This document shows, piece by piece, positions 1 through 64,000 of a DNA stretch of 64,000 bases. Below the pieces are notes generated by a model. The model saw only the letters and a list, made by a program, of their open reading frames with translations, was not told the DNA's origin and searched no databases. The position numbers were made by a program, and so were the translations under genes. Origin of the DNA: Leucobacter zeae (GTDB lineage Bacteria; Actinomycetota; Actinomycetes; Actinomycetales; Microbacteriaceae); NCBI RefSeq assembly GCF_016758175.1, contig NZ_QYAB01000001.1, forward strand, positions 673,256 through 737,255, given 5' to 3'. Positions within the stretch are counted from its first letter, which is position 1. Every line of letters starts with the position of its first letter.

Positions 1-2
1 CG

Positions 3-683
3 GTCGGCGCGAACGGCGAGGTCACCTGGTCGGGGGTGCCCGTCTCCGGCGGCATCACGGGCGGCGCGAGCGGCGGGAGCAGCCATTCCCTGCCGGTCGA
101 CGGGTTGAGCTTCACGGTCGGATCGGCGAGCAGCGCGTCCTACGGCTCCACCTCCGTCAGCAACGCCTCGAAGAAGCGGGTCGCTGCCGACGCCCCGCCG
201 AGCACCACGGGCATCACCGTGCTGACCGAGGCCGAGAAGATCGTGCCGGGCGCCGAGATCGAGTTCGAGGCCGCAGGGTTCGACGCGAAGGAGCGCGAGA
301 TCCTCGTCGTCCTCTACGCAGGCGGCGGCCCGCTGACTCTCGACGACGCCGCGGGTGCCGACGCGAACGGGACCGTGCGCTGGATCGGCACGCTCCCCGA
401 GGATGTGCCGCTCGGAGAGCACACGATCACGCTGCAGGGCGGCACCGACGCCGGTGCCGTCATCGACGTCGTGAAGCCGAAGCAGTCGTCGAAGCCCCAG
501 GAGCCCGAGAGCTCGGCGCTCGCCCCGCTCGCCGCCGACACCGGTGCGGCAGCCGCGGCCGGCGTCATCGCTCCGACCGGAGGCATGGCGCTCTGGGAGT
601 GGTGGGCGAGCGCAGGCGGCCTCGTCGTCATCGCCGGGTGCATGACCGCGCTCGTCGTCCGCCAGCGCCGCGCCGCCTCCTGA
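3..683 (+). CDS. C-terminal part of a membrane-anchored surface protein, probably HtaA-type heme protein (5' end outside window)
   Basis: The reading frame is open from the left window edge, so this is the 3' part of a longer gene. The visible part is a Gly/Ser-rich stretch, then an Ig-like beta domain (about residues 55-150 of the visible part), a Pro/Ala-rich linker, one hydrophobic segment (WEWWASAGGLVVIAGCMTAL) and a short basic tail (RQRRAAS). That is the layout of a secreted protein held by a C-terminal membrane helix. It lies immediately upstream of a HtaA-like gene and near hmuTUV, so a role in heme capture at the cell surface is likely. No HtaA domain is visible in this fragment, so the family call rests on context. 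Confidence 0.6.
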   Translation, partial: VGANGEVTWSGVPVSGGITGGASGGSSHSLPVDGLSFTVGSASSASYGSTSVSNASKKRVAADAPPSTTGITVLTEAEKIVPGAEIEFEAAGFDAKEREILVVLYAGGGPLTLDDAAGADANGTVRWIGTLPEDVPLGEHTITLQGGTDAGAVIDVVKPKQSSKPQEPESSALAPLAADTGAAAAAGVIAPTGGMALWEWWASAGGLVVIAGCMTALVVRQRRAAS

Positions 684-739
684 CCGCAGGGTCCGCCCCA
701 GCATTCCGCCCGAGATCACGACCGCCAGAGAGGCCCCCA

Positions 740-1684
740 GTGAACGCTTCCACTTTCCGCCGCCCCCGTTCCGTCCGCCTCGGCGCGATCATCGCCGGAG
801 CCGTGACGATCGGGGGTCTGGTGCTCGCGCCTTCGGCCGCGTTCGCGCAGCAGCCGGCGCAGGCGGCACCGGTGCGCGCCGTGGATGCCGCGGCCTGCAG
901 CGTGGACGCCGCGACGCTCACCTGGGGCGTGAAGGAGAGCTTCCGCTCGTACATCAGCGGCAGCATCGCGAACGGCGAGTGGACCGTGAGCGACGACATG
1001 CGCTACGAGACCCCGTCGTTCATCTGGGACCGCGCTTCGGGCGACGTTGCGCCCGGGCTCGACTCGGGATCGATCGCGTTCACCGGCGCGGTCCACTTCA
1101 CCGGCCACGACGGTGCGATGCAGCTCGACATCTCCGATCCGGCCATCGAGTTCGGCGACGACGGCACCGCCGCTCTCGTGCTGACCGTCGGATCGACCGA
1201 CACCGCCGACTCCGGTGGGAAGGCCGTCGGCGCCCCCGTGCGCGTCGCGAAGATCGAGCTCGACGGAGCGGTCGATGCCGACGGCACGTCGCTGCGGATC
1301 GCCGAAGCGACCGCGCGCCTGACCTCGGAGGGCGCGGCGGCCTTCAACGGCGAGTACGGCAGCTACGTCGCGGGCGAGGAGCTCGACCCGATCACGCTCG
1401 AGGCCACGGTCGCGGGCTGCGCGCTCGGTGCGCAGGAGGCTGCTCCCCGGCAGCCGGAGAGCGGCGGAACCGCGACCGAGGGCGCGCAGGCCGAGGTTCC
1501 GGCCGCTCCCGGCCAGGCGGCGGAGACCCGGATCCCGTGGGTGCCGATCGGGATCGGCGCCGTCGCGCTGCTCGTCATCGGTGTGACCGCAGGCATGCTC
1601 CTCTCCGGGCGCGGCAAGCGCACCGCGGAGCGGCCGGCGTCGGAGACGGCGCCCGGCGCACCCGAGGATCCCGCCGCCGGCTGA
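740..1684 (+). CDS. HtaA-domain heme-binding surface protein
   Basis: Start is the GTG at 740 (VNASTFRRPRSVRLG), chosen because a typical signal peptide follows directly: basic n-region, hydrophobic core, AFAQQ cleavage region. The protein is 314 aa. Residues about 55-230 look like one HtaA domain (LTWGVKESFRSYISGSIANG, then FTGAVHFTGHDGAMQLDISD), the fold that binds heme in Corynebacterium HtaA/HtaB. A Pro/Ala/Glu linker, a transmembrane helix (IPWVPIGIGAVALLVIGVTA) and a basic tail anchor it. It follows the partial surface-protein gene on the same strand with about 55 bp between, and converges on hmuV. It probably passes heme to HmuT. The heme ligands (usually Tyr/His) cannot be fixed from sequence alone. 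Confidence 0.85.
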   Translation: MNASTFRRPRSVRLGAIIAGAVTIGGLVLAPSAAFAQQPAQAAPVRAVDAAACSVDAATLTWGVKESFRSYISGSIANGEWTVSDDMRYETPSFIWDRASGDVAPGLDSGSIAFTGAVHFTGHDGAMQLDISDPAIEFGDDGTAALVLTVGSTDTADSGGKAVGAPVRVAKIELDGAVDADGTSLRIAEATARLTSEGAAAFNGEYGSYVAGEELDPITLEATVAGCALGAQEAAPRQPESGGTATEGAQAEVPAAPGQAAETRIPWVPIGIGAVALLVIGVTAGMLLSGRGKRTAERPASETAPGAPEDPAAG

Positions 1685-1718
1685 GCGGGATCCCTCGACG
1701 TCGCCGACCCTCCACCGT

Positions 1719-1758
1719 CCCGTCGAGCCGGCATCCGCGCCGATGCCGTGTCGACGGG
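1719..1758. terminator. Inverted repeat between convergent htaA-like gene and hmuV (palindrome family B)
   Basis: A 17-nt arm (1719-1735), a 6-nt loop and a 17-nt arm (1742-1758) pair with only two mismatches. It lies between two convergent stop codons, so it fits a bidirectional terminator. A closely related palindrome occurs at 33326-33383, sharing the CGTCGAG / GGCATC arms, so it also belongs to a dispersed repeat family. Confidence 0.6.
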
Positions 1759-1788
1759 TCGGTAGTGAGCCGATCAGGCCGGAGCCGC

Positions 1789-2604
1789 TCAGCCGCGGAG
1801 CGGGAGCACGATGCCCTTGCCCGTCACCGGGTGCGGGATCACCTCGACCGGGGAGCGGTACACCTCGCTGATGGTCTCGGCGGTGAGCACCCGATCCGGC
1901 GCGTCGCACGCGGCGATCGCGCCGTCGCGCAGCAGCGCGATGCGATCGGCGTAGGCGGCGGCGAGGTTCAGGTCGTGCAGCACGACGAGCACCGCGTCGC
2001 CCGCGAGCGCGCGCTGGCGCGCGAGGCCGAGCACGGCCTCCTGGTGGCCGAGGTCGAGCGCCGCGGTCGGCTCGTCGAGCATGAGCACGCCGGTGCGTCC
2101 CGCCATCACGCGCGCGAACGCGGTGCGCGCTCGCTCGCCGCCCGAGAGCGACGGGACGCGCCGATTGCCGAGGTGCGCGATGTCCGCGGCCTCGATCGAC
2201 TCCGAGATGGCCTCGTTGTCCTCGTCCTCGAGCGGCGTGCGCCGCCACGGGGCTCGGCCCATCTCGACGACCTGGTGCACGGTGAACGGGAAGAGCAGCT
2301 GGTTGTCCTGCAGCAGCACGCTGCGGCGCCGGGACAGCTCCGTGAGCGACCAGTCGGCGAGCGGGCGTCCGCCGAACACCACATCGCCCCGGTCGGGCGC
2401 GGTATCGCCGGAGAGCACGCCGAGCAGAGTCGACTTGCCTGCGCCGTTGGGGCCGAGCAGGGCGAGCACCTCTCCGGCGCGCACCTCGAGCGAGACGTCG
2501 TCGAGCAGGGCGCGGCCGCCGCGTTCGAGCGTGACGCCGGACACCCGTGCGACGGTCTCGCCCGGCTGCGCCCGCTCGGGAAGCACGATGTGCCGCGCGT
2601 TCAT
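1789..2604 (-). CDS. hmuV: Heme ABC transporter ATP-binding protein HmuV
   Basis: A 271-aa ABC ATPase that powers heme import through HmuU. Walker A is GPNGAGKST (residues 51-59), the signature is LSGGE, Walker B is VLMLDEPT and the switch histidine is in VVLHDLN. The Q-loop reads LLQDNQLLFPFTVHQVV, and the spacing and length are typical of the FecE/HmuV group. The ATG at 2604 overlaps the hmuU stop codon (ATGA), so the two are translationally coupled. The C-terminal VIPHPVTGKGIVLPLRG is common in heme/siderophore ATPases. Transcription probably starts at the DtxR-controlled promoter upstream of hmuU. Confidence 0.92.
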   Translation of the reverse strand: MNARHIVLPERAQPGETVARVSGVTLERGGRALLDDVSLEVRAGEVLALLGPNGAGKSTLLGVLSGDTAPDRGDVVFGGRPLADWSLTELSRRRSVLLQDNQLLFPFTVHQVVEMGRAPWRRTPLEDEDNEAISESIEAADIAHLGNRRVPSLSGGERARTAFARVMAGRTGVLMLDEPTAALDLGHQEAVLGLARQRALAGDAVLVVLHDLNLAAAYADRIALLRDGAIAACDAPDRVLTAETISEVYRSPVEVIPHPVTGKGIVLPLRG

Positions 2605-3695
2605 GCCCAGCCCCCCGCCCGCTTGCGCGTGCGCCGCAGCAGCCAGAAGAAGAAGGGGCCGCCGACGAGTGCCGTGAGCATGCCGATCGGCATGTCGGTC
2701 ATCGGCACGACGGTGCGCGCCGCGAGGTCCGCGAGGGTGAGCAGCAGCGCGCCGCCCAGCGCGGACGCAGTGACGAGCGGCAGGTGGGCCGGGCCGAGGA
2801 TCATGCGCATGAGGTGCGGGATCACGAGGCCGACGAACGAGATGATGCCGGCGAACGCGACCGCCGCGCCGACGAGCAGGGCCACGACCACGATCATCGT
2901 GATGCGGAGGGCCTCGACGTTGACGCCGAGGTGGCGCGCGTTGCGCTCGCCGAGCGAGAGGAGGTCGAGCTTGTGCGCGGCGACGTATGCGGCGATGAGC
3001 CCGACGGCGATGACGGGCGCGATCACGAGCACCTGCGACCAGCGGCTCCCCGCGAGGCTCCCGAGCTGCCAGAAGACGATCTGCTCGCGCGACTGGGTGT
3101 CGCCCAGGAAGGTGAGCAGCGCGATGCCTGCGCCGCCGATCGCGTTCACCGCGATGCCCGTGAGGACGAGCGTGACCACCTCGGTCTTGCCGTCGGCGCG
3201 GCTCATCGCATAGACCACGAAGGTGGCCGCGAGGCCGGCCAGGAACGCGAGGACCGCGGTCGTCCACTCGCCGAAGAGGGTCAGGCCGAACACGATCGCG
3301 AGGCCGGCGCCCACCGCGGCGCCCGACGAGATGCCGATGATGCCCGGCTCGGCGAGCGGGTTGCCGAAGACGGCCTGCATGAGGAGGCCGGACACCGCGA
3401 GGCCGGCGCCGACGAGCGCGGCCATCGCGACGCGGGGGAAGCGGATCGCCCAGAGGGTGTCGTCGCCCGCCGGGTGCGCGGGCATCGGCGGCCCCGAGAC
3501 GCCGAAGAACTGGAGCAGCGCGTCGAGGCCGACGCGGTGGAAGAGCGAACCGAGGACTTCCTGCGGAGGGATGCCGAGCTGACCGGCACCCGCGGAGACG
3601 AGGATCGACACGGCGAGGGCGACTGCGAGCGCGACGAACAGGATCGTCGACTTCACCGCGTGGCCCTGGGCGGTGGATCTGGCGTGAGGCTTCAT
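2601..3695 (-). CDS. hmuU: Heme ABC transporter permease HmuU
   Basis: A 364-aa FecCD/BtuC-family permease with about ten hydrophobic segments. Family-typical stretches include FPRVAMAALVGAGLAVSGLL, NPLAEPGIIGISSGAAVGAG and a C-terminal FVGLVIPHLMRMILG coupling region. The ATG at 3695 is preferred; an in-frame GTG lies two codons upstream (GTG-AGA-ATG). It forms the membrane channel for heme with HmuV and receives substrate from HmuT. The gene is divergent from hmuT, and the 63-bp spacer carries a DtxR-box. Confidence 0.92.
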   Translation of the reverse strand: MKPHARSTAQGHAVKSTILFVALAVALAVSILVSAGAGQLGIPPQEVLGSLFHRVGLDALLQFFGVSGPPMPAHPAGDDTLWAIRFPRVAMAALVGAGLAVSGLLMQAVFGNPLAEPGIIGISSGAAVGAGLAIVFGLTLFGEWTTAVLAFLAGLAATFVVYAMSRADGKTEVVTLVLTGIAVNAIGGAGIALLTFLGDTQSREQIVFWQLGSLAGSRWSQVLVIAPVIAVGLIAAYVAAHKLDLLSLGERNARHLGVNVEALRITMIVVVALLVGAAVAFAGIISFVGLVIPHLMRMILGPAHLPLVTASALGGALLLTLADLAARTVVPMTDMPIGMLTALVGGPFFFWLLRRTRKRAGGWA

Positions 3696-3716
3696 TCTCA
3701 CTTCATCATATCTTTC

Positions 3717-3735
3717 TTCGGATAGGCTAACCTGC
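3717..3735. promoter_or_regulatory. DtxR/IdeR iron box in the hmuU-hmuT divergent promoter
   Basis: The sequence TTCGGATAGGCTAACCTGC matches the DtxR/IdeR consensus TTAGGTTAGGCTAACCTAA at 15 of 19 positions, including the whole TAGGCTAACCT core. It lies between the divergent starts of hmuU (3695) and hmuT (3759). It overlaps a TAGGCT (3723-3728) that could serve as the -10 for hmuT. Binding of Fe(II)-DtxR here should repress both directions. Confidence 0.85.
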
Positions 3736-3758
3736 GGCCGTTTTCGAGAGGGGAAGCC

Positions 3759-4901
3759 ATGCCTGTACTCCGTAAGCCGCGTGGCAACCCGCGTGCGCGC
3801 CGACTGCTGCCGCTGGCGCTCGTCCTCGTCGCGGGCCTCGGGCTGAGCGCGTGCCAGGCGGGAGGCGGGCCAGCCGCCGAGGGCGCCGCGGCCCGGACGG
3901 TCGAACTGCCCCCGCTCGATTCGCTGACGCCGGTGGAGGATCCGAGCGCCGTCGACGGACCGACCACTGCGATCGTCGGCGGCCCGAGCATCGCACCGCT
4001 CGCCGACGCCCCTGACGCCGATCTCCCTGTCACGGTCGCCTCGCACGACCGCGGCGGCGACGTGGACATCGAAGTCACCGATACCTCGCGGGTGCTCGCG
4101 CTCTCGCTCAGCGGTTCGCTCGCCGAGCTCGTCTACGCGTTCGGCAAGGCGGACTCGCTCGTCGGCCGCGACGTCTCGACCAACTTCGCGGGCGCCGAGG
4201 ACCTTCCGGTCGTGACCCGCGACGGCCACTCGATCGACGCGGAGAGCGTGCTGGCCCTCAACCCCACCCTCATCATCACCGACGGCAGCATCGGCCCGGT
4301 GGACGTCGTCCTCCAGCTGCGCGACGCGGGGATCCCGGTCGTGACGGTCGAGCGCGCGGTCGATCCCGAGACGAGCTACGCGACGGCTCAGCAGGTCGCC
4401 GATGCGCTTGGCATCGGGAGCGCCGCCCCGCAGCTTATCGAGACGCTGCGCGATGCGATCGCCGCGAAGGAGGAGGAGGTGAGCGCACTGCTGCCGGCCG
4501 ACACCGACAAGCTGCCGCGCGTCGCCTTCCTCTACGTGCGCGGGACCGCCGGGATCTTCTACCTCTTCGGGGAGGGCAGCGGCGTCGACAGCCTCATCCG
4601 ATCGGTCGGGGCCGTCGACGTCGCGGAAGAGGCGGGATGGGTCGGCGAGAAGCCCATGACCGCCGAGGCGCTCATCGCCATGGATCCCGACGTCATCCTC
4701 GTGATGTCCCAGGGGCTCGAGAGCGCAGGCGGCGTCGACGGCCTGCTCGCGGCGCAGCCGAGCATCGCCCTGACCACGGCGGGCAAGAACCGCCGCATCG
4801 TCGATGTGGACGACTCGGTGCTCTTCGCAGGCGGCATCCGGATCCCCGACGTCATCGACGGCCTCGCCCGCGCGCTGTATGCACCCGACTCGCTGGAGTG
4901 A
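3759..4901 (+). CDS. hmuT: Heme-binding lipoprotein HmuT
   Basis: A 380-aa substrate-binding lipoprotein. The signal peptide ends in the lipobox LSAC, with Cys at about residue 31; a GGGG linker region follows. From about residue 105 on it is a Peripla_BP_2 (TroA-like) domain: RVLALSLSGSLAELVYAFGK, DSLVGRDVSTNFAGAEDLPV, then IRIPDVIDGLARALY at the end. A GAGAGGGGA Shine-Dalgarno lies just before ATG 3759. It should deliver heme to HmuUV. The roughly 75 residues between the lipobox and the domain are a variable linker. The gene ends in a duplicated sequence (4887-5011). Confidence 0.9.
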   Translation: MPVLRKPRGNPRARRLLPLALVLVAGLGLSACQAGGGPAAEGAAARTVELPPLDSLTPVEDPSAVDGPTTAIVGGPSIAPLADAPDADLPVTVASHDRGGDVDIEVTDTSRVLALSLSGSLAELVYAFGKADSLVGRDVSTNFAGAEDLPVVTRDGHSIDAESVLALNPTLIITDGSIGPVDVVLQLRDAGIPVVTVERAVDPETSYATAQQVADALGIGSAAPQLIETLRDAIAAKEEEVSALLPADTDKLPRVAFLYVRGTAGIFYLFGEGSGVDSLIRSVGAVDVAEEAGWVGEKPMTAEALIAMDPDVILVMSQGLESAGGVDGLLAAQPSIALTTAGKNRRIVDVDDSVLFAGGIRIPDVIDGLARALYAPDSLE

Positions 4902-5011
4902 CGCCCCAGCGTCGCGCGGTCGGGTGCTGGCCCACAGGCCAGCCGACGTGCGCAGCACGGAGGACGACTCGCTGGAGTGACGCGCCAGCGTCGCGCGATC
5001 GGGCGCCGGTC
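4887..5011 (+). repeat. Imperfect 46-bp direct duplication at the 3' end of hmuT
   Basis: The block 4887-4932, covering the last four hmuT codons, the stop and downstream DNA, recurs at 4966-5011 with 41 of 46 positions identical and a 79-bp offset. The second copy has no coding role. It looks like a local tandem duplication of the gene's 3' end. Confidence 0.75.
4926..4943 (+). terminator. Candidate terminator hairpin after hmuT
   Basis: A perfect 7-bp stem, GCTGGCC-CACA-GGCCAGC, lies 25 nt past the hmuT stop codon. There is no T-run, as is common in high-GC actinobacteria. Confidence 0.5.
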
Positions 5012-5110
5012 GCGCCCCCGCGGCCGGTGTGGGCACATCGTTCTGGCAGGACCGAGATGTAATCTAGTGGGGGATCGCCGCGAGGCGGATGGCAGTACGA
5101 GGGGATGCAG

Positions 5111-5806
5111 GTGGCTCAGAAGACCGACGGAGGCTCAGCGCCCCACCGCGGCTCGCAGGAGTACCCGCAGGATCGCTTCGACCGCGTCGAGCGCACGGGC
5201 CGCGTCGGTGCACATCGCGTGACCCCCCGGCCCCGCTACGTGTGGCAGTACCTGATCGCCGCCCTGCTCGGTTTCGCGCTGCTCACCGCGATCGGCATCG
5301 TGGTCGTGCAGAGCGAGGGCGGCAGCGGCAAGCTCTCGCAGCTCACCCAGTCGAAGTCGAGCACCTCCGCGAAGCGCGCTGCGGCCGCCGAGGTCGACCC
5401 CGATGCGACGCTCGCGATCCTGAACGGCACCGAGATCCCGAATCTCGCGGCGACCCTCGAGGGCATCGTGACGCAGGAGAAGTGGGGTCAGATCCTCTTC
5501 TCGGGGAGCGCGAGCACGGCGGACGTCAAGATCTCGGCGGTCTTCTACCGGGATCCGGCCGATGCCGGTGCCGCCGCCGCTCTCGCCGCGAAGCTCGGCG
5601 GCCTCTCGACCTACACGACCGAGGAGTACACCGAGTACGACGTGCAGCTGATCGTGCTGCTCGGCTCCGACTACCGCGGCCCCGGCCTCGAGGAGGCGAA
5701 GGCCGCACCCCAGACGACGCCTCCGGTCGAGGGGGAGGACGGCGCGATCTCCGGGGAGTCCGCCGCCGGCGCGGACGGCGCCGTCGAGGACGCTCCCGTC
5801 GAGTGA
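5111..5806 (+). CDS. Membrane protein with LytR C-terminal (LytR_C) domain
   Basis: About 231 aa. The GTG at 5111 is preferred: GAGGGG at 5099-5104 sits at good Shine-Dalgarno distance from it but directly abuts the alternative ATG at 5105. A charged cytoplasmic N-terminus of about 45 residues is followed by one membrane helix (YLIAALLGFALLTAIGIVVV) and an extracytoplasmic LytR_C domain (VDPDATLAILNGTEIPNLAA to LIVLLGSDYRGPG, about residues 95-200). The tail is acidic and Gly/Ala-rich. LytR_C domains occur at the end of LCP cell-wall ligases or alone, as here. The function is probably cell-envelope related but unproven. Downstream is groEL with its own promoter. Confidence 0.8.
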   Translation: MAQKTDGGSAPHRGSQEYPQDRFDRVERTGRVGAHRVTPRPRYVWQYLIAALLGFALLTAIGIVVVQSEGGSGKLSQLTQSKSSTSAKRAAAAEVDPDATLAILNGTEIPNLAATLEGIVTQEKWGQILFSGSASTADVKISAVFYRDPADAGAAAALAAKLGGLSTYTTEEYTEYDVQLIVLLGSDYRGPGLEEAKAAPQTTPPVEGEDGAISGESAAGADGAVEDAPVE

Positions 5807-5859
5807 CGACCCCCGGGTGTTCGCTGTGCGCGCACGGCGGCGCCTCCCAGCGTCCGCTG

Positions 5860-5886
5860 CTTGCACTCCCAGGGTGAGAGTGCCAA
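5860..5886 (+). promoter_or_regulatory. Upstream CIRCE element (HrcA operator) overlapping the groEL promoter
   Basis: CTTGCACTC-N9-GAGTGCCAA matches the CIRCE consensus TTAGCACTC-N9-GAGTGCTAA at 15 of 18 arm positions. It overlaps a likely promoter: TTGCAC (5861-5866), an 18-bp spacer and AAGATT (5885-5890). Confidence 0.75.
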
Positions 5887-5893
5887 GATTGTG

Positions 5894-7611
<1,718 letters not shown>

Positions 7612-7646
7612 GTCCCACCGCACCTGCGCTCCGCCGTAGGAACCCA

Positions 7647-7678
7647 GCAGGGGTCGCGCCTTCAGGCGCGGCCCCTGC
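7647..7678 (+). terminator. groEL terminator hairpin
   Basis: GCAGGGG and CGCGCC pair with GGCGCG and CCCCTGC around a TTCA loop, giving about 14 paired positions with one internal mismatch. It lies 36 nt after the groEL stop and is followed by GCGTTTTCGG, a short T-run. Confidence 0.75.
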
Positions 7679-7748
7679 TCGCGTTTTCGGGGTCAGCCCC
7701 TGTTCGCGTGTTCGGGGTCAGCCCCCTGTTCGCGTTGTCGGGGGGTCA
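7671..7748 (+). repeat. Three tandem copies of a 25-28 bp repeat downstream of groEL
   Basis: Units at 7671-7695, 7696-7720 and 7721-7748 all start GCCCC and carry the CTG(C/T)TCGCGT ... CGGGGTCA pattern. The first overlaps the right arm of the groEL terminator, so the array probably grew by duplication of the terminator's 3' side. Confidence 0.7.
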
Positions 7749-7838
7749 CGGTGAGGGGCCGCGGCGTGGGATCGCCGCGTGGCTTCGCGGCGTGTGGGGC
7801 CGCAATTTCGCTCCTGTTTCCGCCCCGTTCTTTCTGAC

Positions 7839-7890
7839 GGAACTCGATTCGGCCCCGTTCGCGCGGTTGAACGGGGCCGAATTGAGTTCC
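7839..7890. repeat. Long palindromic element, family A, copy 1
   Basis: A 22-bp stem (7839-7860 pairs with 7869-7890, one G-T wobble) with an 8-nt loop. The arm begins GGAACTCGATTCGG. Its left flank (CTTTCTGAC) and right flank (GCGCCATTC) are shared with copy 2. It is intergenic and non-coding. The stretch from 7749 to 8285 otherwise shows no credible gene. Confidence 0.85.
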
Positions 7891-8043
7891 ATGCGCCATT
7901 CCGAGCGTGTTCCGAGTGCGTCCCGAGTTGCATTCCTGCGGATTGGGTTCGCACAGATGTGGGCGGGACCGCCCGTGGAGTGGGGCGGGAGGGCAGGGCT
8001 TCTGAACGGGAAGGATTCGCATCGCGGCCCCGCTCTTTCTGAC

Positions 8044-8095
8044 GGAACTCGATTCGGCCCCGTTCCCGCTGCTGAACGGGGCCGAATCGAGTTCC
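8044..8095. repeat. Long palindromic element, family A, copy 2
   Basis: A perfect 22-bp stem (8044-8065 with 8074-8095) and 8-nt loop; the arms are the same as copy 1 while the loop differs (CCGCTGCT versus GCGCGGTT). Conserved arms with variable loops suggest selection on, or mobility of, the hairpin itself. Confidence 0.85.
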
Positions 8096-8285
8096 GCGCG
8101 CCATTCTGGGGGTTCGTGGGAGGCTCCGCGTGCGAGGCTCCAGGGAGCGACCAGCGCCGAAGCCGATCGACCCGAACGCGCTCGGCGTCGACGCGCCCGG
8201 CCATGCTCCCCGCCCTCGGGATCTTCAATCCGTCATCGGGGGAGCTGTCGGAACGTGCGACCGCGCGGGCGGATCAGTGGCGTAC

Positions 8286-8393
8286 GGCGGTTCAACGGGG
8301 TGCGCTGATTCAGCGGGACGCAGTGACTCAGCGGGATGCGGTGATTCAGTGGGGTGCAGTGATTCAGCGGCGTGCGAGGACTCAGTAGGGTTC
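8286..8393 (+). repeat. 18-bp tandem repeat array (about six units)
   Basis: Units at 8286, 8304, 8322, 8340, 8358 and 8376 share a core like GATTCAGCGGG. The period is exactly 18 bp, with point differences between units. The last unit overlaps the final codons of the minus-strand endonuclease-like gene. It resembles a minisatellite and could vary in copy number between strains. Confidence 0.85.
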
Positions 8394-9392
8394 GGCGAAG
8401 CGCCTGGCGAGCGGCCGAGAGATCCGGGTCGGCTCGAGGCGGAGGAACTCCCGCAGTTCGCGTCGCGTGCGGGCGAGCGCTGCGGGTGCGAAGTCCTCGG
8501 CGTGGGTGCGTTTCACCGTGTACCCGCTGTCTCGAGCAGCGTCGAGGCGCGTCACGTCTGCAAGGTACTGAGCCCGGTCCGTGCGGTGCTGCTCGCCGTC
8601 GAACTCGAGGACGCGCATCCGCTCGCGGTCAACCGCATCGAAGCGACCGATGCGGTTGCCGGCCGAATCGGTGAGTACCGCCTGCAGCTCGAGGCGGTCG
8701 ATGCCCATGCGGGCGAGCTCGAAGTGCTGCAGCGTCTCGTAGCGGGACTCCGCTCCGACGCGGGCGACCTGGAGCGCGTTTCGGAACCGGGGCATTCCCG
8801 CCCACGTCGATCGACCGGCGGATCGCCGCAGCTCGTCGAGCGTCGAAAGCCCGGGAACCCGATGTCCGTCGGGACCGACGAGCTTGACCAGGTGGTCCGC
8901 CGCGACGACCTGCTCGCGGAACGTCAGCAGCGGCGCCGCCTGCAGCAGCGCGACGACCGGCGGCACGCAGGGAAAGACACGGGTGTACCCGGGAAATGCG
9001 ACCTGCCTGATGTCATCGAGCGACTGCGTTCGGTGCCCGATGACGTCCTTCAGTCGGACGACCGCGTGCGGTTCCGAGATCGTGACGTGGAGCTCGATCG
9101 CGGCGCGGATCGGCGCACCGTAGAGGTGCAGCGCCGTCGTGTGGCTGAAGCACTCGCCCCGATCCGTGCGCAGCCGGGGCAGATACGCGGCAGCCTGGGC
9201 GACTGCGCGCTGATTGTCGAACACTCGTGACGCTCCGGGCTCGGCGGGACGCAGGAGCCGCACTCCCGGGTAGGGGCGCGCGAACCGCGGGTGCTGCAGG
9301 GACCTCCGGCCCACACCGGCGGCACGGCCCTGCGCGACCGAGAACTCGAGCGTTCGCAGATGCTGGGGGATTCGGGCACGGGGCGCTGGCAT
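8382..9392 (-). CDS. Endonuclease-fold protein (AbiEi-like N-terminus, DUF559/Vsr-like C-terminus)
   Basis: 336 aa from ATG 9392 (MPAPRARIPQ); upstream in-frame codons are possible, but the MPAPRAR start fits the family. The N-terminal part (to about residue 100) resembles the winged-helix and linker region of AbiEi-type proteins, including GECFSHTTALHLYG. The C-terminus reads IGRFDAVDRERMRVLEFDGE followed by QHRTDRAQYLADVTRLDAAR, the D...ExDG...R pattern of DUF559/Vsr-like PD-(D/E)xK folds. Such proteins are common, often in several copies, in Microbacteriaceae; their biological role is not established. The gene is bracketed by family A palindromes (two downstream, one upstream) and ends within an 18-bp repeat array. 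Confidence 0.65.
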   Translation of the reverse strand: MPAPRARIPQHLRTLEFSVAQGRAAGVGRRSLQHPRFARPYPGVRLLRPAEPGASRVFDNQRAVAQAAAYLPRLRTDRGECFSHTTALHLYGAPIRAAIELHVTISEPHAVVRLKDVIGHRTQSLDDIRQVAFPGYTRVFPCVPPVVALLQAAPLLTFREQVVAADHLVKLVGPDGHRVPGLSTLDELRRSAGRSTWAGMPRFRNALQVARVGAESRYETLQHFELARMGIDRLELQAVLTDSAGNRIGRFDAVDRERMRVLEFDGEQHRTDRAQYLADVTRLDAARDSGYTVKRTHAEDFAPAALARTRRELREFLRLEPTRISRPLARRFAEPY

Positions 9393-9550
9393 GCATCCAT
9401 GTTGCGGGAGGCGCCGGCACCGGACTGAGGTTTCCACAGGATGCAGGTGCATTCCGTCTGATCCGCCCATCACTGCCCGTTGTGAGCGGAGTGCAGGGTG
9501 GGATCTGACGCCTTCGCCCTGCAGAGCTCCAGTTCTCCGCATCGTCAGAC

Positions 9551-9602
9551 GGAACTCGATTCCGCCCGCTTCGGAGCCGTGAACGGGGCCGAATCGAGTT
9601 CC
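9551..9602. repeat. Long palindromic element, family A, copy 3 (degenerate left arm)
   Basis: The right arm (9581-9602) is identical to that of copy 2. The left arm (9551-9572) has a few substitutions in its inner half, and the 8-nt loop is unrelated. It lies in the 308-bp gap between the endonuclease-like gene and the histidine kinase gene; nothing else is evident in that gap. Confidence 0.8.
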
Positions 9603-9700
9603 GTGACGGCAGTTGGGCGCGACGCAGACGGACCGGGTGGGCCGGACCGGCAGACGACGGGACCGATCTGCGCGGCGGACCCGGTGCTCGGCCCCTCCGC

Positions 9701-11209
9701 TCAGGCGGGGAGGCGGGGCACCGGGACCGTGTCGTCGGAGGGCGGCGCGCTCGGCAGGTCGACGCGGAACGTCGCGCCGCCGCCCGGGGTCTCGTGCGCG
9801 CTCACGGTGCCGCCGTGCGCGTCGACGATCGACTTCACGATCGCGAGGCCGAGGCCCGACCCGCCGGTCTCGCGGTTGCGCGAGGTGTCCGCGCGCCAGA
9901 AGCGGCCGAAGATCTTGTCGCGCACCTGCTCGGGGATGCCCTCGCCGTGATCGACGATCTCGAACCGCGCGAGCGGACGCGACCCCTCGACCGGGGGCGG
10001 GGACGACACGACGATCTCGATCGGGCTGCCCTCCGGGGTGTGTCGCATCGCGTTGCCGATGAGGTTCGTCATGATCTGGCGGACCTTGTGCTCGTCTCCG
10101 GTCACCGCGGGCGCTGCGGGATCCTCGACTACGGTCACCTCGCGGTCCGGTGCTTGCGCTCGGGCGTCGAGCGCCGCGTCCTCGGCGAGCTGGTTGAGCG
10201 GCAGCTCGGCGAGCTCGAGCGGGCGCCGCTCGTCGAGCCGGGCGAGCGCGAGCAGATCCTCGACGAGCGAGGTCATGCGGATCGACTCCTTCTCGATCCG
10301 GCCCATCGCCTGCGCCACCTGCTCCTCGTCCTGCAGCGCACCCATCCGGTAGAGCTCGGCGTAGCCGCGCACCGAGACGAGCGGTGTGCGCAGCTCATGG
10401 CTGGCGTCGCCGATGAACCGGCGCATGCGCTCGATGGTGCGGGCGCGATCCTCGAGGGAGCCGTCGAGCCGATCCAGCATCACGTTCAGCGACTGGCCCA
10501 GGTGGCCCACCTCGGTGTGCGGGCTCGCGATCATGATGCGCTTGGAATAGTCGCCGCGCGCGATCTCGAGAGCGGTCCGCTCCACCTGCGCGAGCGGCAG
10601 GAACGTGGTGGTGACGAGCAGGCGGGTGAGCGCCGCTCCGAGCAGGATCACGGCGATTCCGAATCCGGTGAAGATGATCACGTAGCTCGCGACGGCCTTC
10701 GTCACCTCGGCCGTCGACGTCGCGATGATCAGGCTGCCGCTCGGCTGCCCGTCGACGTTCACCGGCAGCGCGACCGTGCGCCATTCCACGCCGTCCGAGC
10801 TGTGCAGCGCGAAGATGCCGCCGTTCTGCTGCTTCACCCAGTCGACGGAGAGATGGGGGACCGAGGGGATCGGGCTGCTGTCGCGGACGACGGAGTTGTC
10901 GTGGATCAGGGTGCCCTCGGAATCGAGGACCGCGACGTAGTACAGCGGCACTGCGAGGCGCACGTCCTCGCGCGTGAGCTGCTCCGGATCCGCACCCTGG
11001 CGGAGCACGTCCGCCGGATTGCGCAGCAGCTGCTGCACACGCGAGTCCACGTTCGAGATCATCATCGGGCGCAGCACGGAGAGCGTGCCGACGCCGGCGA
11101 CGATGAGGCCGAGGAACAGGATGAATACGGTGACGCCGGTGATCTTCGCCGAGAGCGAGACCTCCGACCACCGCGCGTTCCACCGCTCGGCGAAGCGCCC
11201 GAGCGCCAC
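9701..11209 (-). CDS. Sensor histidine kinase of an OmpR-type two-component system (TrcS-like)
   Basis: A 502-aa membrane kinase: TM1 about 24-46, an extracytoplasmic sensor of about 125 residues, TM2 about 174-198, HAMP about 199-250, then HisKA with the H-box FIGDASHELRTPLVSVRGYA (phosphoacceptor His271). The HATPase has the N-box NLIGNAMRHTPEG, G1 DHGEGIPE, F-box FGRFWRAD and G2 GGSGLGLAI. The GTG start at 11209 lies one base after the response-regulator stop, so the two are co-transcribed. The layout is that of TcrY/TrcS/PrrB-type actinobacterial kinases. The stimulus cannot be read from sequence. Confidence 0.92.
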   Translation of the reverse strand: MALGRFAERWNARWSEVSLSAKITGVTVFILFLGLIVAGVGTLSVLRPMMISNVDSRVQQLLRNPADVLRQGADPEQLTREDVRLAVPLYYVAVLDSEGTLIHDNSVVRDSSPIPSVPHLSVDWVKQQNGGIFALHSSDGVEWRTVALPVNVDGQPSGSLIIATSTAEVTKAVASYVIIFTGFGIAVILLGAALTRLLVTTTFLPLAQVERTALEIARGDYSKRIMIASPHTEVGHLGQSLNVMLDRLDGSLEDRARTIERMRRFIGDASHELRTPLVSVRGYAELYRMGALQDEEQVAQAMGRIEKESIRMTSLVEDLLALARLDERRPLELAELPLNQLAEDAALDARAQAPDREVTVVEDPAAPAVTGDEHKVRQIMTNLIGNAMRHTPEGSPIEIVVSSPPPVEGSRPLARFEIVDHGEGIPEQVRDKIFGRFWRADTSRNRETGGSGLGLAIVKSIVDAHGGTVSAHETPGGGATFRVDLPSAPPSDDTVPVPRLPA

Positions 11210-11210
11210 G

Positions 11211-11912
11211 CTACTTCGTTTCGGTCTTCAGCATGTAGCCGAACCCGCGCTTGGTCTGGATCAGCGACTCCTCGGTCAGGGGGTCCAGCTTGCGGCGCAG
11301 GTACGAGATGTACGACTCGACGATGCCGGCGTCGCCGTTGAAGTCGTACTCCCAGACATGGTCGAGGATCTGCGCCTTCGAGAGCACGCGGTTCACGTTC
11401 TGCATGAGGTAGCGCAGCAGCTTGAACTCGGTCGGCGAGAGCTCGACCGAGGTGCCGTCGACGGTCACCTCGTGCGTGTCCTGATCCATCGTGATCGGGC
11501 CGACCGACAGCACCGAGTCCTCGTCCTCCTGGATCGTGCGGCGCAGCACGGCCTTGATGCGCGCGATGATCTCGTCGAGGCTGAACGGCTTGGTGACGTA
11601 GTCGTCGCCGCCGACGGTGAGGCCCTCGACCTTGTCCTCGGTGTCGTCCTTCGCGGTGAGGAAGATGATGGGGGCCGTGTAGCCCGCCGAGCGCAGGCGC
11701 TTCGTGACGCTGAAGCCGTTCATGTCGGGCAGCATCACGTCGAGGATGATGAGGTCGGGCTCCTCCTCGAGCACGGCCGAGATGGTCTGCGCGCCGTTGC
11801 CGACGGCGCGCACGCCGAAGCCCGCGAACCGCAGGCTGGTGCTGAGCAGCTCGCGGATGTTCGGCTCGTCGTCGACGATGAGGATCCGGGGTCCCTTGTG
11901 CTGAGTAGTCAT
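11211..11912 (-). CDS. OmpR/PhoB-family response regulator (TrcR-like)
   Basis: 233 aa from ATG 11912 (MTTQHKGPRILIVDDEPNIR), chosen because the receiver domain begins directly after it. The acidic pair is D14/D15, the phosphoacceptor is D58 (LIILDVMLPD) and the conserved lysine is in VTKPFS. A winged-helix DNA-binding domain follows (LSPTEFKLLRYLMQNVNRVL, GYMLKTETK at the end). It is the partner of the kinase encoded directly downstream. Targets are unknown; autoregulation is common in this family. Confidence 0.93.
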   Translation of the reverse strand: MTTQHKGPRILIVDDEPNIRELLSTSLRFAGFGVRAVGNGAQTISAVLEEEPDLIILDVMLPDMNGFSVTKRLRSAGYTAPIIFLTAKDDTEDKVEGLTVGGDDYVTKPFSLDEIIARIKAVLRRTIQEDEDSVLSVGPITMDQDTHEVTVDGTSVELSPTEFKLLRYLMQNVNRVLSKAQILDHVWEYDFNGDAGIVESYISYLRRKLDPLTEESLIQTKRGFGYMLKTETK

Positions 11913-12028
11913 GCCCCCAGTCTCTGATTGTTTGCTATGAAGCTGCTGACAATGCTGCCCCACGATGTGCGGCGACGTGAGCCCGCACGCGGCGCGCACG
12001 CAGCCGGCACGCAACGCGCACGCCGCCG

Positions 12029-12049
12029 GTCGGCGACGTGCGCGCCGAC
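12029..12049 (-). terminator. Candidate terminator hairpin after the PotD-like gene
   Basis: GTCGGCG pairs with CGCCGAC across a 7-nt loop, 3 nt past the stop of the minus-strand binding-protein gene. Confidence 0.4.
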
Positions 12050-12051
12050 CC

Positions 12052-13164
12052 CTACGCTCCCGTGACCCAGCCGGCCCAGGCGGCGGCCATCTCGTCGTAG
12101 TGCTCGACCCAGAAGTCGATGTTCGACTGCGTGCCGGTCTCGAAGTGCGGGCTTGCGAGCCAGGCGTCGAGCACCTCGTCGACCTCGGGCTTCGCGTCGA
12201 CGTTGACCGGCGACATCGCGTTCAGCTCCGACATCCCGGCCTGCTGGTCGGCGCCCAGGAAGTAGTTGATCGCGGCGTGCGAGGCCTCGGGGTCTTTCGC
12301 CCCCTTCGGGATCGCCGAGGAGTCGATCGCGACGAGCCACTCGTCCCAGACCGGGGCGATCGGAGCGCCGGCTTCGGCGGCGCCGTATCCCCGGCCCGAC
12401 CAGACGTAGCCCATCACGGCCTCGCCCGATTCGAGCTGCTGCTGCGCCTGAGCGCCCGTGGTCCACTGGATGCCGTCGTCGCCGAGGCTCCGGTACTTCT
12501 CGATCGCCTGCTCGATGTGCCCGGGTTCGAGGTCCTCGGGGGCGATGCCGTCAGCCATGAGCGGGAACTCGAGGTTCTGCGGGTCCACGTAGGTCGTCGC
12601 GGGAACGGTGCGCTTGCCGGGGAACTGCTTCGTGTCGAAGAAGTCGGCGGCGCTCGTCGGGGGGTTGTCGCCGAAGGCCTCCGTGTTGTACGCGATGACG
12701 AAGCCGTACATCACGTTGGGCACCATGCAGTCGTCGGTCAGGGTGCCCTCCGGCAGCTGCGAGGTGTCGATCTTCGACCGGTCGATCTTCTCGTAGAGGG
12801 TGCCGCAGTTGCGCGCCGTGTCGACCTGGGAGGTGTCGACGAGGTCCCACGCGACGTTGCCGCTGTCGACCATCGCCTTGAGCTTGCCCGAGTCGAACGC
12901 GTCCATCTGCATCGTGGCGCCCGAGGCCTGCGCGAATGGCTGCCAGATGGCCTCGTCCTGGCCCTCCTGGAAGATGCCGCCCGGGCCGGCATAGGTGAGG
13001 GTGGTGCCGTCGAGCACGCCCTCCGCGACCTCGCCGGCGACCGGGGTGCCGAAATCGCGATCCGTCGGGGGAGCCTCCTGCGCGCCGCCGGAGCACGCGG
13101 TCATGAGCAGTGCGGCCGCCCCGAGGAGGGCGAGCGCGGAGGTGGTGCGGGAGAGGGTCTGCAT
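12052..13164 (-). CDS. PotD-like extracellular solute-binding lipoprotein
   Basis: A 370-aa binding protein with a lipoprotein signal ending LLMTAC. The body matches the polyamine/iron-type family (SBP family 1/PotD): GIFQEGQDEAIWQPFAQASG near the N-terminus, WDLVDTSQVDTARNCG and LEFPLMADGIAPEDLEPGHI in the middle. It is the last gene of a three-gene run with a ureohydrolase and a TPP enzyme, so the ligand is probably a guanidino compound or polyamine. No permease or ATPase gene is near; it must share a transporter encoded elsewhere or act as a receptor. Function is inferred from context. Confidence 0.82.
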   Translation of the reverse strand: MQTLSRTTSALALLGAAALLMTACSGGAQEAPPTDRDFGTPVAGEVAEGVLDGTTLTYAGPGGIFQEGQDEAIWQPFAQASGATMQMDAFDSGKLKAMVDSGNVAWDLVDTSQVDTARNCGTLYEKIDRSKIDTSQLPEGTLTDDCMVPNVMYGFVIAYNTEAFGDNPPTSAADFFDTKQFPGKRTVPATTYVDPQNLEFPLMADGIAPEDLEPGHIEQAIEKYRSLGDDGIQWTTGAQAQQQLESGEAVMGYVWSGRGYGAAEAGAPIAPVWDEWLVAIDSSAIPKGAKDPEASHAAINYFLGADQQAGMSELNAMSPVNVDAKPEVDEVLDAWLASPHFETGTQSNIDFWVEHYDEMAAAWAGWVTGA

Positions 13165-13239
13165 CGATACTTCCGTTTCGTGAGTGCGGGCCGCCGCGTC
13201 GCGGCCCGGTGGGATCGGGATGAGGGTCGGGATCGGGGC

Positions 13240-14262
13240 CTAGCGGCCCCAGAGGGAGAGGAACTCGTAGGCGAGGTGGGCGGCCGCGAGCGACGTGATG
13301 TCGGCGTGGTCGTAGGCGGGGGAGACCTCGACGACGTCGGCTCCGACGACGTGGAGGCCCGCGAGGCCGCGGACGAGGTACAGGAGCTCCCTGCTCGAGA
13401 GGCCGCCGGGCTCCGGGGTGCCGGTGCCCGGCGCGAACGAGGGATCGAGCACGTCGATGTCGACCGAGACGTAGACGGGCCGGTCGCCGAGCCGCGCGCG
13501 GGTGCGCTCGAGGATCCCCGCGAGCCCCGTGGTGGAGAACTCGCTCGCGTGCACGGTCTCGAACCCGTAGCCCCGATCGTCGGCGAGGTCGTGAGGGCCG
13601 TACAGCGGCCCGCGGATCCCGATGTGCATGCAGCCCTCGGGATCGAGCAGGCCCTCCTCCGCGGCGCGGCGGAACGGCGTGCCGTGGTGGGTCTCGGCGC
13701 CGAAGTACGGCCCGAAGGTGTCGATGTGCGCGTCGAAGTGGAGCACCGAGATCGGGCCGTGCCGGCGGGCCAGGCTCCGGATCGACGGGTAGGCGATCGT
13801 GTGGTCCCCGCCGAGCACGACGAGGCGGCCGGCGCGCTCGCGCGCCTCGTCGAGCCCCGCGAGCATCGCCGCGATCGCGCGGTCGATGCCGAAGGGCGTG
13901 ACCGCGAGGTTGCCCACGTCGGCGACCTGGTGCCTGGCGAACGGGAACGCGTCGAGCTCGACGTGGTACGGCCGCAGCAGGCGGCTCGCCGCGCGGATCT
14001 GGTCGGGACCGAATCGCGCTCCCGGCCGGAAGGTGACCCCCGAGTCGAACGGGATCCCGATCACCCCGGCCTGGGCCTCGCCGACGTCGGAGAGGCGGGG
14101 GAGTCCGGCGAACGTCGACGGGCCCGCGAAGCGCGGCACCTGCGAGAAGTCGACCTGGCCGGTGATCTCGGAGCCGTCGGGGCCCGGGGTGCGGGTGAAC
14201 GGGACCGTCGTGTGCCGGAAGGGCTCCTCCGGCAGCGCCTGCGGCGCGTCGGCGGTGCTCAT
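13240..14262 (-). CDS. Ureohydrolase: agmatinase / guanidinobutyrase family
   Basis: A 340-aa arginase-superfamily Mn enzyme that releases urea from a guanidino substrate. Metal-binding motifs are intact: GGDHTIAYP, LHFDAHIDT and SVDIDVLDPSFAPGTGTPEP. N-terminal IGIPFDSGVTFRPGARFGPD is typical of SpeB/guanidinobutyrase rather than arginase. Its ATG overlaps the stop codon of the upstream AruI-like gene (ATGA), meaning coupled translation. Next to a 2-ketoarginine decarboxylase-like enzyme, 4-guanidinobutyrate to GABA plus urea is the likeliest reaction; agmatine to putrescine is the alternative. Confidence 0.85.
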   Translation of the reverse strand: MSTADAPQALPEEPFRHTTVPFTRTPGPDGSEITGQVDFSQVPRFAGPSTFAGLPRLSDVGEAQAGVIGIPFDSGVTFRPGARFGPDQIRAASRLLRPYHVELDAFPFARHQVADVGNLAVTPFGIDRAIAAMLAGLDEARERAGRLVVLGGDHTIAYPSIRSLARRHGPISVLHFDAHIDTFGPYFGAETHHGTPFRRAAEEGLLDPEGCMHIGIRGPLYGPHDLADDRGYGFETVHASEFSTTGLAGILERTRARLGDRPVYVSVDIDVLDPSFAPGTGTPEPGGLSSRELLYLVRGLAGLHVVGADVVEVSPAYDHADITSLAAAHLAYEFLSLWGR

Positions 14263-15935
14263 CGCGCGGTCTCCTCGGTCTCCGCCGACGACGCGGCGTC
14301 GGGAGCGGCCCGCAGCGCGTCCGCCTCGACGCGATGCTCCCGCGGCGCCTGCACGACGAGGACGTCGAGACCCGGCCGGCTCGTCGACGTACGCAGCGCC
14401 GCCTCGAGCTCATCCGGCGAGGCCGGGCGCGAGACCTTCGCGCCGAACCCCGCGGCGATCGCCCCGAGGTCGTGCGCGGTGGTGCGGACGCCGGCCGGCG
14501 CGATGTCGGTGCGCTCGAACGACACCTCGATCTCGCGGTATCCGCCGTTGTCCCAGACGACGAACGAGAGGTTCGCTCCGAGGTCGTGCGCGGTCGCCAG
14601 CTCGGTCAGCGTGAAGAGCGCGCTGCCGTCGCCGGCGAGCGCCACCACGGGGCGCTCGGGTGCGGCGATCGCCGCCCCGATGGCCATCGGGAGCGCGGGC
14701 CCGAGCGTGCCGTAGCCGTAGGGGGCGAGCCAGCGCCCCGGCGACTCGAGTTCGAGGAAGTGGTGCGCCTGGTAGGCGACCTGGGCGGAGTCGGCGGTCA
14801 CGATCGCGTCGCCAGGCAGCGCGCGGCCGATCGCGTCGATCCAGGGCGTGTGCGGATCCGAGGCGCGCGCCGCTGCGAGGCCATCCCGGGCGCGCTTCGC
14901 CCGGGCGGCGCCCGCGGCGGCCGCATCGGGCTCCGGATCGGGCAGCGCGTCGAGCGCCCGCTCCGCGAACTCGGCGACTCGCATGCGCAGCGTCGGCCGG
15001 GTCTGATCGGGGTGCGTGACCGCCGGATCGATGTCGACGCGCACGATGTCCGCCATGCGCGGCTCGGCGGAGCCGGTGAACAGCACCTCGAAATCCGAGA
15101 GCTCGGTGCCGAGCGCCAGCACGAGATCCGCGTCTGCGACCAGCTCCTGCGTGCGCGGGAACGGCATGCTGATCCCGGTGTTCAGCGGATGCGCGGTCGG
15201 CAGCAGTCCCTTCGCGTTGCCGGTGAGCACGACCGGGGCGGCCAAGCGCTCCGCGAGCGCCGCGACGCCGGGGCCGTCGTGCCGGCTGCCCCCGCCCGCG
15301 ATGATCACCGGTCGCTCGGCGGAGCCGACCGCCGCGATCGCCTCGTCGACCTTCGACGCGTCCGGGGAGCCGCCGGACTCGGGAGCCGCGGGGCCGGCAG
15401 CGCTCGCCGCCGGGCGGTGCAGCTCGCCCACCTCCTGCTCGAGCAGATCGCGGGGGATCCCGAGGTACACGGGCCGCGGACGCTCCGTCCGCCAGCGCCG
15501 GAACGCCTCGTCGATGAGCAGCGGGATGCGCGCGGGGTCGGTCACCGTCTCGCTGATCAGCGTGAACGGCGCGAGCACGGGCGCGAGGTCGGGAGTGTCG
15601 TGCAGGGTGCCGCGGTGCGCGCCGAGCTCGGGCACGGTGACGGTCGATCCGATGACGAGCATCGGGATGGAGTCGTGCCAGGCCTGGGCGATGGGGGTGA
15701 TCGCGTTGAGCACGCCGGGGCCGGTGATGAGGTAGCAGACGCCCGGCCTGCCCGTCACGCGCGCGTAGGCGTCCGCCATGTAGCCGGCGCCCTGCTCGTG
15801 GCGGGGGATTGTCGCGCTGAGTCCGCTCGATCCGATCTCCCGGAAGAGCTCGAGCGTGTGCACGCCCGGGATCCCGAATATCTGCTCCACCCCGTATTCG
15901 GTGAGCAGGGCGCTGATCGCCTGACCGAGTCGCAT
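14259..15935 (-). CDS. Thiamine-diphosphate enzyme, AruI-like (5-guanidino-2-oxopentanoate decarboxylase candidate)
   Basis: 558 aa from ATG 15935, preceded by GAGGAGG. The N-terminus (LLTEYGVEQIFGIPGVHTLE, then PRHEQGAGYMADAYARVTG with the ThDP-activating Glu) closely follows the pattern I recall for AruI of the arginine transaminase pathway. A central domain and the ThDP-binding motif (AGDGSALFTLTELATAHDLG ... WDNGGY) follow. The predicted reaction is 2-ketoarginine to 4-guanidinobutyraldehyde. The generic family is acetolactate synthase-like, so the substrate is inference. It is the first gene of the run and is divergent from an XRE-cupin regulator. Confidence 0.8.
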   Translation of the reverse strand: MRLGQAISALLTEYGVEQIFGIPGVHTLELFREIGSSGLSATIPRHEQGAGYMADAYARVTGRPGVCYLITGPGVLNAITPIAQAWHDSIPMLVIGSTVTVPELGAHRGTLHDTPDLAPVLAPFTLISETVTDPARIPLLIDEAFRRWRTERPRPVYLGIPRDLLEQEVGELHRPAASAAGPAAPESGGSPDASKVDEAIAAVGSAERPVIIAGGGSRHDGPGVAALAERLAAPVVLTGNAKGLLPTAHPLNTGISMPFPRTQELVADADLVLALGTELSDFEVLFTGSAEPRMADIVRVDIDPAVTHPDQTRPTLRMRVAEFAERALDALPDPEPDAAAAGAARAKRARDGLAAARASDPHTPWIDAIGRALPGDAIVTADSAQVAYQAHHFLELESPGRWLAPYGYGTLGPALPMAIGAAIAAPERPVVALAGDGSALFTLTELATAHDLGANLSFVVWDNGGYREIEVSFERTDIAPAGVRTTAHDLGAIAAGFGAKVSRPASPDELEAALRTSTSRPGLDVLVVQAPREHRVEADALRAAPDAASSAETEETAR

Positions 15936-15976
15936 GTTCGAGGCCTCCTCGTCCGGGGGCTCCGTCGCCCGCCGTG

Positions 15977-16006
15977 GTTTGTTCACACCTAACAATGTTT
16001 GTTCAC
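15977..16006. promoter_or_regulatory. Two direct GTTTGTTCAC repeats, candidate operator for the XRE-cupin regulator
   Basis: Identical 10-mers at 15977-15986 and 15997-16006 lie exactly 20 bp apart, two helical turns. They sit in the divergent region between the AruI-like gene and the XRE-cupin gene. The spacing places both on one DNA face, as expected for cooperative dimers. Binding by the neighbouring regulator is inference. Confidence 0.6.
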
Positions 16007-16130
16007 GTCATACGCTTAGGTGGCATGCTAGGGGAAGCGGGCGGGTTCGTCAACGCTCGTTCGCCGGGGCCGGTAGGCTCCGAGACGGCCCAGGGGATCG
16101 GGGCGGTGCGACATCGATACGGAGGAACGA

Positions 16131-16736
16131 ATGGCGGCGCGCGGAACAGAACGCACGGCCTCGGCCGAGCACCGGCACGCCGGTGCGACCGAGCAGCTCG
16201 CCCAGATCGGATTCCGGCTGCGCGTCGCCCGCGAGGAGCGCGGCATGACGATCAGCAGCGTCGCCGAGTTCACGGGGCTCACGAAGGGGTTCATCTCGCA
16301 GGTCGAGCGCGGCCTCGCCTCGGCCTCGATCACGTCGCTGGCCGCGATCTGCGACGCGCTCACCCTGCCGATGGGGCGTCTCTTCGACCCGCCGACGGTC
16401 TACGTCAACCGCAGCTCGGAGCGGCTGCCCGCGAAGCTCATGGGGGAGGGGGTGACGGACGTCATCCTCACGCCCCCCGGTCAGAGCGATGTGCAGGTGA
16501 TCGAGACCGAGATCGCTCCCGGCGGCAGGTTCGAGGACGAACCGTACCGGTTGCCGGTCGACCGGGAGTTCCTCACGGTGCTCGCCGGCGAGCTCGAGCT
16601 GCGGCTCGAAGCCGAGACGTACCTGCTCGGAGTCGGGGACTCGATGAGCTTCGACGGGCGCCACGCGCACATCTGGCGCAATCCCTCGGACACGGTCACG
16701 ACTCGGGTGATGTGGGTGCTCAGCTCGCGACCCTAG
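16131..16736 (+). CDS. XRE-family regulator with C-terminal cupin domain
   Basis: 201 aa. The helix-turn-helix is at about residues 25-82 (LRVAREERGMTISSVAEFTG, then LTKGFISQVERGLASASITS). A small linker and a cupin sensor domain follow (about 110-200: IETEIAPGGRFEDEPYRLPV, LAGELELRLEAETYLLGVGD, with the H-x-H-like GRHAHIW). This layout is typical of local regulators of amine, polyamine or amino-acid catabolism, such as PuuR-like proteins. It is transcribed divergently from the AruI/ureohydrolase/PotD run and probably controls it through the repeats at 15977-16006. GGAGGAAC upstream of ATG 16131 is the ribosome site. Confidence 0.88.
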   Translation: MAARGTERTASAEHRHAGATEQLAQIGFRLRVAREERGMTISSVAEFTGLTKGFISQVERGLASASITSLAAICDALTLPMGRLFDPPTVYVNRSSERLPAKLMGEGVTDVILTPPGQSDVQVIETEIAPGGRFEDEPYRLPVDREFLTVLAGELELRLEAETYLLGVGDSMSFDGRHAHIWRNPSDTVTTRVMWVLSSRP

Positions 16737-16758
16737 GGGCCCGTGCGCCGCGCGCCCG

Positions 16759-18432
16759 CTACACCTGGTCGGCGTCGAGGATCGTGTACGAGTACCCCTG
16801 CTCGGCGAGGAACCGCTGCCGGTTCTGCGCGAAGTCCTGATCGACCGTGTCGCGCGCGATGAGCGTGTAGAACGAGGCGGTGAGCCCGTCCGACTTCGGG
16901 CGCAGCAGGCGGCCGAGGCGCTGCGCCTCCTCCTGGCGCGACCCGAAGGATCCCGAGATCTGGATCGCGACGGACGCGTCGGGGAGGTCGACCGAGAAGT
17001 TCGCGACCTTCGAGACGACGAGGATCTTCACCTCGCCCGAGCGGAAGGCGTTGAAGAGCTCCTCCCGCTCGTCGACGGGGGTCTGGCCGGTGATGAGCGG
17101 CGCGTGCAGTGCCTCGGACATCGACTCGAGCTGGTCGATGTACTGGCCGATCACGAGGACGCTCTCGCCCGGGTGCCGGTCGATGATGCGCTGCGCGACG
17201 GCCTCCTTCTGAGCCGAGGACGAGGCGATGCGGTAGCGGTCCTGGTCCTCGGAGACCGCGTAGTCCATGCGCTCGGACTCGGCGAGGTCGACGCGCACCT
17301 CGAAGCACGCGGCCGGGGCGATGAAGCCCTGCGCCTCGATGTCCTTCCACGCGGCGTCGTAGCGCTTCGGGCCGATGAGGCTGAAGACGTCGCCCTCGCG
17401 ACCGTCCTCGCGCACGAGCGTCGCGGTGAGGCCGAGTCGGCGGCGGGCCTGCAGCTCGGCCGTCAGCTTGAACACGGGGGCGGGTAGCAGGTGCACCTCG
17501 TCGTAGACGATCACGCCCCAGTCCTCGGCGTCGAGTAGCGAGAGATGCTGGTACTCGCCCTTCCTGCGGCTCGTGAGGATCTGGTACGTCGCGATCGTGA
17601 CGGGCTTGACCTCTTTCACCTGCCCCGAGTACTCGCCGATCTCGTCCTCGGTGAGCGTCGTACGGCGCAGCAGCTCGTCCCGCCACTGGCGGGCGGACAC
17701 CGCGTTCGTGACGAGGATCAGCGTCTTCGCCCCGACGGCGGCCATGGAGGCCGCCCCCACGATCGTCTTGCCCGCCCCGCACGGCAGGACGACGACGCCC
17801 GACCCGCCGCGCTGGAACGCTTCGACGGCCCTGGCCTGGTAGTCGCGCAGCTCCCAGTCGGGGCGGCCCTCCTGGCTGAAGTCGAGCTCGATGTCGTACG
17901 GATCGCCCGGGGTGTACCCCGCGAGATCCTCGGCCGGCCAGCCGCGCGCCACGAGCTGCTGCTTGAGCTCGCCGCGGGCCCACGCCTCGACCGGGTAGGT
18001 GCGGTCGTCGAGCCGGTTGCCGAGCAGCGGTGCGATCTTCTTCGCGCTCGAGACCTCGCGCAGCACCGCCGGTTCGTCGGAGCGGAGGATCAGCTCGCCG
18101 GCGCGATCCTCGCCGTACTCCGCGGCGTCGGCCCGCTCGATCGTGAGGCGCCCGTAGCGGCGCATCGTGTCCTCGATCTCGCTCGCGACGCCGCTCGGCA
18201 CCGGGAACTTCGCGTGGCGGTTCAGGGTGCCGAGGATCTCCTCGGCGGTGTGCCCCGCGGCGCGCGCGTTCCACAGGCCGAGGCGCGTGATGCGGTAGGT
18301 GTGGATGTGCTCCGGGGCCCGCTCGAGCTCCGCGAAGACCGCGAGCTCGTGCCGGGCGTCCTCGGCATCGGGGTGCGCGACCTCGAGGAGGACGGTCTGG
18401 TCGCTCTGCACGATGAGTGGGCCGAGAGTCAT
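16759..18432 (-). CDS. XPB/Ssl2-type DNA repair helicase
   Basis: 557 aa, SF2 helicase. Walker A is PCGAGKT (GAGKT 219-223), motif II is DEVH (311-314), and the XPB-specific RED triad is at 341-343 (TATLVREDGRE). The C-terminal helicase half contains SKVANFSVDLPDASVAIQIS and RQEEAQRLGRLLRPK (motif VI). The N-terminal about 190 residues form the damage-recognition-like region. ATG 18432 is taken because MTLGPLIVQSDQTVLLEV starts the conserved part. Bacterial XPB homologues are 3'-5' helicases; in actinobacteria they occur with the Helicase_C_3 partner found directly upstream here. Confidence 0.93.
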   Translation of the reverse strand: MTLGPLIVQSDQTVLLEVAHPDAEDARHELAVFAELERAPEHIHTYRITRLGLWNARAAGHTAEEILGTLNRHAKFPVPSGVASEIEDTMRRYGRLTIERADAAEYGEDRAGELILRSDEPAVLREVSSAKKIAPLLGNRLDDRTYPVEAWARGELKQQLVARGWPAEDLAGYTPGDPYDIELDFSQEGRPDWELRDYQARAVEAFQRGGSGVVVLPCGAGKTIVGAASMAAVGAKTLILVTNAVSARQWRDELLRRTTLTEDEIGEYSGQVKEVKPVTIATYQILTSRRKGEYQHLSLLDAEDWGVIVYDEVHLLPAPVFKLTAELQARRRLGLTATLVREDGREGDVFSLIGPKRYDAAWKDIEAQGFIAPAACFEVRVDLAESERMDYAVSEDQDRYRIASSSAQKEAVAQRIIDRHPGESVLVIGQYIDQLESMSEALHAPLITGQTPVDEREELFNAFRSGEVKILVVSKVANFSVDLPDASVAIQISGSFGSRQEEAQRLGRLLRPKSDGLTASFYTLIARDTVDQDFAQNRQRFLAEQGYSYTILDADQV

Positions 18433-18500
18433 AGCGATCGATTCTACTCCGGATCGCTGTGCGCATCTCCCGGCGGGCAGGGGCCGCGGGGCCGCGGGAG

Positions 18501-20435
18501 TCAGACCGGATCGACGGCGACGATGAGGTTGACCGGCAGCGTGCGCTCGACGCCGGCGGCCTGATCCGTCGCGCGCAGGCGCCCACCGCTCAGGGAGACC
18601 GGGAGCAGCTGGAACGTGCGTCGCTGGCCCGAGGCCTCGGCTGTGACGCTCACGGCCGAACGGTCGCGGATCGCGAGTTCGAGGCGGCGAGTGAAGTCCC
18701 CGGCGCCGGGATCGGCGCGCGCCGCGCGATGCACGCGCTCGATGAGGTCGGACAGCTCGGTCGGCAGACCGTCGGGACCGGTGGCGGCGTCCGGCGTGCC
18801 GGAAGCGGCCGGAGCGACCGTGCCCTGCGGTTCGGGTGCAGGCACGGGAACCGCGGCGGTCTCGGGACGCCCTTCCGCCGCTTCGGCCGGATCCCGGCGG
18901 GACGCGTCGCCGCGCACCGCGGGGTACCGGGCGTCCCCGAGCGCCGCGAGGACGTGCTCGGCGCGGAGCCGCGACACGAGCATCACGGGCGACGGCGCAC
19001 CGGGATCGGACGTCCGACCGAGCTGCAGATGCTGCAGCCCGCGATCGACGAGCAGCATCTCGGCCAGGTCCGGCCGGGAGACGGCGACGATCGTGCGCCC
19101 CGCGTCGCCGTGGTGGTCGGAGACGACGATATCGCCCATGCGCGCCCCGAGCGACGAGAGGAGGTAGTCGAGCGGCTGCGGGATGCCGGTGAGGGAGAGC
19201 CGCTCGAAGAGCGCGCGCGCCGAATCGGCGGTCCATCCCCGATCGAAGGCCTCGACGAGCGATGCCTCGGAGATGCGCCGGGTCGATGCGACTCCGATGT
19301 GCTCGGGGCGCGCGAGCCGCGCGAGCGCGAGCTCGTCGGCCGGATCGAGCGGTCCGGGGAGCACGACGCTCAGGTCCGGCTGCACGTACACTCCGGGAGC
19401 GGGGGCGGGCAGCTGGTCCCGCAGCAGCGCGGTCGCACGGTCGCGCTCGCCTGCGAGGAGCGCGAGCGCGGGAGGGCTGAACCAGCCGTCGACCGCGAGG
19501 CCGAGGTGCTCCGCGAGGTCCGAGAAGGCGTCTGCTGCGGCGAGGTCGGCGGCCGGGAGCAAGGGGAAGCGGTACGGCAGTTCGGCGATCGCGGCACCGA
19601 GGTCCACGCCGTGCGTCGCTGAGCCGATGCGGCGATCGATCGACGTGCGCAGTGCGCGCCCGGCGGAGCCGAGCACCCCGTCGGCGATCGCGATCCACCG
19701 CGCGGCGTGCGGCAGCGCGGCCCACGGCTCCGCCTCGGCGGAGACCACGAGCGCCTGCTCGGCGGCGACCGCAGCGGTCAGCCCGGCGAGACGCAGCTCC
19801 TCGAGCGCGCGACGCGCGTCCTCGGCCGAGATGCCCGTGGCGTCCGCGATCCCCCGGATCGTCGCGACCGAGGTGGTGCCGTTGCGGTTGATGCGGCCGG
19901 GCCGGTCGCGCAGCGCCCGGAGGATCTCGAACCCCTGCCCGACCGCCGTGAGCGCGGGCGAATACCACGACCCGGTGTCGGCGGGCTCGCCGGACGCGCG
20001 CGGGGGACCCGCCGCACCGGCGTTCGCGGCCGAGACGGCGTCGTTCGTGCCGGCACGGTCCTCGCGCCGGTCCGGATCCCCTCCGCCGTGCTCCGCAGAG
20101 CCGAGGGCCTCGTGCAGCGCCTCGGTCACCTCGGCGAGCGCAGCGGGTGCGGATCCCTCGCGGCCGAGCAGCCCGAGCGAGGTGAGCGACGCCACATCGG
20201 CCGGGGACGGTGCGGCATCGGACGCGCTCGCCGCGAGGAGCAGCGCGTCGATCGCGGGGCGCTCGAGCGGGGCGAGCGCGCGCGCGATCGAATCGGGACG
20301 GAGCAGTTCTGCGGCGAGCCCGATGGGGTCGACGACACCGGAGGGCGCCTGCGGGCGGCGCGCGCGAACGAGCGCCGCGAGCGCATCGCGGTCCATCTCC
20401 GCGATGGCGGAGGCGAGGGCCAGCGTGCTGCTCAT
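18501..20435 (-). CDS. Helicase-associated protein with Helicase_C_3 (XPB/Ssl2-like N-terminal) domain
   Basis: 644 aa. The N-terminal half is rich in winged-helix-like segments (LAALVRARRPQAPSGVVDPI; ILRALRDRPGRINRNGTTSV). The second half carries the helicase-associated domain PF13625 type: VYVQPDLSVVLPGPLDPADE, then ISEASLVEAFDRGWTADSAR. No Walker motifs are present, so it is not itself an ATPase. It is encoded 68 bp upstream of XPB on the same strand and is probably a structural partner. An Ala/Pro-rich insert lies at about 130-165 and another near residue 530. Confidence 0.85.
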   Translation of the reverse strand: MSSTLALASAIAEMDRDALAALVRARRPQAPSGVVDPIGLAAELLRPDSIARALAPLERPAIDALLLAASASDAAPSPADVASLTSLGLLGREGSAPAALAEVTEALHEALGSAEHGGGDPDRREDRAGTNDAVSAANAGAAGPPRASGEPADTGSWYSPALTAVGQGFEILRALRDRPGRINRNGTTSVATIRGIADATGISAEDARRALEELRLAGLTAAVAAEQALVVSAEAEPWAALPHAARWIAIADGVLGSAGRALRTSIDRRIGSATHGVDLGAAIAELPYRFPLLPAADLAAADAFSDLAEHLGLAVDGWFSPPALALLAGERDRATALLRDQLPAPAPGVYVQPDLSVVLPGPLDPADELALARLARPEHIGVASTRRISEASLVEAFDRGWTADSARALFERLSLTGIPQPLDYLLSSLGARMGDIVVSDHHGDAGRTIVAVSRPDLAEMLLVDRGLQHLQLGRTSDPGAPSPVMLVSRLRAEHVLAALGDARYPAVRGDASRRDPAEAAEGRPETAAVPVPAPEPQGTVAPAASGTPDAATGPDGLPTELSDLIERVHRAARADPGAGDFTRRLELAIRDRSAVSVTAEASGQRRTFQLLPVSLSGGRLRATDQAAGVERTLPVNLIVAVDPV

Positions 20436-20442
20436 GGGCGGG

Positions 20443-20718
20443 CTAGCGGCCGGAGTCCCGCCGGAACTCGGCGCGGCGGCGTCGGCCGCTGAGGATGAGG
20501 AGCGCGATCAGCAGCACGAATCCGACGGGCAGCGCGTAGAGCGATACGCCGAAGATGATGGACCACGGCTCCTCGGCGACCGCCTCCCGGTCGTTCAGGC
20601 CGATGATGAGCGTGGAGAAGAACGAGAGCAGCGCCGCGCCGATGATGGTGAGCGACGCGTACGCGAGGAGGCGCTCGAGGAGCGACGGGGAGCTGGTTTC
20701 TTCGGGCATCCTGGCCAT
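20443..20718 (-). CDS. Small two-helix membrane protein, conserved actinobacterial
   Basis: 91 aa from ATG 20718 (MARMPEETSS); an internal ATG at 20709 is an alternative. Two hydrophobic helices (LLAYASLTIIGAALLSFFST and ALPVGFVLLIALLILSG) precede a basic tail, RRRRAEFRRDSGR. Similar proteins are sometimes labelled as multidrug ABC transporter subunits, but no transport motif is present. It lies 7 bp upstream of the Helicase_C_3 gene on the same strand, so they probably share a transcript. Function unknown. Confidence 0.75.
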   Translation of the reverse strand: MARMPEETSSPSLLERLLAYASLTIIGAALLSFFSTLIIGLNDREAVAEEPWSIIFGVSLYALPVGFVLLIALLILSGRRRRAEFRRDSGR

Positions 20719-20781
20719 TTTACCGTGTCGGCGCAGTCCGGGGGAGCACGGTGGGCGCGGCGGGACCGGAACTGCGCGGGC

Positions 20782-20787
20782 TACACT
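20782..20787 (+). promoter_or_regulatory. -10 element of the cold-shock gene
   Basis: TACACT fits the actinobacterial -10. The start would be near 20794, giving a 5' leader of about 92 nt before ATG 20886. Long leaders are usual for cold-shock genes and often act as thermosensors. Confidence 0.5.
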
Positions 20788-20885
20788 TGTCGGGATATGC
20801 GGGCGCGCACTGCTGCGCCCATTCGACATGCGCGCGATGCGGGAGCGAATCGCCGCGGCGCATCGGAGACGGAGAGGAACGAGGC

Positions 20886-21263
20886 ATGCCGAACGGCAAG
20901 GTCAGGTTCTACGACGAGGACAAGGGCTTCGGGTTCATCCAGGGCGACGACGGCGAGCAGGTCTACCTGCACGCCTCGGTGCTGCCGGCGGACGCCGACG
21001 TGCAGGCGGGGACGAGGCTCGAGTACAGCGTCGCCGACGGGCGCAAGGGGCCGCAGGCCCTCTCGGTGCGGATCCTCGAGACCCCGCGCCTGCCGAAGCG
21101 CAACCGCAAGTCGGCGGACGAGATGGCGATCATCATCGAGGACCTCGTGAAACTGCTCGACGGTCTCGGCGGCCGTTTGAAGCACGGCCAGTACCCCGAA
21201 CGGTCGCAGTCGCGCAAGGTTGCGACGATGCTGCGCCGGGTTGCGGACGACTTCGATGTCTGA
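20886..21263 (+). CDS. Cold-shock domain protein with C-terminal extension
   Basis: 125 aa. Residues 1-65 form a cold-shock domain with RNP1 (KGFGFIQ) and RNP2 (VYLHASVL), binding single-stranded RNA/DNA. A further 60 residues (LPKRNRKSADEMAIIIEDLV, then KLLDGLGGRLKHGQYPERSQ) roughly double the usual 65-70 aa CspA length and are predicted helical and basic. ATG 20886 follows a GGAGACGGAGAGGAACGAGG ribosome site. Its stop overlaps the start of the DUF3027-like gene. Confidence 0.92.
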   Translation: MPNGKVRFYDEDKGFGFIQGDDGEQVYLHASVLPADADVQAGTRLEYSVADGRKGPQALSVRILETPRLPKRNRKSADEMAIIIEDLVKLLDGLGGRLKHGQYPERSQSRKVATMLRRVADDFDV

Positions 21264-21876
21264 GACGGAGCTCGCATCGGCGGAGGAGCCGACGGTGGGC
21301 ACGGCCGCTGCGGCGCCGGTGGCCGACCCCGTGCTGCTCGCCTCCCGCGACCTCGCGCGCGAGGCGCTGGCCGAGATCACGGACCCGGGTTCGATCGGCT
21401 CAGATGCCGGGCACGAGGTGCACGAGGATCGGGTGCTGACGCTGCTCTTCGAGTGCCGTCTCCCGGGCTACCCCGGCTGGCACTGGGCGGCGACGCTCGC
21501 GCGAGTCGATGAGCAGGCCCCGGTCACGGTGCTCGAGGTCGAGCTGCTCGCCGGTCCCGGCTCGGTGGTCGCGCCCGAGTGGGTGCCGTGGTCGGTCAGG
21601 CTCGCCCAGTTCCGCGAGGCGCAGGCGCGTCAGGCGGCGGAGGAGGCCTCGGCGGCCGAGGCCGCCGCGGCCGAGCTGGACGATGAGGCCTCCGCGGACA
21701 TCGACGACGACGAGATCGACGGCGACATTCTCGACAACGACTTCAGCGATTTCGACGACGAGATCGACGGGGTCGATCTCGAGGACGATCACGACGTCGA
21801 TGCGGACGACGAAGACGATGACGACACCGACGAGGAGTCGGACGACGATTTCGAAGGGTTCTCAGCCGAGCGCTGA
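21256..21876 (+). CDS. DUF3027-like protein with acidic tail
   Basis: 206 aa; ATG 21256 lies inside the end of the cold-shock gene (8-bp overlap), so translation is coupled. A folded core (about 20-115: LASRDLAREALAEITDPGSI, GYPGWHWAATLARVDEQAPV) matches the actinobacterial DUF3027 pattern. An Ala/Glu helix follows, then about 60 residues almost entirely Asp/Glu (for example DDEDDDDTDEESDDDFEG). Acidic tails can mimic nucleic acid or bind basic partners such as the neighbouring protein's basic tail; that is inference. Confidence 0.75.
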   Translation: MSETELASAEEPTVGTAAAAPVADPVLLASRDLAREALAEITDPGSIGSDAGHEVHEDRVLTLLFECRLPGYPGWHWAATLARVDEQAPVTVLEVELLAGPGSVVAPEWVPWSVRLAQFREAQARQAAEEASAAEAAAAELDDEASADIDDDEIDGDILDNDFSDFDDEIDGVDLEDDHDVDADDEDDDDTDEESDDDFEGFSAER

Positions 21877-21884
21877 CCCGGACT

Positions 21885-21932
21885 CGAGATGCCCCGTCGG
21901 GCGCGCGTCCGCGCGCCCGACGGGGCATCTCG
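21885..21932 (+). terminator. Perfect 23-bp hairpin terminator after the DUF3027-like gene
   Basis: Arms 21885-21907 and 21910-21932 are exact reverse complements around a 2-nt centre, starting 8 nt past the stop. The stem is long and very GC-rich, with no T-run, so strong termination or a transcript-protecting end is likely. Confidence 0.85.
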
Positions 21933-22250
21933 CGGTTCTGCAGGGGTGACGGCGGTGACGGTCGGGCTTGCGGGAGGGGTCGCACCCGCGGGAGCCGAGC
22001 GGCTCGCGGGATCCGCGCCCGCTCGCTGACGCGGAGCCGGCTCCGGGCGCCTCCGGATGTCGACAATCTGGGCGACCCTCCAACCGAACTGCATGGAGTT
22101 TGGCGATCGTCGACGGCGGCGGCGAAAGATACGTAATCTCTACGGATCCCCCGGCCGGAGCGCTTCCCTAGCGTCCTAATTGCATGTGGGGAGCAAGCGA
22201 CCGAACGGTCGACGGAGAAGCCCCGTGCACGTTTGGGAACGAGGGGCACA
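21933..22250 (+). other. Leader region of pilus operon 1, no gene
   Basis: No credible coding sequence. It holds a perfect 14-bp palindrome CGACCGAACGGTCG at 22198-22211, about 40 bp before the adhesin ATG, which could be a regulator site or part of the leader. The ribosome site GAGGGG is at 22241-22246. No clear -35/-10 pair could be chosen. Confidence 0.5.
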
Positions 22251-25200
22251 ATGGGGCTGCCAGAAGTTCCGCGTCGGGGGACGCGGACGTATGCACGGTC
22301 GAGGCGGACGGAACAGCCGTCGAATCGTCGGTGGACGATCATCGCGAGCGCCGCGGTCTGCGCGCTCGCGCTCGTGGGCGTTTCGCCTGCGTGGGCGGAG
22401 GAGCCGGCTCCGCCGTCTCCGCACCTGCGCTGGGAGGTGACCGACGCGTCGGGATCACGGCTGCCGGGAACCTCGTTCGCGGTCGCCGGTCCCGGGGCAG
22501 GAGCCGCCGATGACGCCGCCGCCTGGAGCGGAGCCGCCGAGAGCACCGTGCCCGACAACACCGGGCAACCGGGATACTCCGGCGCCGATCTCGACCCGGC
22601 GCCTGGCGCGTTCCTCGTGGAGCGATTGGACGCCGGTGGTGCCGCGGTCCACGCGGTGACGGACGACGACCGGTTCCGGATCCGCGCGACCGAGGTGCCG
22701 GAGGGACTCGAAGCCGGGACGGCCTGGACCGCGCTGCGCGCCACGACCGGCGACGCCGGGGAAGCGCAGCGCGTGACGCTCGCGGAAGCCTCGGAGTCTC
22801 CGGCCGCGTCCGAGACCGCCGAACCGACAGAGACCGCCGAACCGACAGAGACCGAGGAGCCGGCTGCGACCGAGACGCCGACGGAGACCGAGGAGCCGGC
22901 TGCGACCGAGACGCCGACGGAGACCGAGGAGCCGACCGCGACTGAGGAGCCGACGGAGACCGGGCCTGAGGGACCGACCGAGACCGAAGCGCCGACCGAG
23001 GCGAACGAGCCCGAGGGGGCTGCAGGCGCCCCGACCGCGACGCAGCGCGGCAGCACGACGAAGAACGGTCTCTCCGCCCCGACCGCGGCGGCTCCGACCA
23101 ACTGCGGCACGGCGTGGCCGGCAGGCACGCCGGGCGGATTCGAGATCGATGGGAACATCTGCCAGAACGACACGACCACGAGCGACTGGGGCTCAGTCGG
23201 CGGACAGCCCATCGCGGACGACCTGTACGCGGCGAGCGACCTGACGCAGTTCAGCAGCGGTGAGAAGGAGACCACCTGGCCGTGGACGAGCTACTCGAGC
23301 GCGGGCTCCCCGAACGACAAGGTCGACGTGGGCAAGGTCTACGGACTCACGCGCACGGTCGGGAGCCGCGTCTACACCTACCTCGGGTTCGAGCGCGCGA
23401 CGACGACGGGCTCGGTGTCGTACCACGTCGAGCTCAACCAGAAGCAGAACTCGCCCGCGAACAGCCCGGTGACGGTGCGCACGGTCGGGGATCTCCGGCT
23501 CACGCTCGAGCAGACGGGGAGCAGCGGGATCGCGCTCCTCGCCGCGGAGAAATGGACCGGATCGGCCTGGGCGGCACTGGGATCGCTCAACGGATTCGTC
23601 GGCAAGGTGAACCAGGGGAACATCACCAACCTCGCCGGTCAGACGCTCGCCGCAGGGCAGTTCGCCGAGGTCTCGATCGATCTGACCGCGCTCTTCGGGC
23701 AAGCCGGGTGCAGCGGCACCTACGGCGTGCTCAACGTCCGCTCGAGTTCGTCGCCTGAGGACACGTCGACGCTGAAGGACTGGGTGCAGCCCATCCAGCT
23801 GAGCGTCCCGAGCACCTGCGCGCTCGTCTGCGGCACCGGCTCGCTCTACTCGGTCGCCAGCGGCGGAGCCGTCAGGCAGATCTCCGACGGAGCCGTGTCC
23901 TCGTTCGGCAGTTGGTCGGGCGTCGGCGTCAGCGACGTCAACGCGCTCGCGATCGGGGCGAACGGCGACGTGGCGTACGCGATCGACCGCAGCGGGTTCA
24001 CCGCGGGCAATGTGTCGAAGGTCCTGCGCTACGACCCGGTGACGGGTGCGTGGTCGGCGATCCCGAGCTCCTCCTACTCCACCGGCCTCGGCGGTTCCCT
24101 GGTCGCGGGGGCCGTGAATCTGAGCAACGGCATGTACCTCTTCGGCGGCTTCAACGGCGACGCCAGCAGGTTCTACCTGTACCAGTACAACCCGACGACC
24201 AACACGTTCTCGCAGAAGGGCTGGATCAGCACCCCGTTCAACGCGGGCAACGGCGATATGGCGTTCGACGCGAACGGCAACCTCTACGTCGTCGCGAGCG
24301 CGACGAGCACGACGATCTACACGATCACCGCGGCGAACCTCGCCGCGGCCTCGGGCAGCTCCGAGATCTCGCGTTCCCGCACCGAGCCGAAGACGATCTC
24401 GGGTCTGAGCGGCGTCAACGGCATCGCGTTCGACACCGACGGAACGATCTTCCTCGGCAACTCCACGACGGTGAAGCGGTTCAATCCGACCACCTTCGCG
24501 GATCTCGGAACGATCACCACGGGTCTCTCGGACAGCACCGACCTCGCGAGCTGCAACTCCCCGGCGAACCTGACCGTGCGGAAGAACGTGATCGATCGCG
24601 TGAACGCCGGCGATCAGTTCAAGCTCGAACTGAAGTCGGGCAGCACGGTCGTCTCGACGGCGACCACGACCGGCAGCGCGAAGGGCGTGCAGTCGCAGCA
24701 GATCGGGCCTGTGCCCGTGATCGCGGGCCAGCAGTACACGATCTCCGAGAGCATGGCATCCGGCACGGCGGCGGACTACGCCAGCTCGTGGAGCTGCACC
24801 AACGGCGCATCGGGCTCCGGCACGTCCGGCACGGTCACGGTCCCGAACGCCAGCGGCGCGAGCGTGGTCTGCACGTTCACGAACACGCCCCTCGTCGCCC
24901 AGGTGACGGTCTCGAAGACCGTGCGCGACGTTGACGGTGCGAATCCGCAGCCGGGGGTCGGCTGGCAGCTCGGCGACACGGCGACCCCCACCACGGGCAC
25001 GGTCACCGCGACCCCGGCCGCGGTGCAGCAGACCACCTCGGCCTCGGGCGCCGTGAACTGGACGCTGAAGTTCGGCACGCCGGGCAGCCGCGCGACGCTC
25101 CATCCGTCGGAGACGCAGCAGGCCGGATACCAGTTCGTGAGCGGATCCTGCACGGTGACCGCGGTCGACGGTACGACGCGGGTGGTGGTGCAGACCGGAG

Positions 25201-26024
25201 CCGCGGGAACCGACGTGCCGAACGTCGCCCCGGGCGAGAAGGTGGCGTGCTCCTTCGTGAACCAGCTCAAGCCGACCGAGCTGACGCTCGTCAAGCGCGT
25301 CGTCAACGACTTCGCCGGCACGAGCGTCGTCTCGGACTGGACGCTCCAGGCGGCCGGGCCGACCCCGATCTCGGGGAAGACCGACGCCGCCGCGGTGACC
25401 GACGCACGCGTGGAACCGGGAACCTACACGCTGAGCGAGTCCGGGGGTCCCGCGGGATACACGGCGAGCGCCTGGGTATGCACCAACGGCGGCCAGCCGC
25501 TGGCGTTGAACGGCGATCAGGTCTCGCTGCAGCGCGGGGACGACGTCGTCTGCACCATCACCAACTCCGACAAGCCCGGTGCGGTCGCCTGGTCGAAGGT
25601 CGAGCAGGGCACGCACGAGCGACTCGCCGGTTCCGAGTGGAAGGTCGAGGGACCGACGCCCATCGCGAACCTCGTGGACTGCACGAGCGCACCGTGCCCC
25701 GCCGGCACGGGCACGGACCAGGACCCGGATCCCGGGGAGTTCGCACTCGAGGGACTGAAGTGGGGCGACTACACCGTCACCGAGACCCTGGCGCCTCCGG
25801 GCTACACGGGAGGCGCGAGCTTCACTTTCACGGTCTCCGGCTCGAACGCGGGAACGGTCATCGCGAAGGGCGAGATCGAGAACACTCCGGTGATTCCTCC
25901 CGAGCTGCCGCTGACCGGCGGCCTGGGGCGCGACTTCTACCTCATCGCGGGAGCGGGCGTCCTCGTGGCTGCGGCCGCAGCGTACGCGGCTCTGCGGATC
26001 CGGATGCGCCGTCGGGCGGCCTGA
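22251..26024 (+). CDS. Giant LPXTG-anchored surface adhesin, probable tip pilin (pilus operon 1)
   Basis: 1257 aa from ATG 22251, which has GAGGGG at good spacing; a TTG 18 nt upstream is weaker. Order: signal peptide (about 30-52, ending SPAWAEE), a first beta domain, a Thr/Glu/Pro repeat stalk (about 185-250), an adhesin domain starting CGTAWPAGTPGGFEIDGNIC and containing VYTYLGFERATTTGSVSYHV, a DUF6923-like beta-propeller-type domain (CGTGSLYSVASGGAVRQISD onward), several SpaA/prealbumin-like repeats with E-box patterns (TISESMASGTAADYASSWSC), and LPLTG at 1219-1223 with membrane helix and RMRRRAA tail. It is first in the operon, before the major pilin and class C sortase, as expected for a tip adhesin. 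Ligand unknown. Confidence 0.88.
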   Translation: MGLPEVPRRGTRTYARSRRTEQPSNRRWTIIASAAVCALALVGVSPAWAEEPAPPSPHLRWEVTDASGSRLPGTSFAVAGPGAGAADDAAAWSGAAESTVPDNTGQPGYSGADLDPAPGAFLVERLDAGGAAVHAVTDDDRFRIRATEVPEGLEAGTAWTALRATTGDAGEAQRVTLAEASESPAASETAEPTETAEPTETEEPAATETPTETEEPAATETPTETEEPTATEEPTETGPEGPTETEAPTEANEPEGAAGAPTATQRGSTTKNGLSAPTAAAPTNCGTAWPAGTPGGFEIDGNICQNDTTTSDWGSVGGQPIADDLYAASDLTQFSSGEKETTWPWTSYSSAGSPNDKVDVGKVYGLTRTVGSRVYTYLGFERATTTGSVSYHVELNQKQNSPANSPVTVRTVGDLRLTLEQTGSSGIALLAAEKWTGSAWAALGSLNGFVGKVNQGNITNLAGQTLAAGQFAEVSIDLTALFGQAGCSGTYGVLNVRSSSSPEDTSTLKDWVQPIQLSVPSTCALVCGTGSLYSVASGGAVRQISDGAVSSFGSWSGVGVSDVNALAIGANGDVAYAIDRSGFTAGNVSKVLRYDPVTGAWSAIPSSSYSTGLGGSLVAGAVNLSNGMYLFGGFNGDASRFYLYQYNPTTNTFSQKGWISTPFNAGNGDMAFDANGNLYVVASATSTTIYTITAANLAAASGSSEISRSRTEPKTISGLSGVNGIAFDTDGTIFLGNSTTVKRFNPTTFADLGTITTGLSDSTDLASCNSPANLTVRKNVIDRVNAGDQFKLELKSGSTVVSTATTTGSAKGVQSQQIGPVPVIAGQQYTISESMASGTAADYASSWSCTNGASGSGTSGTVTVPNASGASVVCTFTNTPLVAQVTVSKTVRDVDGANPQPGVGWQLGDTATPTTGTVTATPAAVQQTTSASGAVNWTLKFGTPGSRATLHPSETQQAGYQFVSGSCTVTAVDGTTRVVVQTGAAGTDVPNVAPGEKVACSFVNQLKPTELTLVKRVVNDFAGTSVVSDWTLQAAGPTPISGKTDAAAVTDARVEPGTYTLSESGGPAGYTASAWVCTNGGQPLALNGDQVSLQRGDDVVCTITNSDKPGAVAWSKVEQGTHERLAGSEWKVEGPTPIANLVDCTSAPCPAGTGTDQDPDPGEFALEGLKWGDYTVTETLAPPGYTGGASFTFTVSGSNAGTVIAKGEIENTPVIPPELPLTGGLGRDFYLIAGAGVLVAAAAAYAALRIRMRRRAA

Positions 26025-26148
26025 TGCGGAGCGCCGAGACCGTGGAGCGTCGATCGCACGCTCGAGCAGACCGAGCGCAGACCATGCGCGCACACACCAC
26101 TCTGGGACCGCTCAGCCGGTTCGGGGGAGAACAGAAAGAGGGAAACCG

Positions 26149-27624
26149 ATGAACAGGAAGACGACGCCGCTCCGGCGTCTCGCCGCGGGAGCAGGGGTGC
26201 TCGCGCTCGCGCTCGCAGGCGTGTTCGGAGTGTCGAGCGCGGCGAGCGCCGCGCAGGGCACCGACGGCACGGCCCCGGGCAATGCGCCTGCTGGCACCAC
26301 GGGCACGCTCGTCGTGCACAAGTACGCCGGTTCGCCGAGCGGCGACACGAACAACGGCACCGAGCAGACGATCGCGCGTCCGCCGCTGGGCGGCGTCGAG
26401 TTCACGGTCTGCCGGGTGGACGGCATCGACCTCACCACGAGCGCCGGATGGACCGCGGCGGCCGCGGTGACCCCGGGGACCGCGGACTGCGGCGCGAACG
26501 CGCCCGTCGCGCTGACCACGGATGCCGCGGGCGTGGCGACCTTCAGCGGGCTGGACATCGGCCTGTATCTCGTCACCGAGACGGACACCCCCGCCGGCGT
26601 GACCCCGGCGGCACCGTTCCTCGTGACCGTGCCGTACCCGAGCAAGTCGGGCACGGGCCAGGACACCACGACGAACTGGCTGTGGACGGTGCACACCTAC
26701 CCGAAGAACACGCTGGAGCCCACGGCGGGCAAGACCGTCGCCGACCCGGACGCCCACGGCCTGGGAGAGGTCGTGACCTGGACGATCACGACCCGACCGA
26801 TCGGCTCGTTCGACGGCGGCGCCCCGCTCACCGAGTACCGCATCGTCGACCGGTTGGTCGCCAACCTGCAGTACGACGCCACCCAGTCGCTACAGCTCGT
26901 CTCGCCTTCGGGAACGAAGACGGCGGTCGACGCGAGCTGGTACACCGTCAACGTCGCGGGAGACACCGTGTCGGTCGACTTCACGCCGACCGGGATCACC
27001 GAGATCAACAAGCTCCCCGCGGGCAGCCACTTCGAGTGGGTGCTCGACACGACCGTGGTCGGCGTCGGCGTCCTCGACAACAAGTCGTTCGAGAACACGG
27101 GCGACGAGGACGTGCAGACCGGCGAGGCCGACACCGACTGGGGCGACGCGAAGCTGCTCAAGCACAAGACCGGCGACGAGTCTGCCGTGCTGCAGGGCGC
27201 CGAGTTCCAGGTGCACGACGTGAACGCGGACGGCACCTGCACCGCCCCGCTCGAGGGCGGGCCGCTCACCGTCAGCGGCCAGACCACCTTCGTCTCGGGC
27301 GCCGACGGCGTGGTGACGATCGCCGGCCTCTACGTCGGCAAGAACGGAGAGACGACGAGCCGCGGCTACTGCGTGGTCGAGACGCAGGCGCCGGCCGGCT
27401 ACGTGGTCGACTCCACCCCGCACCTGATCACCGTGACGCCCGGGTCGGTCGCCGAGGGCGTCTACAACCTGAAGGTGCCGAACCCCGAGGTGGACGGGCC
27501 GGACCTGCCCCTCACCGGGTCGACCGGAACCGCGATGTTCATCGCCGGAGGAGTGGCGCTCATCCTGGTCGCCGGAGGTGCGGCGCTCATCATGGCGCGA
27601 CGCCGGGCGAACACCCTGAAGTAG
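26149..27624 (+). CDS. Major pilin, SpaH/EbpB-type LPXTG backbone subunit (pilus operon 1)
   Basis: 491 aa. Signal peptide to about residue 35 (SSAASAA). The pilin motif VHTYPKN gives Lys186 as the likely acceptor for sortase cross-linking. SpaA/CnaB-type domains follow; the E-box YCVVETQAPAGYV supplies a glutamate for an intramolecular isopeptide bond, and K58 (VVHKYAG) is a candidate partner. The sorting signal LPLTG is at 453-457, followed by a hydrophobic helix and RRRANTLK. Ribosome site GAGGGAAACC lies before ATG 26149. It forms the shaft when polymerised by the downstream sortase. Confidence 0.93.
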   Translation: MNRKTTPLRRLAAGAGVLALALAGVFGVSSAASAAQGTDGTAPGNAPAGTTGTLVVHKYAGSPSGDTNNGTEQTIARPPLGGVEFTVCRVDGIDLTTSAGWTAAAAVTPGTADCGANAPVALTTDAAGVATFSGLDIGLYLVTETDTPAGVTPAAPFLVTVPYPSKSGTGQDTTTNWLWTVHTYPKNTLEPTAGKTVADPDAHGLGEVVTWTITTRPIGSFDGGAPLTEYRIVDRLVANLQYDATQSLQLVSPSGTKTAVDASWYTVNVAGDTVSVDFTPTGITEINKLPAGSHFEWVLDTTVVGVGVLDNKSFENTGDEDVQTGEADTDWGDAKLLKHKTGDESAVLQGAEFQVHDVNADGTCTAPLEGGPLTVSGQTTFVSGADGVVTIAGLYVGKNGETTSRGYCVVETQAPAGYVVDSTPHLITVTPGSVAEGVYNLKVPNPEVDGPDLPLTGSTGTAMFIAGGVALILVAGGAALIMARRRANTLK

Positions 27625-27630
27625 CACCGC

Positions 27631-27673
27631 GGTCGAGCGGCCGGGCGATCACAGCCCGCTCGGCCGCTCGACC
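27631..27673 (+). terminator. 13-bp inverted repeat between pilin and sortase (operon 1), possible read-through terminator
   Basis: GGTCGAGCGGCCG (27631-27643) pairs perfectly with CGGCCGCTCGACC (27661-27673). It begins 7 nt after the pilin stop and ends 67 nt before the sortase ATG. The second pilus operon has an equivalent at 55788-55833. A partial terminator would make pilin more abundant than sortase. Confidence 0.65.
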
Positions 27674-27739
27674 ACCCGTTCCCGTCCCGCGGGCGCCGCT
27701 CGGCGGCGTCGGCGGGACGGGCCAGTGGAGGGGGAGGAC

Positions 27740-28717
27740 ATGACGACGATCATCGAGGAACGCGCGAGCGACGTCCCGCGCGCAGCGGCGAGTCCGCATG
27801 CGCGGCGCCGCTGGCGTTTCCCCCGCGCCGCATTCCTCGTCTCGGCGCTCGCGCTCGTCGGCCTCCTGGTGGTGCTCTACCCGAGCGTCGCCGCCTGGTT
27901 CAGCCAGTACCGGCAGTCGCAGCTCATCGTCTCGGTCACCGGAGGGGAACACGCGGTCGATGCTCCGGAGCTGGCGGCGGAAGTGGAGCGCGCCAGGGAG
28001 TACAACAGCCGACTCGTCGGCGGCGCCCTGCTCGAGGCGAACGCGAACAAGCCGTCCGCGGACTCCTCGGCGGCTGCCGGAGCGGAGTACGACGGTCTCC
28101 TCAGAGCGTCGAACTCCGGCGTCATGGGGCGCCTGCGGATCCCCGCGATCGACGTCGACCTGCCGATCTACCACGGCACGTCCGACGCCACCCTGGCCAA
28201 GGGCGTCGGCCATCTCGAAGGCACCTCGCTGCCCGTCGGGGGCGAATCGCAGAGATCGGTGCTGACCGCCCACCGCGGGCTCCCCGAGGCGACGCTCTTC
28301 GACCACCTCGACCGGGTCGAGCGGGACGACACCTTCACGATCGAGGTCTTCGGCGAGGTCCTGACCTACCGTGTGACCGAGACGCGGGTCATCGACCCCG
28401 AGGACACGGACACGCTCCGGGTCGCGGCGGGCGAGGACCTGGTCACCCTCGTCACGTGCACGCCGCTCGGCATCAACACCCACCGCATCCTGGTGACGGG
28501 TGAGCGCATCACCCCGACCCCTGCCGCCGATCTCGACCGGGCCGGCCGAGCGCCCGAGATCCCCGGGTTCCCCTGGTGGGCGGTCGGAATCGGCGGATCG
28601 CTGCTCCTCCTCGGCGGCTACGTCTGGAGAGCCGGCAGGCCTGCGCCGCTCCGGGAGCCGGAGCGCGGCGGGAGCGGCGGCGGCGACCCGCAGCCCGATC
28701 CCGAGACGGATCCCTGA
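27740..28717 (+). CDS. Class C (pilin-polymerising) sortase (pilus operon 1)
   Basis: 325 aa from ATG 27740, preceded by GGAGGGGGAGG. N-terminal helix about 30-50, catalytic domain with His178 (LTAHRG), Cys240 (LVTCTPLGINTHR) and Arg249, and a C-terminal helix (AVGIGGSLLLLGGYVW) that marks class C. It should join pilin Lys186 to the LPLTG threonine of the next subunit. The segment where Gram-positive class C enzymes often carry a DPF/W lid reads NANKPSADSS, so the usual lid triad is absent. The catalytic domain is very similar to the second sortase at 55780. Confidence 0.94.
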   Translation: MTTIIEERASDVPRAAASPHARRRWRFPRAAFLVSALALVGLLVVLYPSVAAWFSQYRQSQLIVSVTGGEHAVDAPELAAEVERAREYNSRLVGGALLEANANKPSADSSAAAGAEYDGLLRASNSGVMGRLRIPAIDVDLPIYHGTSDATLAKGVGHLEGTSLPVGGESQRSVLTAHRGLPEATLFDHLDRVERDDTFTIEVFGEVLTYRVTETRVIDPEDTDTLRVAAGEDLVTLVTCTPLGINTHRILVTGERITPTPAADLDRAGRAPEIPGFPWWAVGIGGSLLLLGGYVWRAGRPAPLREPERGGSGGGDPQPDPETDP

Positions 28718-28834
28718 AGCCACCGGGCGAGGATCGACGACTCACCCCCCTCCGTCTCCTCAGCCCGGTGAGATGCGAATCCCTCGTCCCGCAGCGGGCT
28801 GTGCCGCCGGGGCACCGGAGGGGTTCGCGAACAG

Positions 28835-28874
28835 CCGGACCCGGTCGTCTTCCCTAACGGGCGACCGGGTCCGG
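28835..28874. terminator. Bidirectional terminator between sortase and serC
   Basis: A 13-bp perfect stem (CCGGACCCGGTCG at 28835-28847 with 28862-28874) and 14-nt loop in the 250-bp gap between two convergent genes. Confidence 0.7.
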
Positions 28875-28967
28875 TCCTGCGCGCGCCCGGTCCAGCGTGC
28901 GCGCGACGGAGGCGCGCCGGATGCGGTGCCGTCGAACCCCCGCGCCCCGTTCCCGGGAGCGCGAGCG

Positions 28968-30170
<1,203 letters not shown>

Positions 30171-30171
30171 C

Positions 30172-30177
30172 TAAGCT
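30172..30177 (+). promoter_or_regulatory. -10 element of dtxR
   Basis: TAAGCT fits the -10 consensus and places the start near 30184, about 20 nt before ATG 30204. A GGAGAGGA ribosome site lies between. No DtxR-box is seen, so no autoregulation is evident. Confidence 0.5.
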
Positions 30178-30203
30178 GAAAGCCTTGCGCGGAGAGGACG
30201 GCG

Positions 30204-32343
<2,140 letters not shown>

Positions 32344-32450
32344 ACGTGACATTCTCGTGACCATCGGTTACTCTTGAACGGTCCTGACCGAAGCGGCCGC
32401 CTGTTCGTGGATTTGGTCGTAGTAGAACGCAGACGTAAGGCAGACATTTC

Positions 32451-33203
32451 GTGACTCAGAACCCCAGCAAAGCCATCGTGCTTTCCGGCAACGCCGCGAA
32501 GCCGACCTCTGCAAAGGCCAAGCGAATCGTGCAGATGGCGGGAGCCGCTGTCATCAGCATCGGCATGGTGAGCGTCTCCGCGCTCCCGTCCTACGCCTCG
32601 ACGCCTCTGGATTGGGCGAAGGAAGCCGAGACGAACCCCGCGCTCCAGCAGACGCTGATCACGGTCGACTCCGAGGAGACCGTGCTCCCGCTGGACGCGC
32701 CCGACGCCGAGGTGAGCTCCGAAGTGCTCGAGCAGGAGCGCAAGGCCAAGGCGGAGAAGGAAGCCGCTGCGCGTGCCGCTGCTCAGCAGCAGTCACAGCA
32801 GAAGCCGCAGTCCGACAGCGGGACGAAGACCTCGGCCCCCCGCACGAACGTTCCGGTCGGCAAGGGTGCGGAGGGTCTCGTCGCGGCTGCGCGCGCGCAG
32901 ATCGGCACGGCCCAGGACTGCACCGACCTTGTGCAGAACGCGCTCGCGGCGATCGGCATGACGACGCGTCGCGATGAGGGCGGCTACGACCTCGGCCCGA
33001 TGGACTTCGGCCGGTTCGGCACCGAGGTGGCTGCGAGCGACGTGCAGTTCGGCGACATCATGATGCGCGGCGGCCACGTCTCGATCTACACGGGCGACGG
33101 CACCAGCCACAGCGCCGTGCACGGCGGATTCGGCGGCAGCACCGTCGAGTCGATCTACGATGCGGATCCGAGCGGTTACTCGGTGATCATCCGCATTCCG
33201 TAA
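32451..33203 (+). CDS. Secreted NlpC/P60-like peptidoglycan hydrolase candidate
   Basis: 250 aa from GTG 32451. Residues 25-50 form a signal peptide (VQMAGAAVISIGMVSVSALP). A charged helical, Lys/Gln/Ala-rich segment (about 85-125) is followed by a C-terminal NlpC/P60-like domain: the Cys in AQDCTDLVQNALAAIGM and the His in FGDIMMRGGHVSIYTGDG are the candidate Cys-His pair. Canonical P60 has DCSGL; here it is DCTDL, so activity is likely but unproven. A TACTCT -10 at 32369-32374 gives a leader of about 70 nt. It would cut peptide stems in the cell wall. Confidence 0.82.
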   Translation: MTQNPSKAIVLSGNAAKPTSAKAKRIVQMAGAAVISIGMVSVSALPSYASTPLDWAKEAETNPALQQTLITVDSEETVLPLDAPDAEVSSEVLEQERKAKAEKEAAARAAAQQQSQQKPQSDSGTKTSAPRTNVPVGKGAEGLVAAARAQIGTAQDCTDLVQNALAAIGMTTRRDEGGYDLGPMDFGRFGTEVAASDVQFGDIMMRGGHVSIYTGDGTSHSAVHGGFGGSTVESIYDADPSGYSVIIRIP

Positions 33204-33219
33204 GCACGCGGTTCTTTCC

Positions 33220-33253
33220 GGGAGCGGGCGGGGTTTCGACCCCGCCCGCTCCC
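33220..33253 (+). terminator. Strong terminator after the NlpC/P60-like gene
   Basis: A 15-bp perfect GC-rich stem with a TTCG tetraloop (33220-33234 with 33239-33253), 16 nt past the stop. Confidence 0.9.
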
Positions 33254-33325
33254 GTGCGTTCGAGGGGGCATTGGCCGGCGCAGTCCCGTCCCGGCGCTCG
33301 TGGTCCCGGTGCTCGTGCACCGGCC

Positions 33326-33383
33326 CACTACTCACCCGTCGAGATGGCATCAGCCCCGATGCCATCTCGACGAGTGAGGAGTG
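33326..33383. repeat. Long imperfect palindrome (family B, second copy)
   Basis: The core 15-bp arms CGTCGAGATGGCATC (33337-33351) and their exact complement (33358-33372) extend through CTCAC/GTGAG and CACT/AGTG with two mismatches. It lies in the 332-bp gap between the NlpC-like gene and tRNA-Arg, which otherwise holds only the terminator. It is related to the element at 1719-1758. Confidence 0.8.
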
Positions 33384-33535
33384 GCTCGGTGAAGTCGCAG
33401 GGCGACGGGGACGGGGCCCGCACAGGTGTGATCCCGGCGCGGATGCGAGCAGACGTGGGCAAGACCCGATCTGCGGTGATTGCCGATGCGGCGACTCCCC
33501 GGGGAATCCTCGGGAATCGGGCGGTGAAGTCGAAG

Positions 33536-33608
33536 TGCCCTGGAGAGGAATCGAACCTCCGACACCCGCTTTAGGAGAGCGGTGCTCTATCCACTGAGCT
33601 ACCAAGGC
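33536..33608 (-). tRNA. tRNA-Arg (anticodon CCT)
   Basis: On the minus strand the cloverleaf runs from GCCTTGG (acceptor) through the D arm TAGCTCAGTGGATAGAGC, the anticodon loop CTCCTAA, and the T arm GGTTCGATTCC, to CCAGGGC plus discriminator A. The anticodon CCT reads AGG. CCA is not encoded. Confidence 0.93.
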
Positions 33609-33676
33609 CGGTCGGTGCCCGCAGTCGCCCGCGGGTCGCGCCGAGAGACGAGTCTAGCAGCCGCAGGGGGCGGTGT

Positions 33677-34249
33677 TCAGTTCGCCCCTGCCGGCGGATC
33701 GGCGAGGAGCTCGACCCGGTCCGCAAGGAAGTCCGCGAGCGTCGGTGCGCCGGCGAGCGGTGCACCCGCGCGCCACCGCACGCGCAGTTCGCCCGAGGCG
33801 AAGCCCACCGGGCCGTCCGGGTCGAGCGCTCCGATGCCCTCCGCGGTCAGCTCGATCGGCGTCGCGTCGTAGTTCACGGGCGTGCCGACCGGGTAGCCGC
33901 CGCGCAGCGCGGCCGCAGCGATCTCCCGGCGCTCCTCGCGCGAGTTCGACTGGTAGCCGGGCCTGCCGCGCTCGGCCGCCCGCGTCGCGCGCCCGGCGGC
34001 GAAGAGGCGCGGGCCCGACGGCGCAGCACCGGCAGCGTCGGGCGCCGCCAGCAGGAGGGGCCCGATCCGCCAGACCTCGCCGGCCGGCCGCATCGTCGCG
34101 GGTCGCGTCCGCAGGAACGCCCGCCTCGGGGGGACGTACTCCGCGAGGGTCTCGGGGGCGACGCCCGCGTCCGCGAGCCGCTCGGCGGCAGCGGCGCAGG
34201 CCCGGATCGCGCGATCCAGCGCCGCGTCACGCTCGTCTTCCGCCTCCAC
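33677..34249 (-). CDS. Conserved actinobacterial protein of unknown function
   Basis: 190 aa. GTG 34249 is preferred because TACACT (34256-34261) lies 6 nt upstream, the usual leaderless arrangement; ATG 34297 would lie upstream of that -10. The conserved-looking stretches are RRAFLRTRPATMRPAGEVWR, GRATRAAERGRPGYQSNSRE and YPVGTPVNYDATPIELTAEG. Similar proteins are sometimes named glutaminase in databases, but I see no glutaminase motif. No signal peptide or membrane helix. Divergent from the CYTH gene with a shared 67-bp promoter region. Confidence 0.75.
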   Translation of the reverse strand: MEAEDERDAALDRAIRACAAAAERLADAGVAPETLAEYVPPRRAFLRTRPATMRPAGEVWRIGPLLLAAPDAAGAAPSGPRLFAAGRATRAAERGRPGYQSNSREERREIAAAALRGGYPVGTPVNYDATPIELTAEGIGALDPDGPVGFASGELRVRWRAGAPLAGAPTLADFLADRVELLADPPAGAN

Positions 34250-34255
34250 CCGGCC

Positions 34256-34310
34256 AGTGTACCGAGCCCCGTCCGTCGCGCCGTCGGCCGATGCCATGAC
34301 GCCGTAGGCT
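34256..34310. promoter_or_regulatory. Divergent leaderless promoters
   Basis: The minus-strand -10 TACACT (34256-34261) is 6 nt from GTG 34249. The plus-strand -10 TAGGCT (34305-34310) is 6 nt from ATG 34317. Neither gene has a convincing ribosome site, so both transcripts probably start at or next to the start codon. Confidence 0.65.
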
Positions 34311-34316
34311 GGTGCC

Positions 34317-35039
34317 ATGACGCAGCAGCAGGGAGTCGAGGCCCTCGAGATCGAGCGCAAGTACGAGGTGCCTGCGGGTGGGGAGCTGCCCGGCGGCGCG
34401 GCGTTCGCGCGGGTCGGGCTCGCGGCCGACGAGCCGGTCGTGCACCGCCTCGAGGCCGAGTACTTCGATACGGCGGACGGATCCCTCGCCCGCGCGGGCC
34501 TCGCGATGCGCGTGCGGCGCGGGGGAAAGGATGCGGGCTGGCACCTCAAGCACCGGCGCACCGAGGGCGTCCGCGAACTCATGTGGCCTGCTGGCGAGCG
34601 AATCCCCGACGAGCTCGTCGCGGCGGCAGCCGCGGGAGCGGGAATCGCGATCGGGGCCGCCGACCTCCGGGTGATCGCCCGGATGCGGACGGAGCGCACC
34701 GTCGTGATGCTCCGCGCCGGTGATGGTGCCGCGGTCGTCGAGCTGGCCGACGACCGCGTGCGCGCCGAGGATCGCAGTACCGACCCCGAGGTGCGGCGCG
34801 CCTGGCGGGAGTGGGAGGCCGAGCTCATGCCGGAAGCGGGGGTCGAGCTGCTCGACGTCGTGGAGCCGATCCTGCTGGCCGCGGGAGCCGTGCCGTCGCT
34901 CAGCCCGGCGAAGATCGCGCGCGCGACCGGCCGGCTCGTCGGGCTGGCGCGGAGCCGGGGCGCGAGCGACGCGGAGCTCGCCGCGCTCGAGGCGCTCGAC
35001 GCGTCCGATCAGGAGGCTGCGCGTAGGCTGGAGGCATGA
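34317..35039 (+). CDS. CYTH-domain triphosphatase
   Basis: 240 aa with the N-terminal CYTH signature ExExK (EIERKY) and following charged tunnel strands (VHRLEAEYFDTADGSLARAG; LAMRVRRGGKDAGWHLKHRR). The family hydrolyses inorganic triphosphate or related triphosphate compounds using Mg. A CHAD domain is absent; the C-terminus is helical. Leaderless start at ATG 34317. Its end overlaps the next ORF by the ATGA junction. Confidence 0.88.
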   Translation: MTQQQGVEALEIERKYEVPAGGELPGGAAFARVGLAADEPVVHRLEAEYFDTADGSLARAGLAMRVRRGGKDAGWHLKHRRTEGVRELMWPAGERIPDELVAAAAAGAGIAIGAADLRVIARMRTERTVVMLRAGDGAAVVELADDRVRAEDRSTDPEVRRAWREWEAELMPEAGVELLDVVEPILLAAGAVPSLSPAKIARATGRLVGLARSRGASDAELAALEALDASDQEAARRLEA

Positions 35040-35263
35040 GCGCGAAGCGGAACGGGCAGGGCCAGGGCGGTGCGGGCGGCCGGGGGAAGAAGCCGAACGA
35101 GCCCACGCCCGAGGCGCGGCGCAAGCAGATCTTCGTGGGCCTCGCCATGGGCGCGGTGATGGGCATCGTGCTCGGTGCGCTCACTCAGTTCTGGCTGTGG
35201 CTCCCGGCGGGCCTCGCCTTCGGTCTCGCGGTCGGCGCCATCATGAAGCCGCCGGCCGAGTAG
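35036..35263 (+). CDS. Small membrane protein overlapping the CYTH gene
   Basis: 75 aa. A basic, Gly-rich N-terminus (about 30 aa) precedes two hydrophobic helices (IFVGLAMGAVMGIVLGALTQ and LWLPAGLAFGLAVGAIM). The ATG overlaps the CYTH stop codon (ATGA), so it is translationally coupled. Function unknown. Confidence 0.78.
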   Translation: MSAKRNGQGQGGAGGRGKKPNEPTPEARRKQIFVGLAMGAVMGIVLGALTQFWLWLPAGLAFGLAVGAIMKPPAE

Positions 35264-35380
35264 GTGCCCGTGGCGCCGGTCGCGCGCACTTCCCGGGTTG
35301 AGTCATCGTCATTGTCATTCCCGTTTACATTCCTCAGCGAGTGTGCGAGGATCGAGGCGGACATCGAAGACGAGGACCCC

Positions 35381-36802
35381 ATGCACCCCACCATTTTTGA
35401 AACCCACCGCCCGGCCGCGAAGATCGTCGACGACTCGCTCGCGGACACGAAGCTCGAGTGCTTCTGGATCGACGACGTCGCCGGAACGGCCGCGCGCTAC
35501 CCGGCGCTTCCGGGCGATCTCCGTGTGGACGACGCCGTCGTCGGAGGCGGCTTCGCCGGGCTCTGGACCGCGATCAAGCTGAAGACCGAGCACCCCGAGC
35601 GCCGCGTCGCGCTGGTGGAGGCGAAGCGGGTGGGCTGGGCGGCCTCCGGCCGCAACGGCGGATTCTGCGAGGCGAGCATCACCCACGGCGAGCCCAACGC
35701 GGAGTCCCGCTGGCCCGACGAGGTGGGCACGCTCCGTCGACTCGGTTACGAGAACCTCGACGCCATCGAGCGCTTCATCGAGGCGCACGGCCTCGACGTC
35801 GAGTTCGAGCGCACCGGCCAGCTCTCCGTCGCGAACAACGCCCACCAGGTCGAGTGGCTCGGCGAGAGCGACGACCCCGACGTCGTCACCCTCGACGCCG
35901 AGCAGGTGCAGGCGCGGATCAAGTCCCCCACGTTCCTCGGGGGCGACTTCTCGCCGCGCGAGAACGCGAACGTGCACCCCGCGAAGCTCGCCGCGGAGCT
36001 CGCGCGGCACGCATCCGAGATCGGCGTCGAGATCTTCGAGGAGACGCCGGTCGCCGACCTCAACGGCTCGGGGGATGCCCCGATCCGACTCACGACCGGT
36101 CGCGGGGTCGTAACGGCCGAGCGCGTGGCGCTCTGCACCAACGTGTTCCCGTCGCTGCTCAAGCGCTACCGCCTGCACACGATCCCGGTGTACGACTACG
36201 TGCTCATGACGGAGCCGCTGACCGACGAGCAGCTGGCGTCGATCGGGTGGGAGGGCCGCGAGGGCCTCGCCGACATGGCGAACCAGTTCCACTACTCGCG
36301 CCTCACGAAGGACAACCGCATCCTCTGGGGCGGCTACGACGCCGTGTACCACGCGGGGGGCCGGATCAAGGCCGAGTACGAGGATCGTATGGAGAGCCAC
36401 CGCAAGCTCGCGAGCCACTTCTTCACCACCTTCCCGCAGCTCGCCGGCGTGAAGTTCACCCACCGCTGGGCCGGGGTCATCGACTCGAGCACCCGCTTCT
36501 GCGCCTTCTTCGGTCAGGCCCACGGCGGCCGCGTGCAGTACGTCGCGGGGTTCACCGGCCTCGGCGTCGGGGCGACGCACTTCGCCGCCGACGTGATGGT
36601 CGACCGTTTCGAGGGCCGCACGACCGAGCGCACGGAGCTCGAGATGGTGAAGCAGATGCCGCTGCCCTTCCCGCCCGAACCCGCTGCGGCGATCGGCGTG
36701 AACCTGTTCCGCTGGTCGTTCGACCGCGCCGACCACAACGGCGGCAAGCGGAACCTGTTCCTCAAGGTGATGGACGCCGTCGGCTTCGGGTTCGACTCCT
36801 GA
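35381..36802 (+). CDS. FAD-dependent amine oxidoreductase (DAO family, PuuB-like)
   Basis: 473 aa from ATG 35381, with GAGGAC just upstream. The FAD-binding Rossmann motif is VDDAVVGGGFAGLWTAIKLK; other DAO features are GWAASGRNGGFCE and the C-terminal FTGLGVGATHFAADVMVD. The central catalytic and substrate region includes FHYSRLTKDNRILWGGYDAV. The family oxidises amines, for example gamma-glutamylputrescine in PuuB. It is paired with a small cupin gene, a pairing seen in amine catabolic loci. The true substrate is unknown; the regulator and other Puu genes are not present here. Confidence 0.87.
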   Translation: MHPTIFETHRPAAKIVDDSLADTKLECFWIDDVAGTAARYPALPGDLRVDDAVVGGGFAGLWTAIKLKTEHPERRVALVEAKRVGWAASGRNGGFCEASITHGEPNAESRWPDEVGTLRRLGYENLDAIERFIEAHGLDVEFERTGQLSVANNAHQVEWLGESDDPDVVTLDAEQVQARIKSPTFLGGDFSPRENANVHPAKLAAELARHASEIGVEIFEETPVADLNGSGDAPIRLTTGRGVVTAERVALCTNVFPSLLKRYRLHTIPVYDYVLMTEPLTDEQLASIGWEGREGLADMANQFHYSRLTKDNRILWGGYDAVYHAGGRIKAEYEDRMESHRKLASHFFTTFPQLAGVKFTHRWAGVIDSSTRFCAFFGQAHGGRVQYVAGFTGLGVGATHFAADVMVDRFEGRTTERTELEMVKQMPLPFPPEPAAAIGVNLFRWSFDRADHNGGKRNLFLKVMDAVGFGFDS

Positions 36803-36836
36803 CCATGGCGACGAGCGAGAACGGGAAGAGAAGCGC

Positions 36837-37208
36837 ATGAGCGAGTACCTGCTGCCGGAAGGCGCGAACGCCGCAGTGCGCGGCCGCGAGACCGCGGTCG
36901 CGTTGGAGGCCGTCGCCGAGGACGACGTCGTGTCGGGCGATCCCGCCCAGGGCATCGTCGAGCTCGGCGCGATCGGGGGAGCCGAGGCCGGGATCTGGGA
37001 GCTGCGCGGCGGCGTGGTGACCGACACCGAGGTCGACGAGCTCTTCATCGTGCTGTCGGGCGGCGCATCGATCGAGCTGCTGGACGGGCCGGAAGCGGGG
37101 ACGACGGTCGTCGTCGGCCCGGGCGACGTGATGCGGCTCGTCGGCGGCACCCGCACCCGGTGGACCGTCGAGGATCACATCCGCAAGGTCTACATCGCCG
37201 CGGAGTAG
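36837..37208 (+). CDS. Small cupin-domain protein (DUF861/EutQ-like)
   Basis: 123 aa, a single-domain cupin: AGIWELRGGVVTDTEVDELF, IVLSGGASIELLDGPEAGTT, VVGPGDVMRLVGGTRTRWTV. It follows the FAD oxidase by 34 bp on the same strand. The metal-ligand histidines of canonical cupins are largely missing, so it may be a binding or isomerase-type cupin. Start ATG 36837 has GGGAAGAGAAGCGC upstream. Confidence 0.82.
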   Translation: MSEYLLPEGANAAVRGRETAVALEAVAEDDVVSGDPAQGIVELGAIGGAEAGIWELRGGVVTDTEVDELFIVLSGGASIELLDGPEAGTTVVVGPGDVMRLVGGTRTRWTVEDHIRKVYIAAE

Positions 37209-37216
37209 GGCCGGGT

Positions 37217-37353
37217 GGATCCTGCGACTCCTTCGTCGCGCAGGATGACGGGGGACCGCTGTCGCGCAGGATGACGGGAAGTGCCGTCGCGCAGGATGAC
37301 GGGAAGCGCCGTTCTCCCGTCATCCTGCGCGAGCGGAGCGAGTCGCAGGATCC
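37217..37353. repeat. Composite repeat element, family C (inverted ends with internal direct repeats)
   Basis: The left end (37217-37252) begins GGATCCTGCGACTC and the right end (37316-37353) ends in its complement GAGTCGCAGGATCC. Between are further direct copies of GTCGCGCAGGATGACGGG at 37235, 37261 and 37286, spaced 25-26 bp. A related copy is at 42880-42953. This kind of palindromic intergenic repeat is widespread in bacteria; its function is unclear. Confidence 0.85.
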
Positions 37354-37415
37354 CCGCCCGCTCACTATGATGTTCCCCGGTGCGGATGAGCCGGGCCATG
37401 ATCGAAGGAGCCCCG

Positions 37416-38810
37416 ATGGCGCTGCCCTGGAAGCTGCACGGCGACGGCAAGCATGTCGCCCAGACCGCGATCGTGCTTCCCGAGCAGCGCATGACCTGGC
37501 CGCGCACGATCGGCTTCGGCGCGCAGCACGTGGTCGCGATGTTCGGCGCGACCTTCCTGGTGCCGCTGCTGACGGGCTTCCCGCCGACGGCGACCCTCTT
37601 CTTCTCGGGTCTCGGCACGCTCCTCTTCCTCGTGCTGACGGGCAACCGCCTGCCGAGCTACCTCGGATCCTCGTTCGCGTTCCTCGCGCCGATCTGGGTC
37701 GCGACGGGCGTCGGGCCCGGCGCCGCTCCGACGGCCGACGGGCTCGCGCGGGCGTCGTTCGGAATCCTCGCGATGGGCGTGCTCATGGCCATCGTGGGCC
37801 TCGTCGTGCACCGCTTCGGGATCGGCTGGATCAACGCGCTCATGCCGCCCGTGGTGATGGGCGGCGTCGTCGCGCTCATCGGCTTCAACCTGGCGCCCGC
37901 GGTGAAGAACAACTGGCTCGGCAACCCGGCGGCGAACCCGGAGGTGAACCAGGGCCTGCACTCGACCGCGGCGCTCATCACGATCGCCTCGATCCTGCTC
38001 ATCACGGTGCTCTTCCGCGGGCTCATCGGCCGGCTCTCGATCGTGCTCGGCATGGTCGTCGGCTACGTCGCCGCGGCGCTCATGGGCATCGTCGACTTCT
38101 CCGGCGTCGCATCCGCGGCGTGGATCGGCCTGCCCGACTTCCACCTCCCGGGCAACCCGATCGCCGACCCCTCGCTGTGGGGCCTGCTGCCGTCGTTCCT
38201 CCCCGTCGTCCTGGTGCTCATCGCCGAGAACGTCGGGCACGTGAAGTCGGTCGGCCTGATGATCGATCGCGATCTCGACCCGGTGACGGGCCGCGCGCTG
38301 CTCGCGGACGGCGTCGCCACGGTGCTCGCCGGGTTCGGCGGCGGATCCGCGACGACGACCTACGGCGAGAACATCGGCGTCATGGCCGCGACGCGCGTCT
38401 ACTCCACCGCCGCGTACTGGGTCGCGGGATCCCTGGCCCTGCTGCTCGGCTTCTCGCCCAAGGTCGGCGCGCTCATCTTCTCGGTGCCCGCCGGGGTGCT
38501 CGGCGGCGTGACCGTCGCGCTCTACGGCCTCATCGGCCTCATCGGCGTGAAGATCTGGATCGACAACAAGGTCGATTTCTCGAAGCCCATCAACCAGTTC
38601 ACCGCGGCGGTGCCGCTCATCGTGGGCATCGCCGATTTCGGCCTCCAGCTCGGCTCGCCCGAGCACCCGATCGTGTTCAACGGCATCGCGCTCGGCACGA
38701 TCGCGGCCGTCGTGGTGTTCCACGCGATGAACGGGATCGCGAAGGCGCGCGGCGGCGAGATGCAGGTCGCCGATCCGGTCGTGACGGCCGGGGAGCGCTC
38801 CGCCGACTAG
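37416..38810 (+). CDS. Uracil/xanthine permease (NCS2 family)
   Basis: 464 aa with about 12-14 membrane segments. ATG 37416 follows AAGGAG at good spacing. Signature residues: GFGAQHVVAMFGATFLVPLL, AENVGHVKSVGLMIDRDLDP and GGGSATTTYGENIGVMAATR, the NCS2 substrate and proton sites. The AENVGH and TYGENIG motifs favour uracil specificity (UraA/PyrP-like). It is a proton symporter in the inner membrane. It stands alone between a repeat element and the giant helicase gene. Confidence 0.93.
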   Translation: MALPWKLHGDGKHVAQTAIVLPEQRMTWPRTIGFGAQHVVAMFGATFLVPLLTGFPPTATLFFSGLGTLLFLVLTGNRLPSYLGSSFAFLAPIWVATGVGPGAAPTADGLARASFGILAMGVLMAIVGLVVHRFGIGWINALMPPVVMGGVVALIGFNLAPAVKNNWLGNPAANPEVNQGLHSTAALITIASILLITVLFRGLIGRLSIVLGMVVGYVAAALMGIVDFSGVASAAWIGLPDFHLPGNPIADPSLWGLLPSFLPVVLVLIAENVGHVKSVGLMIDRDLDPVTGRALLADGVATVLAGFGGGSATTTYGENIGVMAATRVYSTAAYWVAGSLALLLGFSPKVGALIFSVPAGVLGGVTVALYGLIGLIGVKIWIDNKVDFSKPINQFTAAVPLIVGIADFGLQLGSPEHPIVFNGIALGTIAAVVVFHAMNGIAKARGGEMQVADPVVTAGERSAD

Positions 38811-38880
38811 CTCCAGCGGATCCCGCAGGCCGCGGCCAAGAAACACCGGCGCGATTGCGTCGATTCTCACCCGAACCGCT

Positions 38881-38886
38881 TAGGGT
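38881..38886 (+). promoter_or_regulatory. -10 element of a leaderless transcript (giant helicase-like gene)
   Basis: TAGGGT lies 6 nt before GTG 38893; no ribosome site is present. Confidence 0.5.
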
Positions 38887-38892
38887 GGCCGT

Positions 38893-41800
38893 GTGTGGAG
38901 TGTAGATCGACGACGGCGACCGGAGCCTGAGGATCGCGGCGGGGACGACGCCGCGAAGCCGGGCGCGCCAGCGGCCCGGCTCGAGAACGACGGCGCGCTC
39001 GCCAAGGCGCCCGGTCCCGCTCCGATCGAGGATCAGCCGACCGAGGATCTCGCGTCGCAGCTGAGCGGGCCGGTCTCGCTGGTCGACACCTATGCCGACG
39101 AGCACGCCGATTGGCGGCGGGAGCTCGCCCAGATCGGCGGGCGCAACCCGCTGCTCCACTTCGACGACACCCCTCTCAACAGCATCGAGCTGTCGACGAC
39201 GCACCCCGGCGGCCTGCCCCAGTTCATCACGGGCAACAAGATCCTCCTCTCAGCCCTCATCCGCGACGACCTCGCGCTGCGCCAGGCGAAGAAGGCCGCC
39301 GGCCGGGTGACCGACAAGGCGATCGAGATGCGCACGGTGCGCGGGCTCGAGACCGTCGGCCTGGGCGTCGGCGTCGCCAAGTGGAGCTTCGAGGGCGAGG
39401 ACTTCTGCGCCCCGGTGCTGCTGCGGCCCCTCGCGATCCGCCGGTACGGCCGAGACTTCGAGCTCAAGCTCAAGCAGTTCCCCGTCGTCAACTCCGAGTT
39501 GATTCGGGCCCTGCGCGAGCAGTTCGGCATCGTCGTTGACGCTCGCTCGCTCATCGAGCTCTCGCAGTCCGAAGGCGTCTTCAAGCCGCAGCCCGTGATC
39601 GACCGGTTGCGGCAGATGGTCGCGGGCGTCTCGGGCTTCGTGGTGCAGCCGCGTCTCGTCGTCTCGTCGTTCCACAACGTGTCCACCGGTCTGGTCGCCG
39701 ACGCGCGCGATCTCGACTCGCCGATCCTCGCAGCGGTCTGCGGCAACGAGCCGGCCAAGCGCCGGCTTGCTGAGTCCTACCGGCCCGTCAGCGCGATCCG
39801 CCCGGACGAGCGCTCGCCCGAGACCGACCGCTACCTCTACGACGCCGACGCGGAGCAGGACGACGTGCTCGCGCAGATCGACGCCGGGCACTCGCTCGTC
39901 GTGCACACGCTGCCGGGCACCGGCGGCACGCAGACCGTGGTGAACGCGATCGGCAGCCTCGTCCGATCGGGGAAGCGCGTGCTCGTCGTGTCGCCGCGCC
40001 GCGCCACGCTCGACGGCATCACGCACCGCCTCGCGCGCGCCGGACTGAGCGGCCTCTCGGTCAGCCCGCGCCGCCTCCGCCGCAACCTGGTCGAATCGAT
40101 CAGCCGCAACGAGAACGCGCGCGGCGAGCAGCTCCGCGACGTCGACGAGGCGCTCGTCCGGCTGCGCGGCGTGCTGCTCGACTACCAGACGGCCCTCGCC
40201 GAGCCGGACGAGCGCTTCGGCGTCTCGCCGCTCGAAGCCCTGCGCCGACTCACGGTGCTCTCGCTCGACGAGAACCCGCCGCGCACGACCGTGCGCCTCG
40301 ACGACCAGGCCCTCAGCCAGCTGACGCTCGATCGCACCTCGGTGGCCGAGGCCCTCACCGAGGTCGCCCGGCTCGGGCAGTTCCAGTTCGGTCCCGAGGA
40401 CTCGCCCTGGTACGGCGTGAGCTTCAGCACGACCGAGGAGGCCCGCACGGCCTACCGGCTCGCCGTCGACCTCGCCGAGTCGCAGCTGCCGCGGCTCATC
40501 TCCATGTCGAACGAGGTCGTCAGCCAGACCTCGATGCGGCCGTACGAGACCATCGCCGAGCTGGGGGTCTACCTCCGGCTGCTCATGGGCATCCGGGAGA
40601 CGCTCGACCGGTTCACGCCGCAGGTCTACGATCGCTCGCTCACCGAGGTGATCGCGGCGCACGCCCCGCGCGGGGCCGACGAGATGTCCGCGTCGAACAA
40701 GCGCCGCCTGCGCAAGCTCGCCCGCGAGTACGTGCGCCCCGGGGTGCACATCACCGACATGTACTCCCGCCTCGTGCAGATCCAGCAGCAGCGCGTGCTG
40801 TGGCAGCGGTACACGACCGTGGTCGGCACGCGTCCCGAGGTGCCGCTCGGCATCTCCGACGTCGTCACGGCGTTCCAAGCGGCGTATCAGGATCTCGATG
40901 AGCTCGACCGCGTGCTCGGGACCGCCTCCGACGCCGACCGCATGAAGAACCTGTCGCTCGCATCGCTCGCGACCCGCATCGCCGACCTCGCCCGCGAGTC
41001 CGAGGTGCTGCAGAACATCCAGGAGCGCACGGCGATCGTCGAGCGCATGCGCGCGGCGCACCTCGAGCCGCTGCTCGCCGACCTCTCGGCGCGTCATGTG
41101 CCCGCGGATCAGGTCGGCGCCGAGCTCGAGCTCGCGTGGTGGCAGTCGGCGCTCGAGCGCATGCTGCAGACCAACCAGGCGCTGCTGAGCGCCAACACCG
41201 GTGTGCTCGAACGGCTCGAGGCCGACTTCCGCCTCGTCGACGATGCGCACGCCGGTGCGAACGGCACCGTGCTCGCCGCGTCGCTCGCCGACGCCTGGCG
41301 CGTGGCCGTGCTCGACCACAAGCAGGAGGCGCTCGCGATGCGCGACGCACTGCGCAGCGGATACGTGTCGGCCGGTGCCCTCCAGCAGCGGTCACCGAAC
41401 CTGCTCGAGGCGCTCGCGCCGGTCTGGACGATGTCTCCGTACGAGGTGTCGCACCTCCCTGCGACCATGCGCTTCGACACCGCCCTCATCGTCGACGCCG
41501 GCGCGACGACGCTCGTCGAGAACATCGGCGCGATCCGCCGCGCCGACCAGGTCGTCGCCTTCGGCGACACGATGACGCAGACCCCGTCCCCCTTCGAGAT
41601 CGGCGTCGGGCGGGCGGCGGAGGACGTCGAGGACGTCGAGGAGCTGCACCGCAGGTCGGCCTTCGCCCAGCTGAACGACGTGCTTCCGAAGCTGACGCTG
41701 ACGCGCAGCTACCGCGCGGGCGGCGAGGACCTCACGAACCTCGTGAACACCCGTTTCTACGGCGGATCGATCCAGTCGCTGCCCTGGGCGGGCAGCTTCC

Positions 41801-42699
41801 TCGGGCATTCGAGCCTCACCTACGAGTTCGTGCCGGGCGGCCAGGGCCTGCCCGATCCGCAGACGGGGGCGGTCGAGAGCACCGACGCCGAGGTGGAGCG
41901 CGTCGTGCAGCTCGTGCTCGAGCATGCGAGCGAGCGCTCGCGCGAGTCGCTCATGGTCATCACCGCGAGCGCGCACCACGCCGTCCGCGTCTACCAGGCC
42001 GTGCTGCAGGCCTTCTCGAAGTTCCCGCAGTACCGTGAGTTCCTGCTGGGCGAGCGCGCCGAGCCGTTCGCCGTGCTGACGCTCGAGCAGGCGACCGCGC
42101 AGAGCCGCGACCGCGTGATCTTCTCGATCGGCTACGGCCGCACGCCCCACGGCAGGGTGCTGTCGAACTTCGGCGGCCTCGGCCGCCCGGGCGGCGAGCG
42201 CCTGCTCGCGGTCGCGATGACCCGCGCCCGCCGCGCGATGACGATCGTCAGCTGCTTCAAGCCAGGAGACCTCGACACGGCGCGCATCAAGCACGGCGTC
42301 GTGGAGCTCGCCGAACTGCTCGCGTTCGAGCACCCCGAGCCCGAAGCGCCGTCGCTGCCCGCCGAACGCGACCCGATGATCGGCGAGCTCGCCGATCGCC
42401 TCGAGGGCATGGGTCTCACGGTGGCGCTCGACTACCGCGGCGCGATCCCGCTCGCCGCATCGCTCGGGGACCGGGCGATCGCGATCGACGTCGACCTGGG
42501 CTCGACCGACTCCGGCGACAGCCTGCGCGACACGCTCAGGCTCCGCCCCGCGGTGCTGCGCCGCCTGGGCTGGCACTACCACCGCGTCCAGAGCTTCGAC
42601 CTCTTCGCGGACCCGGACGAGGCCGCGCTGCGCATCGCGCGCATCGTGGGGTACGAGACCGAAGAGGCTGCGGGGCGTCCCGAGCCGTCGAGCGCGTGA
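38893..42699 (+). CDS. Giant SF1-helicase-like protein with degenerate ATPase motifs and MTES_1575-type C-terminus
   Basis: 1268 aa. About 65-300 resembles the DUF4011-type N-terminal region of large SF1 helicases (RNPLLHFDD; GNKILLSALI). The Walker A position reads PGTGGTQT (341-348), where related proteins have PGTGKSQT: Gly345 replaces the ATP-contacting lysine. The Walker B position reads VDAGATT (D868-A869) instead of DEAS, so the catalytic Glu is also gone, and GDDKQLPP is replaced by GDTMTQTPS. In contrast, C-terminal motifs are well kept: RDRVIFSIGYGRTPHGRVLS and GRPGGERLLAVAMTRARRAM. The last 90 residues (RLRPAVLRRLGWHYHRVQSF) match the MTES_1575-type restriction-like domain, itself lacking a clear catalytic set. 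It may be a structural or regulatory pseudo-helicase. Leaderless GTG start. Confidence 0.82.
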   Translation: MWSVDRRRRPEPEDRGGDDAAKPGAPAARLENDGALAKAPGPAPIEDQPTEDLASQLSGPVSLVDTYADEHADWRRELAQIGGRNPLLHFDDTPLNSIELSTTHPGGLPQFITGNKILLSALIRDDLALRQAKKAAGRVTDKAIEMRTVRGLETVGLGVGVAKWSFEGEDFCAPVLLRPLAIRRYGRDFELKLKQFPVVNSELIRALREQFGIVVDARSLIELSQSEGVFKPQPVIDRLRQMVAGVSGFVVQPRLVVSSFHNVSTGLVADARDLDSPILAAVCGNEPAKRRLAESYRPVSAIRPDERSPETDRYLYDADAEQDDVLAQIDAGHSLVVHTLPGTGGTQTVVNAIGSLVRSGKRVLVVSPRRATLDGITHRLARAGLSGLSVSPRRLRRNLVESISRNENARGEQLRDVDEALVRLRGVLLDYQTALAEPDERFGVSPLEALRRLTVLSLDENPPRTTVRLDDQALSQLTLDRTSVAEALTEVARLGQFQFGPEDSPWYGVSFSTTEEARTAYRLAVDLAESQLPRLISMSNEVVSQTSMRPYETIAELGVYLRLLMGIRETLDRFTPQVYDRSLTEVIAAHAPRGADEMSASNKRRLRKLAREYVRPGVHITDMYSRLVQIQQQRVLWQRYTTVVGTRPEVPLGISDVVTAFQAAYQDLDELDRVLGTASDADRMKNLSLASLATRIADLARESEVLQNIQERTAIVERMRAAHLEPLLADLSARHVPADQVGAELELAWWQSALERMLQTNQALLSANTGVLERLEADFRLVDDAHAGANGTVLAASLADAWRVAVLDHKQEALAMRDALRSGYVSAGALQQRSPNLLEALAPVWTMSPYEVSHLPATMRFDTALIVDAGATTLVENIGAIRRADQVVAFGDTMTQTPSPFEIGVGRAAEDVEDVEELHRRSAFAQLNDVLPKLTLTRSYRAGGEDLTNLVNTRFYGGSIQSLPWAGSFLGHSSLTYEFVPGGQGLPDPQTGAVESTDAEVERVVQLVLEHASERSRESLMVITASAHHAVRVYQAVLQAFSKFPQYREFLLGERAEPFAVLTLEQATAQSRDRVIFSIGYGRTPHGRVLSNFGGLGRPGGERLLAVAMTRARRAMTIVSCFKPGDLDTARIKHGVVELAELLAFEHPEPEAPSLPAERDPMIGELADRLEGMGLTVALDYRGAIPLAASLGDRAIAIDVDLGSTDSGDSLRDTLRLRPAVLRRLGWHYHRVQSFDLFADPDEAALRIARIVGYETEEAAGRPEPSSA

Positions 42700-42857
42700 G
42701 CGACTCTCGGCCCGCTCCGAAGCGGACGCCCCGGCGCGCGAGCCGTCCGGCTCCGGAGGGCACCGATCCCGAGCCCTACGATCCGCCGACGGAACCGCGG
42801 CCCGAGACGGAGAACGACGCGCGCCTCACCCAGGATCGCCCGCCCCACTGGGGCTGA
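42696..42857 (+). CDS. 53-aa proline/charge-rich ORF overlapping the helicase-like gene
   Basis: GTG 42696 overlaps the stop codon of the giant gene (GTGA), which implies coupled translation. The 53-aa product is rich in Pro, Arg and acidic residues (RRASRPAPEGTDPEPYDPPT) and ends DRPPHWG. No domain is recognised; it is predicted disordered. Its position and the clean termination argue that it is a real small gene, but this needs comparison with relatives. Confidence 0.55.
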   Translation: MSDSRPAPKRTPRRASRPAPEGTDPEPYDPPTEPRPETENDARLTQDRPPHWG

Positions 42858-42879
42858 GCGCTCGGGGTGGATTCCGCAG

Positions 42880-42953
42880 CGCGAGCGGAGCGAGTCGCAG
42901 GATCCACCGTAGCGCGGATGCCGCGACTGCTGCGTCGCGCAGCATGACGGCGA
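42880..42953. repeat. Family C repeat, second copy (diverged)
   Basis: GAGCGGAGCGAGTCGCAGGA matches the right end of the 37217-37353 element, followed by a diverged left-end-like copy (GCGTCGCGCAGCATGACGG). It lies between two convergent genes and may help terminate transcription. Confidence 0.7.
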
Positions 42954-42966
42954 TGCGTCGGATCCG

Positions 42967-43281
42967 TCAGCTCCCGGAAGTCCCCGAACCGCTGGACGAT
43001 GACCCGCTGGACGATGCCCCGCTGGAACCCGATCCGCTCGATCCCGAGCCCCCGCCCGACGAGGCGCCCGTCCCCGACCCCGATCCGCCCGACGTCGATC
43101 CGCCGGCGCGCGAGTCGGTGCGGTAGAAGCCCGAACCGTTGAACGTGACGCCGAGCGACCCGAAGACCTTGCGCAGCGTGCCGCCGCACTCGGGGCAGAC
43201 GGACAGTGCGTCGTCCGAGAAGCTCTGGTAGATGTCGAAGGCGTGGCCGCAGTCGGCGCAGCGATAAGCGTAGGTAGGCAC
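42967..43281 (-). CDS. FmdB-family zinc-ribbon protein
   Basis: 104 aa from GTG 43281 (VPTYAYRCADCGHAFDIYQS), the usual FmdB start. The zinc ribbon is CADC...CPEC. The rest is a Gly/Ser-rich low-complexity tail of about 45 residues, common in actinobacterial homologues. It lies next to the 5-FTHF cyclo-ligase gene, the same order as Rv0991c-Rv0992c in mycobacteria. The Mycobacterium homologue has been linked to chaperone function. Confidence 0.88.
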   Translation of the reverse strand: MPTYAYRCADCGHAFDIYQSFSDDALSVCPECGGTLRKVFGSLGVTFNGSGFYRTDSRAGGSTSGGSGSGTGASSGGGSGSSGSGSSGASSSGSSSSGSGTSGS

Positions 43282-43304
43282 GATCACCGATCGTACCCGG
43301 TGCA

Positions 43305-43904
43305 TCAGGCACCCGCGGCGTCGAAGCGCAGCAGGCCGCCGGGGGTGGCGGCGCCCGTGACCGGCACGTCGTGGGGGTCGCGGGGGAGCGCGGGCAGGAC
43401 GTCCTCGTCGAACACGACCGCGTAGACGGGCGGGCGCTCGGGCAGCGCGGCCAGGCAGCGGTCGTAGTAGCCGAGGCCCCACCCGAGGCGGGTGCCGCGC
43501 CGGTCGACCGCGCAGGCTGGGACCAGCATGAGGTCGACGCCGGCCGCAGCATCGGCGGGCAGGCGCTCGCCGGGCGGCTCGGGGATCCCGTGGAGGCCGG
43601 GCACGGCGGGCGCGTCGCCGCGGACCGCCCAGCGCAGCGTGCGATCCCGCTGCGAGACCGGGAGCAGCACCTCGATGCCGCGGCGCGAGGCCCACTCCAG
43701 GAACGGGCCGGTATCGGGTTCGTCGGCGGTGGAGATGAAGCAGGTGACGGAGCGGACCGCCAACCGTTCCGAGGCCTCCACGAGTACGGCGGTCAGCGCC
43801 TCCGCGGCCGATGCGCGCCGCTCCGCCGGCATCGCCGCGCGCCGCGCCCGCACCGCGGCGCGGACCGACCGCTTGACCTCCTGGGCTGCTGCGGCATCGC
43901 TCAT
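43305..43904 (-). CDS. 5-formyltetrahydrofolate cyclo-ligase
   Basis: 199 aa; converts 5-formyl-THF to 5,10-methenyl-THF with ATP. Family motifs: EVLLPVSQRDRTLRWAVR, VDLMLVPACAVDRRGTRLGW, and GLGYYDRCLAAL, the phosphate-binding GxGxGxYD-like loop. Leaderless: TACTCT (43911-43916) is 6 nt from ATG 43904. Divergent from galU, as in Mycobacterium (Rv0992c/Rv0993). Confidence 0.93.
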   Translation of the reverse strand: MSDAAAAQEVKRSVRAAVRARRAAMPAERRASAAEALTAVLVEASERLAVRSVTCFISTADEPDTGPFLEWASRRGIEVLLPVSQRDRTLRWAVRGDAPAVPGLHGIPEPPGERLPADAAAGVDLMLVPACAVDRRGTRLGWGLGYYDRCLAALPERPPVYAVVFDEDVLPALPRDPHDVPVTGAATPGGLLRFDAAGA

Positions 43905-43910
43905 CGCACC

Positions 43911-43976
43911 AGAGTACGCGAGGGGGCGTCCGAGCGGGGCCGCCGACTTTGCCCGCCGCGGCACGCGGGCTAGGCT
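43911..43976. promoter_or_regulatory. Divergent leaderless promoters (cyclo-ligase / galU)
   Basis: The minus -10 TACTCT (43911-43916) serves the cyclo-ligase. The plus -10 TAGGCT (43971-43976), with a possible TTGCCC -35 at 43949-43954, is 7 nt from galU ATG 43984. Confidence 0.6.
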
Positions 43977-43983
43977 GGCGACC

Positions 43984-44910
43984 ATGACGGCGAAACAGCG
44001 CACCCGAGGATCCGTGACGAAGGCGGTCGTTCCCGCGGCGGGACTGGGCACCCGATTCCTCCCCGCGACGAAGGCCATGCCCAAGGAGATGCTGCCGATC
44101 GTCGACAAGCCGGCGATCCAGTACGTAGTCGAGGAGGCCGCTGCGGCGGGTCTCGACGACGTGCTCATCATCACGGGCCGCAACAAGACCAACATCTCGA
44201 ACCACTTCGACAGCGTGCCCGAGCTCGAGCTCGCGCTCGAGCGCAAGGGCGACGAGGGCAAGCTCGGCAAGGTCCACGAGGCCAGCGAGATCGCCGAGGT
44301 GCACCTGCTGCGCCAGGGGCAGCCACTCGGGCTCGGCCACGCGGTGGGCTGCGCGCGCAGGCACGTCGGCGACGAGTCGTTCGCCGTGCTGCTCGGCGAC
44401 GACCTCATCGACGCGCGGGATCCGCTGCTCGAGCGCATGGTCGCCGAGCACGACGCGCGCGACGCGACCGTGATCGCACTCATGGAGGTGCCGCCCGAGT
44501 CGATCCACCTCTACGGCTGCGCCGCGGTCGAGCCGACCGACGATCCCGACGTCGTGAAGATCACGGGCCTCGTCGAGAAGCCGGAGGCCTCCGAGGCGCC
44601 CTCGAACCTCGCCGTGATCGGCCGCTACGTGCTGCGCCCCGAGATCTTCGACATCATCGACGAGCTCGAGCCGGGCCGCGGCGGCGAGATCCAGCTCACC
44701 GACGCGCTCAACCACCTCGCCGAGGGCAAGGGCGACGGCCCGGTGTACGGAGTCGTCTTCCGCGGTCGTCGCTACGACACCGGCGATCGCGCCGACTGGA
44801 TCAAGGCGAACGTGCTGCTGGGCGTCGACCACCCCGAGCTGGGCGCCGAGATCACCGACTGGCTGCTCGGCTTCGCCGACCGCCTGCGGGCCGGCCGCGC
44901 GGACGACTGA
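43984..44910 (+). CDS. galU: UTP-glucose-1-phosphate uridylyltransferase
   Basis: 308 aa; makes UDP-glucose for cell-envelope glycans. The nucleotidyltransferase N-terminus AVVPAAGLGTRFLPATKAMP and KEMLPIVDKPAIQYVVEEA are diagnostic; GLVEKPEASEAPSNLAVIGR and GGEIQLTDAL follow. Leaderless start. The next gene, rimJ-like, begins 3 bp after its stop. In many actinobacteria glp/moeA lies between these two genes, but it is absent here. Confidence 0.96.
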   Translation: MTAKQRTRGSVTKAVVPAAGLGTRFLPATKAMPKEMLPIVDKPAIQYVVEEAAAAGLDDVLIITGRNKTNISNHFDSVPELELALERKGDEGKLGKVHEASEIAEVHLLRQGQPLGLGHAVGCARRHVGDESFAVLLGDDLIDARDPLLERMVAEHDARDATVIALMEVPPESIHLYGCAAVEPTDDPDVVKITGLVEKPEASEAPSNLAVIGRYVLRPEIFDIIDELEPGRGGEIQLTDALNHLAEGKGDGPVYGVVFRGRRYDTGDRADWIKANVLLGVDHPELGAEITDWLLGFADRLRAGRADD

Positions 44911-44913
44911 CCA

Positions 44914-45528
44914 GTGTCCCCGCTCGGGCGATCCATCGCCGACCCGGGGAGACTGACTTCGGGGCGCGTGGGCCTGCGCGTCGTGCGCCCCTCGGACGCC
45001 GCGCAGCTCCAGGCGCTGCTGCAGCGCAATCGGGAATGGCTGCAGCGGTGGGAGGCGACGCACCCCTCCGGCCGGAGCATCGTCCCGGGCTCGGTGCCGA
45101 TGCGCCCCACGGTCAAGCTGCTGCGCCGCCAGCTCAAGTCGGGCAGCGGGATCCCGTTCGTCGTGCTGCTCGACGGCGTGGTCGTGGGGCAGCTCAGCGT
45201 CTCCGAGGTGAGCGGCGGGGCCCTGCAGTCGGCGCAGATCGGCTACTGGGTCTCCGAGCACGTCGCCGGGCACGGGGTCACCCCGACGGCGGTCGCGCTC
45301 GTGATCGACTACCTGTTCGGGGGGCTCGGTCTGCACCGGGTCGAGATCTGCATCCGCCCCGAGAACCGTGCATCGCTGCGCGTCGTCGAGAAGCTGGGGC
45401 TGCGGTACGAGGGGCTGCGTGAGTCGTACATCCACATCGACGGCGCGTGGCGGGATCACGAGAGCTACGCCGTGACGCGCGAAGAGGCGGGCGCCGGTAT
45501 GCTGGCGCGCCTGCTCGGCGAGGCCTGA
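44914..45528 (+). CDS. GNAT-family acetyltransferase, RimJ-like
   Basis: 204 aa from GTG 44914. The RimJ/RimL-type fold: GLRVVRPSDAAQLQALLQRN, the acetyl-CoA region IGYWVSEHVAGHGVTPTAVA, and HRVEICIRPENRASLRVVEK. RimJ acetylates the N-terminus of a ribosomal protein in E. coli; for this actinobacterial orthologue (Rv0995 position) the substrate is not shown by sequence. Co-transcribed with galU. Confidence 0.87.
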   Translation: MSPLGRSIADPGRLTSGRVGLRVVRPSDAAQLQALLQRNREWLQRWEATHPSGRSIVPGSVPMRPTVKLLRRQLKSGSGIPFVVLLDGVVVGQLSVSEVSGGALQSAQIGYWVSEHVAGHGVTPTAVALVIDYLFGGLGLHRVEICIRPENRASLRVVEKLGLRYEGLRESYIHIDGAWRDHESYAVTREEAGAGMLARLLGEA

Positions 45529-45603
45529 CGATCGCCGTTCGCGCGTTCTCGGTTTCGCGGAGCGGAAGCGGCGCGGCGGGGAGCGCGATCCCGGCCGACC
45601 ACG

Positions 45604-45609
45604 TAAGGT
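45604..45609 (+). promoter_or_regulatory. -10 element of the glpR-like gene (leaderless)
   Basis: TAAGGT lies 7 nt before ATG 45617. Confidence 0.5.
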
Positions 45610-45616
45610 GAAACGC

Positions 45617-46720
45617 ATGACTGGCGGCGGACTGGGTGGTGGAGTGATCTTCGTGGTTGCGGCCCTGCTCTGGGCCGCCGTGCTCGTGCCCGCCTGGATG
45701 CGGCGCCGCGAGTTCCGCGCGGCCGAGCGCAACGCGCTCCGGCTGCAGCGCACGCTCCGCGTGCTCGCCGAGACCGCCGAGGTGCCGCAGGAGGTGCGGC
45801 TCGAAGCGACCGCGAAGCAGGCCCTCGCGCACGAGAAGCTGCTCCGCACCGCTCAGCGCCGGCAGGAGGCCGAACGCGAAGCCGAACTCGCCGAGGCCCG
45901 CGCCGAGCAGGTTCGCGCCGAGATCCGGGCGCAGGAGATGCGTCGCAAGCAGGCGGCCGCGCAGCGCTCCGCACGGTTGCGCCGACCCGTCGTGCGGCGT
46001 CTGCGCGCGCTCGCCGCGCTCGTCGCCCTCGGGGGCGTCGTGGGCGTGCTCGTCGGTGCGGGTTTCGCCGTCGGCGGGAACGGCCCGGGGGTGCTCGGCT
46101 GGTCGGCCGCGCTCGCCGCCGTCGGCACCGGCGCGCTCGTGCTGCTGGCTCCGGGGCGCACCCGTGTGCAGTCGATCCCCGCCGAGCGTCTGACCGTCCC
46201 TGAGCCGGCGCGCGAGCCCGCGGCACCCGCCGTCGCCGAAGCGGACACGGCAGCGGATCCGAGCGTCGCAGCCGCGGCGCACGCCGAAGCGCAGCAGGCC
46301 GCTGCGGCGCGCATCGAGCGTGCGCGCGCCCTCGCCAGGGCTCGAGCGGTCCGTCCCGCGGCGCGCGAGAACCAGACCGACTCGATCCTGCTGAAGGAGG
46401 CGCGCGAGCAGGTGGCGCGCGCCCGTGCGGCGGAGGACGGCGTGGATGCCGCCGCCGCTCCGATGCGCCCCGCCCAGGCCCAGGCGCGCCCCGATCAGGC
46501 TCCCGCCGGTGCTCGGGCGACGGCCGCTTCGACGCCTGCTGCTTCGGCTCCCGCCGAGGCTCGGAACGCTGAGGCGCCGCGCCGCTCGCCGTCGGCCGCC
46601 GAGCGCGCGCGTCAGCAGGCCGCACGGGATCGGCTGAGCCGCATGGGCGTGATCGGCGACACGAGCGAGGGCATGCCCGACCTCGACGCGGCGCTGCGCC
46701 GCAGGCGCAACGTCGGCTGA
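45617..46720 (+). CDS. GlpR/SepX-like membrane protein
   Basis: 367 aa. The N-terminal helix (GGGVIFVVAALLWAAVLVPA) followed by WMRRREF resembles the start of GlpR/SepX, the membrane receptor for the gephyrin-like protein Glp in actinobacterial cell division. A charged coiled-coil-like segment (about 35-125) and two more hydrophobic segments (about 128-175) follow. The rest is an Ala/Arg-rich low-complexity tail. Position after galU-rimJ matches Rv0996. Sequence similarity outside the N-terminus is weak, so the identification rests on synteny and the first 30 residues. Confidence 0.65.
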   Translation: MTGGGLGGGVIFVVAALLWAAVLVPAWMRRREFRAAERNALRLQRTLRVLAETAEVPQEVRLEATAKQALAHEKLLRTAQRRQEAEREAELAEARAEQVRAEIRAQEMRRKQAAAQRSARLRRPVVRRLRALAALVALGGVVGVLVGAGFAVGGNGPGVLGWSAALAAVGTGALVLLAPGRTRVQSIPAERLTVPEPAREPAAPAVAEADTAADPSVAAAAHAEAQQAAAARIERARALARARAVRPAARENQTDSILLKEAREQVARARAAEDGVDAAAAPMRPAQAQARPDQAPAGARATAASTPAASAPAEARNAEAPRRSPSAAERARQQAARDRLSRMGVIGDTSEGMPDLDAALRRRRNVG

Positions 46721-46772
46721 ACCGGCCGATTTCGCATCGCGCGCACCGCGCTGCTATGCTGGACGGGTTCAC

Positions 46773-46848
<76 letters not shown>

Positions 46849-46851
46849 CGA

Positions 46852-46884
46852 GAAGCGCCCGCTCCCGATGGGAGCGGGCGCTTC
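46852..46884. terminator. Terminator after tRNA-Ala
   Basis: A perfect 15-bp GC-rich stem (46852-46866 with 46870-46884) and GAT loop, between the tRNA and a convergent gene. Confidence 0.9.
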
Positions 46885-46930
46885 GCCGTTCCCGCGGCGC
46901 CCTGCGCGGTTCCGGGCAGCGCGCGCCGGC

Positions 46931-47167
46931 TCAGGCGACGCGCGCGAAGCGCGGCCCCGAGTAGCCGTCGCGGTCGACGTGCTCGACGAACATCTCGGCG
47001 GGACGCACCCAGAAGCTGTAGTCGTCGTAGAGCTTCCGGTAGAAGACCATCGGCTCCTCGGTCTCGGAGTGCCTGCCGCAGCCGATCACCTCGTACCGGC
47101 TGCCCTTGAAGTGCTCGTAGATGCCGGGCTCCACGGGGGAGTCCTCGTGCTCGATGGGTGCGCTCAT
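46931..47167 (-). CDS. DUF1653 family protein
   Basis: 78 aa: PGIYEHFKGSRYEVIGCGRH, EPMVFYRKLYDDYSFWVRPA, MFVEHV. This matches the small DUF1653 domain of unknown function found alone in many bacteria. ATG 47167 is 7 nt from TACACT (47175-47180), so it is leaderless. Confidence 0.88.
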   Translation of the reverse strand: MSAPIEHEDSPVEPGIYEHFKGSRYEVIGCGRHSETEEPMVFYRKLYDDYSFWVRPAEMFVEHVDRDGYSGPRFARVA

Positions 47168-47174
47168 GCCTCGC

Positions 47175-47180
47175 AGTGTA
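47175..47180 (-). promoter_or_regulatory. -10 element of the DUF1653 gene (leaderless)
   Basis: TACACT on the minus strand, 7 nt before ATG 47167. Confidence 0.5.
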
Positions 47181-47288
47181 CCGGCGCGGCGCGGAACCGG
47201 TGCGGCGCAGCGGCCTCCGCTCCGGGGCTCCATCCGGAGTCCCAGACGGGAATGCTAGGTTGACGGGGATCGCAGCAGGGAGGTGGGC

Positions 47289-47765
47289 ATGCATCGAACC
47301 GGAGCACCGGAAGCGCGCGGCGCGCGTCGATCAGCCCTGCCCTGGCTGCTGATCGCTGTGGCATCGATCCTGCTCGGGCTCCTGGGGGCGCACGCCTTCA
47401 CGAGCGCCGAGCCCGCGGGGCATCCCTCCGCCGCGCTCTCGGCGGCGACCGCGACCGTGCACGCCGCTCACGGCGTCGAGGCGTCGGCGGATTCCGCGGC
47501 AGACGACGTCGCTCGCGGTGAGGCATCCGTCCACGCGACGCAGCCGGGACCGTCCGGGGAGACGCTCTCGGGGGCCGGCCACCTCGACATCGCCGCCGTC
47601 TGCATGCTCGCCCTGCTGTTCACGGTCGCGGTGCTGCTGCGCGCGCTGCCCGTGCGCGGCGCACGCACGTTCGCGCGCATCCCGCTCGTGCTGCGACCCG
47701 CACCCGGGGGCCTCGTGGATCCGGCGCCCCCCTCGCTGCTGAGGCTCGGCATCTCCCGCACCTGA
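47289..47765 (+). CDS. Two-helix membrane protein, DUF6153-like
   Basis: 158 aa from ATG 47289, which has GGGAGG upstream (a GTG 6 nt earlier is possible). First helix LLIAVASILLGLLGAHAFTS, an Ala/His-containing extracytoplasmic loop of about 70 residues, second helix LDIAAVCMLALLFTVAVLLR. This resembles DUF6153. Histidines in the loop (VHAAHG) could bind metal, but this is speculative. It precedes a gene set for a small membrane protein, an M23 peptidase and a DsbA-like protein. Confidence 0.65.
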   Translation: MHRTGAPEARGARRSALPWLLIAVASILLGLLGAHAFTSAEPAGHPSAALSAATATVHAAHGVEASADSAADDVARGEASVHATQPGPSGETLSGAGHLDIAAVCMLALLFTVAVLLRALPVRGARTFARIPLVLRPAPGGLVDPAPPSLLRLGISRT

Positions 47766-47940
47766 GATCACGGGCGCGGCTCCGGGACGCCCCGCGGCTC
47801 CCGTTCGATCACCCGCGCCCTGCCGCAGCGCCGTTCCGCCCGGAGCGGCGCGCACGCGTGCGTGCCTCGCGCGACCCGTCGTCGCGCCCCGTCGCGATGC
47901 ATGCCGTGCACCAGACATCGACTCCAGGAGGAACACCACC

Positions 47941-48105
47941 ATGGATCCCGAGCAGATCTTCGAAGCCGAAACCGACCAGCACGCCGTCGGCCGCGCGGGC
48001 AGGCGCCCGCTCCGCCGCCCTGTCGTCTTCACCGCGGTGCTGGTGCCGGCGGCCGTGGGCGTCGGCGCGCTGAGCTACCCGATCATCACGGGGATGTTCG
48101 CGTGA
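47941..48105 (+). CDS. 54-aa single-pass membrane protein
   Basis: ATG 47941 has a strong AGGAGGAACACC ribosome site. A charged N-terminus and basic RRPLRRP precede one helix (VVFTAVLVPAAVGVGALSYP). The stop overlaps the GTG start of the M23 peptidase gene (GTGA), so the two are coupled. Function unknown; it may be an anchor or accessory to the peptidase. Confidence 0.75.
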   Translation: MDPEQIFEAETDQHAVGRAGRRPLRRPVVFTAVLVPAAVGVGALSYPIITGMFA

Positions 48106-48992
48106 GCGACCCGCACGGGCCGCGCGAGACGCCGACCGTCGGCGGGGTGCAGCCCGGCGGGGGAGCCGCGCCGGGGCCTGAGGTGCGAACCCGGAATCCG
48201 ATCCATCTCTTCACGCAGCGCGCTGCTTCCGGGGGGCCGCAGGCGGTCGCGCCCGCCGCGGCGTCCGGCGTCGCGTCCGATGCCGCGCCCGCCGCGCAGA
48301 CCGGGGTGCGGTCCGGCCGCGGATCCCGCATCCGCAGGGCGGTCGTCGGAGCGACCGCCGGCCTCGGAGCCGCGGGGCTGCTCATCGGGATCGCCGGCCC
48401 GCTGCCGGTGATCGCCGCGGACGCCGCACCTGCGGCCGTCGCTCCGCGCCAGGCGCTGGCGGGGACGGCAGGTGCGGATGCGCTGCAGATGGTGGACGTT
48501 GTCGCCCCGGTCCCCGTGGCGCCGGAGTTCCGGCCCTCCTCGCCGTCGCTCGCCGGGATCGACGAGTCGGCGGTGCGGTATCCGTTCGACGGCGACGTGC
48601 CGCTCACCGACCCGTTCGGGTACCGCACGGCTCCGGTCGAGCAGTTCCACGACGCGCAGGACTTCGCGGCGCCGGACGGCACTCCGATCAGGATCATCGC
48701 GAGCGGCGTCGTGCTCGAAGCGGGGTTCGCGACCGACGGATGCGGCTTCGGGCTCAAGGTGCAGCACAACATCGCCGGCAGCGACGTGACCAGCCGCTAC
48801 TGCCATATGCGCGACAACTCGAGCTCGTGGCAGGTCGGTGACCGCGTGAAGATCGGTGACGAGGCGGGCCTCGTGGGGGCGACCGGCATGGCGTTCGGCG
48901 CGCACCTGCACCTGGCGCTGCGACGGGACGACCAGCCGATCGACCCGATGCCGTTCCTGCGCAAGCACATCGGGAAGGCGGAACCGCGATGA
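48102..48992 (+). CDS. M23-family metallopeptidase (LytM-like)
   Basis: 296 aa from GTG 48102. A membrane or signal helix at about 80-105 (AVVGATAGLGAAGLLIGIAG) is followed by the C-terminal M23 domain. Zn ligands: His/Asp in FHDAQDFAAPDG and the HxH in GAHLHLALR; RYCHM supplies the additional active-site His. All catalytic residues appear intact, so endopeptidase activity on peptidoglycan is likely. Stop overlaps the next gene's ATG. Confidence 0.88.
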   Translation: MSDPHGPRETPTVGGVQPGGGAAPGPEVRTRNPIHLFTQRAASGGPQAVAPAAASGVASDAAPAAQTGVRSGRGSRIRRAVVGATAGLGAAGLLIGIAGPLPVIAADAAPAAVAPRQALAGTAGADALQMVDVVAPVPVAPEFRPSSPSLAGIDESAVRYPFDGDVPLTDPFGYRTAPVEQFHDAQDFAAPDGTPIRIIASGVVLEAGFATDGCGFGLKVQHNIAGSDVTSRYCHMRDNSSSWQVGDRVKIGDEAGLVGATGMAFGAHLHLALRRDDQPIDPMPFLRKHIGKAEPR

Positions 48993-49744
48993 CCGCACCC
49001 CAGGACCCTCAGCAGCAGGCTCGTCCCGGAGCGGCGCCGAGGGGCGTCGCGCCGCCGCATCCGGGCAGGCAGCGCGGTCTCTCGGCCTCGGCGAAGGCCA
49101 TGCTGATCACCATCCCCGCGGTGATCCTGCTCGCCGTGCTCGCCATCGTGCTCGTCAATCTGAGCCGTCCGCAGCTGCCCGAGCCCGCGGCGGACGCATC
49201 GGGACGCGTCGCCATGGTCGAGAGCGACTCGCACGTGCTCGACGAGGCCGGTGAGGACGCGCCGACGCTCGTCGAGTTCCTCGATTTCGAGTGCGAGGCG
49301 TGCGGGGCCTTCTATCCGTACATCGAGGAGATCCGGGAGCGGTACGACGGCAGGATCAACTACGTCGTCCGCTACTACCCGCTCGCGGGCCATTTCAACT
49401 CGATGCACGCGGCCGTCGCGGTCGAGGCCGCGGCTGCTCAGGGCGAGTTCGAGGCGATGTTCCGTATGATGTTCGAGACCCAGGCCGAATGGGGCGAGCA
49501 GCAGGTCTCGGAGGCGGACCGCTTCCGCGACTACGCCGAGCGGCTCGACCTCGACATGGACGCGTACGACGCCGCGGTCGCCGACCCTGCGACGCGCGCC
49601 CGGGTGGAGAAGGACCTGGCGGCGGGGCAGGCGCTCGGCGTGAACAGCACGCCGACCTTCTTCCTCGACGGCGAGCAGCTCGTGCTCGACAGCGAGGACG
49701 ACCTGCCGCGGGCTCTGGACGAGGCGATCGCCGGGCGCGGGTAG
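48989..49744 (+). CDS. DsbA-family thioredoxin-like protein
   Basis: 251 aa. A cytoplasmic N-terminus, membrane helix (MLITIPAVILLAVLAIVLVN) and extracytoplasmic DsbA-like domain. The active-site motif is CEAC (FLDFECEACGAFYP), and the cis-Pro loop is NSTPTFFLDG. It should form or isomerise disulfides outside the membrane. Its ATG overlaps the M23 stop (ATGA), so peptidase and oxidoreductase are co-produced; the peptidase domain has cysteines (DGCGFG, RYCHM) that could be its substrate. Confidence 0.9.
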   Translation: MTAPQDPQQQARPGAAPRGVAPPHPGRQRGLSASAKAMLITIPAVILLAVLAIVLVNLSRPQLPEPAADASGRVAMVESDSHVLDEAGEDAPTLVEFLDFECEACGAFYPYIEEIRERYDGRINYVVRYYPLAGHFNSMHAAVAVEAAAAQGEFEAMFRMMFETQAEWGEQQVSEADRFRDYAERLDLDMDAYDAAVADPATRARVEKDLAAGQALGVNSTPTFFLDGEQLVLDSEDDLPRALDEAIAGRG

Positions 49745-49803
49745 GACGCAGGGTGGTCCGGTCGGCGGCGGCCCGCTCGGGCTCGTCGGCCGGGGCGGCG
49801 GAC

Positions 49804-49809
49804 TACACT
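49804..49809 (+). promoter_or_regulatory. -10 element of the LysE-family gene (leaderless)
   Basis: TACACT lies 6 nt before GTG 49816. Confidence 0.5.
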
Positions 49810-49815
49810 GTGCTG

Positions 49816-50442
49816 GTGGCACCCGCGCTCTGGATCTCCCTGCTCACCGCATCCGCGGTCATCAGCCTCACCCCGGGTGCGGGCGCGATCAACACGATGT
49901 CGAACGCCCTCGCGCTCGGATGGCGCCGCTCGTTCTGGGGCGTGATCGGGCAGCAGCTCGCGCTGCTGCTGCACATCGCGATCGTCGCAGCGGGGGTCGG
50001 GGTGCTCGTGGCGAGCACCCCCGTCGTGTTCAACGCCGTGCGCTATCTGGGTGCCGCGTACCTCGCGTACCTCGGCGTGCGACTGCTGCTGGCGAAGCCC
50101 TCCGCCCCGGCCGAGGACGCCACCGCCTCGGCGGAGGCGGAGGGGCGCTGGAGCATCATGCGCCGAGGGTTCTGGGTGAACCTGCTGAATCCCAAGGCCA
50201 TCGTCTTCTTCCTCGCGTTCATCCCGCAGTTCATCCGGGCGGATCAGCCGCTCGTGCCGCAGTACCTGGTGCTCGCGGCGACCGTCGTGGGCGTCGACAT
50301 GCTCGTCATGTGGGGGTTCTTCGCCGCAGCGGCGAAGCCGTTCCGGCGCTACACGGAGTCGGCGCGCGGGCAGCGCGTGCTGAACTCGGTATTCGGCGCG
50401 CTGTTCATCGGTGTCGCGTTGCTGCTGCTGTTCGTGCACTGA
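49816..50442 (+). CDS. LysE/RhtB-family exporter
   Basis: 208 aa, about six helices. The N-terminal ISLLTASAVISLTPGAGAIN with TPGAG is the family signature; GFWVNLLNPKAIVFFLAFIP is the second conserved stretch. It exports amino acids or related compounds. Leaderless GTG start at 49816. Substrate not determinable. Confidence 0.9.
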   Translation: MAPALWISLLTASAVISLTPGAGAINTMSNALALGWRRSFWGVIGQQLALLLHIAIVAAGVGVLVASTPVVFNAVRYLGAAYLAYLGVRLLLAKPSAPAEDATASAEAEGRWSIMRRGFWVNLLNPKAIVFFLAFIPQFIRADQPLVPQYLVLAATVVGVDMLVMWGFFAAAAKPFRRYTESARGQRVLNSVFGALFIGVALLLLFVH

Positions 50443-50619
50443 AGCCGGTCGGGCCGGACGCTTCTGTCGATTCCGCACAATGGAAGGAAAGAGACCGACG
50501 ACGCCGTTGTCGGCGGTCCACATGCCACCCTAGCCGCATCGCCGCGATCCCGCGACCCCTGCGCGCAGGCGCGCGCGGACACGCCGGTTCACCGGACCGG
50601 TGGCGCCGTCGAAGAGGAG

Positions 50620-50692
50620 TAGGCCCCGCCGGGCTCGAACCGGCGACCCGCGGATTAAAAGTCCGATGCTCTACCAACTGAGCTAGAGGCCC
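50620..50692 (-). tRNA. tRNA-Lys (anticodon TTT)
   Basis: On the minus strand: acceptor GGGCCTC, D arm AGCTCAGTTGGTAGAGC, anticodon loop CTTTTAA, T arm GCCGGTTCGAGCCCGGC, acceptor GGGGCCT with a G-T first pair and discriminator A. CCA is not encoded. Confidence 0.93.
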
Positions 50693-51820
50693 TCGCCCGT
50701 CTAATCTATCGTGTTTCGTCGGGCGTCTTGCGCGCGGCTGCGCCGGTCGGGAGAAGCGGGGTATTCAGACCCGGACCTCCCGCGTCGGGCCGTCGCCGAC
50801 GACCAGCCGCTGTCGCTGACGGTTCGGAGTATCGCGGCCCCCCCGGGGCGCCGGCGAGATGATCGCTGCGCTCGGTCCAGTCGAGTCACAGGAGACCTGC
50901 GTCCGACGCGTACGCGGCCAGGTGCCTGGTGCCATGCCGAGGCGCGAGCGTGCCCAGACGCGCAACCGCGAGCACGGCCTGCAGTTGGCAGCCGAAATGC
51001 AGATGGATCCGATCTCCTCACCGCGCACGGTCGATCATTCTCGCGTGCTCCCGGGGGCCTCACTCCGGGCGCGCAACACCCCGGATACACGGCGATGACC
51101 AGCCGACTCTTGCATGCTGCTCCACAAGCAAACATGGTCTGCGCACGGAGACCGTGAACCGATGGACCCCCATTGTGGGGTCATTCGGACCTGCAGAGAT
51201 CGCTGTCGGGTATGGGCCACATACGCTGATCCCGCACGAGAGACGTCGGTCAGCCGTCGTCACGCCCCCATCTCGTGCACGCTCGAGTTTCGCAGGCCCC
51301 CGCCAGGAGAAACCCGAAACCGTGCTTCCAGCTCGAGCGCTCCCTTTCCCCTGGGTTCGGGCGAAGAAGTACATGCCGGGTACCTCGACGAAAGCAGTCG
51401 GGGTACCCGGCCTTCTTCATCGTGGTGGGCACGAGACATCTCATACGCGGGATCAAGATCGAGGGGCGCGTTCACTCCGCTTCGCGACTGCCGCCACGGC
51501 GAAAGTGGGCAAATCGTGACGCGCCTTTCGAGCGCGACACCAGCGAAGGGGTCATTTTCCCGTGAAGGTCGTCAGCGAGTCCACCCGTGATGCACACTGT
51601 GAGCGATCAAGCAGAGAGCTAGCTGCTTCCCTGCACCATCGTGAGGCATCGGCGAGCGACGGATCGGTCTTCTGGATGGCGGTGAGCGTGGCTTCTCGCT
51701 CAGCACGGAGTCCGATTCGGAACTGCTTGGCGGCCGAAGACATCGTTTCTGGGACGCGTGATTGAGCGCCGGACCTCGGAACCGTAGTTCGCAACAACTT
51801 TGAGGGCGAGGGACCAGTAC
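50693..51820. other. 1.1-kb stretch without a recognisable gene, upstream of pilus operon 2
   Basis: Open frames exist on both strands but none has convincing codon bias, ribosome site or known motif. The DNA is visibly less GC-rich than its left neighbours, especially after about 51100. It may contain decayed genes and the promoter/leader of pilus operon 2. GAGGGA at 51809-51814 is the adhesin's ribosome site. Confidence 0.6.
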
Positions 51821-54151
51821 GTGAGGTTGAAACAAGCTGGCCAGGTGCTCTGCATTGCAGTTTCGATGTTGGCCATGGTCCTCGCCGGCGGGATGGCGGC
51901 ACAAGCCGCGCCGATCACACGCGATGACTCGCCAGCGGCTTCTCAGGAACAGGCGTCGCAGGAGAATTCAAGCGACGACGCTGCAGCGACCGGCTCTCCG
52001 GCAGAGGAACCTCCCGCTCATACAGAACGCGAGGTTGACGAGGGGGCCGAGCCGACGCCGGAGCCGGCCGATGAGGATCCGCAAGCTACGACTCCGGAAA
52101 CGACTGCGCCGGAGGAGCCAGTGGAGGATTCAACCCCTGAGCAGCCGGAAAAGGCCCACATGTCGGACGACATGATAACGCACATCGCGCCGCTGGCGGC
52201 CTCCACTTGCGATAACACCAAGGTGTACGGCCTCAACTTCACCAACCCGCGTCAGATCTGGTCGATCAATACGTCCACCGGGGCTGTGACTACTGTCGCC
52301 ACGGTGCCGGCAACGGGCGAGTTCGCGAACGCTGCGACCAGATCAAACGCACTCGCGACGGGGTACTCGCTCAACGAGTTCTGGCTCGCATCGCAGTACG
52401 CGAACCAAACGTCGACAACGGTGTACCACGTGGTCAACGGCGTGACGACTGCTGTCGGAACGATCACCGGCTTGCAGCAGAACGCGGGCGTCGTGATGGG
52501 AGCGTTCAACGCTGCTACCGGCATCTACTATGTCGGCTACGCCTTGGGCGAGGAACTCTGGATCCACGGATTCGACACGAACACGATGACGCCCATTAGC
52601 GGCGCCGTCGCGAAGGTCAAGATTCCCGGGAGCACGATCGGGACCTTCAACGGGGACTTCGCGTTCGATGCGAGTGGACGGTTGTTCATCGCGACGGACG
52701 GGGCACTGATCGCGGTTGAAGACGTGATCCCGACCAGCGGCTCGTCCACGCCGCCGACACTGAACCGACGCATCATTGCGAACCTGCCAGCCAATCTCAC
52801 GCCGACATCTGCGGCCTTCAAGCCTGACGGCGATCTCTATCTTGGGCGCAGTGGTACGGGGGGCGTGAGGCAAGCCGCGACCGTCAACCCGTCGACGGGC
52901 GCTGTCGGCACGTGGCAGAATCTCGGAACCACCACCGGGTTGACGACGAACAACAACGCGGACTTCGCTTCATGCGCCTATCCCTTTGTCGTTCGAGCCC
53001 AGAAGAATCTGCCCGATGGCCGAGTCCTCCCCACCGACCAGTTCGAGCTCTCCGTCACAGGCGGTGGCCTGAGTGTCGGCAACGAAGGCACCACCACGGG
53101 CACTGAGATCGGCATCCAGGATCAGGAGTCCACTGAGATCGCCGGCCCAGTGATCGGCCGTCTCGGACAGGCCTACACGATCTCTGAGGCGGCAATCGGC
53201 ACAACTGACCTCAATGCCTACACCAGCACTTGGGGCTGCATCAACGAGCTCACTGGCGTCACGCTGAATACCGGTACCGGTATCAACGGACAGTTCACGA
53301 TGCCGTCCACGCTCGGCGCCGGCGCGAACGTGCTGTGCACGTTCGCGAACAAGCCCATCGTCTCGGAAATCAAACTCCTCAAGGTAGATGCAAGCGACCC
53401 GAGCATTGTTCTGCCCGGCGCGAAGTTCCAGCTGTGGAAAGACGTGAACGCCAACGGGACCCTCGAGCCCGCAACCGACACCGCCTTCGGTTCGATCGAA
53501 ACCTCTTCCTCCACCGGTTCGATCACATGGACTACCGGCATCACGCCAGGAAAGTACCTGATTCAGGAAACGGCGGCACCTGCCGGCTATGAACTCGGTA
53601 CGACGACCGTTCACGCCGTAACCGTGACCTCCGGCACCCAGACCATCACAGTTGAGAACGCTCGGATCAAGGGGTCGGTCAGTTGGGGCAAAGTCGATCC
53701 GGACGGTGAAGCCTTGAAGGGCTCCGAATGGACGCTGACCGGACCCGCAGGTGCGGGCTCGACCACCATCACCGTGACCGACTGCATCGGCGCAACCGCC
53801 GCGGCCTGTGCAAGCGCCACCGACACGGACCAACGCGCTGGGTTCCTGAAAGTAGTCGGACTCGCATGGGGAGACTACACGCTCGTCGAAACGAAGGCGC
53901 CAGCAGGGTACGTGCTCGACGCAACTCCGCATCCCTTCTCCATCGGGCAATCGAGCACCGCCGTACTCAGCATGGATCTGGGCGAGATCGAGAATGAGCA
54001 ACAGCCTCCCCTCGCGATCCCGCTCACGGGCGGCACCGGTGAGGATCTGTTCCTGATCGGTGGCGGCGCAGCACTCCTGGCATTGCTCGTGCTCGCTCTT
54101 CTCCGCAGCCGCCGCGCCCGTCGACTGAGTCTCGCGGCTGCGGCCCTCTAA
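51821..54151 (+). CDS. LPXTG-type (IPLTG) surface adhesin, probable tip pilin (pilus operon 2)
   Basis: 776 aa from GTG 51821 (MRLKQAGQVLCIAV), preferred over a TTG 21 nt upstream by its ribosome site. Signal peptide to about residue 30 (GMAAQAA), a Pro/Glu/Thr stalk (about 35-115), a DUF6923-like domain (CDNTKVYGLNFTNPRQIWSI onward), SpaA/CnaB-like domains with E-boxes (YLIQETAAPAGYEL; YTLVETKAPAGYVL), and the sorting signal IPLTG at 733-737 followed by a helix and RSRRARR. Ile in the first position is unusual. It is a shorter paralogue of the adhesin at 22251, lacking the large adhesin domain, with less GC-biased codon use. Confidence 0.87.
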   Translation: MRLKQAGQVLCIAVSMLAMVLAGGMAAQAAPITRDDSPAASQEQASQENSSDDAAATGSPAEEPPAHTEREVDEGAEPTPEPADEDPQATTPETTAPEEPVEDSTPEQPEKAHMSDDMITHIAPLAASTCDNTKVYGLNFTNPRQIWSINTSTGAVTTVATVPATGEFANAATRSNALATGYSLNEFWLASQYANQTSTTVYHVVNGVTTAVGTITGLQQNAGVVMGAFNAATGIYYVGYALGEELWIHGFDTNTMTPISGAVAKVKIPGSTIGTFNGDFAFDASGRLFIATDGALIAVEDVIPTSGSSTPPTLNRRIIANLPANLTPTSAAFKPDGDLYLGRSGTGGVRQAATVNPSTGAVGTWQNLGTTTGLTTNNNADFASCAYPFVVRAQKNLPDGRVLPTDQFELSVTGGGLSVGNEGTTTGTEIGIQDQESTEIAGPVIGRLGQAYTISEAAIGTTDLNAYTSTWGCINELTGVTLNTGTGINGQFTMPSTLGAGANVLCTFANKPIVSEIKLLKVDASDPSIVLPGAKFQLWKDVNANGTLEPATDTAFGSIETSSSTGSITWTTGITPGKYLIQETAAPAGYELGTTTVHAVTVTSGTQTITVENARIKGSVSWGKVDPDGEALKGSEWTLTGPAGAGSTTITVTDCIGATAAACASATDTDQRAGFLKVVGLAWGDYTLVETKAPAGYVLDATPHPFSIGQSSTAVLSMDLGEIENEQQPPLAIPLTGGTGEDLFLIGGGAALLALLVLALLRSRRARRLSLAAAAL

Positions 54152-54202
54152 GACCTCCATGTCCCTCATCGTCAACTGCTGTTGATCATCGAAAGGAAAC
54201 AC

Positions 54203-55765
54203 ATGTCCACCTCCACCTCACGTCGGCCCGGCCGCTTCGTGGCTGGCCTCGTCGGCACGCTCGCGATCGCGTCCGCCGGCCTGCTCGGCGCTACCGCCGC
54301 ACAGGCCGCGCCGGGCAACATCGACTCATCGACCGACGGTTCGATCACGGTGCACAAGCACCTCGAGACCGGCGCTACCACGGGGGCGAACCCGGACGGA
54401 TCGGGCAGCGTCGCCGGAAAGGCCGTCGAGGGCGTCGAGTTCACGATCTACCAGCTGAACTACAACGGTGCTCCGATCGATCTCACCCAGTTCAACGACT
54501 GGAACGCGCTCTCACAGGTCACCCTCGACGCCGACTGCAACGTGACCGCCCCCACCGGCTACAGTCGCGGCGCGACGGTGACGACGAGCACGACCGACGC
54601 CAATGGCGAGATCACCTATCCGACGGGCGCCACCCGCACCGCGTTCGCGGTCTGCGAGACCGACGCCAGTGGCGCCCAGGTCGACGGCGCTCCCACGAGC
54701 ATCGTGCAGGCTGCAAGCCCGTTCGTGATCTCGGTTCCGATGCCGTACAACGACGAGTGGATCTACAACGTCCACGCATACCCGAAGAACAGCAACGCCG
54801 GCATCGTCAAGGACGTCACGAGCCAGCCCGCCGGCCAGCTCGGCATCGGGTCGACGGTGAAGTTCCCCGTCACGACTGACATCCCCACGGTGGCACAGGG
54901 GGATGACATCACCTCGTACATCGTGCGCGATGTGCTCGACGACCGTCTCTCACCGGTCGCCGTCGATTCCGTCACCGTCGACGGCACCGCCGTCGATCCG
55001 TCGTACTACACCGTCAAGGTGAACCCGAACGACGCGCAGGACCTCCGTGTGGTGTTCACCCAGGCGGGTCTCGACTGGCTCGAGACCCAGGGCGGCAAGA
55101 AGGTCGTCACGACCTTCAGCGGTGTCGTCGCGACCCTCGGCGACGGCGTGATCCCCAATACCGCGACGCTCTTCGTCAACGATCCCACCGGTGACAGCGA
55201 CACCAACCCTGGCCCGGGCGTCCCCTCCAACGAGGTGAAGACGAACTGGGGCGACCTCCTCATCCAGAAGAGCGATGCCGACAATGACAAGCTGCTCTCG
55301 GGCGCGACCTTCGAGGTTTACGCCGCGGATCCGGCCTACGTCGCCGCAGGCCAGACCTGCACCTCGACCACCACGACCGGTGGCCCGATCAGCGTGGGCG
55401 TCGCTCCGAACGCGCAGACCACGTTCACGACCGACGCGAACGGCGTCGTCACGATCGCGGGCCTGTTCGTGTCGGACTCGACGAACGCTCCGGTCAACGC
55501 GACGCAGCGCTGCTACGTCATCAAGGAGACCGCGGCCCCGGCGGGCTACACGCTGCCCGCCGACCCGTTCACCGCGGTCACCGTGAAGACCGGCGTCTCC
55601 TCGACGTTCGACATCGACGTCGAGAACACCAAGCAGTCGGTGCCCGAGCTCCCGCTCACCGGTGCCGCGGGCCAGTCGATCATGCTGATCGGTGGCGGCG
55701 CGATCCTCGCCATCGGCATCGCGCTCGTCGTGATGCGCCGTCGCCGCCTCGCTGCCGAGCAGTAA
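54203..55765 (+). CDS. Major pilin, SpaH/EbpB-type LPXTG backbone subunit (pilus operon 2)
   Basis: 520 aa from ATG 54203 with GAAAGGAAAC upstream. Signal peptide to about 36; pilin motif VHAYPKN with Lys195; K52 (TVHKHL) is a candidate isopeptide lysine; E-box CYVIKETAAPAGYTLP; sorting signal LPLTG at 483-487, then a helix and MRRRRLAAEQ. Same organisation as the pilin at 26149 but clearly diverged in the middle, so the two fibres should differ antigenically. Polymerised by the sortase at 55780. Confidence 0.93.
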   Translation: MSTSTSRRPGRFVAGLVGTLAIASAGLLGATAAQAAPGNIDSSTDGSITVHKHLETGATTGANPDGSGSVAGKAVEGVEFTIYQLNYNGAPIDLTQFNDWNALSQVTLDADCNVTAPTGYSRGATVTTSTTDANGEITYPTGATRTAFAVCETDASGAQVDGAPTSIVQAASPFVISVPMPYNDEWIYNVHAYPKNSNAGIVKDVTSQPAGQLGIGSTVKFPVTTDIPTVAQGDDITSYIVRDVLDDRLSPVAVDSVTVDGTAVDPSYYTVKVNPNDAQDLRVVFTQAGLDWLETQGGKKVVTTFSGVVATLGDGVIPNTATLFVNDPTGDSDTNPGPGVPSNEVKTNWGDLLIQKSDADNDKLLSGATFEVYAADPAYVAAGQTCTSTTTTGGPISVGVAPNAQTTFTTDANGVVTIAGLFVSDSTNAPVNATQRCYVIKETAAPAGYTLPADPFTAVTVKTGVSSTFDIDVENTKQSVPELPLTGAAGQSIMLIGGGAILAIGIALVVMRRRRLAAEQ

Positions 55766-55779
55766 GGTACACGGCAGAC

Positions 55780-56772
55780 ATGCTGGTCCGAGACCGGGAA
55801 GCTACCGCTGAAACGCGGCTTTCCCGGTCTCGGCGTGCGAGCCAGGGAGGAAACCGAGTCGTCGGTAAGCGCCAGTGGCGCGCCGGCCTACTCACGTGGA
55901 CCATCGCCGTCCTCCTCCTTGCCGGGAGCGGGATTTTCCTCTACCCGGCCACCGCGCAGTGGGTGACCTCCTTCAACCAGTCGCGCATCCTCGAGTCCTC
56001 ACAGTCGCTCCTCGACACCGTAGAACCTCGTGCGCGCGAGCAGCTGCGCCAGGCTCACGAGTACAACGCTGCGCTCACCGCTGGAGTGGAGCTCAAAGCC
56101 AACGCGAACGTCCCTTCCGGAGACGGAAGACTGAGCGACTCGGAGCTCGAGTACGACAAGATCCTCTCCATGAACGCCGAGGGTCTCATGGCTCGTCTCA
56201 AGATTCCCGGAATCAAGGTGGACCTGCCGATCTATCACGGCACCAGCGATGCCACTCTGCTGAAGGGGTCGGGGCATCTCGAAGGTTCGAGCCTCCCGGT
56301 GGGAGGCCCCGGCACCCATGCGGTACTCACCGCGCACCGCGGCCTCGCGGACGCCAAGATGTTCACGAACCTCGACCAAGTGGCGCGGGGCGACACGTTC
56401 ACGATCGAGGTATTCGGTGAGGTGCTGACGTACCGGGTCCGTGAGACCAAGGTCGTCGCGCCCGAGGACACCGACTCGCTCCGGGCTCAACCTGGCGAGG
56501 ACCTCGTCACGCTGATCACCTGCACCCCGCTCGGCATCAACACGCACCGCATTCTGGTCACCGGAGAGCGGGTCACTCCGACACCCGCAAAGGATCTCGC
56601 GTCAGCAGGGGCGGCGCCGGATGTTCCAGGCTTTCCCTGGTGGGTGGCCGGAGTGCTCGCCGCGCTGACGCTCGCGGGAGGGTACGTCTGGCGGATGGGG
56701 TACTCCGACGCGCGGATGCGCGCCCGGCGGCGGAGCCAGAACGAACAACCGACTGCTGCGGCAATTCCATGA
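55780..56772 (+). CDS. Class C sortase (pilus operon 2)
   Basis: 330 aa if started at ATG 55780. His186 (LTAHRG), Cys248 (LITCTPLGINTHR), Arg257; N-terminal helix about 36-56 and C-terminal WWVAGVLAALTLAGGYVW helix. No DPF/W lid triad (NANVPSGDGR in that region). The start is uncertain: ATG 55780 has no good ribosome site and its first codons form an inverted repeat. A strong AGGGAGGAAA (55844-55853) instead precedes in-frame GTC codons at 55858/55861, which would give a 9-residue N-terminus before the helix. Either a rare GTC start is used or the longer form is real. Confidence 0.9.
   Translation: MLVRDREATAETRLSRSRRASQGGNRVVGKRQWRAGLLTWTIAVLLLAGSGIFLYPATAQWVTSFNQSRILESSQSLLDTVEPRAREQLRQAHEYNAALTAGVELKANANVPSGDGRLSDSELEYDKILSMNAEGLMARLKIPGIKVDLPIYHGTSDATLLKGSGHLEGSSLPVGGPGTHAVLTAHRGLADAKMFTNLDQVARGDTFTIEVFGEVLTYRVRETKVVAPEDTDSLRAQPGEDLVTLITCTPLGINTHRILVTGERVTPTPAKDLASAGAAPDVPGFPWWVAGVLAALTLAGGYVWRMGYSDARMRARRRSQNEQPTAAAIP
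55788..55833 (+). terminator. 13-bp inverted repeat between pilin and sortase (operon 2), possible read-through terminator
   Basis: CCGAGACCGGGAA (55788-55800) pairs perfectly with TTCCCGGTCTCGG (55821-55833), loop 20 nt. It begins 23 nt after the pilin stop. Position and stem length parallel the hairpin of operon 1 (27631-27673), although the sequences differ. Confidence 0.65.
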
Positions 56773-56882
56773 GCACGCATGCCTGCACGCGACCGCAAGT
56801 CCACTCAGCGGTGTACCTCGTGCAACTCGAGGAACGCCGTCTTCGGTTAAGCGCGGCGTGCGTCGAACATCGCGGACAGGAG

Positions 56883-56888
56883 TAGATT
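56883..56888 (+). promoter_or_regulatory. -10 element of the KtrB-like gene (leaderless)
   Basis: TAGATT lies 7 nt before GTG 56896. It suggests that the potassium genes are transcribed separately from the pilus operon. Confidence 0.5.
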
Positions 56889-56895
56889 CTCAGTC

Positions 56896-58269
56896 GTGCA
56901 GCTCTCTGACACCACCCCGCCGCGTCGACGTCGCCGACATGGCGGTCCGCTGGCGCCGGCCCGAATGATCGCGGCAGGGTTCAGCGGGGTCATCCTCATC
57001 GGTACCTTGCTGCTCATGCTGCCGATCTCGTCGGCGAGTGGCCGGTGGACTGGTTTCGTCGACGCGCTTTTCACCTCGACGTCGGCAGTCTGCGTCACCG
57101 GCCTGATCGTGGTTGACACGGCCACATACTGGAGCGGGTTCGGTACGGTGGTGATCCTCGTGCTGATCCAGTTGGGCGGGCTCGGGATCATGCTGTTCGC
57201 CGCGCTGGTGGGTCTTGCGATCATCCGCAAGATTTCGGTGCGGTCGCGCATCACCGTCGGTGCGGAAGTGAAAGCCGGCAGCGGCGGTGGCGACGTGAAG
57301 CGCATCGTAGGCGGCATCGTCACGACCTCCGTCGTTATCGAGGCGACAATCATGATCCTGCTCACTGGACGCTTTCTGACGGGGTACGGATACGACTGGC
57401 CGTCGGCCCTCTGGAACGGACTGTTTCATGCAGTCTCAGCGTTCAACAACGCCGGGTTCGCCTTGTACAGCGACAATCTCATGCCTTTCGTCTCGGATCC
57501 ATGGATCTGCCTCCCGATCAGCGTCGCGATCATCCTCGGGGGTCTCGGCTTCCCGGTGCTGCGCCAGCTCAGGCGAGAGTGGCGTGCCCCGCTTCACTGG
57601 TCCATGAACACGCGGATCGTGCTCGCCGCAACCGGGGTGCTGCTCATCGCGGGCACGGTCTTCGTCACCGTGATCGAGTGGGCGAACCCCGCGACGCTCG
57701 GCAGGCTCGACCCGGCCTCCCGTCTCCTCGCCGGGTTCTTCCACTCGGTACAGGCGCGCACCGCGGGATTCAACTCGATCGACGTGTCGCAGATGCACGA
57801 CGAGACGTGGCTCGGAACCGATGTGCTCATGTTCATCGGCGGAAGCCCTGCAGGCACCGCCGGTGGCATCAAAGTCACCACCTTCGCGGTCCTGCTCTTC
57901 ATCATGTGGACCGAACTCCGCGGAGGCGCCGCGGTGAACATCTTCGGCAAACGCCTGTCGCGCGGCATCCACCGTGAGGCCATCGCGGTCGTCGTGATCG
58001 CAATCGGCGCGATCATGGGCGTCGTGATCGCCGTGCTCGCGACGACCGACTTCGACCTCGACCAGGTTCTGTTCGAGGCAGTCTCTGCGTTCGGCACAGT
58101 CGGTCTTTCAACCGGTATCACCGCGGACCTGCCCGAGTTTGCCCAGGTGCTCCTCATCCTGCTGATGTTCCTCGGCAGAGTCGGCCCGCTGACACTCGGA
58201 TCCGCACTCGCGCTCAGAGAGCGCCGTATCGCTTACGAACTTCCCAAGGAACGCCCCGTCGTCGGCTAA
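56896..58269 (+). CDS. Potassium uptake membrane subunit, TrkH/KtrB family
   Basis: 457 aa. Four pore-loop repeats with filter-like segments: STSAVCVTGL, FHAVSAFNNAGFAL, VQARTAGFNSID, FEAVSAFGTVGLSTG. Each membrane-pore-membrane unit is recognisable. It forms a K+ channel-like uptake system gated by the cytosolic RCK protein encoded next. Leaderless GTG start. Confidence 0.93.
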   Translation: MQLSDTTPPRRRRRHGGPLAPARMIAAGFSGVILIGTLLLMLPISSASGRWTGFVDALFTSTSAVCVTGLIVVDTATYWSGFGTVVILVLIQLGGLGIMLFAALVGLAIIRKISVRSRITVGAEVKAGSGGGDVKRIVGGIVTTSVVIEATIMILLTGRFLTGYGYDWPSALWNGLFHAVSAFNNAGFALYSDNLMPFVSDPWICLPISVAIILGGLGFPVLRQLRREWRAPLHWSMNTRIVLAATGVLLIAGTVFVTVIEWANPATLGRLDPASRLLAGFFHSVQARTAGFNSIDVSQMHDETWLGTDVLMFIGGSPAGTAGGIKVTTFAVLLFIMWTELRGGAAVNIFGKRLSRGIHREAIAVVVIAIGAIMGVVIAVLATTDFDLDQVLFEAVSAFGTVGLSTGITADLPEFAQVLLILLMFLGRVGPLTLGSALALRERRIAYELPKERPVVG

Positions 58270-58301
58270 TCGGCGACGCGCACGCAAAGGAGCACATCCA
58301 C

Positions 58302-59009
58302 ATGGCACCCCAGAGAATGAACTTCCTGTCGTTCAAGGACAGCACCCGGAAGCTTGCGGCCGCCGATTCAGTCGCCGTCATCGGACTCGGCCGCTTCGGC
58401 ACCTCGCTCGCCCTTGAACTCATGGAAACCGGGACCGAGGTGCTCGGCGTCGACATCAACGAAGACATCGTGCAAGCACTCAACGGGCGACTCACGCAAG
58501 TTGTCCGCGCCGACTCGACGAAGCCGGAGACGCTGGAACAGCTCACGATCGGCGAGTTCGACCGTGTCGTGGTCGCGGTCGGATCCGATATCAAAGTGTC
58601 GATCCTGACGGCGTCGCTGCTCCTGCAACTCGGGGTCCCAGTGGTCTGGGCCAAAGCCGACGATGAGCAGCACGCGATCATTCTCGATCAGCTCGGTGTG
58701 CATCGGGTGCTCTCCCCGGAGCGGGATATGGGGCGCCGCGTCGCCCATCTCGTGCGTGGGGCTGCTGCCGACTATCTCGAAATCGACCCCGGATACGCGA
58801 TGGTGAAAACCGCAGCTCCTCGGGAAGTTCAGGGCATGACGCTGCGCGAGGCCGGTGTGCGAGCCAGGCACCAGATCACCGTAGCCGCCTACCGCGCGGA
58901 CAGCGGCCAATGGCGAAACGCCGAAGCTGATACCGTGCTGCAGGCGGGCGACACGGTGCTCGTCGTCGGTCCGACAGCTCGCGTCGAGGCATTCGCGCAG
59001 CTGCGCTAG
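58302..59009 (+). CDS. Potassium uptake regulatory subunit, TrkA/KtrA family
   Basis: 235 aa. RCK N domain: Rossmann VAVIGLGRFGTSLALELMET (GxGxxG), acidic VDINEDIV binding the ribose; RCK C domain about 150-235 (AMVKTAAPREVQGMTLREAG). ATP/ADP or NAD binding gates KtrB. ATG 58302 follows AAAGGAGCACAT. Same transcript as the KtrB gene, 32 bp apart. Confidence 0.93.
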   Translation: MAPQRMNFLSFKDSTRKLAAADSVAVIGLGRFGTSLALELMETGTEVLGVDINEDIVQALNGRLTQVVRADSTKPETLEQLTIGEFDRVVVAVGSDIKVSILTASLLLQLGVPVVWAKADDEQHAIILDQLGVHRVLSPERDMGRRVAHLVRGAAADYLEIDPGYAMVKTAAPREVQGMTLREAGVRARHQITVAAYRADSGQWRNAEADTVLQAGDTVLVVGPTARVEAFAQLR

Positions 59010-59019
59010 GCGCCAACGG

Positions 59020-59034
59020 CCCGGGAACCGGGCG
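59020..59034 (+). terminator. Candidate terminator after the KtrA-like gene
   Basis: GCCCGG-GAA-CCGGGC, a 6-bp stem starting 11 nt past the stop; weak. Confidence 0.4.
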
Positions 59035-59115
59035 CCGTCAGAATTGCACAGCGACCGCACCGGGCGTGTGCGAGAATCGGGTCAGCGAACTGCACCACGG
59101 CGCTGAGGAGCTCTC

Positions 59116-59712
59116 ATGCGAACGCGTTCCACCACCCCCGGCATCCTGCCGATCGGAATCCTGCTGATGCTCGGGCTCGCGGGCTGCGGCACGGCCGCTG
59201 CGGATCCTCAGGTGGGCCCGCCGGAGACCGCGACGACATCGCCCTCGCGCACCGCGCCCGCGGAGACGGCCGAGCCGGGGATCGCTCCGGCGGCAGGCGA
59301 GGAGCTCGAGATCCGGGCCCTGACCCTGCGCCTCACCGAGGACCTGCGCTGGCTTCGGCCGGAATCCGGGGAACTGACGGTGTCGGCTACCGCGCTCATG
59401 GAGGACGGCTACCCGGTGATGGTGACCATCAGCGATCTGCAGGCCGTGCAGAGCGACCTCGACCTCAACGCCCAGTCCTTCCTCGACGTCTCCGCGCACG
59501 ACCCGAAGCCGACGCGGGGCGACAACCGGACGGTCGACGGAGTGGAGGCCTGGACCGCCGAGGCCGCGGACGACCTGATGCATTCCACCTGGCTGGGCGG
59601 GATCCACGAGGATCGGCAGTGGTCCGTGGAGATCCAGACCCCGGTCAGCATGTCCGAGGAGGACGCGCACCGGTTCCGAGAGCGGATCATCGCGAGCATC
59701 GCGTTCGCGTAG
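59116..59712 (+). CDS. Secreted lipoprotein of unknown function
   Basis: 198 aa. Signal peptide with lipobox LAGC (ILLMLGLAGCGTAAA). A Thr/Pro/Ala linker (about 30-60) is followed by a soluble domain of about 140 residues (EIRALTLRLTEDLRWLRPES; SWLGG-type centre; MSEEDAHRFRERIIASIAFA). The fold resembles small immunogenic-type lipoproteins, but I do not recognise the family. It stands alone, with its own AGGAGC ribosome site. Confidence 0.8.
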   Translation: MRTRSTTPGILPIGILLMLGLAGCGTAAADPQVGPPETATTSPSRTAPAETAEPGIAPAAGEELEIRALTLRLTEDLRWLRPESGELTVSATALMEDGYPVMVTISDLQAVQSDLDLNAQSFLDVSAHDPKPTRGDNRTVDGVEAWTAEAADDLMHSTWLGGIHEDRQWSVEIQTPVSMSEEDAHRFRERIIASIAFA

Positions 59713-59746
59713 GCGCGACGCGGCGGTGCCGCATCGAGTATCCCGC

Positions 59747-60148
59747 TCAGTGCGGCGGATGCGCGGTGCTTGCGTTCCCGGACGGCGGCTCTCCTGCGTC
59801 CTCGCGGATGGAGTCGTCGATCGACCGCCCAGGCGCGGCCGCCTCCGCGAGGCGCAGCACGAGGTCGCGCACGGAATCGTCGGCGTCCGCGCACTCGACC
59901 CGGGCCGCCGCGATCCGCTCGGGGTCGAGGCGCGGGGCGCAGGCCGAGACGAGGTCCTCGAAGGCGCGGTACACCCGCAACCCCCCGGTCGGCGCAGCGA
60001 GCGACCATCCGTCGCCGAACGCCTCGATCCGCAGGCGCTCTCCCGTGAGCCGGGCGAGGAACCGCCCGGCCCGGTCGGCAGCGCGTGCGAGACCGATGCG
60101 CGTCGTGGCCTCGCTCAGCCGCGCCCCGCCGGGGCACGCTCCGCACAT
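59747..60148 (-). CDS. Small conserved-looking protein beginning MCGACP
   Basis: 133 aa. The start MCGACPGGA puts a CxxC at the very N-terminus, a pattern I associate with small uncharacterised actinobacterial proteins. Central part EAFGDGWSLAAPTGGLRVYR. No membrane helix. It lies 43 bp downstream of the SDR gene on the same strand, so it is probably the last gene of that operon. Function unknown; a metal-binding role is only suggestive. Confidence 0.6.
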   Translation of the reverse strand: MCGACPGGARLSEATTRIGLARAADRAGRFLARLTGERLRIEAFGDGWSLAAPTGGLRVYRAFEDLVSACAPRLDPERIAAARVECADADDSVRDLVLRLAEAAAPGRSIDDSIREDAGEPPSGNASTAHPPH

Positions 60149-60191
60149 GCCGCGCGCCTCCTGTCCCTCGTCCTGTTCGTCTCCGCTCGGG

Positions 60192-60938
60192 TCATGGCAT
60201 CACGTCGCCGCTGTTCGGCCCCAGCGTCTGCCCCGTGTAGAGGTCGCCGCTCGGGGACGCGGCGAGCAGCAGCGCCGTCGGCGCGACCTCCTCGGGACTC
60301 CCGAACCGGCCGATGGGCAGTTCCGCGCGCTTGTCGGCCTTCCACTCCTCCGACAGCCCGCCGATGAGCGGCGTTTCGATGGGCCCCGGGGCGATCGTGT
60401 TCACGAGGATCCCGTGCGGCGCGAGCTCGAGCGCCAGCGCCTTGCCGAGTCCGATGACCCCGGCCTTCGCCGAGACGTAGTGCGCGAGCCCCGTACCGCC
60501 CTTGATCCCGAGCTGCGAGCCGACGTTGATGATGCGCCCGCCGCCCCGCGCGATGAGGTGCGGGACGGCGTAGCGCGCGGTGAGGAACGCCCCGGTGAGG
60601 TCCACGGCGACGGTGCGGTCCCACACCTCGGGCGACATCTCGAGCACGGGCGTCTCGTCGAGGATCCCCGCACTGTTGACGACGATGTCGATGCCGTCGT
60701 GCCCCTCGGCGATCTCGTCCGTGACGCGTTCGACCGCGACGGGATCGGAGACATCGGCGGCATGGATGCTCACCGGGGCGGGGCCCCGGCACTCGGCCAG
60801 CGTGCCCGCGAGGGCCGCCTCGGTCAGGTCGACGAGCGCGACGGTCGCGCCTTCGGCGTGGAACAGTCGGGCGATGGCGGCGCCGATGCCGCCGGCTGCG
60901 CCGTAGACGACGGCGACTCGGTTCTCCAGTTGCTGCAT
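60192..60938 (-). CDS. SDR-family oxidoreductase
   Basis: 248 aa classical SDR. Cofactor motif GAAGGIGAAIA (TGxxxGxG-like, Thr replaced by Gly), NSAG, catalytic S-Y-K (GSQLGIKGG ... YVSAK), PGPIETPL. Acidic DLTEAA after strand 2 favours NAD. Together with the next gene and an MFS transporter it probably oxidises a hydroxy compound. 58 bp from the preceding SDR gene. Confidence 0.9.
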   Translation of the reverse strand: MQQLENRVAVVYGAAGGIGAAIARLFHAEGATVALVDLTEAALAGTLAECRGPAPVSIHAADVSDPVAVERVTDEIAEGHDGIDIVVNSAGILDETPVLEMSPEVWDRTVAVDLTGAFLTARYAVPHLIARGGGRIINVGSQLGIKGGTGLAHYVSAKAGVIGLGKALALELAPHGILVNTIAPGPIETPLIGGLSEEWKADKRAELPIGRFGSPEEVAPTALLLAASPSGDLYTGQTLGPNSGDVMP

Positions 60939-60996
60939 GGTGGTTCCTTTCGGAGCGGCCCGGTCCGGGCGCGGGTGTCTCGAGTGTCTGCGCCGC

Positions 60997-61779
60997 TCAG
61001 CTGGGCCAGCGCACGGTCAGCCCGCCGTCGACGATGAGCTGCTGGCCCGTGACGTACGCCGAGTCATCGGAGGTGAGGAAGCGGATCGCCCGAGCGGCCT
61101 CGTCGACGTTGCCGACGCGACCCCACGGGATGATGCGGCCTGCGGCGTCGAGCCCGTCCTTGCCCAGCGAGTTCGTGCCGTCGAGCGACTGCGGGCTCTC
61201 GATCAGGCCGGGGATCACGGTGTTGACGCGGATCCGCCGGGGTGCGAGTTCGACCGCCAGGGAGCGGCAGAGGCCGAGCAGGCCCGATTTCGCTGCCGCG
61301 TAGTGGCTGTGCTCCTCCCAGCCGTAGACGCCCCCGGCGATCGACGAGGTCGCCACCATGGCGCCGGGCCCCGACATGCGCGCGGCGCAGGCGCGGAAGG
61401 TGCGCAGCACTCCCGCGAGATCGACCTGCAGCATGTCGTCCCATGCGTCATCCGTCATCTCGGAGAGCGGCTGCCGCCTGAGGATGCCCGCGGCGGCCAC
61501 CGAGATGTCGAGCCGGCCGAAGGCATCGAGCGCCGTCTGGGCGAGCGCGTCGTTGCCCGCCGTGGTGCGCACGTCCATCTCGACCGCGGCGCAGCGCCCG
61601 CCGGCGGCCTCGACCATGCCGATCGTCTCGTCCGCGCCGTAGGGGTCGCCGGGGAAGACGCCGATCACGCTGTCGGCTCCTGCGCGGGCGTAGGCGACGG
61701 CGAGAGCCTGCCCGATCCCGCTCGCGCCGCCGGTGATCACCGCGACCTTGCCCGCGAGTCCGTCATCGCGCACCGTCAT
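60997..61779 (-). CDS. SDR-family oxidoreductase
   Basis: 260 aa from ATG 61779, with GGAGGAGG 7 nt upstream; a GTG at 61785 is too close to that site. TGGASGIGQAL cofactor motif, AAAG in place of NNAG, catalytic S-Y-K (TSSIAGG ... YAAAK), PGLIESP. It follows the MFS gene directly. Closely related in size and position to the next SDR but clearly different in sequence, so two sequential or alternative oxidation steps are likely. Confidence 0.9.
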   Translation of the reverse strand: MTVRDDGLAGKVAVITGGASGIGQALAVAYARAGADSVIGVFPGDPYGADETIGMVEAAGGRCAAVEMDVRTTAGNDALAQTALDAFGRLDISVAAAGILRRQPLSEMTDDAWDDMLQVDLAGVLRTFRACAARMSGPGAMVATSSIAGGVYGWEEHSHYAAAKSGLLGLCRSLAVELAPRRIRVNTVIPGLIESPQSLDGTNSLGKDGLDAAGRIIPWGRVGNVDEAARAIRFLTSDDSAYVTGQQLIVDGGLTVRWPS

Positions 61780-61781
61780 GA

Positions 61782-63125
61782 TCACGCCTCCTCCGCGTCG
61801 GGCACCCGGCGGGTGAAGATCATCGCGACGCCCGAGAGCACCATGAACAGCGAGCCGGTGAGCGCGGCGGCGACGCCGACGGTCACCCCCGCGCTCAGCA
61901 GGACCGCGAGCAGCGCCGAGCCGGTGATGCCGCCGACCGGTGCCATCACGTGCGCGACGTTCGTCCCCATGCCGCGCACGTGCGCGGGGAAGGACTCGCC
62001 CATGTAGTAGAGGAGGGCGGCGTACGGGCCGGTCAGGAAGAACAGCGTGAGCGCGTACATCGGGTAGATGAACCAGACCTCGCTCGGGCCGACCAGCATC
62101 AGCAGGCTGATGACGCCGCCGATTCCCCAGCCGAGGATGACCGTCAGCCGCCTCCCGATCTTGTCGCCGATCCAGCCGTGGAACACGTAGCCGACGAAGC
62201 CGACGCCGTTCGCGAGCACGAGCACGAGGAGCGCGTTGTCGAAGGAGATGCCCTTCGCCTGAACGAGCACGGTCGTGCCGAGCACGGAGAAGATCTGGAT
62301 GCCGACCCAGTTCGCGAACCACGCGAGGGCGAGGGCGATGGTGTGCCTGCGCAGGCCGGGACGGAAGACTTCGCGGAGACCGCCCCGATGCCCGGCGGCC
62401 TCCTCGAGGTCGTGTTCCGCGGCGAGCGCCTGCGCACCCTCGAGATCGCCTGCCTCTCGCCGCCGACGGACCTCCTTGATCGCCGCGAATGTCGGCGACT
62501 CGGGCAGGCGGGTGGCCATGACCACGACGACGAGCGACAGCACGCCGGCCACGACGAAGCTCCAGCGCCAGCCGATGACGGGCAGCAGCAGGGCGGACAG
62601 GCCGGCCGAGACGAGCGCGCCGACGGGCCAACCGCCCTGCACGAGGGCGTACATCAGGCCGCGGTTCTTCACCTTGCGGTAGATCTCGTTGAGGTAGACG
62701 GCGTTGACGACCTCCTCCGACATCGAGAAGCCGGAGAACGAGCGGATGATCACGAGGCTCGCGACGCCCATCGCGAGGCCCGTGAGCCCCGACGCCACGG
62801 CGCCGCCGATCATGAGCACGATGAGCGCGCGCTTGCGGCCCAGACGATCGAGGATCGCCCCGATGCACAGCGAGACGAGGAACACGCCGATCGTCGCATA
62901 CGTGTTGACGGCGGCGAGCTCGGCCGTGGACCAGCCGAAGTCCTCGGCGATCACGGGAAGCAGGGTGCCGAAGAGCGTGTAGTCGTAGACGGAGGCGACC
63001 CACGCGATGAAGCAGACGACCGAGACCTTCGTGATCGTCGCCTTCGTGATGGGGACGTTCCAGGGTTCGACCGGTTCGGAGCCCTGCGGCGCGGTGGCGG
63101 TGGTGGTGGATGGAGACGACATCAT
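61782..63125 (-). CDS. MFS transporter (sugar/organic-acid type)
   Basis: 447 aa, twelve predicted helices with a cytoplasmic central loop (RRRREAGDLEGAQALAAEHD). MFS motif GAILDRLGRKRALIVLMIGG after TM2; RLPESPTFAA at the end of TM6; GWIGDKIGRRLTVILG as the second-half repeat. Start is ATG 63125 or the adjacent ATG 63122. It probably imports the substrate used by the hydrolase and SDR enzymes of the same operon. Confidence 0.9.
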   Translation of the reverse strand: MMSSPSTTTATAPQGSEPVEPWNVPITKATITKVSVVCFIAWVASVYDYTLFGTLLPVIAEDFGWSTAELAAVNTYATIGVFLVSLCIGAILDRLGRKRALIVLMIGGAVASGLTGLAMGVASLVIIRSFSGFSMSEEVVNAVYLNEIYRKVKNRGLMYALVQGGWPVGALVSAGLSALLLPVIGWRWSFVVAGVLSLVVVVMATRLPESPTFAAIKEVRRRREAGDLEGAQALAAEHDLEEAAGHRGGLREVFRPGLRRHTIALALAWFANWVGIQIFSVLGTTVLVQAKGISFDNALLVLVLANGVGFVGYVFHGWIGDKIGRRLTVILGWGIGGVISLLMLVGPSEVWFIYPMYALTLFFLTGPYAALLYYMGESFPAHVRGMGTNVAHVMAPVGGITGSALLAVLLSAGVTVGVAAALTGSLFMVLSGVAMIFTRRVPDAEEA

Positions 63126-63159
63126 TGTCCTTTCTGGGGAGCCGGAGCGCGATGCGCCG

Positions 63160-64000
63160 TCAGGCGCGCGGGAAGCGTGCCGCGAAGTCCTTCGCGACGT
63201 CCTCCATGAACATGAACTCGACGCCGTCGTGCTGCGACATGTGGTCGATCAGGCGCTCGAGCATGAGGAGGTTCTGCGGGCGGCCGCTCACGTCGGGGTG
63301 GATCGTGATGGGGAAGACGGCGTAGTCCATCTCGCGATGCACCCAGTCGAACTGATCCCGCCACAGCGTCTCGACGTCGCGCGGGCTCACGAACCCATGG
63401 CTGTTGGCGCTGCCCTTGATGAACATCATGGGCGGGAGGTCGTCGAGGTACCAGCTGGCCGGGATCTCGATGAGGTCGGTCTCCTCGCCGCGGACGAGCG
63501 GCTTCATCCACTCCTGCGCGGAGGCCGCGTCGTAGTCGATCTTGGTCCAGGTGTCGCCGACGCGCACGTAGTAGGGCGTGTGGTCGTTGTGCATGAGCGA
63601 GTGGTCGTAGAGGAACCCGCGCTCGAGCAGGATCTCGTTGGTCACCTTCGAGAACTCCCACCACGGCGCCACGTAGCCGACGGGGAGCTTTCCCGTGCGG
63701 GATTCGAAGAGCGAGATGCAGTGGTCGAGCACCTCGGTCTCCTGCTCGCGGGTCATCGCGATCGGGTTCTCATGGCTGTACCCGTGGACGCCGACCTCGT
63801 GCCCAGCGGCGACGGTGGCCTCGAACTGCTCGGGGAAGGTTTCGATCGAGTGGCCCGGCCAGAACCAGGTGACGGGGATATCGCGATCCTGCGCCAGCTT
63901 CAACAGTCGGGGCACCCCGACCTCGCCGGCGAAGAGCCCGCGCGAGATGTCCCCGGGCGAGTCCTGCCCGCCGTACGAGCCGAGCCAACCGCCGACGGCA
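63160..64000 (-). CDS. Polysaccharide deacetylase-family hydrolase (5' end outside window)
   Basis: At least 280 aa, open to the window edge. The visible N-terminal part ([20 protein letters not shown]) and [19 protein letters not shown] are typical of the PuuE/imidase-like subgroup. Zn-binding HxxxH-type motif [10 protein letters not shown], motif 3 [10 protein letters not shown], then [11 protein letters not shown] near the C-terminus. Members act on C-N bonds of ureides, imides or acetylated sugars. With the MFS and SDR genes 3' on the same strand, a catabolic operon is likely. The Asp of motif 1 lies beyond the window. Confidence 0.85.

Follow-up and report, generated by a model that had tools for sequence, protein, structure and literature searches.

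A giant helicase-like protein encoded in the window (the whole stretch of 64,000 nucleotides of Leucobacter zeae that was analysed) has lost both catalytic residues of its ATPase, and the same loss is found in most members of its order, where the gene is nearly universal and under purifying selection. Because the ATPase residues are gone from a near-universal, selected gene, the function for which it is kept apparently does not depend on hydrolyzing ATP. We consider it probable, if well short of certain, that the giant is a domesticated helicase-nuclease turned ATP-independent scaffold or clamp, which works with a small protein encoded directly behind it (hereafter, the “PPHW tail”) as a core pseudoenzyme of the order. 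Pseudo-helicases are known singly, and here a giant one is near-universal throughout an order of bacteria. Given intact relatives in two of its families, about five independent losses, and a partner fused in seven families, an ATP-free role of a helicase fold becomes directly testable within one clade, and the giant hints at how an anti-phage-type enzyme could become a housekeeping one.

An intact frame with replaced catalytic residues

As the initial annotation had stated, the frame of 1268 residues is open throughout. The features of the locus are as follows:

38893..42699 (+), giant pseudo-helicase/pseudo-nuclease, 1268 aa (open frame; homologues in the family; purifying selection)
39133..39477 (+), N-terminal DUF4011-like region, residues 81-195 (Pfam DUF4011 E 0.023, below cut-off; column conservation)
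39913..39936 (+), Walker A site PGTGGTQT, residues 341-348, lysine position Gly345 (alignment)
40075..41415 (+), mostly helical insert between motif Ia and Walker B, approximately residues 395-841 (AlphaFold2 secondary structure; column conservation)
41494..41505 (+), Walker B site DAGA, residues 868-871, glutamate position Ala869 (alignment)
41563..41586 (+), altered motif III GDTMTQTP, residues 891-898 (alignment)
42220..42231 (+), retained motif VI TRAR, residues 1110-1113 (alignment)
42373..42645 (+), Vsr/MTES_1575-like nuclease domain, approximately residues 1161-1251, core acidic residues replaced (Pfam; secondary structure; alignment)
42696..42857 (+), 53-aa PPHW tail protein, 4-nt overlap with the stop of the giant (conserved C-terminal signature; fusions)
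42967..43281 (-), FmdB-type zinc-ribbon gene, a convergent syntenic neighbor outside the module that marks the conserved locus (Pfam Zn_ribbon_8 E 2.1e-17; synteny)

The window protein lacks both the Walker A lysine and the Walker B glutamate of an active SF1 helicase: Walker A reads LPGTG-G345-TQT, with Gly replacing the lysine, and Walker B reads VD868-A869-GA, with Ala replacing the glutamate, exactly the residues that had been named. In an alignment of 121 distinct Microbacteriaceae sequences, position 345 was occupied by Gly (113), Ala (6), Ser (1), or Leu (1) and never by Lys, and position 869 by Ala (116), Gly (3), Ser (1), or a gap (1) and never by Glu, while the P-loop neighbors of Gly345 (341-344 and 346-348) showed a conservation of 1.00. 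Hence, the two replacements are not due to chance, and the strict conservation of the P-loop minus its lysine in this family means that the protein may still bind a nucleotide without hydrolyzing it. In other families, the P-loop itself is gone, as in f4, which has EQTGRHSADDAL in its place.

Motif III, correctly described as altered, reads FGDTMTQTPS in the giant versus GDERQLPPT in intact relatives. The C-terminal motifs were said to be kept; motif VI (TRAR) is retained, and motif V (ATAQSRDRVIF) lacks the QGDE found in intact relatives. Conservation drops at the helicase motifs (from 0.97 to 0.60 at motif I and from 0.81 to 0.36 at motif IV) and remains high in N-terminal and insert columns: H104, P105, G107, and R124 of the DUF4011-like region rank with the best-conserved positions in the dead clade, and W506, R603, R615, L627, and ELELAWW (744-750) are conserved in the helical insert. 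ATP hydrolysis would thus have been lost while the body of the protein was maintained, and the helicase fold and helical insert may serve to bind nucleic acid.

The MTES_1575-like domain had likewise been called kept. A Pfam match at residues 1192-1248 does exist (E 3.8e-7), but its 30.5 bits fall under the gathering score of 38.2, and the acidic core is replaced, reading IPL...IDVD versus IDL...VE.DG in intact relatives. The nuclease was therefore probably lost too in the lineage of the window, although the acidic residues are partly kept in families f6 and f16, where nuclease activity may persist. The giant is not MTES_1575 itself, a protein that the accessible part of PMC3710099 describes as >2100 aa long with HEPN and transglutaminase domains.

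Loss of the ATPase across the order

The loss turned out not to be a peculiarity of this genome, as had been supposed, but to be widely common. Homologues of the giant were found in 196 of the 199 genomes of the family Microbacteriaceae and in 292/297 genomes of the order, and three of the five order genomes without a match were <90% complete. Of the 103 aligned rows of the order, from 19 families, 95 lack both Walker residues; the ATPase is intact in the remaining 8/103, which implies that hydrolysis is still used in those lineages, and such intact copies survive within the order in two families. A rooted tree, with the ancestor assumed intact, placed about five losses, one of them before 17 families diverged. 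The order members formed one clade with families f95 and f83 (support 98), and the tree of the giant follows the families. Rows for the trees were thinned by hand (97/115 in one tree; 77/115 plus 8 new rows in the other), and the motif alignment of f95 used 6/7 rows, with L305 left out.

Selection was evaluated from dN/dS in 21 pairs (17 dead-copy, 2 intact-ATPase, and 2 identical-sequence pairs). The dead copies gave values of 0.022 to 0.214, i.e., purifying selection, and the two intact pairs 0.164 and 0.285. The idea of a pseudo-helicase under selection is thus upheld, and a local pseudogene is ruled out, since the loss is common to the relatives and their dN/dS is so low (0.02-0.21). Intact close homologues with signs of decay here had been named as grounds for rejecting that idea; instead, close homologues have the same loss and the intact copies are distant.

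The giant is a vertically inherited, syntenic gene that is kept even in genomes of 0.8-0.9 Mb. It sits in a conserved block of core genes, alongside fmdB, the 5-FTHF cyclo-ligase gene, and galU; mscL and SAF are further syntenic neighbors in Actinomyces oris. Of 72,556 plasmid records searched, 86 matched it, and a single one of these, from Actinomyces and holding the core block, reached a query coverage of at least 80%; 1 of 50,697 phage records matched, at 25% identity. An upstream permease was rejected as a partner, since, apart from Leucobacter and a few relatives, few Microbacteriaceae loci have it beside the giant. Promoter and terminator scans of 38700-43400 found none.

The PPHW tail

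The suggestion that the overlapping 53-aa ORF is a genuine small partner was borne out. The ORF ends in RLTQDRPPHWG and thereby belongs to a family of short proteins or C-termini that end in PPH[W/Y/H], and its C-terminal NDARLTQDRPPHWG signature is conserved across the order. The tail profile matched the ORF in its own genome with an E of 9.3e-6, the window sequence being part of that profile. From 233 loci, we obtained 220 distinct giants, dropped 11 with <400 nt downstream, and were left with 198 giants of the order itself and 11 homologues that were paralogous or came from outside it; the tail adjoined or was fused to the giant in 183/198 of the former versus 0/11 of the latter. Among the 15 misses, inspection revealed PPHW with a longer end at L239, L240, and L245 and altered endings at L168, L251, and L255, all counted outside the 183, and no tail was found adjoining the giant in one genome of 0.9 Mb (G015, L236). 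A chance control freed of ORFs overlapping the locus gave 8/1,537 hits (versus 41/1,537 when such contaminating ORFs were included), and five of the 8 were, by inspection, genuine tails of loci whose giant had been dropped as a duplicate.

In 22 of the 220 distinct giants, from seven families, the tail is fused to the giant. The fused or separate state switched 9 times on the tree, for which labels were set by hand (16 fused, 49 separate, and 20 unlabelled rows). Where the genes are separate, a 4-nt overlap was the commonest spacing (48/151), with the start of each small ORF taken as the codon nearest the stop of the giant, a choice that biases toward short spacings. Judged from its sequence, the 53-aa ORF is a real gene of an undescribed small-protein family. 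We suggest that the giant works with this tail, which in other lineages is the giant's own C-terminus, and the fusions and linkage suggest a physical interaction between the two.

Outside the order, giant and tail are again neighbors in family f95 of another order (0.2-4.4 kb apart), and no tail was present in the stretch around the giant of family f83 (L312). The tail family was matched in 105/118 sampled genomes of the class, and in most sampled genomes of other orders the tail was present and the giant not detected, which indicates that the tail has a role of its own. Since the tail family spans the class, its partner should span it too; the tail may recruit the giant to such a common partner, possibly the transcription machinery. 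No solved structure holding the tail was found at E up to 10. In literature searches judged by title or start of abstract, some of whose queries were too broad or off-topic, no paper described either the pseudo-helicase or the tail family, and none of five gene names looked for was found in a Streptomyces comparison paper (PMC4255298).

Fold, ancestry, and possible roles

Structure prediction yielded an SF1B fold resembling that of Upf1. The AlphaFold2 model (48-row alignment of the window protein and 47 of 67 full-length named loci; pLDDT 74.5) matched Upf1 with Z 20.5 over 433 aligned residues at 4.9 Å. The giant thus shares its helicase core fold with the SF1B helicases Upf1, IGHMBP2, Dna2, Sen1, and Aquarius, at 16% identity; a large helical insert and the lost ATPase residues set it apart from them. 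Its best profile matches are the anti-phage models ProA (NCBIfam NF058533; E 2.2e-98, 330.4 bits) and PADLOC PDC-S37 (E 6e-101, no cut-off given; best stretch at profile positions 726-1344 of 1550), at residues 650-1262, while Hhe (NF042953; E 3.6e-46, 157.3 bits) has a helicase region in common with it. Intact distant relatives match ProA far better (1140 bits for L180). Unlike ProA and PDC-S37, the giant has no Walker A lysine, Walker B glutamate, or motifs III and V, and it is a core syntenic gene with a PPHW tail; unlike Hhe, it has lost the catalytic residues and stands as a core gene at a fixed locus. The ancestor would have been a helicase-nuclease of the ProA/PDC-S37/Hhe type, i.e., an SF1B (Upf1/IGHMBP2-fold) helicase joined to a Vsr-like nuclease domain. 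The ancestry of the giant lies among anti-phage helicase-nucleases even though a defence role for it is unsupported.

Such a defence role had been proposed at the outset, and these family matches would fit a sensor or decoy, namely a ProA/Hhe relative devoid of catalysis that recognizes phage and signals via the tail. We consider this unlikely: the scores lie far under the curated cut-offs (330 of 1500 bits for ProA and 157 of 2000 for Hhe), carriage on plasmids and phages is rare, and near-universality, synteny, and vertical inheritance, with retention even in genomes of 0.8-0.9 Mb, are unusual behavior for defence genes. A defence island is ruled out by universality and synteny. Less probable still is that ATP is hydrolyzed at an atypical active site that draws its lysine and glutamate from elsewhere. 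The otherwise invariant P-loop in Microbacteriaceae and the retained motif IV YR pair and motif VI TRAR, which contact ATP in Upf1, speak for it, but each of motifs I, II, III, and V is altered and other families, such as f4, have lost the P-loop itself. The tail gene might also be a mere neighbor, its linkage a frozen gene order, given that in other orders this block contains the tail and no giant and that the commonest spacing accounts for only 48/151; the fusions with their repeated changes of state, and the renewed neighborhood in f95, make this rather improbable.

Two further roles seem doubtful to a similar degree, though less so than the preceding ones. By analogy, the giant could serve a machine for DNA-break repair or recombination as a pseudo-subunit, splitting strands or recognizing sequence beside an active enzyme, as suggested by its SF1 fold, by a RecBCD chain at Foldseek rank 43, and by the precedents of RecC, with an inactivated nuclease-like domain (PMC1185551, in the part available), and AddB, whose helicase-like domain responds to Chi (PMC4824097, likewise). 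However, the 11 annotated features of the Actinomyces oris block include no second helicase, and the fold resembles that of Upf1/Dna2 (Z about 20) more than that of UvrD (Z 15.5). The likeness to RecC and AddB would lie in the mode of working, with non-catalytic helicase- or nuclease-like domains kept for another role, and the giant has no known active partner. Alternatively, it may act on or near RNA polymerase, docked there by the tail, like HelD in mycobacteria but without ATP. Polymerase-bound HelD appears at Foldseek ranks 41-42, the class-wide tail implies a class-wide partner, and the tail gene of Mycobacterium-like genomes closely follows a moaB2-like gene, MoaB2 of M. smegmatis being reported to bind the primary sigma factor (PMC11656743, accessible part). 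Yet the HelD match is weaker than that of Upf1 (E 2e-6 versus 1e-8), neighborhood alone is a weak argument, and moaB2 is absent from the 11 features of the A. oris block.

Beyond the favored scaffold or clamp, we tentatively put forward a broader scenario, which we hold to be appreciably less likely. Here, the PPHW/PPHH tail would be a class-wide tiny adaptor that docks onto a universal machine, e.g., RNA polymerase. The giant that works with it, in one order plus at least one further family, would be a helicase-nuclease with anti-phage ancestors, repeatedly and convergently stripped of catalysis into a constitutive ATP-independent nucleic-acid clamp of core machinery. The accessible part of PMC12709188 describes another tiny protein widely conserved in actinobacteria, the disordered CrsL, which binds CarD and RNA polymerase. 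CrsL was rejected as the tail protein on its gene location, being encoded beside otsA and not in the block of the tail. For the giant, a counterpart is the conserved yeast protein Utp25, which is helicase-like and is reported to be a pseudohelicase (PMC9539457, in the part available), albeit in the unrelated context of eukaryotic ribosome assembly.

Loss of the ATPase residues throughout the order

The analysis concerned a helicase-like giant and the small ORF behind it:

38893-42699, + strand: giant, open frame of 1268 aa
42696-42857, + strand: second, small ORF of 53 aa, overlapping the 3′ end of the giant

Alignments of homologues bore out the initial annotation, which had read the Walker A lysine as replaced by Gly345 and the Walker B glutamate by Ala869. 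A first alignment, comprising 111 rows, had Gly at position 345 in 103, Ala in 7, and Ser in 1. Among 121 distinct Microbacteriaceae giants, this position was Gly in 113, Ala in 6, Ser in 1, and Leu in 1, within a P-loop that is otherwise invariant in the family, while position 869 was Ala in 116, Gly in 3, Ser in 1, and a gap in 1; none of these sequences has Lys at 345 or Glu at 869. We refer to giants lacking both residues as dead and to those keeping them as intact.

The giant occurs once in its own genome, and its nearest named relatives are from Leucobacter. Homologues were found in 196 of 199 Microbacteriaceae genomes and 85 of 85 genera (mostly one match per genome; about 29 genomes had more than one, in some cases possibly because a match was split). 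An order-wide search found them in 292 of 297 genomes, and genomes of 0.8 to 0.9 Mb (G015, G249, and G372) keep the giant. In a 115-row alignment, both Walker sites were gone in 95 of 103 order rows (19 families), the 8 intact ones being 7 of the 11 rows from family f18 and the single f5 row; the 12 outside or paralogous rows were intact. Loss of the ATPase residues is a property of the whole order. The Walker A substitutes vary between families (GTGGTQT, GTGQTQT, GTGATQ, and PPGAD), and family f4 has no recognisable P-loop. One f6 genome (G203) carries a long intact paralogue (L185; GKS, DEAS) in addition to its dead core copy.

The initial annotation had also supposed that the frame is maintained by selection, and dN/dS (Nei-Gojobori) agrees: Dead copies are maintained, at 0.022 to 0.214 across 17 pairs, with dS of up to 1.5 and synonymous sites near saturation in some pairs. 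Two intact pairs gave 0.164 and 0.285, and two more were identical. From intact (20 rows) to dead giants (91 rows, family-weighted), mean conservation dropped from 0.97 to 0.60 in motif I, 0.84 to 0.48 in motif II, 0.81 to 0.36 in motif IV, and 0.83 to 0.48 in motif V, a shift that the distant outside families among the intact rows may exaggerate. Many of the columns that the dead clade conserves best fall in the N-terminal region (H104, P105, G107, and R124) and in a helical insert (W506, R603, R615, L627, E744, and W749).

Fold and relation to known helicase families

An AlphaFold2 model of residues 61 to 1260 (mean pLDDT 74.5, pTM 0.51; weak at model residues 32 to 135) matched Upf1-type helicases in its core (Upf1: Z 20.5, 433 residues, 4.9 Å, 16% identity), with further matches to IGHMBP2, Dna2, Sen1, and Aquarius and weaker ones that included HelD. 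The long helical stretch from motif Ia to Walker B is an insert, and the C-terminal region shows a predicted arrangement of helices and strands like that of a restriction-type nuclease. The nuclease acidic residues are substituted in the window's giant; because other families keep some of them, the nuclease loss is less uniform than the ATPase loss. A Pfam scan yielded only sub-threshold matches (MTES_1575, 30.5 versus 38.2 bits; AAA_12, AAA_11, and DUF4011 also below cut-off).

An active SF1 helicase is ruled out by the residues. The giant gave long matches to the anti-phage helicase-type families ProA (NF058533; 330 versus the required 1500 bits), Hhe (NF042953; 157 versus 2000 bits), and PDC-S37 (E 6e-101), and score and residues together rule out membership of ProA or Hhe. 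Intact relatives, by contrast, score far higher on ProA and Hhe (L145, L174, L180, and L313) and on PDC-S37 (L145, L174, and L313), and the giant, by its sequence, therefore appears to descend from ProA/Hhe-type stock.

A candidate partner

The initial annotation had proposed the small ORF as a possible partner, a suggestion that gains support from the comparisons. This protein, hereafter the tail, carries the C-terminal signature ND.RL..D.PPHW, which arose by chance in about 3 of 1,537 control ORFs; Pfam and NCBIfam searches with it gave chance-level matches only, and its family was found in no library. Among 198 distinct order members having enough sequence, 183 have the tail next to or fused with the giant, most commonly with a 4-nt overlap (48 of 151); none of 11 outside homologues does. 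Of 220 distinct giants, 22 (families f1, f6, f10, f14, f16, f18, and f19) carry the tail as their own C-terminus, with 9 changes between fused and separate states on the tree. Fusions and linkage are the strongest evidence that giant and tail may work together. Our literature searches, partly uninformative, found no description of either; the giant is probably a pseudo-helicase whose presumed partner belongs to an undescribed family.

Inheritance and genomic location

We show that the giant is vertically inherited. In a fast tree, a branch with support 96 set the 85 order rows apart from the rest, and 74 of these, every one dead, formed a clade at 100. A second tree, with families f83 and f95 of other orders added, gave a 76-row clade (98) containing dead f83 and f95 (95), mostly intact f5/f18 (99), and a group of 58 dead rows drawn from 16 or 17 families (100). 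Parsimony counted 5 changes of ATPase state, or 5 losses given irreversible loss and an intact root. The deep nodes are less sure than their star marks suggest because of long branches and uneven letter composition.

The giant's neighbourhood is housekeeping. In Microbacteriaceae loci with enough sequence (short flanks and cut contigs display only part), the genes after it are generally fmdB and 5-FTHF cyclo-ligase, both convergent, and then galU; an Actinomyces oris record runs DNA helicase, hypothetical protein, mscL, SAF, 5-FTHF cyclo-ligase, glp, and GNAT. Matches comprised one phage record (25% identity) and 86 plasmid records, of which only this Actinomyces oris one covered 80% of the query. 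L274, a 415-kb record from Actinomyces oris annotated as a plasmid, contains the core block, including mscL, 5-FTHF cyclo-ligase, and glp; it probably represents part of the chromosome or a secondary chromosome.

Directly upstream of the giant lies a permease-like gene (37380-38810), present in Leucobacter, a few relatives, and few other Microbacteriaceae loci. A 24-base repeat, GCGAGCGGAGCGAGTCGCAGGATC, stands on either side of the permease-giant-tail stretch (37329-37352 and 42881-42904); with 19 matches in the 3.47-Mb genome (12 forward, 7 reverse; control 0), it looks like a dispersed intergenic repeat.

The tail beyond the order and a possible role

The tail's range is wider than the giant's. 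With a cut-off of E 0.05, a tail profile (31 rows, six from outside the order) had a match in 105 of the 118 class genomes searched, the weaker matches possibly including chance ones. The giant turned up in 20 of 118, 8 belonging to the order; judging by the genomes listed, both counts concern the same draw. mscL lay at about 1.5 kb or less in 18 of the 30 best tail loci. Mycobacterium-like and Streptomyces-like genomes have a tail ending PPHH in the same block, with the giant absent; at loci L220-L225, the small ORF is near moaB2 or mscL. In M. smegmatis, moaB2 is described as the last gene of its operon (PMC11656743), and the PPHH ORF may therefore be overlooked. In f95, giant and tail share a strand, 0.2 to 4.4 kb apart, in 7 of 7 sampled genomes, separated by a CBS-domain gene in four tested loci (L305, L306, L309, and L310); all 6 of the f95 giants that were aligned are dead, with K changed to R and Walker B altered.

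Judging from its fold, the giant may bind nucleic acid without ATP-driven movement; the fusions suggest that it would form one unit with the tail, which, given its class-wide range, would contact something present throughout the class. Transcription is suggested, as a lead only, by the neighbouring moaB2 and by the HelD matches, which are the weaker ones; MoaB2 of M. smegmatis is described as binding the primary sigma factor (PMC11656743). RecC and AddB illustrate that an inactive nuclease-like or helicase-like domain can persist for recognition (PMC1185551, PMC4824097). Every Pseudomonas aeruginosa isolate is reported to have a large DUF4011 gene adjoining a conserved small hypothetical gene (PMC10250203); this pair may be a comparable instance of a core giant accompanied by a small partner.
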